Positions 1 through 38,301 of a stretch of 38,301 nucleotides of DNA are shown piece by piece (positions within the stretch are counted from its first letter, which is position 1; each line of letters opens with the position of its first letter). Below the pieces are notes generated by a model that did no database searches, had not been told where the DNA came from, and worked only from the letters and a program-made list of their open reading frames with translations. The translations under genes were made by a program, and so were the position numbers. Source of the stretch: an uncultured Methanomicrobiales archaeon (GTDB taxonomy: Archaea > Halobacteriota > Methanomicrobia > Methanomicrobiales > Methanospirillaceae); NCBI GenBank assembly GCA_903926075.1, contig CAIYHQ010000063.1, positions 1-38,301 of the forward strand, written 5' to 3'.

Positions 1-1365
1 ATCATCTTTCCGTTAAGTCCGTGGTATTTGGTGGAGTCCGCTCTTACGTCAAGTTTACCTTCCGTGGCTGCACTTATAAGAAGTTGAACATCCGCATTTC
101 TCATATTCACAACATCAATGAGTTTATTTAAGTTATTCTTAATCTCATTGAAATCTCCTTTGTAGTTATCTGTAATTTTCTGTGGGACATCTCCTTCACT
201 GATTCGTTCAATATACTCAGCAGAGACATTGAATGGGCCGATGAAAGTGTCAAGCATTGCATTGATCCCATCAATCATCTTTCCGTTAAGTCCGTGGTAT
301 TTGGTGGAGTCCGCTCTTACGTCAAGTTTACCTTCCGTGGCTGCACTTATAAGAAGTTGAACATCCGCATTTCTCATATTCACAACATCAATGAGTTTAT
401 TTAAATTATTTTTAATCTCATTGAAGTCTCCACGGTAGTTATCTGTGATTTTCTGCGGTATATCCCCTTCACTGATTCTTTCTATATATTCAGCAGAGAC
501 ATTGAATGGGCCGATAAATGCATCGAGAATCGCGTTTATACCGTTTATCATCTTTCCGTTAAGTCCATTGTATTTGGTAGAATCAGCCCTTACGTCAAGT
601 TTACCTTCCGTAGCAGCATTGATAAGCAGTTGAATGTCCGCGTTTCTCATATTCACGACATCAATGAGTTTATTTAAATTATTTTTAATCTCATTGAAAT
701 CCCCACGATATTGTTCGGTTATCTTCTGTGGAACATCCCCTTCACTTATCCTTTCAATATACTCAGCTGAAACATTGAATGGCCCTATATATGCGTCGAG
801 CATCTTGTTTATCTTATCAATCATGCCACCGTGATATCCATGGTACTTAGACGTGTCTCCACGGGTATCAAGTCTGCCTTCAAGGCCAGCATTCGTCAGC
901 ATATCGATATCCTGACCCCGCAGTATGATGACATCAATTAACTGGTTTAAGTTATTTTTAATCTCGTTAAAGTCACCACGATATTGTTCAGTTATCTTCT
1001 GTGGAACATCCCCTTCACTAATTCTCTCCATATATTCAGCAGCTACATTAAACGGGCCGATGAAGGCATCAAGAGTGGTATTAACGCCATCAATTATCTT
1101 GCGATAATCCCCGATGTGTCTGGTCGCATCTACCCGTATGTCAAGCCGACCTTCAAAAGCTCCTTTTGTGAGGAATTCCATATCTTCGTTCAAGGATCGC
1201 AGGTTCTTTCGGAGCAGGTCCATCTTCTCATTCGCATAGACCTGTTTTCCTGGAAGTCTTTTTAATACAGGTGAAAAATCTCCATCCGCATATGCAGAGA
1301 CCACTTCCAGCATCGATAAAATATTCCCTACATGTATCTGTGATAGTTCGTTGAATGCAGCTCCT
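1..1365 (-). repeat. Tandem 273-bp HAMP-coding repeat array
   Basis: Five consecutive 273-bp units begin at about 1, 274, 547, 820 and 1093 and share the reading frame of the receptor gene. The first 131 bases of the unit at position 1 are identical to those of the unit at 274. The units further right diverge progressively, and the one nearest the gene start (1093-1365) is the most different. The array may continue past the left edge. Confidence 0.9.
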
Positions 1366-1523
1366 ATATCCTTCTCATCACCCCTGAGTTTTTCAAGAGG
1401 TATAACGGCCTCGAAATCTCCGGCCCTTTGTTGAGCAAGCATTGTTATTATCTCTTCACGAAGCCCTTGCAGGTCGGGTGATCTTTCACTTTTTCCGGTG
1501 GTTACAGAATCTTCTTCAGGCAT
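1..1523 (-). CDS. Poly-HAMP methyl-accepting chemotaxis-type receptor (3' part beyond the window)
   Basis: The reading frame is open from the ATG at 1523 to the left edge, so the C-terminal part is missing. An AGGAG ribosome binding site lies six bases before the ATG. The N-terminus (MPEEDSVTTGKSERS...) has no signal peptide or membrane segment, so the receptor is probably cytosolic. After about 145 residues come tandem 91-residue modules with the signature FIGPFNVSAEYIERISEGDVP followed by QKIT..YRGDFNEIKNNLN, typical of consecutive HAMP domains in methanogen chemotaxis receptors. Module boundaries fall every 273 bp, at about 1, 274, 547, 820 and 1093. The missing part would be expected to hold the MCP signalling hairpin; that is inference from the family. 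No chemotaxis genes are adjacent. It could instead be a HAMP-array kinase. The HAMP assignment is strong, the receptor assignment moderate. Confidence 0.85.
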   Translation of the reverse strand, partial: MPEEDSVTTGKSERSPDLQGLREEIITMLAQQRAGDFEAVIPLEKLRGDEKDIGAAFNELSQIHVGNILSMLEVVSAYADGDFSPVLKRLPGKQVYANEKMDLLRKNLRSLNEDMEFLTKGAFEGRLDIRVDATRHIGDYRKIIDGVNTTLDAFIGPFNVAAEYMERISEGDVPQKITEQYRGDFNEIKNNLNQLIDVIILRGQDIDMLTNAGLEGRLDTRGDTSKYHGYHGGMIDKINKMLDAYIGPFNVSAEYIERISEGDVPQKITEQYRGDFNEIKNNLNKLIDVVNMRNADIQLLINAATEGKLDVRADSTKYNGLNGKMINGINAILDAFIGPFNVSAEYIERISEGDIPQKITDNYRGDFNEIKNNLNKLIDVVNMRNADVQLLISAATEGKLDVRADSTKYHGLNGKMIDGINAMLDTFIGPFNVSAEYIERISEGDVPQKITDNYKGDFNEIKNNLNKLIDVVNMRNADVQLLISAATEGKLDVRADSTKYHGLNGKM

Positions 1524-1638
1524 AAATTTCTCCTATTTTTTTTCCTTTGATTCGAAGACATTAAGTACTGAAACTCATTATCCATGTTGAAGCTATTAAG
1601 TTTTTGTATGCCAGGTAAAAAATTTTAGTAAAGTTGTA

Positions 1639-2517
1639 TCAAAGGGATGGAAAAACCCTGATGATATCAGACTGAGTCAAAATTCCGATCGGGCGTTTGT
1701 CTTCAACAACTATCAGTCTTCCAATTTTTCTCTCTTTAAATGTTGTGATAACCTCGTAAAGGCGTATATCCGATGCTGCAGTGACAACTTCCCTTGTCAT
1801 TAGTGTTTCAATGGGAGTATCAAGAGTAACAGACGAATCAAGAGCCCTTATTATATCACTTAATGTAAGTATGCCAAGGAGGCAATCATCATTTACAACC
1901 GGAATTCCGTGGATATGTTTAGTATTACAGATACCAATTGCTACTTTCAAGCTTGTATCGGGAGTTACCGTGATAAGTGGAGCTGACATATAATACCGGA
2001 TTGGTTGCTTTGGAAGTGAGATCATCTCATTTATTGTAATAAGAAGAGTGTTTGCAGCTTCATCCTTTCCAAATAATTCACCGCGTATTAGGAGTTTGTT
2101 AACTGGCGTCGGTCCTATAGTTACCTCATCACCTATTTCAAACATTTTCATGCTTCCCTGCACTTTTATCTGCGCATGACACAGGTCAGGGTTGCATAGA
2201 GTTGTAAAAGCGACTTCAGTGGCGTAAATTCCTTCAGCGAGCTTCCCTTTTCTTAAAATGTTGACATTGAAGAACTGATCAGAATGATACAGGTTGAGCT
2301 CTTTGTAGGTTTGAGAAGTAGGGGTATACCCTCCCCTCGGACCTGGTATTCCATCTACAAGTCCGATTGCTTTTAAAGCCTGCATCTGGTTTCTAACGGT
2401 TCCCGGGTTTCTTTTAATGACCTCGGCAATTTCCTCCCCTTTTATGGGCCCTGAGTATTTTTGGTAGAGACTAATCAGAGTGACAAGAATGTCTTTCTGA
2501 ATTGCCGATAGCTCCAT
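1639..2517 (-). CDS. Winged-helix regulator with a CBS domain pair
   Basis: The 292-residue protein starts with a winged helix-turn-helix of the HrcA-like archaeal type (about residues 1-75; LSAIQKDILVTLISLYQKYS then GEEIAEVIKRNPGTVRNQMQ). A middle segment (about 80-165) is not recognised. Two CBS domains follow (about 175-230 and 240-292), shown by GIPVVNDDCLLGILTLSDII and RLIVVEDKRPIGILTQSDII. CBS pairs usually bind adenine nucleotides or related ligands, so a ligand-controlled DNA-binding regulator is the simplest role. The target is unknown; the divergent GTPase gene 47 bp away is one candidate. The ATG at 2517 fits a leaderless transcript from the shared TATA element. Confidence 0.8.
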   Translation of the reverse strand: MELSAIQKDILVTLISLYQKYSGPIKGEEIAEVIKRNPGTVRNQMQALKAIGLVDGIPGPRGGYTPTSQTYKELNLYHSDQFFNVNILRKGKLAEGIYATEVAFTTLCNPDLCHAQIKVQGSMKMFEIGDEVTIGPTPVNKLLIRGELFGKDEAANTLLITINEMISLPKQPIRYYMSAPLITVTPDTSLKVAIGICNTKHIHGIPVVNDDCLLGILTLSDIIRALDSSVTLDTPIETLMTREVVTAASDIRLYEVITTFKERKIGRLIVVEDKRPIGILTQSDIIRVFPSL

Positions 2518-2564
2518 AATGATTAATCTCTATAGCTCTTATAAATACATCAGGTTGAACCCGC
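2518..2564. promoter_or_regulatory. Compact divergent promoter with one two-way TATA element
   Basis: Only 47 bp separate the ATG at 2517 (minus) from the GTG at 2565 (plus). An AT-rich element TTATAAATA at about 2539-2547 reads as a box A on both strands. Its centre lies about 25 bp from each start codon, which is the usual archaeal TATA-to-start-site distance. Both mRNAs would therefore be leaderless or nearly so. Confidence 0.55.
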
Positions 2565-3548
2565 GTGGAGTTTGAAAGAATACCTACTGTCCCTACTGCT
2601 GATGAAGTATTAGGAAAAGCACTTAGACGAGCAGCAGTGAGGATGAAGAAAAAGCATAATGTAGCGCGGGCCAATGAGGAGTTTGTGCGTGCGGTATATA
2701 TGGCGGTCCATGACCGCCTTGTCGCTGTAATGCGGTCATTCCCGGAATTTGAAGATCTTCCTCCTTTTTACTATGAAACAGCCGGATATCTTTTCGGCAT
2801 GGACCGGTTAAAAAAGGCCCTGGGTGCAGTTGGGTGGGCTGCACGATGGTCCCGCGATAAGAGAAATGCAATGGTCATTGCAACAAGAAAGTCTGGCGAG
2901 GATCCTGGAAAAAGGAGACAGGCGATTGCAAGACTTTCTTCTGTTGTACACCAGATAGACAATCAATTAATCTTTCTGAATGAAGTGCGCAATGTCCTGA
3001 GGCTTCTCCCACACATTGAAGATACTTTTACTGTTGTGGTCGGAGGTTATCCAAATGTCGGAAAGTCCTCTTTTATTAAGTCTGTTTCAACAGCAAAACC
3101 TGAGATTGCCCGTTACCCCTTCACAACAAAGGGCGTAATTGTTGGCATTCGTGAATCCGGAAGAGAAAGAGTTCAGTTTATCGATACACCTGGTATTCTT
3201 GACAGACCTTCAGATGAAAGAAATCCAATAGAACTGCAGGCTTTGTCTGCACTCAATCATCTTGCAAACCTGGTAATCTTTCTATTAGACCCGAGTGAAC
3301 ATTGTGGTTACCCTTTAACTAATCAGCTGGTGTTACTCGAAGAAGTGAAAAATACACTTAATGCGCCTCTAATTGCCATTTCTAACAAATCAGATATTTG
3401 TCCGGGTGAAGGATATCCCCTAATGTCTACAGAGACCGGTGAAGGAATTAATGAAGTCCTTACGCTAATTGAGTCCCATGCAAAAGAATATTTTATAGTG
3501 AAGAAAGAAAAAGCCCGAGAAGAAAGCCGGCAATTGTACAGCCATTAA
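2565..3548 (+). CDS. Nog1-family GTP-binding protein
   Basis: The 327-residue protein has a helical N-terminal region (about 1-150) and a GTPase domain. G1 is GGYPNVGKSS (160-169), G3 is DTPG (207-210) and G4 is NKSD (274-277). The N-terminal fold followed by IEDTFTVVVGGYPNVGKSS is characteristic of the archaeal/eukaryotic Nog1 family, linked to assembly of the large ribosomal subunit. The start is a GTG chosen because the frame begins there right after the TATA element, giving a leaderless mRNA. The last 56 bp overlap the 3' end of the convergent protease gene. It ends soon after the G domain, as archaeal members do, without the eukaryotic C-terminal extension. Confidence 0.85.
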   Translation: MEFERIPTVPTADEVLGKALRRAAVRMKKKHNVARANEEFVRAVYMAVHDRLVAVMRSFPEFEDLPPFYYETAGYLFGMDRLKKALGAVGWAARWSRDKRNAMVIATRKSGEDPGKRRQAIARLSSVVHQIDNQLIFLNEVRNVLRLLPHIEDTFTVVVGGYPNVGKSSFIKSVSTAKPEIARYPFTTKGVIVGIRESGRERVQFIDTPGILDRPSDERNPIELQALSALNHLANLVIFLLDPSEHCGYPLTNQLVLLEEVKNTLNAPLIAISNKSDICPGEGYPLMSTETGEGINEVLTLIESHAKEYFIVKKEKAREESRQLYSH

Positions 3549-4419
3549 GTGGAGGAAGACCAGCCTGTGGTTTTCCTTTTCCAACAACCGTAAGAAGTAT
3601 CAACATACCAAAGAGTGAGCCAATAATCGCACCTGCTGTTGGCAGACTCATAAATTGACCCGGTTTTCCAAGGAAGACCTGGCTTGAAACGACAAGAATT
3701 GAAGGCATAATCAGGTCGCCCATACCCATGATATATGCCCCCCTCTCTCCTCCTTCATTTATCTCGCCAATTCCTTCCTTTATATAAGAGAAGTCACGTT
3801 TCTTTGGAATAATGAAAAGAATTGGTGCTTTTTCTTTGATAACGCCCTCTGCCAGGGTTATCATATGTTTTGTCCGGTATACTGAGATTGCATCATAAAT
3901 GGCCAGTAGAACAAGGAGTACTATTACAGGGATGACAGAAAGAGATGACCCGAAGATCGCTGCAATTCCTGCTGATAGAAGCGCGCCAAGAGAATTTATT
4001 ACATACCACTCCGGGTACTGATAGAGAATAAAAGTCCCGAGGGCCGAAATTAAGATGGAAATTAAAAATACGAGGTTATTTGAAGGAAAAAGTGTAGCGA
4101 GGATTGCGTTAAAAACATAGATAAATGAGAAAAAGATTGAGAGAAGGATAACTATGCTGAAAATCTTCGTAAATTTGAAACGGATTAGTATGAGGATGAA
4201 CGCAGTAAAAATAAGGAGTGCAGCTATGAAAGTAAAAAGGTTTGAAAAGGAGTCGGGATTATCAAAAGCTTTTGTACCTGTCTCTATCATGGGAGATGCT
4301 AGAAGAATTGATGCCAGTTCCACGACTAGGAGCAGGGCAGGCATTGCAATTAGTGGTATATAGCGTGTGACGTTCATGAATTTCCTGGTCCGCGATTGTT
4401 TTATGTAATGGGTTTCCAT
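3493..4419 (-). CDS. Presenilin/signal-peptide-peptidase-type intramembrane aspartyl protease
   Basis: The protein is highly hydrophobic, with about eight or nine membrane helices. The two catalytic motifs of the GxGD protease family are present: YD (Y175-D176 in LLAIYDAISVY) and GMGD (232-235 in YIMGMGDLIMPS). A GLPPLNG segment near the C-terminus (287-293) sits where the family carries its PAL motif. Archaeal homologues cleave membrane-spanning helices; the substrate here is unknown. The start may be the downstream ATG at 4377 (Met15), which has an AGGA upstream and would leave a more normal gap to the divergent gene. The 3' end overlaps the GTPase gene on the other strand by 56 bp. Confidence 0.85.
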   Translation of the reverse strand: METHYIKQSRTRKFMNVTRYIPLIAMPALLLVVELASILLASPMIETGTKAFDNPDSFSNLFTFIAALLIFTAFILILIRFKFTKIFSIVILLSIFFSFIYVFNAILATLFPSNNLVFLISILISALGTFILYQYPEWYVINSLGALLSAGIAAIFGSSLSVIPVIVLLVLLAIYDAISVYRTKHMITLAEGVIKEKAPILFIIPKKRDFSYIKEGIGEINEGGERGAYIMGMGDLIMPSILVVSSQVFLGKPGQFMSLPTAGAIIGSLFGMLILLTVVGKGKPQAGLPPLNGCTIAGFLLGLFLSSL

Positions 4420-4430
4420 TACCTAAAAGT

Positions 4431-4745
4431 ATGGAGTTACGGGAAGTTCCTATTATAACCGGCCTGTATTGTATTATGATAATCTCTACCTTTATTGCTC
4501 TCTATACCCTCACTACAAACCTGATCCTAATAATATCAGGCATGTGCGTGATGGGGGCAACAGGAGGAATGATTGTTATTTGCGGCTATATGCTTCATTC
4601 ATTGAAGGAAAGTTCTCAGGTCAGGGAGAGGATGCTTCAGTTCAGCCTTGAAGAAATAGCTGAGAAAATGGCGGGTGAATATAAAGAAAATATGCGAAAG
4701 TTTGAAGATCTACTTGAAGATCTGAATCGCAGGACTTATCGTTAA
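4431..4745 (+). CDS. Small membrane protein with a cytosolic coiled-coil tail
   Basis: The 104-residue protein is not recognised. It has two membrane helices (about residues 8-30 and 31-56) followed by a charged helical tail (about 60-104) that could form a coiled coil. It lies 14 bp upstream of the FEN-1 gene on the same strand, so the two are probably co-transcribed. The AT-rich stretch ttttatgtaat at about 4398-4408 could be its TATA box. The strand-consistent coding pattern and operon position make it likely to be real; function is unknown. Confidence 0.65.
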   Translation: MELREVPIITGLYCIMIISTFIALYTLTTNLILIISGMCVMGATGGMIVICGYMLHSLKESSQVRERMLQFSLEEIAEKMAGEYKENMRKFEDLLEDLNRRTYR

Positions 4746-4759
4746 AAGGAGAGAACTGA

Positions 4760-5761
4760 ATGGGTGTAGATCTCCGGGAACTGGTCCTCCCTTATAAAAA
4801 AGAGATAGCGCTTGAAGAACTTCGCGGCATAGCGGCGGTTGATGCCTTCAATGCTCTGTTTCAGTTCATCACAATAATACGCCAGCCTGATGGCACTCCT
4901 CTCATGGATAAAACCGGAAGGGTCACCTCACATCTTTCAGGTATTCTTTTCAGAACTGCAAATCTTATGGAAAAAGGGATTAAACCCCTTTTTATTTTTG
5001 ATGGGACACCACCTCCATTTAAAGAAGAGACTGTTCAAATGCGTAGAGATGGCCGTGCACTAGCAGAAACACTTCATAAAGAAGCCCTGGCCCGTGGTGA
5101 TATTGAGGAGGCGTATAAGCAGGCGAGGGCCGCGTCAAGAATAGACTCAACAATAATCGCGAGCGCGAAACGATTAATAACACTCCTCGGCCTCCCGGTC
5201 GTTGATGCACCGAGTGAAGGTGAAGCCCAGGCCGCATATATGACCATTTCAGGAGATGTGGGTTATGCAGTATCACAGGACTACGACACACTTCTCTTTG
5301 GGTCTCCGGCCCTTGTCCGTAACCTTACTGTAAGCGGGAAAAGGAAAATGCATGGACGGTCCATTACTGTAAATCCTGAAAAGATATTCCTTGATGACCT
5401 TCTTTTCGGTCAGAAGATATCGAGGGAGGAGTTAATCCAGATAGGGATACTTGTCGGGACAGACTTCAACCGTGGGTGCTATGGTATTGGTGTTAAGACA
5501 GGAATAAAAATTGTAAAGGAAGGGGGATATGAAAAAACTTTAAAAGAGAAGATGCCTGACTTTGACCCGGTCCCGGTTGAACAGTTCTTTCTTCACCCGC
5601 CTGTAACAAAAGATTATTCTCTCGAATGGAAAACCCCCGACTTTGAAGGAATCAGGGCAATGCTTTGCGAAGAATATGATTTTGGAGAAGAGAGGGTTAA
5701 CCGTGCATTGAGCGGTCTCGGTTTAAAAATAGGTCAGAAAACTCTTGATTCATGGTTTTAA
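4760..5761 (+). CDS. fen: Flap endonuclease 1 (FEN-1)
   Basis: The 333-residue protein has the usual archaeal FEN-1 length. It begins MGVDLRELV, which is the conserved N-terminus. The XPG N-region carries D28 (AAVDAFNALFQF) and FIFDGTPPPFK. The XPG I-region carries PSEGEAQAAYM and SQDYDTLLFG, with the metal-binding acidic residues. A helix-hairpin-helix-like region is GTDFNRGCYGIGVKTGIKIV. The last residues QKTLDSWF form a PCNA-interacting (PIP) box. The enzyme removes 5' flaps during Okazaki-fragment maturation and repair. A GGAG ribosome binding site precedes the ATG. Its stop is only 4 bp from the stop of the convergent gene. Confidence 0.95.
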   Translation: MGVDLRELVLPYKKEIALEELRGIAAVDAFNALFQFITIIRQPDGTPLMDKTGRVTSHLSGILFRTANLMEKGIKPLFIFDGTPPPFKEETVQMRRDGRALAETLHKEALARGDIEEAYKQARAASRIDSTIIASAKRLITLLGLPVVDAPSEGEAQAAYMTISGDVGYAVSQDYDTLLFGSPALVRNLTVSGKRKMHGRSITVNPEKIFLDDLLFGQKISREELIQIGILVGTDFNRGCYGIGVKTGIKIVKEGGYEKTLKEKMPDFDPVPVEQFFLHPPVTKDYSLEWKTPDFEGIRAMLCEEYDFGEERVNRALSGLGLKIGQKTLDSWF

Positions 5762-5765
5762 CTTT

Positions 5766-6362
5766 CTAACTAATCCTCTTCCAGACATAAATAAACCTCT
5801 GGATTGCGGTTAAATGTCCGAGTAGTCCGAATATAACGAGAAGCACCCCCATAACTCCAATCCCTCCAAGTGATGGCTTTAAAGTGAGATCAATTATACC
5901 CGCAATAATAAGGAGCACAAGCCGGTCAGCTCTCCCGAGAAGACCTCCATAAATTCTCCCTACACCCACAGCCTGAGCCTGAGTTCCGAGGTAAGATGCC
6001 ATCAAAACACCGGTAAGGGCAAATACACCGATTGGCCAGGGTGCAAGGGTCCCTGCAAAAATGCCAGTGATAATAAAAATATCTGCATAACGGTCTACAG
6101 AGTGGTCAAGAAAATCTCCTCTTTTCCCCTCTACCTTCTTTATCCTTGCTATTGAGCCATCGAGTGCATCAAATAACGCATTGAATGCAACAGCAATAAT
6201 TCCTGACAATTCATATCCAAAATAAAAGAAGATCCCTGCAAAGCCCGCAGCAATAAGTGATAAAACAGTACAGAGATCTGGTGTAAGGCCTATACGTATA
6301 GCTATCAAAGCGACCGGGTCAATTATCCATTTAACATTCTTTCTGTATGCATCAAGCGTCAA
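5766..6362 (-). CDS. CDP-alcohol phosphatidyltransferase, probably archaetidylinositol phosphate synthase
   Basis: The 198-residue membrane protein has the complete CDP-alcohol phosphotransferase signature: D65, D68-G69, A72-R73, G82, D86 and D90 (DALDGSIAR ... GDFLDHSVD). Several membrane helices follow. Small archaeal members of this family without other domains are typically archaetidylinositol phosphate synthases, which join CDP-archaeol to inositol phosphate in polar lipid synthesis. The substrate is inferred and could be another head group. Its start overlaps the stop of the upstream kinase gene by 4 bp (6359-6362), so the two are translationally coupled. Confidence 0.85.
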   Translation of the reverse strand: MTLDAYRKNVKWIIDPVALIAIRIGLTPDLCTVLSLIAAGFAGIFFYFGYELSGIIAVAFNALFDALDGSIARIKKVEGKRGDFLDHSVDRYADIFIITGIFAGTLAPWPIGVFALTGVLMASYLGTQAQAVGVGRIYGGLLGRADRLVLLIIAGIIDLTLKPSLGGIGVMGVLLVIFGLLGHLTAIQRFIYVWKRIS

Positions 6363-6871
6363 TTGGAGACCTCACAATATTCAATCCAGTCATTTTCTCC
6401 GAAAGATGGTGGGAGTTCACCCCTGATAAAAGCAAGGATTTTATCTCTGGATGATTCGGGCGGAGAATCGGTCGTATCCACTTCAAATATGATGGAAGGG
6501 GGGAAGTTTTCAACGACTTCCTGAAGGATCAGATCGAGTGCTTCTGCTTCACAATTCTCTTTTACCTTTGCCTGTTTATATCCACGGTCCATCAACCTTT
6601 GCATCAGGCGGTCAGGCCGGCAGCGCAATATGATGATACGGTCACAGGGGAGATAATGTGCGATATGTCCCTCAACAAAGCCATCGAATTTTTGGAAATC
6701 CATAGCCCACCGATCGATGTCCACTATCCACGAATCTCGTTCCTCATCACGATTAAGGATATAATGGCGGACTGTATCTGTTAAACAAAGAACCGGATAT
6801 CCCTCTTTTGCGAGAAGTGCCCCTATTTCTGTCTTACCCACACCCGGAGTCCCGGTCAGTCCGTACATCAT
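6359..6871 (-). CDS. Adenylate kinase of the Fap7/AK6 family
   Basis: The 170-residue protein starts with a P-loop GTPGVGKT (7-14). It has the short-NMP-kinase pattern of Fap7/AK6: FVEGHIAHYLPCDRIIILRCRPDRLMQRL, then RGYKQAKVKENCEAEALDLIL. Fap7-type kinases interconvert adenine nucleotides and assist maturation of the small ribosomal subunit in archaea and eukaryotes. The gene overlaps hisC upstream and the CDP-alcohol transferase downstream by 4 bp each, making a tight three-gene operon. The same operon thus holds an amino-acid, a ribosome-assembly and a lipid gene. Confidence 0.88.
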   Translation of the reverse strand: MMYGLTGTPGVGKTEIGALLAKEGYPVLCLTDTVRHYILNRDEERDSWIVDIDRWAMDFQKFDGFVEGHIAHYLPCDRIIILRCRPDRLMQRLMDRGYKQAKVKENCEAEALDLILQEVVENFPPSIIFEVDTTDSPPESSRDKILAFIRGELPPSFGENDWIEYCEVSN

Positions 6872-7944
6872 ATACTGTTAATTGCTCCTAAAAAACGTTC
6901 CATCTCCCAGTCTTTTCCTATACTTACACGGATGTAATGGTCAGGAAGGCCTGGAAAGCTCCTGCAGGACCTGACAAGGACTCCTGATTCCCTGAGAACT
7001 TCGGTGATCTTGTCACCTGAATGGGGATGTGTATCAATGAGTATGAAGTTTGTATCTGACGGAAATGCCGGATATCTGCAGTTTTCAATAATTTTATCTC
7101 TCCAGCTGATAGTATGGTTTAATGTTTTTTTAATATGTTCCTTATCTTTAAGAGCAGCAACTGCTGCGGCTTCAGAAGGTATACTAAGGTTGAAAGGAGT
7201 CATTGCCCTCTTATAATACTTTTCAAACCATTCAGGAAGGAATGCATATCCTATTCTTAAACCTGCGAGTGAATATGCTTTTGAAAATGTTCTGCCGATT
7301 ATAAGATTATCATATTGTGATAACAAGGGAGTATAGTCCAAAGAGGAAAATTCAATATATGCATTATCAAGAAAGAGCGGACACTTGATATTTTCAAGAA
7401 TCTCTTTAACAACTGGTACTGGTGTTACATTTCCGGTTGGATTATTTGGAGAACAAATAATTACCAGTTTTGCGTCTTCTGACTCTTCGATAATTTTTTT
7501 CTTGTCAATTGAAAAGTCTTCTTTTCTCATGATATTTACCGGGAGACCCCCCTGCGTGGTAGTAGCAATCCCGTAATATGAAAAAGTCGGTGAAGAAACT
7601 ATCACTTTATCCAGGGGACCAACAATTACACGAATGACCGTTTCAATAATTCCATCCATTCCAGTCCCTGAAACGGCAAAATTATAAGAACTTCCATAGC
7701 ACTCTTTCAGCGCCGAAAAAAGTAATTCTGATTTTTCATCAGGATACCTGTTGGCTCTTGCTACTGATTCGCATACTGCTTTTATTACTGCATCAGACGG
7801 AGGCAGCGGATTTTCATTACTTGCAAGTCGTGCATATTCTTCGAAATCTTTTTTCTCACTGATATCAGGCTTTTTTGCAAATACATAACCACCGGTATGG
7901 TAACATTTACGAACAAGCGACTCAGGTTTTATCTCACATTTCAT
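6868..7944 (-). CDS. hisC: Histidinol-phosphate aminotransferase
   Basis: The 358-residue protein is a class I/II PLP-dependent aminotransferase of the HisC type. Visible motifs are LASNENPLPPS (40-50), CSPNNPTGN (164-172), the PLP-lysine segment TFSKAYSLAGLRIGY with K222, and the C-terminal RVSIGKDWEMERFL. The enzyme transfers an amino group between glutamate and imidazole-acetol phosphate in histidine synthesis. It is the first gene of the hisC-fap7-CDP-alcohol transferase operon, and no other his gene is in the window. A tRNA gene lies 32 bp upstream on the same strand. Confidence 0.92.
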   Translation of the reverse strand: MKCEIKPESLVRKCYHTGGYVFAKKPDISEKKDFEEYARLASNENPLPPSDAVIKAVCESVARANRYPDEKSELLFSALKECYGSSYNFAVSGTGMDGIIETVIRVIVGPLDKVIVSSPTFSYYGIATTTQGGLPVNIMRKEDFSIDKKKIIEESEDAKLVIICSPNNPTGNVTPVPVVKEILENIKCPLFLDNAYIEFSSLDYTPLLSQYDNLIIGRTFSKAYSLAGLRIGYAFLPEWFEKYYKRAMTPFNLSIPSEAAAVAALKDKEHIKKTLNHTISWRDKIIENCRYPAFPSDTNFILIDTHPHSGDKITEVLRESGVLVRSCRSFPGLPDHYIRVSIGKDWEMERFLGAINSI

Positions 7945-7976
7945 AGTAATTCAATAAATTCTAGTAGCAGGTTAAA

Positions 7977-8061
7977 TGCGGGGGAGGGGATTCGAACCCC
8001 CGAACGCCTTCGCGATAGGAACCTAAATCCTACTCCGTTGACCGGGCTTGGATACCCCCGC
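7977..8061 (-). tRNA. tRNA-Leu (anticodon UAG)
   Basis: The minus strand folds into an 85-nt class II tRNA. The acceptor stem GCGGGGG pairs with CCCCCGC, and the discriminator is A (7977). The anticodon stem TAGGA/TCCTA encloses the loop TTTAGGT, giving anticodon UAG, which reads CUA/CUG leucine codons. The long variable arm TCGCGAAGGCGTTC and the TTCGAAT T-loop fit leucine. CCA is not encoded and no intron is seen. Confidence 0.93.
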
Positions 8062-8133
8062 TCGCTATTATCGGCAATTCAAATCTTCGGAAAGGTTTCT
8101 CCAGTCAAAAGTGCCAATAGTTATTTTCTCTTT

Positions 8134-9150
8134 TCAGTTTGAATAAGTTTCGTGAGTTTTCTCATGAACAATTGCGGTGTAAAGGGCATTTAATAGTGCT
8201 ATCGCAATCGGGCCGATAATAAAACCAGAAATTCCTAATGTCATAATTCCTCCGAAAAAACCGATCCACATGAGAGCCGGATGAATCCGTGTTCTCCTGC
8301 CTGTTAAAAAAGGGCGGATAACAAGGTCTGGCATTGCACAGATTACAGGGTATCCGATTACCACGATAATGAGAACAGTAGTATAGTCACCATGCATAAA
8401 TGCAAATATCGCGATAATCAGCATAAGAAATGAGGGTCCAATTACCGGGATAAGTTTTAGAGCACCAGAAAGAGACGCAAAAAATACTACATGACCATAC
8501 CCAAGAAACCAGAAGAAAGGAAATGCAATTATTCCTGTAATAATTGCAATTGTAATGTGAACAACATATACGGCGTAAGATGTATCTGATATAACAGTCC
8601 CGATAGTCTTTGCATAATATCCTTCACGTTCAGTAAGCGAATGAAGAATACTATCCCACACTTTCAATCCCTCAGTGAGGGTCAGGGTAAACGTTATAAG
8701 AAATATTACAAGCTTGATAAAAAGTGAAGGGATTACACTGAATTCGCGCACAAGATTTCCAAGGAGACCATTATAAATATTTGACACTATGCCATTCATC
8801 TGGTCAGGGCTGACAGGGAGAATATTTGTGACTGTATTTACAGCAGGTGTCTGTATCCATTGTACAAGTTCTGTCAATCCTTTTTCAATAAAGAGGCGTT
8901 CTCCAAAGATTATAGTCCCGATAATAATGAGCCCTGACACAGCAAGAATGAATATTCCTGTGGTTATTAGAGTAACAGAGGGATATTTCCCTATTTTTTC
9001 CTGCAATTTTATATGGACTGGGATAACGACCATAGCAAGGGTCAGGCCGATTATTACAACATCAATTACGGATGCCAGTACAAGCACAGAGCAGATTACT
9101 GCAACAAATGCTATCAGGTAAATTGTATTATCTCTTTTTTGCAGTGTCAT
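8134..9150 (-). CDS. AI-2E family transporter (UPF0118/PerM type permease)
   Basis: The 338-residue protein has two or three N-terminal membrane helices, a less hydrophobic middle (about 90-150) and a further cluster of helices, the usual layout of this family. Diagnostic segments are the SGALKLIPVIGPSFLMLI stretch, then PDLVIRPFLTGRRTRIHPALMWIGFFGG near 280-310. Members export small molecules or ions; the name comes from one bacterial autoinducer exporter and should not be taken as the substrate here. It is divergent from nifB with only 45 bp between the starts. Confidence 0.85.
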   Translation of the reverse strand: MTLQKRDNTIYLIAFVAVICSVLVLASVIDVVIIGLTLAMVVIPVHIKLQEKIGKYPSVTLITTGIFILAVSGLIIIGTIIFGERLFIEKGLTELVQWIQTPAVNTVTNILPVSPDQMNGIVSNIYNGLLGNLVREFSVIPSLFIKLVIFLITFTLTLTEGLKVWDSILHSLTEREGYYAKTIGTVISDTSYAVYVVHITIAIITGIIAFPFFWFLGYGHVVFFASLSGALKLIPVIGPSFLMLIIAIFAFMHGDYTTVLIIVVIGYPVICAMPDLVIRPFLTGRRTRIHPALMWIGFFGGIMTLGISGFIIGPIAIALLNALYTAIVHEKTHETYSN

Positions 9151-9195
9151 GCCGGGATAAATCGCTATATACCATAAGAAGATAAACGTTTTGTA
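9151..9195. promoter_or_regulatory. Divergent promoter between the AI-2E permease and nifB
   Basis: The 45-bp gap contains a TATA-like element CTATATACC at about 9163-9171. It sits about 28 bp upstream of the nifB start at 9196, which fits a leaderless nifB transcript. No clear ribosome binding site is seen before either start. Confidence 0.4.
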
Positions 9196-10098
9196 ATGCC
9201 TGATGAGGGAAGCGGGTACCGCATTGCAAAGGTACAGGGAAAGGAAGTCCCTTGGGACCCTGAACAGTTACGCAAGATTCAGGAACACCCATGTTTTAGT
9301 GAAAAAGCCTGTCACGGATTTGGACGGTGTCATATACCGGTTGCACCAAAATGTAATATCCAGTGCAACTACTGTATCAGGGATTTTGATTGTGTTAATG
9401 AGAGCAGGCCTGGTGTCACAACAAAGATCCTTTCTCCAACTGAAGCAGTTGAAATGGTTAGAAAAGTGATGGAGAAGTACAATTATATAAAAGTCGTCGG
9501 TATTGCGGGACCTGGCGACCCGCTTGCTAATGAAGAAACGTTTGAGACACTCCGGCTTCTCCACGAGGAATTTCCAAATGTTATAAAGTGTATATCGACA
9601 AACGGACTTCTGCTCCCTGAAAAAATTGACCTCCTTCAAAAATACGATGTGGGAAATATTACAGTTACCCTAAATGCTATTAACCCCGATATCGGGGCTA
9701 AAATTTACCAGTTTATTGATTACAATGGGAAAAGATATACAGGACGTGAAGCTGCCGCACTACTTCTTGAAAAACAGCTGAAAGGAATTGAAGAAGCAGT
9801 GAAAAGAAAGATGATCGTCAAGATAAATACAGTATATATTCCGGGAATAAATGATGAACATATTCCGGAAATTGCGAAGAAAGTCGGTGAGATGGGTGTT
9901 TATACATATAATGTAATTCCTGTGATACCTCAATACAAGTTTGCTGACATCGTCCCTCCAACTCCAGCGCAAAAACGTGCAATGCAGGACAGCTGTGCAC
10001 CATACGTCAGGCAAATGCGGCATTGTCAGCGGTGCCGGGCAGATGCAATTGGAAAACTAGGCCATGACGTGCAGTCATGCATGTATGTATCTGAGTGA
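9196..10098 (+). CDS. nifB: NifB-type radical SAM protein (FeMo-cofactor core synthesis)
   Basis: The 300-residue protein carries the radical SAM cysteine motif CNIQCNYC (C53, C57, C60) followed by the NifB pattern DCVNESRPGVT. HPC near residue 33 is a conserved NifB cluster-ligand region. GIAGPGDPLAN corresponds to the family's GxGxPLA motif. The C-terminus has CQRCRADAIGKLG (C277, C280), also typical of NifB. It lacks the NifX-like domain found in many bacterial proteins, as in other methanogens. NifB builds the NifB-co [8Fe-9S-C] cluster. No other nif gene is in the window, so participation in nitrogen fixation is inferred from the family only. Confidence 0.85.
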   Translation: MPDEGSGYRIAKVQGKEVPWDPEQLRKIQEHPCFSEKACHGFGRCHIPVAPKCNIQCNYCIRDFDCVNESRPGVTTKILSPTEAVEMVRKVMEKYNYIKVVGIAGPGDPLANEETFETLRLLHEEFPNVIKCISTNGLLLPEKIDLLQKYDVGNITVTLNAINPDIGAKIYQFIDYNGKRYTGREAAALLLEKQLKGIEEAVKRKMIVKINTVYIPGINDEHIPEIAKKVGEMGVYTYNVIPVIPQYKFADIVPPTPAQKRAMQDSCAPYVRQMRHCQRCRADAIGKLGHDVQSCMYVSE

Positions 10099-10149
10099 AG
10101 AATTACCCTACTTTTCCATCTGCGAAAAAAAGGTAACTTAATCCTTTCC

Positions 10150-10232
10150 TTACAACGATTTTTTATTCCCTTTAATTTGATCCACCAAAGGAAAATTATA
10201 TTATATGAATTCCCCTCACTTCATTACACAAA
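10150..10232 (+). promoter_or_regulatory. T-rich terminator-like run and promoter before the sensor kinase gene
   Basis: After the nifB stop there is a T-rich run (about 10158-10165, ATTTTTTATT) of the type that ends archaeal transcripts. A TATA-like stretch AATTATATTATATG at about 10193-10206 lies around 30 bp before the ATG at 10233, so the kinase mRNA probably has little or no leader. No ribosome binding site is visible. Confidence 0.35.
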
Positions 10233-12068
10233 ATGATCTCTGTATTGTACGTTGACGATGAATCCATTCTCTGCGATATAACAAAACTCTATCTTGAGAA
10301 ATTCGGCGATATGAGTGTAACAACTCTCAACCGGGCAGAAGATGCACTTATATCGCTTAAAACGACTTCATACGATGCAGTTGTATCTGACTACCAGATG
10401 CCTGAAATGGATGGAATAGAATTTCTGAAATCCTTAAGGACACAAAAGAAAAATCTGCCCTTTATTTTATTTACAGGAAAAGGGCGCGAGGAAGTTGTTA
10501 TTCAGGCTCTTAATGAAGGCGCTGATTTTTATCTTCAAAAAGGAGGCGATGCAAAAGCCCAGTTTACTGAGCTTGCACATAAAATCCGGCAGGCTGTAGA
10601 GAAACGAAATGTTGAAACAAAAAAAGCACAAAAGGCCCTTCTTGATAGCGAACAGCAGTATAACGAACTGCTTATGCATCTACCTGATATTCTCCTTATT
10701 CATAGGGATGGAATTATTGTATTTGTAAATAATATAACTTCAAACTTTTTCGGATATTCACGTAATGAATTAATTGGGTCTGATCTCTTCCTATACCTAA
10801 GGCAGGATGACTGGGAAATTGTCAGAGAAAATATATCGAGAATGGTTAGAGGGGAATTAGTTAGCGATTATGAGGTACAGGTTATTGACCGGTTTAATAA
10901 ATCACATAATGTTATTGTCAAGACTACATTGACACAATACCAGCAAGAACAAGCAATACTAACAATCCTAACTGATGTCACTCATATTAGAGAAGCAGAA
11001 AGCAGTCTTATTGATAAAAATCTTATTGAATACGAAGAGTTATCAAAAACTTTTGATAAGTTATCCAAGGTCTTTAATACAACTTCAATTCTAATGGCGA
11101 TTTCAACAGTCGATGAGGGCAGGTTTGTTGATGTAAACAATGCATTTCTTACAATCCTTGGATATTCGAGGGAAGAAGTTATTGGACATACCTCATCAGA
11201 TCTTCATATATTTGATGACCCAAGATTGAGGATGGAAAAAAAGGATGAAGCATTGCAGAGGGATGGAGTTCGAGATCTTGAAGTTAAAGTAAGAGCAAAA
11301 AACGGTGAAATTTATACAGGAATATGTTCATGCCATCCAATTACAATTCAGGATAAAACATATTTCCTTTCTGTAATGAATGACATCACCGAAAGAATAA
11401 AGATTGATAACGCATTGCACATAACAAACCAGAAACTGAATCTCCTCAATAGCATAACACTACACGATATCAATAACCAGATTGTGATCCTGTCAGGATT
11501 TGCATCCATCCTCGAAGAATCAGAAATAAGCCTCCGGGTGAAAGAATATGCAAAAAAGATCCTTCTTGCTTCTGAAAAGATTATTTCGATGATACAATTT
11601 TCGAGGGAATATCATAAAATAGGTATATCTTCTCCGGAATGGCTAAATGTAAAAGAACTGGTAAATCAAGCTTTTTCTGAAGTATCTCCCGGTTCGGTGA
11701 CATTGGAAAATAATATCAGGCATAATGCCGAAATATTTTCAGATCCATTAATATCTAAAGTTTTTTTCAATATTATAGAGAATTCAGTGAGGCATGGGGG
11801 GTCTATAAATAAAATTACCTGCAGTTCATTTGAAACAGAGAAGGGTATTACTTTTACCATTGAAGATGATGGAACAGGAATTCCAGGTGACATGAAAGAA
11901 AAAATATTCGAACGTGAGTATGGTAAAAATACAGGGCTGGGACTCTTTATCACACGCGAAATTCTGGGAATTACCGGGATTACAATTTATGAGACCGGTC
12001 AGTCCGGATTAGGTGCAAGGTTCGAATTGCATGTTCCAAAACAGAGCTACCGTATACTCGCTTTCTGA
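10233..12068 (+). CDS. Receiver-PAS-PAS sensor histidine kinase
   Basis: The 611-residue soluble protein has an N-terminal receiver domain (about 1-120). Its acidic pair is D8-D9 and the phosphoacceptor is D53 in AVVSDYQMPEMDG. Two PAS domains follow (about 140-255 and 275-395), the second ending DITERIKID. The kinase core has an atypical H-box, LHDINNQIVILSGF with H411. The ATPase domain has an N-box (FFNIIENSVRHGG), DDGTGIP and GLGLFITREI. There is no membrane segment, so it senses an internal signal and may itself receive phosphate through its receiver. This layout is frequent in Methanomicrobiales. No partner regulator is adjacent. Confidence 0.9.
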   Translation: MISVLYVDDESILCDITKLYLEKFGDMSVTTLNRAEDALISLKTTSYDAVVSDYQMPEMDGIEFLKSLRTQKKNLPFILFTGKGREEVVIQALNEGADFYLQKGGDAKAQFTELAHKIRQAVEKRNVETKKAQKALLDSEQQYNELLMHLPDILLIHRDGIIVFVNNITSNFFGYSRNELIGSDLFLYLRQDDWEIVRENISRMVRGELVSDYEVQVIDRFNKSHNVIVKTTLTQYQQEQAILTILTDVTHIREAESSLIDKNLIEYEELSKTFDKLSKVFNTTSILMAISTVDEGRFVDVNNAFLTILGYSREEVIGHTSSDLHIFDDPRLRMEKKDEALQRDGVRDLEVKVRAKNGEIYTGICSCHPITIQDKTYFLSVMNDITERIKIDNALHITNQKLNLLNSITLHDINNQIVILSGFASILEESEISLRVKEYAKKILLASEKIISMIQFSREYHKIGISSPEWLNVKELVNQAFSEVSPGSVTLENNIRHNAEIFSDPLISKVFFNIIENSVRHGGSINKITCSSFETEKGITFTIEDDGTGIPGDMKEKIFEREYGKNTGLGLFITREILGITGITIYETGQSGLGARFELHVPKQSYRILAF

Positions 12069-12119
12069 CCCTTTTCCGGTGATTAAAATAAAATTAAAAG
12101 TAAGTTTAAACTGGAATCC

Positions 12120-14045
12120 TTATTTTATTACGGTTATTGGTTCCTGCTGGGTCGCACAATGAAAAGTGCCCATACCTTCTACCATCGCCCTGCAATTTAT
12201 TCCGACAACTTTTCTATTTGGGAACTCTTCTCCAATTATTTTTAATGCAAGAGAATCTGCAGGATCATTAAAAACAGGAACAATAACTACTGAATTTCCT
12301 ATAAAAAAATTCGTATAACTTGCTGGAAACCGTCTATTCTCCCATTCTACAGCTGCCGGCATTGGGAGTTTCACCACAGACAACTTGTTTTTGGTTTCAT
12401 CTGTCACATTCTTTATTATTTCGTAATTTTCCTTCAGAACAGAGTAATTTTCATCAGATTTATCTGCTTCAAATGCACAAAGAACAGTGGATGGGCTCGT
12501 AAACCTGGCAATGTCATCAATGTGACCGTCAGTATCGTCCCCCGCTATTCCCTCGTTTAACCATATTATATTTGAAACACCGAGATATTTGCATAAGTTC
12601 TCTTCTATCTCCCACTCGGTAAGCTCGGGATTACGGTTCTTATTGAGTAGACATGAGCGGGTAGTAATCAGTGTGCCTCTGCCATTTACTTCAACCGAAC
12701 CTCCTTCGAGTACCATTCCTGGTTTGTAAATGGGAAGATTTCTCCAACTATTTATTATACCTGGTATTTCCCGGTCTTTTACCAAAGAATCATATTTATT
12801 ACCCCATGCATTAAAGTCCCAGTTTACAAGTGCAACTTCATTTGTTGACCTGTTTACGACAAATTCCGGACCATAATCACGTATCCAGACATCGGCATAA
12901 TCAGTAATCCGGAAAGATATACGGTCAATAGGAACACTTGCTTTTGCAAGGATTGTTGTGACTCTCTCTTGCATTTGAAGATCGGTAACAAGGAGTTCCA
13001 CTATTTCAGAAAAACTTATTCCCTTTATAAATTCAGTATAAGTCTTTTCAACTTCATTAAGGTGAGGAAATGTCTCTCTGTCATGTGGCCAGGCCATCCA
13101 GACTCCGTAATGTGGTTCCCATTCTGCGGGCATATGAAATCCCTGATTACTTGGATTAATACCAAGATTTATTCTTGTCTTTGCATCTTTCCCATAGGCT
13201 GAACAGATTTTCTTGTATGTTTCAGGCCTTCTGTTACGTATAAATCCCCAGGAATCTCTTAATGCCTGGTTCTGTGCAAGATCTGCTGTGCCTATCAGGA
13301 CTTCTTCTTCGTCTCCTGATTTGGCAATGATATTTCCAAACGGGTCGCAAAGAAACGACCCACCAAAAAAGAGGATATCTCCCTCTGTTCCTACACGGTT
13401 AACTGCGGCAACGTGGACACTGTTTGCAATTGCATGGCTTCTCTGAATAGTTTCCCATGCATTTTGCCAGTTTCCTTCATCTGGGATTTGGAGTTTGGGA
13501 TAACCTATGGCAGTAGGATAAAAAATTATTTCAGCTCCCTCAATTGCAACCTTTCGTGCTGCTTCCGGGAACCACTGGTCATAACATATCATAACTGCAA
13601 TTTTTCCAAACTTTGTCTGAAATATCCGATATTCGCTACCAGGACGAAAATAACCTTTTTCGTAAAACCCAGGGTCCTGTGGGATATGGATTTTACGGTA
13701 AGGACTTCCAATAATCCCTCTGGAATCAATGACAACGGCTGTGTTATAAAAATTATTACCTTCAGCCTTTTCAAAAACAGGGACGATAATAACTATGTCT
13801 TTTTCACTCGCAATCTTTTGAAAAGTTCTCGTTGACTCCCCTGGAATTAATTCAGCAAGATTTGAGCAGTCTCTCCCGATATACTGTGGAAAATATTTTG
13901 TTCTGTATAGTTCGGGGAGACATATTATCTGAGCTCCTTTTAATATTGCATCGAGAATTAGAGTCCGGGCATTTTTGAGATTTTTTCCGGGGTCAAGAAG
14001 AACGCGTGTCTGAATCAGTCCGATAGTTACTTTTTTTTGTATCAT
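12120..14045 (-). CDS. Bifunctional N-carbamoylputrescine amidase / agmatine deiminase fusion
   Basis: The 641-residue ORF joins two enzymes in one frame. Residues 1 to about 285 are a nitrilase-family amidase with the full Glu-Lys-Cys triad (E45 in LPELY, K118 in YRKIHIPQ, C154 in MICYDQWFPEAAR), closest in pattern to N-carbamoylputrescine amidase (AguB). Residues about 295-641 are an agmatine deiminase (AguA) with MPAEWEPHYGVWMAWP, DYADVWIRDYGP, LEGGSVEVNGRGTL, GHIDD (H508, D510) and the catalytic cysteine C630 in GMGTFHCATQQEP. Together they would convert agmatine to N-carbamoylputrescine plus ammonia and then to putrescine, CO2 and ammonia. No stop or frameshift separates the halves. Both active sites look intact, but activity is inferred. 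Confidence 0.9.
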   Translation of the reverse strand: MIQKKVTIGLIQTRVLLDPGKNLKNARTLILDAILKGAQIICLPELYRTKYFPQYIGRDCSNLAELIPGESTRTFQKIASEKDIVIIVPVFEKAEGNNFYNTAVVIDSRGIIGSPYRKIHIPQDPGFYEKGYFRPGSEYRIFQTKFGKIAVMICYDQWFPEAARKVAIEGAEIIFYPTAIGYPKLQIPDEGNWQNAWETIQRSHAIANSVHVAAVNRVGTEGDILFFGGSFLCDPFGNIIAKSGDEEEVLIGTADLAQNQALRDSWGFIRNRRPETYKKICSAYGKDAKTRINLGINPSNQGFHMPAEWEPHYGVWMAWPHDRETFPHLNEVEKTYTEFIKGISFSEIVELLVTDLQMQERVTTILAKASVPIDRISFRITDYADVWIRDYGPEFVVNRSTNEVALVNWDFNAWGNKYDSLVKDREIPGIINSWRNLPIYKPGMVLEGGSVEVNGRGTLITTRSCLLNKNRNPELTEWEIEENLCKYLGVSNIIWLNEGIAGDDTDGHIDDIARFTSPSTVLCAFEADKSDENYSVLKENYEIIKNVTDETKNKLSVVKLPMPAAVEWENRRFPASYTNFFIGNSVVIVPVFNDPADSLALKIIGEEFPNRKVVGINCRAMVEGMGTFHCATQQEPITVIK

Positions 14046-14285
14046 AAAACACGAATTTTTATCTTTTGTAAAATTTAAGTGTTAATTAATTATTTGTAAG
14101 GTAATCTGGTGATTATGATATTTCCAGATAATAAAATTTTGTTTATCTTTCTATTAAAATTGTTCATTAACAAGATATTCCGAAAGAAAAATGAAAAGTA
14201 AAGATAGATTAATAAGCATATATATGTTAACAAGAATAATAAAAAAATCTGATTGAATTCTTGAGAAAGATCTTGAGGAAATTGA
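14046..14285 (+). promoter_or_regulatory. AT-rich intergenic region upstream of the secreted subtilase gene
   Basis: These 240 bp separate two divergent genes and hold no convincing ORF. The stretch CATATATATG at about 14218-14227 is a good TATA candidate for the subtilase gene. It lies about 60 bp before the ATG at 14286, so that mRNA would have a short leader; GAGGAAATTGAATG gives a possible GAGG ribosome binding site. The region is clearly more AT-rich than its flanks. Confidence 0.45.
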
Positions 14286-17276
14286 ATGAATTTATCCTAC
14301 TTATTTTTATTCATAAATCTTATTATCTTTACAGGTTTAGTTTCGTCTGTATCCGGCATTCAAACATCTTCATCCGCCGATAATATGATGAAAACAGATC
14401 TCTTCAGGGATAAGTTTGGTGTCGATGGCTGGGGTATGAAGGTAGGAGTCATTTCAGATGGTGTCGACTCCATTGGTGCCCTTGTTGAGAAGGGATACAT
14501 CCCCCCGGATGTTACAATTCTCCGGAACAGTCGTGGTGGCGATGAAGGAACAAAAATGCTTGAAGTGATTCATTCGATTGCTCCAGGTGCATCATTATAT
14601 TTTCATGACTCAGGAACCAACCCGAATGATTTTACTATGGCTGTGAGGGAGCTCGTCAATTCCGGATGCCAGATAATCTGTGATGATGTCATATGGTTAA
14701 ATGCACCGGTATTTGAAGACGGTTCTTATGCGGGTAATATTAAAAAGATTATTGCGGAAAACAACTCAGTTATCCTTGTATCAGCAGCCGGAAATTATGC
14801 GAAGAAACATTACCAGGGAAATTATTGTCCGGATACGCAAGGAATTCAGGATTTCTCCTGTGGAAATAAATCAAAAAAAGGAATATACCTATCAGTTCCT
14901 TTTGAAGGAAAACTTGTATCAGTCCTGAAATGGGCGGATAAATCAGGTCACTCTACGAATAACTTTTCGTTATTTCTCCAAAATCCAGACACAGGCGAAC
15001 GTATTATATCGGGTACTATGTTGAATGATGAATCTGGCAATCCATTTCAATTTATGAGAGGGATAAATATGAACCTCACAACTCAGGACGTTGAAATATT
15101 ACTGGAAGGAAACGGGATAGGAAAGAACAATACAACTATTGACCTTTTGCTTGTGACAGGACCCGGTATAATGGTTCAGGGAACAAATATCGTCTCTGAT
15201 CACTCTGTTTTTGGCCATTCTGTTCTTCCGGACGTGATAAGTGTTGCTGCGGGAAATATCGAAACAGATGGGAAAATTGAAGACTTTTCTTCGCGGGGGA
15301 CAAGCACAATTCTTAATCCTTTTCCCCAGGCAAGAAAAAAACCTGATATTACAGCTCCTGACGGAGTAATAGTCCATGATGCAACCGGTAATGAAGTCAG
15401 GTTCGATGGCACAAGTGCAGCAGCACCAAATGTTGCAGGGGCTCTCGCCCTCTTATGGCGGGCTTTTCCCTCGAAAAATTCTTCAGAAATACGAGTGGCC
15501 CTTTATAATTCAGCTACTGATTATGGAAAGCCGGGTTGGGATGAAATATATGGATATGGATTTATAAATATCCTGGGGGCTTCAGAAAAACTTGGCGGAA
15601 TTAAAGCAGCATATGGACAACCAGGAAAAAAACCCATTTCATCGGGGAGTTCAGTTATATTGAATATTACTACTACAGTACCAACTATAGGCCCTGATGG
15701 ATATATTGCCATTAACAGTTCTTTTCGAGTATCAAAACCCGGGAAATACCGTCTTAGTAATGATATTCTTACCGATCTACATGCATCAATTATTTCAATC
15801 GAGAGTTCTGATGTAACGTTCGATGGAGCCGGTCATACCATTGAAGGTGTTATTGTAGGGGATGCCCGCGAAATCCGTCAGGCCGGTATTATGGTTGGGG
15901 GAGAGAGAACGGGAATATCGGATGTACTAATTTCAAACCTGAGTTTAAGAAACCTGGATTTTGGAGTGTTCATTACAAAAGTTAAACGTGTTAAGTTAAA
16001 AAACGTCTCAATATCAGGCTCCTGGGCAGGTATATTTACATTTTACAGTGAAATTGTGAATATTAATTCCGTAAATGCCTCAGGTAATGAATATGGAATT
16101 TCTAACGTAAAATCGATTAATCTCAATATTTCAGATTCTATAGCCCTCGATAATAGGGAGACCGGTATTGCAGTAATGGAAAACCGGGATTTATCAGTTG
16201 TTTCAAATTTATTGTTGCACAATAAAATCGGGATATGGATATTAAAATCAACAGGAATAACAATTTACTCAAATAATTTAAGCAATAATCGCAATATAGG
16301 TTTTTTAGGGTGGGAAAACAGGGATTTATCAATTGTTTCAAATTTATTGTCTCTAAATGATTATGGAATATCAATATCGAATTCAACCGGAATAACAATT
16401 TACTTAAATAATTTAAGAAATAGCTTTGATAAAGGGCTTTCTTCAAGATACGATAAAAATATTTCTGTAATGTCGAATGTTGCAGAAAATAACTCTAAAG
16501 TCTGTTTTGCAATTACCGATGGAACTGATGTGCATATTGTGAACAATTCCTGTAAAGGTAGTCAGCTAATAGGTATCGGTCTTGCATATATAGCCCCGGA
16601 TTTATCTGTCATTTCAAATGTTTGTGAAGGAAATGGTTTGGGAATAGCACTCAGGGGGGCAGATAATGCACAAGTATATTTAAATGAAGTAAAGAATGGT
16701 TCTGGAACAGGGATTTCACTATTTAACTCTTCAAAATTAATAGTAAGCAATAATAAAATAACTGGAAACAAAGATATTGGGCTGATCTTGAGCCATATAA
16801 CACAGTCAAATATATCAGATAACCGTATTTCTGAAAATAATGGAGGAATAAGTCTCGATAGCGGATCTAACCTGAATAAATTGATTAAGAATATAATATC
16901 AGGTCAGCAGATTGGTGTCTTTAGTTCTCAATCAGGTCAGAACGAATTCTCAGGTAATACTATCACTGGGAATTCAATTGGAATTGGATTCCAGCTATCA
17001 GACGAGAGTTTATTTTATGATAACCGTATTGTTAATTTCAGAAATTTCTATGAAGACTCACCAAATCCTGGTAATAGGTGGAATATTTTACCATATAAGA
17101 AAACAAATATTATAAATGGAACATTTACCGGTGGCAACTACTGGGGGTATCCCAACAACACTGGCTACTCCGATCTATGCACGGTTAATAATGAAACAGG
17201 ATTCTGTACAGGAACTTACCAGATATCAGAAAACAACACAGATTATTTTCCTCTTGGGCATTCAAGTTTCAATTGA
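14286..17276 (+). CDS. Secreted subtilase (S8 peptidase) with NosD-type beta-helix repeats
   Basis: The 996-residue protein begins with a signal peptide (LFLFINLIIFTGLVSSVSG, about residues 1-24). The S8 protease domain (about 30-435) has D58 (VGVISDG), H96 (MLEVIHSIAPGA) and S377 (DGTSAAAPNVAG) as its triad. The rest (about 470-960) is a right-handed beta-helix of NosD/periplasmic-copper-binding type, with many short repeats such as GISISNSTGITIYLNNL. There is no C-terminal sortase-like or PGF anchor. The beta-helix could bind polysaccharide or the cell surface, with the protease processing S-layer or neighbouring proteins; that is inference. A near-palindromic AT-rich stem follows the stop codon. 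Confidence 0.88.
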   Translation: MNLSYLFLFINLIIFTGLVSSVSGIQTSSSADNMMKTDLFRDKFGVDGWGMKVGVISDGVDSIGALVEKGYIPPDVTILRNSRGGDEGTKMLEVIHSIAPGASLYFHDSGTNPNDFTMAVRELVNSGCQIICDDVIWLNAPVFEDGSYAGNIKKIIAENNSVILVSAAGNYAKKHYQGNYCPDTQGIQDFSCGNKSKKGIYLSVPFEGKLVSVLKWADKSGHSTNNFSLFLQNPDTGERIISGTMLNDESGNPFQFMRGINMNLTTQDVEILLEGNGIGKNNTTIDLLLVTGPGIMVQGTNIVSDHSVFGHSVLPDVISVAAGNIETDGKIEDFSSRGTSTILNPFPQARKKPDITAPDGVIVHDATGNEVRFDGTSAAAPNVAGALALLWRAFPSKNSSEIRVALYNSATDYGKPGWDEIYGYGFINILGASEKLGGIKAAYGQPGKKPISSGSSVILNITTTVPTIGPDGYIAINSSFRVSKPGKYRLSNDILTDLHASIISIESSDVTFDGAGHTIEGVIVGDAREIRQAGIMVGGERTGISDVLISNLSLRNLDFGVFITKVKRVKLKNVSISGSWAGIFTFYSEIVNINSVNASGNEYGISNVKSINLNISDSIALDNRETGIAVMENRDLSVVSNLLLHNKIGIWILKSTGITIYSNNLSNNRNIGFLGWENRDLSIVSNLLSLNDYGISISNSTGITIYLNNLRNSFDKGLSSRYDKNISVMSNVAENNSKVCFAITDGTDVHIVNNSCKGSQLIGIGLAYIAPDLSVISNVCEGNGLGIALRGADNAQVYLNEVKNGSGTGISLFNSSKLIVSNNKITGNKDIGLILSHITQSNISDNRISENNGGISLDSGSNLNKLIKNIISGQQIGVFSSQSGQNEFSGNTITGNSIGIGFQLSDESLFYDNRIVNFRNFYEDSPNPGNRWNILPYKKTNIINGTFTGGNYWGYPNNTGYSDLCTVNNETGFCTGTYQISENNTDYFPLGHSSFN
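16179..16448 (+). repeat. Two-copy 135-bp repeat inside the NosD region
   Basis: The segment beginning ENRDLSVVSNLL at 16179 recurs as ENRDLSIVSNLL at 16314. The 135-bp (45-residue) offset continues through STGITIYSNNLSNN and STGITIYLNNLRNS. The DNA copies are nearly identical in places, so this is a recent internal duplication of beta-helix turns. Confidence 0.75.
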
Positions 17277-17287
17277 CCATATCGATA

Positions 17288-17320
17288 AATATTTTAAAAA
17301 ATCGGAATTTTTTAAATATT
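17288..17320 (+). terminator. AT-rich hairpin just after the subtilase stop codon
   Basis: The arms AATATTTTAAAAAAT and ATTTTTTAAATATT are inverted copies with one bulged base around a CGGA loop. The hairpin starts 12 bp after the stop. It may act as a terminator or mRNA end, but it lacks a clear following U-run. Confidence 0.35.
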
Positions 17321-17397
17321 ATACCTGAAGTTTTGGAATTCCAGGTTATGTACGATAAACGGTTTTATATCGGAATATTCCATTCCTCTTTCTATCT

Positions 17398-18177
17398 ATG
17401 AAAATTATCTTTCACGACAAGTTCTATAAATCTGATTATGCCGATAACGGAGCATCAGTTCCAGGCAGAATGGAAGTTATAATGGAAGCTATACGCCGTG
17501 AAAGGACCTTTGAGATAGTCCCTGCAAGGCCTGCCACTGAAGAAGAGATACTACTGGTTCATCCAAAGTCGTACATTGACATTGTCAGGAAAAATGACAG
17601 TTTATACGAAATTTCGCTCCTTGCGGCCGGGGCCTCAATTATGGCAGCAGATATTGGTTTCTCCGGAGAACCGGCATTTGCATGCATCAGGCCCCCGGGA
17701 CATCATGCAAGCCGGGAATCAGCCTGGGGTTACTGCACTTTCTCCAACATGGGAATTGCACTTTTAAGTCTTAAAGCACAGAATAAAATAAAATCAGCCT
17801 TTATTTTGGACTTTGACACCCACACCGGAGATGGTACAAAAGATGTGCTTCGCGACTGGAAAGAATGCAAGGTCCTGAATCCATATGCTGAAAATAGACA
17901 GAGTTATATAAAAGAGATAGATGATTTCACAAGAGAGATCGCCTCAGTTGATATCATTGCAGTATGTGCAGGATTTGACTCATATGAGAAAGATATCGGA
18001 AAGAAATTGTCAACTTCCGACTTCTACAACATAGGTGTTATAATGAAGCAATTATCTAACAGAGTGGCACATGGTCGAAGGTTTGCAATTCTTGAGGGTG
18101 GATATTACCTTCCTGACCTTGGAATAAATGTGACTGAATTCTGCAAAGGGTTCAGATATGGAAGGTTAATGCAATGA
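17398..18177 (+). CDS. Histone-deacetylase-family (AcuC/acetylpolyamine amidohydrolase-like) deacetylase
   Basis: The 259-residue protein has the conserved zinc-deacetylase sites: RPPGHHA (H102-H103), DFDTHTGDGT (zinc ligands D140 and H142), AGFDSY (D194) and EGGYY with the catalytic tyrosine at 236. It is shorter than the usual family length of about 310-375 residues, although all catalytic residues are present. The family removes acetyl groups from lysines or polyamines. Its last 4 bp overlap the acetyltransferase gene. A TATA-like GGTTTTATAT at about 17360-17369 lies about 30 bp before the ATG, which suggests a leaderless transcript. The substrate cannot be told from sequence; polyamine is one possibility given the nearby agmatine enzyme. 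Confidence 0.85.
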   Translation: MKIIFHDKFYKSDYADNGASVPGRMEVIMEAIRRERTFEIVPARPATEEEILLVHPKSYIDIVRKNDSLYEISLLAAGASIMAADIGFSGEPAFACIRPPGHHASRESAWGYCTFSNMGIALLSLKAQNKIKSAFILDFDTHTGDGTKDVLRDWKECKVLNPYAENRQSYIKEIDDFTREIASVDIIAVCAGFDSYEKDIGKKLSTSDFYNIGVIMKQLSNRVAHGRRFAILEGGYYLPDLGINVTEFCKGFRYGRLMQ

Positions 18178-18512
18178 CAATTTCAATTCGTTTCACATCT
18201 AAAGAGGACTTACATTCAGAATATGACTGTGCCGATATTTCGAATGGGACTGACCGTGTAGGCAAGGTACGCTGTTTGATAGACAATTCCAAAATTATCG
18301 TCCACAATATATCTATCTATCCGGAGTGGGCAGGCCAGGGATATGGCAGGGAATTTGTAGACTATTGCAAAAGTCATTTCAAGTTAATTATTGCTGACCG
18401 TGTAAGATATTCTGCCATTGGATTTTGGGAAACCATGGGGTTTTCTAACAATAATGACGGGAATTGGATTTATTCTGAATCAAACGACGCGAAACGAAAA
18501 CCCATAGAGTGA
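18174..18512 (+). CDS. Small GNAT-family N-acetyltransferase
   Basis: The 112-residue protein has the GNAT acetyl-CoA-binding pattern ISIYPEWAGQGYGREFVDYC (motif A, QGYG), followed by ADRVRYSAIGFWETMGF (motif B, end of the fold). It is short for the family, so only the core fold is present. The ATG overlaps the stop of the deacetylase gene (ATGA), so the pair is translationally coupled. Opposing acetylase and deacetylase activities in one operon suggest reversible acetylation of a common substrate, which is inferred. Confidence 0.75.
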   Translation: MTISIRFTSKEDLHSEYDCADISNGTDRVGKVRCLIDNSKIIVHNISIYPEWAGQGYGREFVDYCKSHFKLIIADRVRYSAIGFWETMGFSNNNDGNWIYSESNDAKRKPIE

Positions 18513-18555
18513 GTATCCCAAGACATATATTCCCTGTTATTGAGATCTCTATAGG

Positions 18556-20163
18556 ATGAGGTTCTTCAATACCGCTGGCCCGGTCAACTGCAAAGACCAT
18601 TACTGTCTTCCCCCCATATCCAGGTTACATCTCTCTGAAATTCTCAATCTCATAGGTCAGAAGAAATATTTCGTACTGCATGCACCGAGGCAGAGTGGAA
18701 AGACCTCCTGTCTGTTAGCTTTGCGGGATTATCTTAACCTAGAGGGGCAGTATTATTCAGTGTATGTAAATGTAGAGGCAGGTCAGACTGCTAGAGGAGA
18801 TGTGAAACGGGGAATAAAAGCGATTATTACCCAGCTTGCTTATGAAGCGGAAGAAACTCTGAAGGACAGATTTCTGATTGAACAGAAAAACACCATTATT
18901 GAGGATAGTGGAGAAGATGTAGCATTAGCAGTTATTCTCGCTCGATGGTGTAAACAGATGGATAGACCACTTGTCCTTCTTATCGATGAGATAGATGCCC
19001 TTGTCGGAGATACCCTTATCTCTGTTCTTCGTCAGTTAAGATCAGGATATCCTCAAAGACCAGCATCTTTTCCTTCGACAGTCATCCTCTGCGGTGTTCG
19101 GGACGTGAGAGATTACCGGATTCATTCAGATAAAGAGAAAATGATCATTACAGGCGGGAGTGCGTTTAATGTCAAAGCAGAATCTCTTCGACTGGGTAAT
19201 TTTTCTGCAGAGGATATTCGGACTCTCTGCCTCCAGCATACCGAAGAGACAGGCCAGATCTTTTTCGCTGATGCAATTGAGACCATCTGGGACCTAACGA
19301 GCGGCCAGCCATGGCTTGTTAATGCTCTTGCATATGAGATCACTTTTAAGATTGAAGCAGGAAAAAATAGGAAAAATCCTATCACTGGCCTGATGGTTGA
19401 AGAGGCAAAAGAGAATTTGATACTCAGGCGGGAGACCCATCTCGATCAACTGGCAGACAAACTCAAAGAGGAACGCGTGAGACGGGTGATCGAACCGGTC
19501 CTCATGGGAGAACTCTATGAAGGAATGCTAAATAGTGATGATATTGAGTATGTTCAGGATCTTGGCCTTATTACTCAGATGAGTAACGGGGAGATTATTA
19601 TCTCAAATAAAATCTACCAGGAGATAATCCCCAGGCAGCTCTCCTGGGAAAGTCAGTCCGGGATGTCGATTCAGCAGTCATGGTTTGTTGATGTAGATGG
19701 CAGATTGAAAATTTCAAGCCTTATTGAATCCTTCCGGCAGTTTTTCAGGGAGAATTCAGAGATCTGGATCGAGCGGTTTCAGTACAAAGAAGCAGGTCCT
19801 CAAATACTCCTCCAGGCATTCCTTCAGCGGATCATCAATGGAGGGGGGAGAATAGATCGCGAGTATGGACTGGGCAGAACACGGACAGATCTTTTAATTC
19901 TCTGGCGACTGAAGGACGGCTCTTTTCAGCGGGTAATAATAGAACTTAAGATCCTCCGCAAGTCCCGTGAGCAGACGATAATTGAGGGAATTGTGCAAAC
20001 GTGGAAGTATGCGGACCGGTGCGGTGCAGATGAAGCTCATCTAATAATCTTTGACAGGAATCCGGGTAAATCATGGGACGAAAAGATATTCCAGGAGAAC
20101 CGGACCTATGAAGGGACCGCTGGTAAAGAGGTTAGATTCCCGATAATTATATGGGGAATGTGA
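18556..20163 (+). CDS. AAA-like ATPase with C-terminal PD-(D/E)XK-type nuclease-like domain
   Basis: The 535-residue protein has an N-terminal P-loop ATPase domain with Walker A APRQSGKT (43-50) and Walker B VLLIDEIDAL (about 135-144). A helical/winged region follows (about 280-370). The C-terminal part (about 430-535) has the PD-(D/E)XK pattern RTDLLILWRLKDGSFQRVIIELK, with D and ExK. ATPases of this kind are numerous in methanogens and are often found near mobile or defence genes. Their function is not established. It is transcribed alone, downstream of the deacetylase-acetylase pair, with a 43-bp gap. A membrane segment is absent. Confidence 0.75.
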   Translation: MRFFNTAGPVNCKDHYCLPPISRLHLSEILNLIGQKKYFVLHAPRQSGKTSCLLALRDYLNLEGQYYSVYVNVEAGQTARGDVKRGIKAIITQLAYEAEETLKDRFLIEQKNTIIEDSGEDVALAVILARWCKQMDRPLVLLIDEIDALVGDTLISVLRQLRSGYPQRPASFPSTVILCGVRDVRDYRIHSDKEKMIITGGSAFNVKAESLRLGNFSAEDIRTLCLQHTEETGQIFFADAIETIWDLTSGQPWLVNALAYEITFKIEAGKNRKNPITGLMVEEAKENLILRRETHLDQLADKLKEERVRRVIEPVLMGELYEGMLNSDDIEYVQDLGLITQMSNGEIIISNKIYQEIIPRQLSWESQSGMSIQQSWFVDVDGRLKISSLIESFRQFFRENSEIWIERFQYKEAGPQILLQAFLQRIINGGGRIDREYGLGRTRTDLLILWRLKDGSFQRVIIELKILRKSREQTIIEGIVQTWKYADRCGADEAHLIIFDRNPGKSWDEKIFQENRTYEGTAGKEVRFPIIIWGM

Positions 20164-20223
20164 ATCTGTAGAGCATAATCTCATTAAATCTGGAATAAAA
20201 CAGGCGGATCTTTCTGATTTTGG

Positions 20224-20952
20224 TAAAAAGTGGCAATTAATGCATTGTTTTACGAAAACAGCATTCCAACAGGGACAGGAGTCCTGGAAATAGTAACTGA
20301 AAACGAGAAGGGAGGAAAAAAATCCGAGGGATTATTTTTCCATTGCAGAGTCAATAACGTCAGGTTGGGAAGTCCGGATACCCTTGACAATAGCTCCCCG
20401 CTATGTGAGAAGTGACGAGGACCACCTGGGTATAATGGCTAATCCACTATTATCTGCTCTTGACCCAGGATACAGAATTTCGGTAGGACTGAACTTGGGG
20501 TTGCAAAGTTCCTGGATGACAGGGGGCATGTGCAAAAGGTCCTCGAAGAGATCCTTCTCTGTTGGCAACAACCGGTGTATAGCGATGTGTTCCTGATATC
20601 GAATGATCAAAACCTGGATTTCCCTAATTTCAGGAATGCGGAAAAGGGCAAATCTGGCATTGATATAGGAGATATTCGTCCCGGAAGACCATTGTTTATT
20701 TTTGGAAGGACTACAATTAAGGAAAATGATATTAATATTTCCCTCGAATCCGCGAAATCTGGCACTATTGCAGTTTCGACGGCAGAAAAGGGAGATGAGA
20801 ATCTTATTTCATCTCTGATGGTCCTTTTTGGAGACTCGAAAATACAGGCACTTGAGTTCATTCTCCAGTCAGGGAATTTCGGAAAAAATTGGGACTACTC
20901 CCATTTTAACTGTAGCAGTTCCGAATGCAATGCAGGCCGTGTGGAAAAATAG
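20224..20952 (+). pseudogene. Decayed VIT/VWA-domain protein gene
   Basis: Fragments in two frames can be read in order. Frame 1 near 20230-20310 gives INALFYENSIPTGTG. Frame 2 near 20340-20490 gives WEVRIPLTIAPRYV and then DPGYRISVGLNLG, which match the end of a VIT domain (the PLTIAPRYV box). Frame 1 from about 20490 to 20952 gives KVLEEILLCWQQPVYSDVFL, IGDIRPGRPLFIFGRT and ISSLMVLFGDSKIQALEFI, which match the part that follows the VWA domain in VIT/VWA proteins. The VWA domain is missing. At least one frameshift and a large internal deletion are needed to explain this. The identification rests on recognised motifs and has not been searched. Confidence 0.55.
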
Positions 20953-21185
20953 CAGTTATATTGCGAATAAATGCCCTGATTGTTGCATGATGGAGTCAAT
21001 GACATTAGGTTGCCTAATCGCATGTTATATGCTGATACAATACCCAGCAGCCCACCAGGAGACCGGTACTCAAATGTACAATCAAAAAAAAAATTCTTAT
21101 ACGCGAAAATTATCAATTTTGAAAATACTACTCTAAAGTATAATACTTTTAAGTATAATAATCTCAAATAAGATATTAAAATAAA
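20953..21185. other. AT-rich intergenic stretch with no supported gene
   Basis: No convincing gene is seen. Nine consecutive A residues occur at about 21084-21092, after which the composition becomes strongly AT-rich. A short segment near 20990-21015 (GAGTCAATGACATTAGGTTG) resembles the one near 20348-20367 (GAGTCAATAACGTCAGGTTG), which suggests duplicated or mobile-derived debris. The right end holds the palindrome and promoter of the next gene. Confidence 0.4.
21135..21160 (+). promoter_or_regulatory. Palindromic operator-like site upstream of the ATPase gene
   Basis: AAAGTAT-A-ATACTTT (21135-21149) is a perfect inverted repeat with 7-bp arms around one base. The half-site AAGTATAATA recurs at 21151-21160. 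The site lies about 45-70 bp before the ATG at 21204 and overlaps the AT-rich promoter, a usual place for a repressor to bind. The downstream ATPase carries a winged helix, so self-regulation is possible. Confidence 0.4.
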
Positions 21186-21203
21186 TTGGCCGGATATTTA
21201 CAT

Positions 21204-22601
21204 ATGTTTCTTGATCGCCATGATGAATTAAATTCTTTAAAAAACCGATATTTGGGTTCTTCAGCTGAATTCATAATAATATATGGCAGGAGAAGGGTTG
21301 GGAAATCAGAACTGATAGACAAATTTATTGAGGATATATCAGGTATACGGATTCTTGCTCGTGAAGAGACACTGGACCTCCAGCTCAGGCAGATCTCTTC
21401 TGAACTTATTGATTTCTTTAGGGATTCTCATCTCAATACGGTTGTTTTTAAAGACTGGGATTCAGTCTTTTCGTATATCAGATCCCATGCCGATAAAAAG
21501 GTGGTCATTGCACTTGATGAATTTCCTTACCTGGTAAAAGAAGATAGGTCACTCCCTTCCATTATCCAGTTCCATTGGGACACCTGGATGAAAAATTCGC
21601 ATGTTTTTCTTATTTTATCAGGCTCATCTATCAGAATGATGGAAGAGATGACGATGCATTATACAAGTCCTCTATATGGGAGGAGGACTGGACAATATCT
21701 TATAAAACCTTTTAGATTTATTCATATTCTTGATTATTGTCATGATATTGAAAAAGCAGTCCAATTATTTGCAGTCTTTGGCGGGACTCCGGCATATCTT
21801 GTGAAAGCATCCCTAACCCTGGGAATTTTCGAAAATATTTCCAGTAAAATACTTAATGAAGATTCTGTTTTGTTCAGGGACACCGAGTTTGTTCTCAGAA
21901 CTGAGGTATCAGAACCCCGCTATTATTTCTCGATTATCAGGGCATTATCTGAAGGATGTAGATCCCTTTCAAGGATTTCGCAGAATACCGGACTTGAGAT
22001 GGCCACTGTATCAAAATACCTTCAGACACTTATTGACCTTCAGCTTATCAGGAGAGAGATTCCAGCAGGAGAATCAAGTAAAAGTCGAAAGGGGCAATAT
22101 GTTTTATCTGATAATTATTTTTCTTTCTGGTTTCGGTATGTGTATCCATATAGCAAGTTTGTCGAGATGGGAAAAGCCCAGGAACTTGTACAAACACAAA
22201 TAAAACCAAGTTTCACTGCATATCTGGGTAGAAAATTTGAGGACTGTGTTCTTGACCTTCTTTGGGAGTTCAATGCAAAAGAGATTCTTCCTTTCGTGTT
22301 CCAGGACTGTTCACGCTGGTGGTACAAAGAAGTTGAGATAGATCTCATCGGAGTAAATGAAACTTCTATCCTCTTTTGTGAGGTTAAATGGCAGGATGAA
22401 GTTAACCCTTTTATCGTATATAACCGGTTGATAGCAAAATCTGAAAAATATCTCACGTATCAGGGAAAGAGATGTGTCGGAAAAAAACTTTATTATCTCA
22501 TCATCGCTAAAAGTTTTTCTGAAAAATCTTCAGTTATCAGCGATAATGTCCTTGTATGGGATATCTCAACAATCAGTGAAATGTTTTTTTCAAAGAAATG
22601 A
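21204..22601 (+). CDS. Archaeal ATPase (ATPase_2/DUF234 family)
   Basis: The protein has an archaeal-type ATPase domain with Walker A IYGRRRVGKSEL and Walker B VVIALDEFPYLV. A winged helix follows (SRISQNTGLEMATVSKYLQTLIDLQLIRRE). The C-terminal DUF234 region has the nuclease-like pattern EIDLIGVNETSILFCEVKW. ATG at 21204 is preferred: it opens the family-typical start MFLDRHDELNSL, while an in-frame TTG at 21186 would add six atypical residues. The family is widespread in archaea and expanded in several lineages; its role is unsettled, with proposals ranging from mobile-element maintenance to defence. It is transcribed alone behind a palindromic site. Confidence 0.85.
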   Translation: MFLDRHDELNSLKNRYLGSSAEFIIIYGRRRVGKSELIDKFIEDISGIRILAREETLDLQLRQISSELIDFFRDSHLNTVVFKDWDSVFSYIRSHADKKVVIALDEFPYLVKEDRSLPSIIQFHWDTWMKNSHVFLILSGSSIRMMEEMTMHYTSPLYGRRTGQYLIKPFRFIHILDYCHDIEKAVQLFAVFGGTPAYLVKASLTLGIFENISSKILNEDSVLFRDTEFVLRTEVSEPRYYFSIIRALSEGCRSLSRISQNTGLEMATVSKYLQTLIDLQLIRREIPAGESSKSRKGQYVLSDNYFSFWFRYVYPYSKFVEMGKAQELVQTQIKPSFTAYLGRKFEDCVLDLLWEFNAKEILPFVFQDCSRWWYKEVEIDLIGVNETSILFCEVKWQDEVNPFIVYNRLIAKSEKYLTYQGKRCVGKKLYYLIIAKSFSEKSSVISDNVLVWDISTISEMFFSKK

Positions 22602-22637
22602 CAAAATTTGTTATCTCCCTTGTTTATTTTGGACTTT

Positions 22638-22916
22638 TCAAATCTTGTCTTTGTTGGGAACATAACTCATAGGTTTCTGTCTCTTCCCTTTCACGAGGTC
22701 AAGACCCTGCGTCCTCTTCAGGCGTTTCACTTCATTCTGCAGCTCTTCAATAATTGCCAGTAACCTGGTAATTTTTTCCGATTCAGGACTTTTACTGATA
22801 GATTCCTGGGTAAATTCTTTAAGAAATTCTGTGTCAGCTGAATTCATATTACTCGCATATGTCTTGAGTTTCTGTGGGTAAGTAATCTGGGATTGTATAA
22901 GTGGTTTTATTGACAA
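22638..22916 (-). CDS. Small coiled-coil hypothetical protein
   Basis: The 92-residue frame is not recognised. Residues about 48-70 (ITRLLAIIEELQNEVKRLKR) form a clear heptad coiled coil, and the C-terminus is basic. The longest form would start at a TTG (22916); an ATG at 22847 would give a 69-residue protein beginning MNSADTEFLKEF. There is no obvious ribosome binding site. A TATA-like ACTATATTTC lies just upstream in the 74-bp gap after the dehydrogenase gene. The reading frame looks protein-like, but the start and reality of the gene are uncertain. Confidence 0.45.
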   Translation of the reverse strand: MSIKPLIQSQITYPQKLKTYASNMNSADTEFLKEFTQESISKSPESEKITRLLAIIEELQNEVKRLKRTQGLDLVKGKRQKPMSYVPNKDKI

Positions 22917-22990
22917 CTGAAAAAAAGAGGAGAAATATAGTAAATCTGGTTCTTCCAGAGTATTCCTATTTGTTAATCCTAAATATTTTT

Positions 22991-24094
22991 TTAGTTTGCA
23001 ATTAACTTGTACTTTCTTCCCAGGGCATTCGCCTTAATCAATGCATCAAACGTCATTTCCGGTGTCACTTTAAATGGCTCACTCTCCATGAAAGAATTCG
23101 GATTGCAGGCAGCATTTGCAACTTTCATGATCTCAATTGAGGTTAGTTCTTTTTCACTCAGATCGGAAAATGAAACAGGTAATCCTATACTGGTACAGAA
23201 ATTTATTGCCTCAGCAATTTCTTCATCAGGCCTTTCTTCCAATATCAGCTGAACTATGGCCCCAAATGCCACTAACTCTCCATGGAACATATGGCGGCAT
23301 TGGGACAGTACTGTTAAGGCATTGTAAATAGAATGGGCACAGGCAAGGCCATTGCTTTCAAAACCTATACCGCTCAGGTATATGTTTGCTTCAATTATAT
23401 TTTCCACTTCTTTAGAACATATCTTATTTTCTACAGATATTTTAGCTTTCAGGCCGTCCCGGATAATAATGTCATAACACAATTTTGCAAGTGCCAAAGA
23501 AGTATTGGTAAATTTTCCGCCTACAAAGTTTTCATGGTTGGATGCAACATTAGCTCGTGCTTCGAAATATGTTGACAAAGCATCCCCCATCCCTGCAACA
23601 AACATTCTAACCGGAGCTTCGGTAATTACATCTGTATCAACCAAAACTAATTCCGGATTCCCTGGGAGAACTAAATTTTCGTCAAATTCATGATCTTCAG
23701 TATAGAAAACGGATATTGCACTTGTTGGAGCGTCTGTTGAGGCAATCGTCGGGACTGTTATTACTGGGGCCCCTTCATAGAAGGCCACACCTTTAGCCGT
23801 ATCAAGAGCTTTCCCTCCTCCAACACCTAGTATTATTTTACAGCCATGTTTTGAATAAACGTCACGTAACCTCTCAATTTCTTTATGGGTACATTCTCCG
23901 TTAAATTTTTCAAATACCCGTGTTAATCCTGAACCTTTGAAACTTTGCTCGATTACAACCTTTAAGTTATTAAAAGCAAATCCGCCCATGACAAAGAGAA
24001 AAGGTCCACCCAGCCTGGAAATATGATTTCTAATTCGGGAGAGTTCTCCTGCACCCTGAATATATTTTGAAGGGGAAGCTAATACTTTGGACAT
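22991..24094 (-). CDS. gldA: Glycerol dehydrogenase (iron-containing alcohol dehydrogenase superfamily)
   Basis: The 367-residue protein matches the usual GldA length. It has the nucleotide-binding GVGGGKALDTAKG (90-102), TVPTIASTDAPTSA (114-126), and metal ligands D171 (GMGDALSTYFEA), H254 (ACAHSIYNAL) and H271 (MFHGELVAFG). The pattern favours NAD-linked glycerol dehydrogenase over the related archaeal glycerol-1-phosphate dehydrogenase. A strong GGAGGT ribosome binding site precedes the ATG, unlike the leaderless core genes in the window. With decayed genes on both sides, this suggests later acquisition, possibly from bacteria. Oxidation of glycerol to dihydroxyacetone (or the reverse) is the expected reaction. 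Confidence 0.85.
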   Translation of the reverse strand: MSKVLASPSKYIQGAGELSRIRNHISRLGGPFLFVMGGFAFNNLKVVIEQSFKGSGLTRVFEKFNGECTHKEIERLRDVYSKHGCKIILGVGGGKALDTAKGVAFYEGAPVITVPTIASTDAPTSAISVFYTEDHEFDENLVLPGNPELVLVDTDVITEAPVRMFVAGMGDALSTYFEARANVASNHENFVGGKFTNTSLALAKLCYDIIIRDGLKAKISVENKICSKEVENIIEANIYLSGIGFESNGLACAHSIYNALTVLSQCRHMFHGELVAFGAIVQLILEERPDEEIAEAINFCTSIGLPVSFSDLSEKELTSIEIMKVANAACNPNSFMESEPFKVTPEMTFDALIKANALGRKYKLIAN

Positions 24095-24132
24095 TATATT
24101 GTACCTCCGTCTTTTTGATATATCAATTCGGC

Positions 24133-24297
24133 CTATTTCCCGATCTTCATAATTCGCTTATAATCCTCTTCCGGGATCTCCCTCATAGCCTGTCTGAAAT
24201 GGCCGGACCATTGCGTTTTGTTTGTCACAAAGCCTAGATTTTTCTCTTTTACGACTTTCCAGTTCTCACGATTTCCAGAGGCTATCCAATACACCAT
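24133..24297 (-). pseudogene. EVE-domain gene remnant with an in-frame internal deletion
   Basis: A 54-residue frame begins MVYWIASGNRENWKVVKEKN, the typical start of archaeal EVE (DUF55/PF01878) proteins. It ends WSGHFRQAMREIPEEDYKRI, which matches the typical C-terminus (WSMHFFGKAMRELPEEDYK in a homologue recalled from memory). Roughly 90 residues of the fold's centre are absent, yet the frame is open throughout. The gene sits 38 bp upstream of the dehydrogenase start on the same strand and faces away from the hsdM gene. EVE domains recognise modified bases and often accompany restriction systems. This fragment is unlikely to fold as an EVE domain. Confidence 0.65.
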
Positions 24298-24371
24298 ATA
24301 ATCAAATATTTGTGTACAACTATTTGAAAAAGTATATCGATCTTCAAATAAAAATGAATAGTCATTGAATC
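24298..24371 (+). promoter_or_regulatory. Promoter region of the type I restriction-modification locus
   Basis: The 74 bp upstream of the hsdM ATG are AT-rich. Candidate TATA elements are AAGTATAT near 24330-24337 and CAAATAAAAA near 24345-24354; the first lies about 38 bp before the ATG. No ribosome binding site is seen. Confidence 0.35.
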
Positions 24372-25762
24372 ATGGCGAGCCCGAAAAAATCTCAACAATC
24401 AACAGCAGCAAACCTCGGTTTCGAAGCAACTCTCTGGGCGGCTGCCGATAAACTCAGGAATAATATGGATGCAGCCGAGTACAAGCACGTCGTCCTCGGC
24501 TTAATATTTCTTAAATATCTTTCTGATGCCTTTAACGAGCGGCATATATACCTTGTAAATGAACTTTCAGATTCAAAGAGTCAATGGTTCATAGCGGAAC
24601 CTGAAATCAGGTATGGTGCTATTGAGGACCCTGATGAATACCGGTCCCAGAACATTTTCTGGGTCCCAAAAGAGGCACGCTGGACCTTTCTTCAGGATAA
24701 TGCAAGGCGGGCTGAGATCGGGAAGATTATTGATGATGCGATGTATGCAATTGAGCGGGATAATCCGGCTCTTAAAAACATCCTTCCCAAAGAGTATGCA
24801 CGTCCGGGCCTCGATAAAGAGCGACTCGGTGAACTTATCGATCTCATTGGCACTATTGGCCTTGGTGATTCTGACAACCGGTCAAAGGACATTTTGGGCA
24901 GAGTCTATGAGTACTTCCTTGCCATGTTTGCGAGTGCGGAGGGAAAGAACGGAGGCCAGTTTTATACTCCTCAAAGTGTCGTCCGTGTCCTTGTTTCCAT
25001 GTTAGCCCCATATAAAGGCCGGGTCTTTGATCCCTGCTGCGGGTCCGGTGGAATGTTTGTTCAAAGTGAAAAGTTTACAGAAGCTCATGGTGGGAGAATT
25101 GGGGATATCTCTATCTATGGGCAAGAGTCGAATTTGACTACCTGGAAGCTTGCAAAGATGAACCTTGCCATCCGTGGAATTGATCACGACCTCGGAAACG
25201 AGCAGGCCGACAGTTTCAAAAAAGATCTCCATCCGAATCTGAAAGCAGATTTCATTTTAGCAAATCCACCCTTCAACATGAAAGACTGGGGTGGTGAGAA
25301 TCTTCGAGATGATGTCAGGTGGAAATACGGGATACCCCCGTCTGGTAATGCAAACTATGCCTGGATTCAACATTTCATTCATCACCTGGCCCCCTCTGGA
25401 ATTGCGGGATTGATGCAAGGAAGTTGGGAGTACTCGTTGATAGGACCCATCGGGAACTGACTGAAGAAGAGATTGACCGGATAGCAGGGACCTATCATGC
25501 CTGGCGTGGAGATGCTGGTGCTCATGAGTATGAGGACATCCCAGGATTTTGTAAATCTGCAACAATCGACGAGGTTACAAAACATGGGTATGTGCTTACA
25601 CCAGGAAGGTATGTTGGGGCTGAAGATATCGAAGATGATGGCGAACCATTTCCCGATAAGATGGCGAGGTTAACGAAACAACTTTCCGAACAGATGGAAG
25701 AAGGGGCCAGGTTGGATGAAGAGATCCGGAAGAATCTAACTGGAGTCGGGTTTCCGTTATGA
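24372..25762 (+). pseudogene. hsdM: Type I restriction-modification methyltransferase subunit, broken by deletion and frameshift
   Basis: The 5' frame (24372-25460) encodes the HsdM N-terminal helical domain ([34 protein letters not shown]) and the N6-adenine methylase domain with DPCCGSGG (220-227) and NPPF (298-301). After [10 protein letters not shown] the frame runs into unrelated residues and stops. A second frame continues with [20 protein letters not shown] at about 25411 and ends with [20 protein letters not shown], the normal HsdM C-terminus, at 25762. The expected 60-70 residues between SGIAGF and FIDARK are missing, so a deletion of about 200 bp, not a multiple of three, is inferred. 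The methylase motifs remain, but the fold and the HsdS contact region are interrupted. Confidence 0.88.
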
Positions 25763-25811
25763 AGACTAAAGATGCCAAAAGAAGCACCAGATTTTAAAGG
25801 GTTTAGATATA

Positions 25812-26939
25812 ATGGATTTTAACGAACTCGTTCAGGCCATTACATCTGTTCATGATGAACTGTCAGTTAGGTCAACTAAAGCCGTCAACTTTTCCCTGAC
25901 TGTTCGAAACTGGTTAATTGGATATTATATCAGGGAGTTTGAACAGGATGGATCTGACAGGGCATCGTATGGAGATAAGATTCTGCAAAATCTTTCTAGT
26001 CGTCTACCTCATGGAGATGGATTTTCGCACCGTTCGCTCAAACTTTATCGTCAGTTCTATGTTGCATATCCTCAGTTCAGGCAGACGGTGTTTGCCCAAT
26101 GTTCTCCTTCTGTGATTAGGCAGACGCCGTCTGCCCATTCACCAAATGGAACACCGATTCAAGCTATTCAGGAGTTAAATAAGGATTTTGCCAACAATCA
26201 GGATTTCAATGAGGTTCTGATCCGCTCGGTTTCATTCAGTCATTTTACCCTGTTCATCTCGATAGAAGACTCTATAAAAAGAAATTTTTATGAGCTAGAG
26301 AGTGTAAGAGGGAACTGGTCTGTCCGGGAATTGAAACGGCAGATAGGAAGTCTGTACTTTGAAAGGTCGGCTTTATCCCGGGATAAGCAGGCTTTGTCTT
26401 TTCATACCCAGTCCCATACCGAGCCGCAGTCCACCAATCTGATAATTCGTGATCCATATGTTTTCGAGTTTTTGGGTCTCAAAAGCGAGGATGTGATGTA
26501 TGAGTCTGATCTTGAGAAGGCTTTGCTTAAGAAGATAGAGGCATTCCTTCTTGAGCTCGGATATGGTTTCTGCTTTGAGGCACGTCAGAAAAGGATTCTG
26601 ATTGGTGAAGAATACTATTTTGTTGACCTGGTTTTTTATCACAGGGTCCTTAAGTGTCATGTGCTTATCGAGCTTAAGGTCGGAGGGTTTTCGCATGAGT
26701 GTCTGGGGCAGCTTAATACTTATCTGAATTGGTACAAGGCCCATAAAATGACTGATGGAGATAACCCTCCCGTCGGACTCCTATTATGTACAGAAAAGAA
26801 CCAAGCTCTTGTTGAGTATGCTTGTGCAGGGATGGATAACCAGGTATTCGTGTCAAAATACCTTGTTTGTCTTCCAGGGACTGAAGAGATCAGGGAGTTT
26901 GTTGAGGGGGAGATCCAAAAGAATCTGGCCGGGAGATGA
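25812..26939 (+). CDS. DUF1016/YhcG-family PDDEXK nuclease-domain protein
   Basis: The 375-residue protein has the DUF1016 N-terminal helical domain (about 1-170; NFSLTVRNWLIGYYIREFEQ...YGDKILQNLSSRL) and the YhcG C-terminal nuclease domain (about 210-365). The nuclease motif is D272 (FVDLVFYHR) and E287-x-K289 (VLIELKVGG), followed by GQLNTYLNWY. The family often sits inside type I restriction loci and is thought to be a nuclease. A 16-residue upstream frame (ATG at 25772, MPKEAPDFKGFRYNGF) overlaps its start and may couple translation. It shows no disruption, unlike its neighbours. Confidence 0.85.
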   Translation: MDFNELVQAITSVHDELSVRSTKAVNFSLTVRNWLIGYYIREFEQDGSDRASYGDKILQNLSSRLPHGDGFSHRSLKLYRQFYVAYPQFRQTVFAQCSPSVIRQTPSAHSPNGTPIQAIQELNKDFANNQDFNEVLIRSVSFSHFTLFISIEDSIKRNFYELESVRGNWSVRELKRQIGSLYFERSALSRDKQALSFHTQSHTEPQSTNLIIRDPYVFEFLGLKSEDVMYESDLEKALLKKIEAFLLELGYGFCFEARQKRILIGEEYYFVDLVFYHRVLKCHVLIELKVGGFSHECLGQLNTYLNWYKAHKMTDGDNPPVGLLLCTEKNQALVEYACAGMDNQVFVSKYLVCLPGTEEIREFVEGEIQKNLAGR

Positions 26940-27285
26940 TAGATGCAACCAGGCAACGGGTTGCTATAGGAGTGAATCGGGAGACAGTTTCTCTATATTG
27001 GACTATCGGGACCCGGATTCGCCGGGATATTCTTCAGACCAACCGGGGTGATTACGGTGAGAAGATAGTTCAGACACTGTCTGGACAATTATGCTGGTGT
27101 TTCCCTAATGAAGCATGGACCGTAGAATCGGATAGGATATTTTTGACGGTGAGTGGGCATTATATGGAAAGGTGATTGTCTCCTCACTGAGTAGAAAGTT
27201 AAGCTGGACGCGTATCAATTCTATTATGTATCTCGATTATCCGCTGCAAATAGAATTTTATGGTTATTTTGTTCTTGATATGATA
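26936..27285 (+). pseudogene. Decayed second DUF1016/YhcG gene
   Basis: Two frames give successive parts of the DUF1016 N-terminal domain. The first is VNRETVSLYWTIGTRIRRDI then DYGEKIVQTLSGQL (26936 to about 27100). The second is IVSSLSRKLSWTRINSIMYL then DYPLQIEFYGYF (27172 to about 27276). A frameshift separates them and the nuclease domain is missing. It overlaps the stop of the intact DUF1016 gene (ATGA). It is divergent in sequence from that intact neighbour, so it is a distinct paralogue rather than a fresh copy. Confidence 0.7.
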
Positions 27286-27289
27286 GCCT

Positions 27290-27553
27290 CGCAATTTCTC
27301 AAAGATGCCAGGGTCGAAGAATATAAAGATATTTCTGGTTTTTTTAAGAGTGCTATGATTGATTAGATATAAAAACAGGGATAATTACTTACACCTCGTA
27401 GATATGTTGGGGCTGCCGATGAACTGGATGATGAATAAACTTTTCCGGAAAATAACCCGATTAAAATTCCGACTCACTGTACAGAAGGAGGAAAGTGAGC
27501 GGTTAGAGGGGGAGAACCGAAAAAATACGGAAGGATTAAGATATGACGTTTAA
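27290..27553 (+). pseudogene. Decayed second copy of the hsdM 3' end
   Basis: Three frames give, in order, EEYKDISGFFKSAMID (near 27315), LLTPRRYVGAADELDDE (near 27390) and KITRLKFRLTVQKEESERLE...NRKNTEGL (near 27450-27540). These match the end of the upstream hsd[38 protein letters not shown], and [20 protein letters not shown]...RKNLTGVG. It is a frameshifted, diverged HsdM tail with no methylase domain. It directly abuts the fic gene. Confidence 0.75.
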
Positions 27554-28628
27554 TCCATCCAAACCCTATAATGATCTTCCACCTCTTCCACCTCCAATTG
27601 ATTGTGAATCAAAAGCAATACTAAGGAAATGTATATCTGCACATCGTGCATTGGCACAATTAAAAATAGCGGGGAATCTTATACCCAACCAGACGATCCT
27701 TATTAATGCAATTCCACTTCAGGAAGCAAAAGCAAGTTCCGAAATCGAAAATATTGTTACTACAGGTGATGCTCTTTACCGTGCGGATTTACTTTCGGAA
27801 AAACAGGCAGACCCACATACAAAAGAAGTCCTCCATTATCGAAAAGCTCTGTATCATGGCTACAAACTTCTCAAAGAAGGTCATCGAATTACAGTTCCAT
27901 TTCTCCATTCGATCTGTAATGATATCATCCAAACTGAAGTACAGATAAGAATGTTTGGACCTGGAATAATACAAAATAAGACAACAGGTGAAATTGTTTA
28001 CCTTGCACCAGAGGGTGAGGTATTACAGGAGAAATTATCACAATTTGAAAATTTTATCGCTGAAGAACAAATGATTGATCCATTAATTTGTCTCGCCCTT
28101 ATCCATTATCAATTGGAAGCTATCCATCCTTTTGAAGATGGGAACGGCAGAACGGGAAGGATTCTTAACATTCTTTATTTGGTGAATAAGGAGTTATTGG
28201 AAATTCCAGTATTATATCTAAGCCATTACATCATTAGACATAAAAATGATTATTACCGTTTATTGCGATCAGTTACTGAAAATGGAACATGGGAAGATTG
28301 GATTCTTTTTATGCTTGATGCAATTGAAGTTACATCAATACAAACCTATGAGAAAATTCTTCAAATAAGAGACCTTCTTCTGAAAACCACTAATATGTGC
28401 AGAAATGAATTGCATTCACCTATATATTCAAAAGAACTTATCGAACTCGTATTTGTTCAGCCATATTCCAAAATTCAATTTATCGTTGATGCAAAACTTG
28501 CAAAGAGACAAACAGCAGCACATTATCTAAATGAATTAGAGAGAATTGGCATTTTAAATTCAAAAAAAATTGGGCGGGAGCGAATTTACATCAATTCTGC
28601 TTTATTCAGGATATTATCTGAGGGGTGA
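27543..28628 (+). CDS. Fic-family protein with inhibitory helix and winged-helix C-terminus
   Basis: The 361-residue protein has a Fic_N region, the catalytic motif HPFEDGNGRTGR (H195-R206) and a C-terminal winged helix (about 300-361; AKRQTAAHYLNELERIGIL). An N-terminal autoinhibitory motif SSEIEN fits S/T-xxx-E-G/N (S65, E69, N70), as in class II Fic proteins whose own helix blocks the active site. Fic enzymes usually transfer AMP to hydroxyl groups of target proteins. The target is unknown. The gene lies between the hsdM remnant and hsdS, a place where fic genes occur in other type I loci. All catalytic residues are intact. Confidence 0.9.
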   Translation: MTFNPSKPYNDLPPLPPPIDCESKAILRKCISAHRALAQLKIAGNLIPNQTILINAIPLQEAKASSEIENIVTTGDALYRADLLSEKQADPHTKEVLHYRKALYHGYKLLKEGHRITVPFLHSICNDIIQTEVQIRMFGPGIIQNKTTGEIVYLAPEGEVLQEKLSQFENFIAEEQMIDPLICLALIHYQLEAIHPFEDGNGRTGRILNILYLVNKELLEIPVLYLSHYIIRHKNDYYRLLRSVTENGTWEDWILFMLDAIEVTSIQTYEKILQIRDLLLKTTNMCRNELHSPIYSKELIELVFVQPYSKIQFIVDAKLAKRQTAAHYLNELERIGILNSKKIGRERIYINSALFRILSEG

Positions 28629-28632
28629 TAAT

Positions 28633-28755
28633 ATGTCGAAATTTTTAATTTTTTTCGACATGTTTTCTGGATATGTCTATGATATCGACAGATTTAATTT
28701 GCAAAAATTAAAGGGTCAAAATTTAAGTTTAGTTGGATTTCAAATCGAGAAGTGA
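28633..28755 (+). CDS. 40-residue ORF between fic and hsdS
   Basis: An ATG four bases after the fic stop opens a 40-codon frame (MSKFLIFFDMFSGYVYDIDR ... SLVGFQIEK). Its stop overlaps a GTG that can start hsdS (GTGA at 28752-28755). The tight spacing on both sides suggests translation within the operon. The protein is unrecognised, with a hydrophobic start. It may be a small partner of Fic or HsdS, or only a coupling leader. Its AT-rich composition matches the neighbouring fic and first HsdS domain. Confidence 0.4.
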   Translation: MSKFLIFFDMFSGYVYDIDRFNLQKLKGQNLSLVGFQIEK

Positions 28756-30038
28756 ATATGTCAGATGTAGACTGGAATTTCTATAAAATTGATGAAATAA
28801 AATCTAAAGCGGATAATGCAATAACAATTGGACCATTTGGTTCCAGAATGAAAGCTGAATTATACAAACCATCGGGAATACCAGTTATTCGGGGAAATAA
28901 CATATCATCATCTAAATTGTTATCAGGAGACTTTGTATATATAAGTGAAGAAACAGCGAATAAACTGAAATCCTGTATTGTTTTTCCTGATGATTTAGTA
29001 TTCCCGCATCGTGGTGCAATAGGTTTGGTTGGAATTGTTCCAAAAGATAGGGCAGATAAGTATATTCTATCCAGTAGTTTAATGAAATTATCATGTAATA
29101 AAGAAATTGTAGATCCACATTTTCTCTTTTACTTTTTTCGTTCTCCCACAGGCAAATTTGAACTTTTAAAAAATGCTTCAACTGTGGGAACTCCAGGAAT
29201 AGCGACGCCATTAGCATCATTAAAAAGTATTGAAATTCTCATCCCTTCAATAATTACTCAAATAGCCATCGCCCACATCCTCGGTACCCTTGACGACAAG
29301 ATCGAACTCAACCGCCGAATGAACGAGACCCTCGAGGCCATCGCCCGGGCCATATTCAAGAGCTGGTTCATTGACTTCGACCCGGTCCGGGCGAAAGCAG
29401 AAGGACGGCAGCCGGAAGGGATGGATACAGAGACGGCGGCCCTGTTCCCAAGCGAGTTTGAGGTGGTGGATGGGCAGGAGATACCTAAGGGATGGGAAAT
29501 TGAAAAAATTGGAAATATAATCGAACTTGCCTATGGGAAAGCATTAAAAGAAGAAAATAGAGTGAAAGGATCAATTCCGGTCTTTGGTTCAAATGGACTT
29601 ATTGGATGGCATAATGAAATTATTAGCAAAGGTCCAGGTATCATTATTGGAAGAAAAGGTAATCCGGGTGTCATTAAATGGTCTTCAACTGATTTTTTTG
29701 CTATTGATACAACGTTCTATGTAATACCAAAGAATAATTTTAACTATTTACATTACTTACGATTTAGTTTAGAATCGCAAAATTTAGCAACACTGGGGGC
29801 TGATTCCGCTGTCCCTGGATTAAATAGGAATCAAGTTTATATGAGTCGAATAATTAAACCTGATGCGAATATTCTGAAAAAATTTAACAACTTATTAACC
29901 GTTTTTGATCATAATATCCAGAATAATTTAAATCAATCTCGAACTTTATCTTCTCTTCGTGACACCCTCCTTCCCAAACTCCTCTCTGGTGAATTACAAA
30001 TCGACAAACCTGAACAATTTTGTGAGTCATTATCATGA
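28752..30038 (+). CDS. hsdS: Type I restriction-modification specificity subunit
   Basis: The 428-residue protein has two target recognition domains (about 1-165 and 235-375). Each is followed by a conserved helical spacer: AIAHILGTLDDKIELNRRMNETLEAIARAIFKSWFIDFDPV in the middle and LNQSRTLSSLRDTLLPKLLSGELQ at the end. It would recognise a two-part DNA target and hold two HsdM subunits. The central spacer DNA (about 29270-29500) is clearly GC-richer than the flanking recognition domains, a sign of recognition-domain exchange. The start is GTG at 28752 or ATG at 28758. Its target cannot be read from sequence. Confidence 0.93.
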   Translation: MNMSDVDWNFYKIDEIKSKADNAITIGPFGSRMKAELYKPSGIPVIRGNNISSSKLLSGDFVYISEETANKLKSCIVFPDDLVFPHRGAIGLVGIVPKDRADKYILSSSLMKLSCNKEIVDPHFLFYFFRSPTGKFELLKNASTVGTPGIATPLASLKSIEILIPSIITQIAIAHILGTLDDKIELNRRMNETLEAIARAIFKSWFIDFDPVRAKAEGRQPEGMDTETAALFPSEFEVVDGQEIPKGWEIEKIGNIIELAYGKALKEENRVKGSIPVFGSNGLIGWHNEIISKGPGIIIGRKGNPGVIKWSSTDFFAIDTTFYVIPKNNFNYLHYLRFSLESQNLATLGADSAVPGLNRNQVYMSRIIKPDANILKKFNNLLTVFDHNIQNNLNQSRTLSSLRDTLLPKLLSGELQIDKPEQFCESLS

Positions 30039-31798
30039 TTGAAAATACGACTGTTTTCAAACGAGTAGATATGGACCTATCCAGCCTGCTTACGTACATT
30101 GACATAGGAGATATAGGCCTTCCTCATATTCAGCGGCCTTTTGTATGGCCGGCCACTAATGTCCGTGATCTCTTTGACTCAATGTACCGGGGATTTCCTG
30201 TGGGTTATCTACTCTTCTGGGCTAATGCAGAAGCGAATGGAAACCGACAAATTGGAATTGATGGAAAAGCCCACAAAGTTCCTTCTCTCCTCCTCATTGA
30301 TGGACAACAAAGACTCACATCACTCTACTCTGTCTTTAGGGGAAAACCCGTTGTTGATGATGAGTATCGGGAATGGCGAATTGAAATAGCCTTTAACCCA
30401 TCAGATGAGAGATTTGAAGTTACATCAGCAGCCCATAGAAAAGATCCAGAATGGGTTCCTGATATCTCCGAAATATGGACTGGAAATCGCTCCAGTCGAA
30501 AAATAGTAAACGAGTTTATCGAAAATTTACAGACCAAAAGGGAAATTTCCGGTGAAGAAGAAGAGCATATCAGTCATAACCTGGACCGACTCTTCGATCT
30601 GATGAAATATCCCTTTACTGCCCTTGAAATTGCTCCAACGGTTGATGAAGAACAGGTGGCAGATATCTTTGTTCGGATAAATAGTAAAGGGGCCAAACTT
30701 GAACAGGCTGACTTTATCCTCACCCTGCTATCAGTTTTTGGAGAAGACCTGAGAAAACAACTTGAAGAATTCTCATTCAAATCAAAGAATCCTGGAAAAC
30801 TCGGAACCGGCCCATCTCCATTCAACTACTTTATTCGTCCTGCACCAGATCAATTACTCAGGGTTGCGATTGCACTTGGCTTTTATAGAGGTAGACTCGA
30901 AGCCGTATATCCTGTACTTCGCGGTAAAGATTCCGAAACCGGGAAATTTTCTGAAGAATCGAGAAACATTCAGTTCGATAAGCTTCGAAAAAGTCAGAAA
31001 CAGACACTCGATCTTGTAAACTGGCACCAGTTCTTCACATGTTTAACAGGCGGTGGATTCAGGGGTGAAAAACAGATCTCCTCAAATAATGCTCTTCTCT
31101 ATGCGTACACATTTTATATCCTCGGAAGAGAACAGTTCAAACTACCTTCTCATACATTAGATCGTCTTATTGCCCGTTGGTTCTATGCAATAACTCTGAC
31201 TGGCCGATATACGAGTTCACCGGAATCCATAATGGAAGGGGATCTCAATTTAATAAAAGAACTTCAGTCAGGAGAAGAATTTTCGAATGTATTAGAGCGA
31301 ATAATAAGCAGCAATCTTACATCAGATTTCTGGACAATTACTCTCCCCAGTAAACTGGAAACGTCATCACGACGTAGTCCCTTATTATCAGCGTTCATAG
31401 CAGCACAAATAAAGTTAAAATCATCAGCCCTCTTCTCACACAAATTTATCTTCGATCTCCTTGACCCATCCATTCAGACAAAGAAGAAATTCATGGATTA
31501 TCATCACCTATTTCCTAGAGCATGGCTTGAGAAACAGGGAGTAAAAGATGATACACTAATTAATCAGATTGCAAACCTGACGTTTCTTGAATGGCCAGAT
31601 AACATAAGGATTAAAGATAACCCGCCTGAATATTATGTTCCTACAATCAAAGGACGATTTTCAGAAAATGACTGGCGTAACATGCTTGATCTTCATGCAC
31701 TTCCCTTGGGATGGGAACAAATGGGGTATATTGAATTTCTGGAACAACGCCGTATTCTTATGGCGGGAATAATTCGAAGAGGGCTTGAATCACTTTAA
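30035..31798 (+). CDS. DUF262 and HNH-type protein (GmrSD-like)
   Basis: The 587-residue protein starts with a DUF262 domain with LLIDGQQRLTSLY (DGQQR at 89-93) preceded by IQRPFVWPATNVRDLFDSMYRGFPVGY. A helical middle follows. Near the C-terminus the HNH-like motif MDYHHLFPRAWL (H490-H491) and NLTFLEWPDNIRI correspond to a DUF1524-type nuclease site. In GmrSD, the DUF262 part hydrolyses nucleotides and the HNH part cuts modified DNA; here both are in one chain. It overlaps hsdS by 4 bp (ATGA), so it is part of the operon. Both domains look complete. A role in defence is inferred. Confidence 0.82.
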   Translation: MIENTTVFKRVDMDLSSLLTYIDIGDIGLPHIQRPFVWPATNVRDLFDSMYRGFPVGYLLFWANAEANGNRQIGIDGKAHKVPSLLLIDGQQRLTSLYSVFRGKPVVDDEYREWRIEIAFNPSDERFEVTSAAHRKDPEWVPDISEIWTGNRSSRKIVNEFIENLQTKREISGEEEEHISHNLDRLFDLMKYPFTALEIAPTVDEEQVADIFVRINSKGAKLEQADFILTLLSVFGEDLRKQLEEFSFKSKNPGKLGTGPSPFNYFIRPAPDQLLRVAIALGFYRGRLEAVYPVLRGKDSETGKFSEESRNIQFDKLRKSQKQTLDLVNWHQFFTCLTGGGFRGEKQISSNNALLYAYTFYILGREQFKLPSHTLDRLIARWFYAITLTGRYTSSPESIMEGDLNLIKELQSGEEFSNVLERIISSNLTSDFWTITLPSKLETSSRRSPLLSAFIAAQIKLKSSALFSHKFIFDLLDPSIQTKKKFMDYHHLFPRAWLEKQGVKDDTLINQIANLTFLEWPDNIRIKDNPPEYYVPTIKGRFSENDWRNMLDLHALPLGWEQMGYIEFLEQRRILMAGIIRRGLESL

Positions 31799-31885
31799 TA
31801 TCCTTGTGGGTGAAAGAATCCAATATCTAATAAACAGTGTCACCCTTCCGTAGGACCGTCTCAAGAACATTCATAGGATAAAATC
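31799..31885 (+). other. 87-bp gap in the restriction-modification operon
   Basis: The gap between the DUF262 gene and the AlbA_2 gene holds no ORF. A weak AATATCTAATAAAC near 31820-31833 may serve as a promoter; readthrough from the operon is equally possible. Confidence 0.3.
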
Positions 31886-33352
31886 ATGAAACAAGCTGAC
31901 CTTGATATCCTGCTCCGGGAGGGAGAAGGCTCAATGCTCGAATATAAAGAGAGTCTTTCTTCCTCAATAGCACGTGAATTTGTTGCATTTGCCAACACTG
32001 CAGGAGGAAGAATACTTCTAGGAGTCAAGGATGACGGTTCAGTAAAAGGAATTGAGGATACAAACAGCCTTCGGGCACGGATACAGGATATCGCCCGACA
32101 CTGTGATCCCCCTGTAAAGATACTCATCAAGCGTTTTGACAAAATAATCGTTGTTAATGTTCGGGAAAGCGATAAGAAACCAGTTCAATGCAGTGACGGG
32201 TTCTTCTGGCGACAAGGTGCAGTCACCCAGAAGTTAACAAGAAATGAAATCCGCATATTCTTTCAAAAAGAAGGGGCTATTCGATTTGACCTCACAATTT
32301 GTCCAAAGTTCAATTATCCTGATGACTTTGACAAGGAAAAATATAATAGATGGCTAAAAATCAGTGATATTTCACCGAAAAGTAAAACTGATGACATTCT
32401 TGTGAACATAGATGCAGCTGAGCGCTCTGGTGGCAGACTTCTCTTTCGAGATGCAGGGGTTCTCTTTTTTGCAAATGAACCCCGCCGGTTCTTCAACCAG
32501 GCGTATATCACCTGTATACTATTCAAAGGAACAACAAACGTACATATTCTTGATAGAAAGGATTTCACAAATGGGGCGGTATCAGACATAGAGGAAAGCC
32601 TACGGTTTATCGAACGCAACACCCGAATGGCGTACCGTATAGAGCAACTTCGCCGTGATGAAATCCCCGAATATCCTATGGCCGCTATTCGTGAAGCAAT
32701 CACCAACGCAGTTATGCATCGGGACTGGTTTAACGAGGGGGCCAACGTATTTATTGAAATTTATTCAGACCGGATCTGCATCAGCAATCCTGGTGGACTT
32801 CCTCCTGGTATGCATCAGTCAGATCTAGGTCATAAAAGTGTCAGGCGAAATCCCATCATTGCGGATCTCTTCCACCGAATTGGTTTTATTGAAAAGGCAG
32901 GAACCGGCATCCCGCGTATGAGGCAGGAAGCACTCGAACTAGGATATCCAGAGCCACAATTCCAAATTGATGGTTTCTTCTCTGTTATCTTTCTGCCAAT
33001 GATAGTTTCAGAGGATGGAGAACAGCACCAAGACGGCACTAAGATGGCACCAAGTTGGCACCAAGACGGCACTAAGATGGCACCAAGTTGGCACCAAGAT
33101 GGCACTAAGATCATCCCAAACCAGGAACAATTAAAAATTCTTAATAGGTGCCTGAACGAGAGTTCCCTCGTGGATCTGCTTTCCCTGATTGGACGGTCCG
33201 ACCGTTCAAAGTTCCGAAAAAATCTGTTAATTCCTCTTATTCAGGATGACCTCATTGAGATGACCCTCCCTGATAAACCAAAGAGTAAGAATCAGAAATA
33301 TAAAACAACTGATCCAGGAAGAATGCTGCTTGAAAAATATCAGGTAAAATAA
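31886..33352 (+). CDS. AlbA_2 domain regulator with GHKL-type ATP-binding module
   Basis: The 488-residue protein has an AlbA_2 (Schlafen-like) domain (about 1-125) with LEYKESLSSSIAREFVAFANTAGG and LLGVKDDGSVKGI. A GHKL/HATPase_c_4-like region (about 260-370) has AIREAITNAVMHRDW, IYSDRICISNPGGLPPG and GTGIPRM. A winged helix ends the protein (about 410-488). The linker between ATPase and winged helix carries a tandem 11-residue repeat, HQDGTKMAPSW. Such proteins are common beside type I systems and are assumed to be transcription regulators or effectors. Position between the DUF262 gene and hsdR is a frequent arrangement. Confidence 0.82.
   Translation: MKQADLDILLREGEGSMLEYKESLSSSIAREFVAFANTAGGRILLGVKDDGSVKGIEDTNSLRARIQDIARHCDPPVKILIKRFDKIIVVNVRESDKKPVQCSDGFFWRQGAVTQKLTRNEIRIFFQKEGAIRFDLTICPKFNYPDDFDKEKYNRWLKISDISPKSKTDDILVNIDAAERSGGRLLFRDAGVLFFANEPRRFFNQAYITCILFKGTTNVHILDRKDFTNGAVSDIEESLRFIERNTRMAYRIEQLRRDEIPEYPMAAIREAITNAVMHRDWFNEGANVFIEIYSDRICISNPGGLPPGMHQSDLGHKSVRRNPIIADLFHRIGFIEKAGTGIPRMRQEALELGYPEPQFQIDGFFSVIFLPMIVSEDGEQHQDGTKMAPSWHQDGTKMAPSWHQDGTKIIPNQEQLKILNRCLNESSLVDLLSLIGRSDRSKFRKNLLIPLIQDDLIEMTLPDKPKSKNQKYKTTDPGRMLLEKYQVK
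33026..33109 (+). repeat. 33-bp in-frame tandem repeat (2.5 copies)
   Basis: The unit encodes HQDGTKMAPSW. Copies start at 33026, 33059 and 33092; the last is partial. The first two are identical and the third differs at one base. Within each unit GGCACCAAG/GGCACTAAG recurs every 15-18 bp, so the array is probably grown from a smaller element. It lies in the linker of the AlbA_2 protein and keeps the frame. Confidence 0.9.
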
Positions 33353-33387
33353 ACGAAATAAATCAAGTTTCCTAAAAAAGGTGAAAT

Positions 33388-36300
33388 ATGTCATTTGGTC
33401 TTGTAGAATCAGACGTTGAAGAAGAAGCATTGAACATCTTCCGTGATCTTGGATATGGGGTCCTTTATGGATCAGAAGTGGCCCCTGGTGAGCGGAATGC
33501 TGAAAGATCATCATACCAGGAATTCATTCTATCGGGCAGGTTAGAACAGGCAATCCATAGGTTGAACCCTAACATCCCGGGAGATGCTCAGGAAGCAGCC
33601 ATTCGCATCATTAAAAATCCATCCTCTCTCTCCCTTATTCAGAATAACCAGAGTATCCATGAGATGTTCACTGATGGAATCACTGTTGAATATCGAAGAC
33701 CAGATGGTTCAATTGCCGGTGACCGGGTCAGGCTCTTTGAACCAACCACCCCCGAGAACAACGAATTTCTCATAATCAACCAGTTCACCATCCAGCAAGG
33801 AAAGAGTATCAGAAGGCCGGATATTGTCCTCTTTATCAACGGAATTCCAGTCCTCATATTTGAACTAAAAAACCCGACAGATGAAAAAGCCACATTAACC
33901 ATAGCTCATAACCAGCTCCAGACATACCTCAATGAGATCCCCTTATTCTTCGCATACAATGCAATGATGGTCATATCGGATGGGATTATGACACGAATAG
34001 GGACTATCTCTGGTTCAATTGAACGGTTCACCAGGTGGAGAACAATAGACGGGGATAATGAGGCCCCGGTTCACATCCCGGAAATTGAAGTCCTTATAAG
34101 GGGAGTCTGCGCAAAAAATCGTGTACTTGATATTATCACATCGTTTATTGTCTTTGAAGAAGACGAAAAAGGAACTGTTATCAAAAAACTAGCAGGATAT
34201 CACCAGTACCATGCAGTAAAAACCGCGGTTGAATCAACAGTAAAGGCAATAAGCGACTCAGGGGATAGAAGATGTGGAGTAGTATGGCATACCCAGGGAT
34301 CAGGAAAGAGTCTCACAATGGTATTCTATTCCGGAAAAATAATACTTCATCCCTCGTTAAGAAACCCAACTATTCTTGTAATCACCGACAGAAACGACCT
34401 CGACGATCAGCTCTTCGGGACTTTCTCCAGATGTAAAAAACTCTTGCGACAGACACCGGTTCAGGCTGAAGACCGGGAAGGTCTCAAGGGTCTACTAAGT
34501 GTCGCTTCAGGTGGGGTGATATTTACAACTATTCAGAAATTTTTCCCTGAAGATGAAGATAAAACCTCATATCCACTTCTCTCTGACCGCAATAATATCA
34601 TTGTCATAGCTGACGAAGCCCACCGGAGCCAATATGGAATGCATGGAAAAGTGAGCAAAGAAGGAGAGATCAGTTATGGATTTGCAAAGTATATCCGAGA
34701 TGCCCTCCCCAACGCTTCCTTTATCGGTTTTACCGGGACACCAATTGAACTTCAGGATAAAGTGACAAGGAATGTCTTTGGCGAATACATTAGTGTTTAT
34801 GATATCCAGCAGGCTATAAAGGACAATGCGACGGTCCCTATCTATTACGAAAGCCGCATTGTTGATATCAAAATGAATGAGCAGATTAGGCCATTCATTG
34901 ACAGCGAATTTGAAACAGTAACAGAAGGTGAAGAATTCTTACGAAAAGAGAAACTCAGGACCAAATGGGCAGCACTTGAAGCAATTGTTGGAGACGAAAA
35001 GAGGGTAAATGAGATAGCTGACGATCTCATCGATCATTTTGAAAAGCGATCTGAAGCAATAGAAGGAAAGGCAATGATAGTCTGCATGAGCAGACGAATC
35101 TGTGTTGAACTCTATCAGGCACTTATCGACAGGCGACCGGCCTGGCACTCACCCTCTGATAATGAAGGTTTTTTAAAGGTGGTAATGACAGGTTCAGCAG
35201 GGGACGTGAAAGAATTTCAGCAACATATCAGACCGAAAACAGGACGGGAACATCTCGCAAAACGGTTTAAGGACCCTGGAGATCCATTGAGAATCGTTAT
35301 TGTCCGGGATATGTGGCTGACTGGGTTTGATGTTCCCTGTCTCCACACTATGTACATCGACAAACCGATGAAGGGTCACACGCTCATGCAGGCAATCGCC
35401 CGGGTAAACCGGGTCTGGAAAGACAAACCAGGAGGGCTTATTGTCGATTATATCGGTCTTGCGGATGAACTGAAGAAAGCCCTGGTTACATACACCGAGA
35501 GCAAAGGTCAAGGAGACCCGGTTTTTGAGCAGGAAAAGGCAGTAAGGAAGATGCTTGAAAAATATGAGGTGTGCTGCCAGTTGTTCCATGGATTTGACTG
35601 GTCAGGCTGGCGAAATGCATCCGCTTCAACCCGGCTTTCAATACTCCAGGCTGGGTTTAATTTTGTCATTGATGAACCTGACAGAAAATCAGACTTCATA
35701 CAATTCGTTCTTGAATTATCACAGGCGTTTGCATTATCTCTCCCTCATGAGAAAGCAATAGAGATACGTGAAGATGTTGCATTTTTCCAGGCGGTCAGGA
35801 CCCAGATAGTGAAAACTATAGGAGGAGGGTTGAAATCTGATTATGAACTCAATCTTGCAGTCCGGCAGATTGTCTCCAGGTCCATCGTCCCTGGGGGCAT
35901 TGTTGATATTTTAAAGGATATGGGAAAAGATGATCCCAATGTCTCTGTATTTTCTGAAGAATTCCTTAACGACCTCCTGAAATACAAGAACCAGAATGTA
36001 GCCATTGCTGCATTAAATCGTCTGCTTAATGATGAGATTCGGGCACGTTATCGTAAAAATGCTACTGAAGCACGAAAATTTTCAGAGATGCTCGAAAATA
36101 CAATAAACAAATACAACAGCAGAAAAGTTACTACCCAGGAAATTTTGAAAGAATTATCAAAGATAGCCCGGGAAATTCATGAAGCTCAACAACGAGGAGA
36201 AAAATTAGGGCTCAATGATGCCGAGCTGGCATTTTATGATGCTCTTCGTGTCAATGACAGTGCAGTAACTATTCTCGGTGATGAAATATTGAAGAAGATT

Positions 36301-36462
36301 GCCCAGGACCTGGTGAAAACTATCAAGGATAATGTTACGATTGACTGGTCTTCGCGGGAATCTGTCAGGGCTAAGATGCGGGTTGCGATTAAACGGATTT
36401 TAAGGACACATGGATACCCGCCTGATAAACAGGAATCAGCACCTAAGTTTACGGATTTATAA
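33388..36462 (+). CDS. hsdR: Type I restriction enzyme subunit R
   Basis: The 1024-residue protein has the usual HsdR length. The N-terminal PD-(D/E)XK nuclease has [20 protein letters not shown] (E159, K161). The motor has Walker A TQGSGKS (302-308), DEAHRSQYG (D409) and FTGTPIE, then a second RecA-like domain with [13 protein letters not shown] and QAIARVNRV. The C-terminal helical domain contacts the methylase. It needs the HsdM-HsdS complex to cut, and hsdM here is broken, so it is probably inactive unless complemented. The stop codon TAA (36460-36462) lies exactly at the edge of the insertion sequence, and the C-terminus [16 protein letters not shown] looks shorter than the tails I recall for the family. 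Confidence 0.93.
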
Positions 36463-38175
36463 CTTACATATGGTTCAGTCTTTTTTCCTGAAATAAATCT
36501 TTGAACCCCATAAGTTTCAACTGTTCGACCATTATTTGGGTAAGATTAAGGTACCAGAATGCTTTTTCATCATTTGATGATCTCACCTCAACATATTCTA
36601 CTCTCTTTAATCTCCTCAAAAATTCATCAAAACTATACTTTCGGTTTTTCTCATTTATCAAATTCAAATGGCTATCGTAGATCTTTCTTAACCAAAGAGC
36701 CATCATATTGATGAAAAATATTGCTCTGATTCGATGATTTTTCCAATGCCTAACCGGTGCTAATTTCAAATTTGATTTCAGTGTTTTAAATGACTTTTCG
36801 ATAAAATCCTTACCAACATATTCTTTTACGATGTCAGATACTTTGACCGAAGTATTTGTCGAATAAAGTAGATATTTTCCATCAAACGCGACTGCATTGT
36901 TGATTGCCTCTTCATTGTAATTCCAATCCAACGAATATTCAGCCCCAGTCCGTGCTATATGAATGATGAAAAAATCAGAATACTCACCGATTATTTCTGC
37001 GACTTTATCTTCCATCTCTTTATTTTGTAATTTTGTCAAGTCCTCTTTTAACTGATTCAAATCTTCACCAATTGTGGTTAATAATTCATTTCTGGAATCT
37101 ATCATATTCATTCTTTTTTCCATATTTATGTAAACAATTCCTGCATCTATTCTCCCAAACAATTCTCCTTCTGCTCTAGAAGCATATAAAGCACTGTTTC
37201 CAGTTGATTTCACCCTATTTACAACATTTACTTGAACTTCCGTCTCTTTTAAAAGAGTAAGAGCATCATCAGAAACCTTCTGGACGCCGCAAATAAGTTT
37301 CCATCCTAAATTTTCAATATCTTTGATCGATTCTTCAGAAGTATTTCCCCTATCCCAAATTAGTGTACCTGGGGTAATTGCCATATCTATCAGCTGAATA
37401 AGAAGATCTTTCACCGATGACATAGAGTTGAAATTACCTGGTAATAAAAAGTAGGAGACAGGAATTCTATCTAGTTTTGTAACTAATATACACAAATTGA
37501 TCTGTTTTTGATTCTCTTTCTTTGAATTGTACCCCTTTTCACCCAATTCATCTCCATTTCCAAAAATTAAAACTGGTGTTAAGTCATAAGCCAGAGTTTC
37601 TTCAGTACCAATGGGTAATGGGTGATTTACTCGCCATAATTTGAACATTTCATCACAAATAAGATGACTAAAATCAGTAAAACCATCAGCAGTATTATCC
37701 TTAAAGCAGATACGGTCAAGGGAAGAATAGAAAGCCCCATCTGTGAAATAATCTTCTGGAAGGCCAATTAACTCGGGAAGAATAGTGGTTTTAACCCACT
37801 CACTCACATTTGTAGCACTTTCCGGGTTCAATGCTTTGTTGATAGCCCAGGCGGTTATTATTTTCCCAGGAGTTTTCCCTTCGATATTTCCATCTCCACA
37901 ACAAATAGTGTCAATAATTTTAGACATTTTAAGTTCTTTCTCTGCGATAGTCCACATAAGTTTGACATCACCTGCTCGCTTAGAACTTTCCGGGTAAAGA
38001 GGTGTTTCAACATGGGCTGACTTTTTGGGAAGGGGTACATTCTTTTCCTCACCCTCCTTCCCCAAGTACTTAATGAACCTGGTTTTTACCTTCCCATTTT
38101 CTCTATACGATTCATATTGAGCCAGATATACCCCACTCTTCTTTGTAATTCGTTTAATATGCATGTAAGTTATAA
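36457..38175. mobile_element. IS1634-type insertion sequence
   Basis: The element is bounded by 12-bp inverted sequences TTATAACTTACA (36457-36468) and TGTAAGTTATAA (38164-38175) and encodes one intact transposase. An alternative reading is that the element ends are CTTACAT/ATGTAAG and that TTATAA on both sides is a 6-bp target duplication. The hsdR stop codon is inside the left boundary. The left end also overlaps the transposase stop. Confidence 0.7.
36464..38164 (-). CDS. IS1634-family transposase
   Basis: The 566-residue protein has the N-terminal pattern KKSGVYLAQYESYRENGKVKTRFIKYLGK and a DDE catalytic core. D194 is in LAYDLTPVLIFGNGDELGEKG, D271 in GTLIWDRGNTSEESI and E456 in KDFIEKSFKTLK, with the large insertion between the second D and E that is usual for this family. 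SYFLLPGNFNSMSSVKDLL is also typical. The frame is uninterrupted, so the element may be active. It is transcribed toward hsdR, on the opposite strand. A 24-bp palindrome overlaps its start and promoter. Confidence 0.9.
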   Translation of the reverse strand: MHIKRITKKSGVYLAQYESYRENGKVKTRFIKYLGKEGEEKNVPLPKKSAHVETPLYPESSKRAGDVKLMWTIAEKELKMSKIIDTICCGDGNIEGKTPGKIITAWAINKALNPESATNVSEWVKTTILPELIGLPEDYFTDGAFYSSLDRICFKDNTADGFTDFSHLICDEMFKLWRVNHPLPIGTEETLAYDLTPVLIFGNGDELGEKGYNSKKENQKQINLCILVTKLDRIPVSYFLLPGNFNSMSSVKDLLIQLIDMAITPGTLIWDRGNTSEESIKDIENLGWKLICGVQKVSDDALTLLKETEVQVNVVNRVKSTGNSALYASRAEGELFGRIDAGIVYINMEKRMNMIDSRNELLTTIGEDLNQLKEDLTKLQNKEMEDKVAEIIGEYSDFFIIHIARTGAEYSLDWNYNEEAINNAVAFDGKYLLYSTNTSVKVSDIVKEYVGKDFIEKSFKTLKSNLKLAPVRHWKNHRIRAIFFINMMALWLRKIYDSHLNLINEKNRKYSFDEFLRRLKRVEYVEVRSSNDEKAFWYLNLTQIMVEQLKLMGFKDLFQEKRLNHM

Positions 38176-38187
38176 TTATAACTTACA
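38164..38187. promoter_or_regulatory. 24-bp perfect palindrome at the transposase start
   Basis: The two arms are TGTAAGTTATAA and TTATAACTTACA, with no spacer. The left arm is the right end of the insertion sequence; the right arm lies outside it. The AT-rich centre is 10-12 bp from the transposase ATG. It could be a transposase-binding or repressor site, or the result of insertion into a TTATAA-containing target. Confidence 0.7.
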
Positions 38188-38301
38188 AGTTAATAAAGAT
38201 TTCGTTAGACAATTGGGCAAGGTTAAGAAAATCAGGTCAATTTAGCAAAGATTGGTTGTCCGCGCAATTGTTGATGGGATACAAATCGATAAACTTAGGT
38301 C
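38188..38301. other. Flank to the right of the insertion sequence
   Basis: The last 114 bp hold no ORF, RNA gene or repeat that I can support. They would be the continuation of whatever lay downstream of hsdR before the insertion. Confidence 0.3.

Follow-up and report, generated by a model that had tools for sequence, protein, structure and literature searches.

A fused AguB-AguA gene of Methanomicrobiales and related methanogens predicted to convert agmatine to putrescine

A single gene in an uncultured Methanomicrobiales archaeon encodes a protein in which an AguB-like nitrilase is fused to an AguA-like deiminase. The gene lies in a 38,301-nucleotide stretch of DNA, referred to here as the window. 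We consider it very likely that its product is a bifunctional enzyme for putrescine synthesis that replaces agmatinase in these methanogens. The strongest evidence is the mutual exclusion of the fusion and agmatinase among related genomes, which strongly suggests that the predicted enzyme carries agmatine through N-carbamoylputrescine to putrescine. The fusion is real, conserved and common to most relatives, and it represents a little-noticed variant of an established pathway, not one that is new in kind.

The initial annotation had described two enzymes in one 641-residue chain. The corresponding open reading frame occupies exactly the interval given there and is uninterrupted from an ATG at position 14045, on the minus strand, which the annotation had left unsaid. 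The plus strand of the same interval carries many stops. The coordinates of the gene and its parts are collected in Table 1.

Table 1. Coordinates in the window of the fusion gene and its predicted parts
Feature	Positions	Strand	Remarks
aguB-aguA fusion gene	12120..14045	-	641 codons plus stop; single-frame orthologues in relatives
Nitrilase-superfamily domain (CN_hydrolase / AguB, N-carbamoylputrescine amidase-like)	13257..14024	-	N-terminal, residues 8-263
Linker, 27 residues	13134..13214	-	residues 278-304
Pentein domain (PAD_porph / AguA, agmatine deiminase-like)	12138..13136	-	C-terminal, residues 304-636
Cys154 codon	13584..13586	-	nitrilase nucleophile position; equivalent to MtCPA Cys158
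Cys630 codon	12156..12158	-	deiminase nucleophile position; equivalent to MtAIH Cys366

Both domains are matched by Pfam far above the respective cut-offs, CN_hydrolase with an E-value of 8.8e-57 and PAD_porph with one of 7.5e-117, the latter match covering the profile completely (1-321 of 321). Among NCBIfam models, the C-terminal half matches those for agmatine deiminase best, and the N-terminal half matches that for N-carbamoylputrescine amidase best. Neither half reaches the equivalog cut-off of its model (288.6 versus 381.8 bits for TIGR03380, AguA; 252.8 versus 410.25 bits for TIGR03381, AguB), and these scores place the halves in AguA-like and AguB-like subfamilies within the wider groups, outside the trusted core of the equivalog models.

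The closest solved structures are likewise agmatine deiminases and N-carbamoylputrescine amidohydrolases. The C-terminal half shares its fold, the Cys/His/Asp set and the substrate-contact residues with the agmatine deiminases 2jer (E. faecalis), 3h7k (A. thaliana) and 3hvm (H. pylori), and with 1xkn from Chlorobium tepidum, which is the closest structure (43% identity) and is annotated only as a putative peptidyl-arginine deiminase. The N-terminal half shares the nitrilase fold, a Glu/Lys/Glu/Cys set and several hydrophobic pocket residues with the N-carbamoylputrescine amidohydrolase of Medicago truncatula (5h8i, MtCPA) and with a carbon-nitrogen hydrolase of H. pylori (6mg6). All of these proteins are stand-alone enzymes, unlike the window protein. 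Foldseek matched the two halves separately, to agmatine deiminases including 1xkn and to N-carbamoylputrescine amidohydrolases or carbon-nitrogen hydrolases, and no match spanned both halves among the top matches listed.

Alignment to the plant N-carbamoylputrescine amidohydrolase (PMC4812014) assigns the nitrilase triad to Glu45, Lys118 and Cys154, with Glu129 as a second glutamate. In the deiminase half, alignment to agmatine deiminases identifies Asp390 (the guanidine-binding aspartate), His508, Asp510 and Cys630, and the residues D385, W387, W414 and D504 correspond to D89, W91, W125 and D220, which contact agmatine in the plant enzyme (PMC6447857). The nucleophiles C154 and C630 had been named in the initial annotation, and both positions agree with the alignments to known structures. 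Its claim that both active sites are intact also holds: E45, K118, E129, C154, D390, H508, D510 and C630 are present in essentially all of 119 homologues, whether fused (64) or split (55), and the agmatine-contact positions D385, W387, W414 and D504 hardly vary either.

Some positions near the predicted substrate pockets do differ from the reference enzymes. The amidase half retains the equivalents of Tyr54, Pro125, Trp162, Ala183 and Ile184 of the MtCPA specificity pocket, whereas Tyr130 is replaced by Phe and Trp159 by Tyr. The amine-binding Glu187 of the plant enzyme is not conserved in the window protein or in the AguBA subfamily. Gly361 of plant AguA is a Met in the window protein and is variable in the subfamily. 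The H. pylori-type chain 2cmu also seems to lack this glycine in our alignment, and it aligns to the same stretch as 3hvm, which was deposited as H. pylori agmatine deiminase.

The initial annotation regarded the pathway as uncommon in methanogens, which does not fit its distribution. Within the family to which the window belongs, 106 of 108 genomes show some match, and 86 of the 108 carry a genuine AguBA gene, whether fused, split or truncated at the edge of a contig; the remainder match other nitrilases only. In a wider sample of Halobacteriota, a strong match occurs in 62 of 393 genomes. The fusion is spread over several families, including Methanoregula/Methanospirillum-type genomes, other Methanomicrobiales and Methanotrichaceae, with named relatives among Methanoregula, Methanolinea, Methanospirillum and Methanosaeta/Methanotrichaceae records. 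Purifying selection acts on each half of the protein (dN of about 0.02-0.07 versus dS of 0.14-0.51 in close pairs).

The agmatinase-model matches of the window's family fall into two groups that are about 27% identical to each other. Canonical archaeal agmatinase is found in all eight near-complete genomes without AguBA versus one of the 51 that carry it (Fisher p = 4e-9), and across all genomes in 12 of 21 versus one of 86 (p = 1e-9), where the p-values are nominal because genomes were treated as independent with phylogeny uncorrected. The second group, to which the ureohydrolase of the window's genome belongs (G000 C66, locus L116:1369-2352), is closest to guanidinopropionase/guanidinobutyrase, and its distribution is unrelated to that of AguBA; the host protein itself passes the NCBIfam agmatinase equivalog cut-off. 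The host genome has a pyruvoyl arginine decarboxylase (PvlArgDC-type), and arginine decarboxylase is present in 99 of the 108 family genomes. The host genome also carries TiaS. Its two deoxyhypusine-synthase-family proteins (C20, L159; C107, L160) occur in the absence of SpeD or SpeE, and we infer that C107 may be a SpeY-type homospermidine synthase. The C20 copy adjoins TiaS.

In the mechanism that we propose, the C-terminal pentein half would deiminate agmatine through a covalent intermediate on Cys630, yielding N-carbamoylputrescine and ammonia. The Glu45-Lys118-Cys154 triad of the N-terminal nitrilase half would then cleave N-carbamoylputrescine into putrescine, CO2 and ammonia. The halves would fold independently and be joined by a short flexible tether, and fusion would ensure that they are produced at a 1:1 ratio and kept close together, probably within a larger oligomer. 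The protein would take the place of agmatinase downstream of pyruvoyl arginine decarboxylase in these methanogens. The sub-cut-off AguA and AguB scores, the lack of conservation of plant Glu187 and Gly361, and the presence of a second ureohydrolase that matches the agmatinase model all count against this bifunctional assignment, which nevertheless remains our preferred one.

There is virtually no chance that an assembly or sequencing error joined two neighboring genes. In favor of such an error, the bacterial homologues are adjacent genes only a few bases apart. However, 54 of the 62 strongly matching genomes in the phylum sample, among them single-contig (closed) chromosomes, have both halves in one open frame, and the linker can be aligned between close relatives. 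That dozens of genomes assembled independently show this single frame excludes chance as well as the sequencing error that the initial annotation had raised as a caution. It is also extremely unlikely that the C-terminal half acts as a peptidylarginine deiminase. The name of the Pfam family, PAD_porph, and a weak match to chains so named (4yt9, E-value 8e-7) would suggest this activity, but agmatine deiminases match far better (E-values of about 1e-50 to 1e-64), the agmatine-contact residues are conserved and the partner half is AguB-like. Another reading holds that the enzyme acts on a modified agmatine, such as N1-aminopropylagmatine or carboxyaminopropylagmatine, and yields spermidine or carboxyspermidine in place of putrescine. 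Substrates of this type are used by known pathways of thermophiles and of other bacteria, and the amine-end residues of the window protein are unlike those of plant AguB. N1-aminopropylagmatine synthases are named in the title of one report (PMC11107197). The host genome argues against such a route, as it has no match to the AdoMet decarboxylase or aminopropyltransferase (spermidine synthase) families and no carboxynorspermidine decarboxylase above the cut-off. We therefore regard a modified substrate as very unlikely.

A stronger version of the bifunctional assignment, and one compatible with it, is that a fixed interdomain tunnel channels N-carbamoylputrescine between the active sites. The initial annotation had suggested channelling, and it is possible in that the two halves are physically linked and the active sites of homologues of both enzymes are deep funnels or tunnels (PMC4812014, PMC6447857). 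Its prospects are dampened by several observations. The linkers of orthologues range from 19 to 43 residues (median 29), and relatives manage with separate AguB and AguA proteins. An AlphaFold model of the window protein contains two confident domains (mean pLDDT 95) separated by a disordered stretch at residues 286-293 (pLDDT below 50), with a pTM of 0.67. Thus, the model predicts no fixed arrangement and leaves the mutual orientation of the domains unfixed. We infer that the linker data fit a flexible tether better than a rigid tunnel, and rate a channelling tunnel as improbable. A broader proposal, also unlikely although somewhat less so, is that most Methanomicrobiales and Methanotrichaceae make putrescine by the fusion rather than by agmatinase, and that a large mixed assembly, composed of an oligomeric nitrilase core with deiminase domains, keeps N-carbamoylputrescine enclosed and controls the pool of agmatine that also feeds tRNA-Ile modification by TiaS.

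The production of two proteins through internal initiation was also considered and rejected. The window linker has no ATG, GTG or TTG codon, nor do 26 others (27 of 63 fused linkers in all), and separate initiation of the second half from the window linker is therefore judged unlikely on codon content.

The fusion can be compared with several known arrangements. In most bacterial homologues, aguB is followed by an adjacent aguA, and in many of these pairs the gap is between -4 and a few dozen bases. Split adjacent genes are also found in one genus of the window's family (g17) and in one more distant genome. Tandem pairs from bacteria (such as L018, L023-L025, L056 and L071) and from this genus share the domains, their order and the catalytic residues with the window protein, at about 38-57% identity per half, but they encode two proteins with a stop codon between them whereas the window encodes one chain. 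The fusion probably arose by the joining of such a tandem operon, whose order and spacing persist in many bacteria and in the one genus of the family.

The family tree requires at least three changes between the fused and split states, and none of the bootstrap trees examined unites the fused sequences in a single clade. Yet an AU test does not reject one fused clade (p = 0.07), so that one to three fusion events appear indistinguishable from these sequences, whether as one fusion with later splitting or as a few fusions. The split aguB/aguA genes of L139-L149 (genus g17 and G461) lie beside or within the fused clade, and their joints consist of stops with small gaps or overlaps, which might reflect reversion of the fusion. 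Separately, a fused AguBA of archaeal type (58% and 49%) occurs on a contig with the label Acidobacteria (L034), which could indicate either gene transfer or misbinning.

The initial annotation suggested that this architecture had not been described before. A fused aguA-aguB gene has, in fact, been mentioned in a single sentence of a 2023 paper, for a Ca. Diapherotrites archaeon (PMC10407285). As described there, that fusion likewise combines both agmatine-to-putrescine enzymes in one archaeal gene. That gene forms a cluster with speDA and speY, whereas the window fusion stands alone in a methanogen with a PvlArgDC-type arginine decarboxylase. Our full-text search of open-licence papers found no biochemical study of an AguB-AguA fusion and no mention of the fusion in Methanomicrobiales.

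The fusion, alternating with agmatinase, probably accounts for the conversion of agmatine to putrescine in a large group of methanogens. It offers a one-polypeptide version of the classic two-step pathway that is open to assay and crystallization. Recognition of both halves would also guard against annotation of such proteins by one half alone or as peptidylarginine deiminases.

No polyamine genes are present in the neighborhood of the fusion gene. It is flanked by genes for a histidine kinase and a subtilase/NosD protein and by NifB-like and HisC-like genes. When the flanking ORFs of the window and 17 relatives were clustered, no neighbor recurred at this locus except histidine-kinase-like ORFs. 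The subtilase/NosD gene (14286-17276, plus strand) is divergent from the fusion gene and encodes a 996-amino-acid protein that combines a subtilase domain with NosD/beta-helix repeats. Farther along the same strand, positions 17398-18177 encode a 259-amino-acid protein that matches the histone deacetylase family and overlaps a small GNAT-like ORF.
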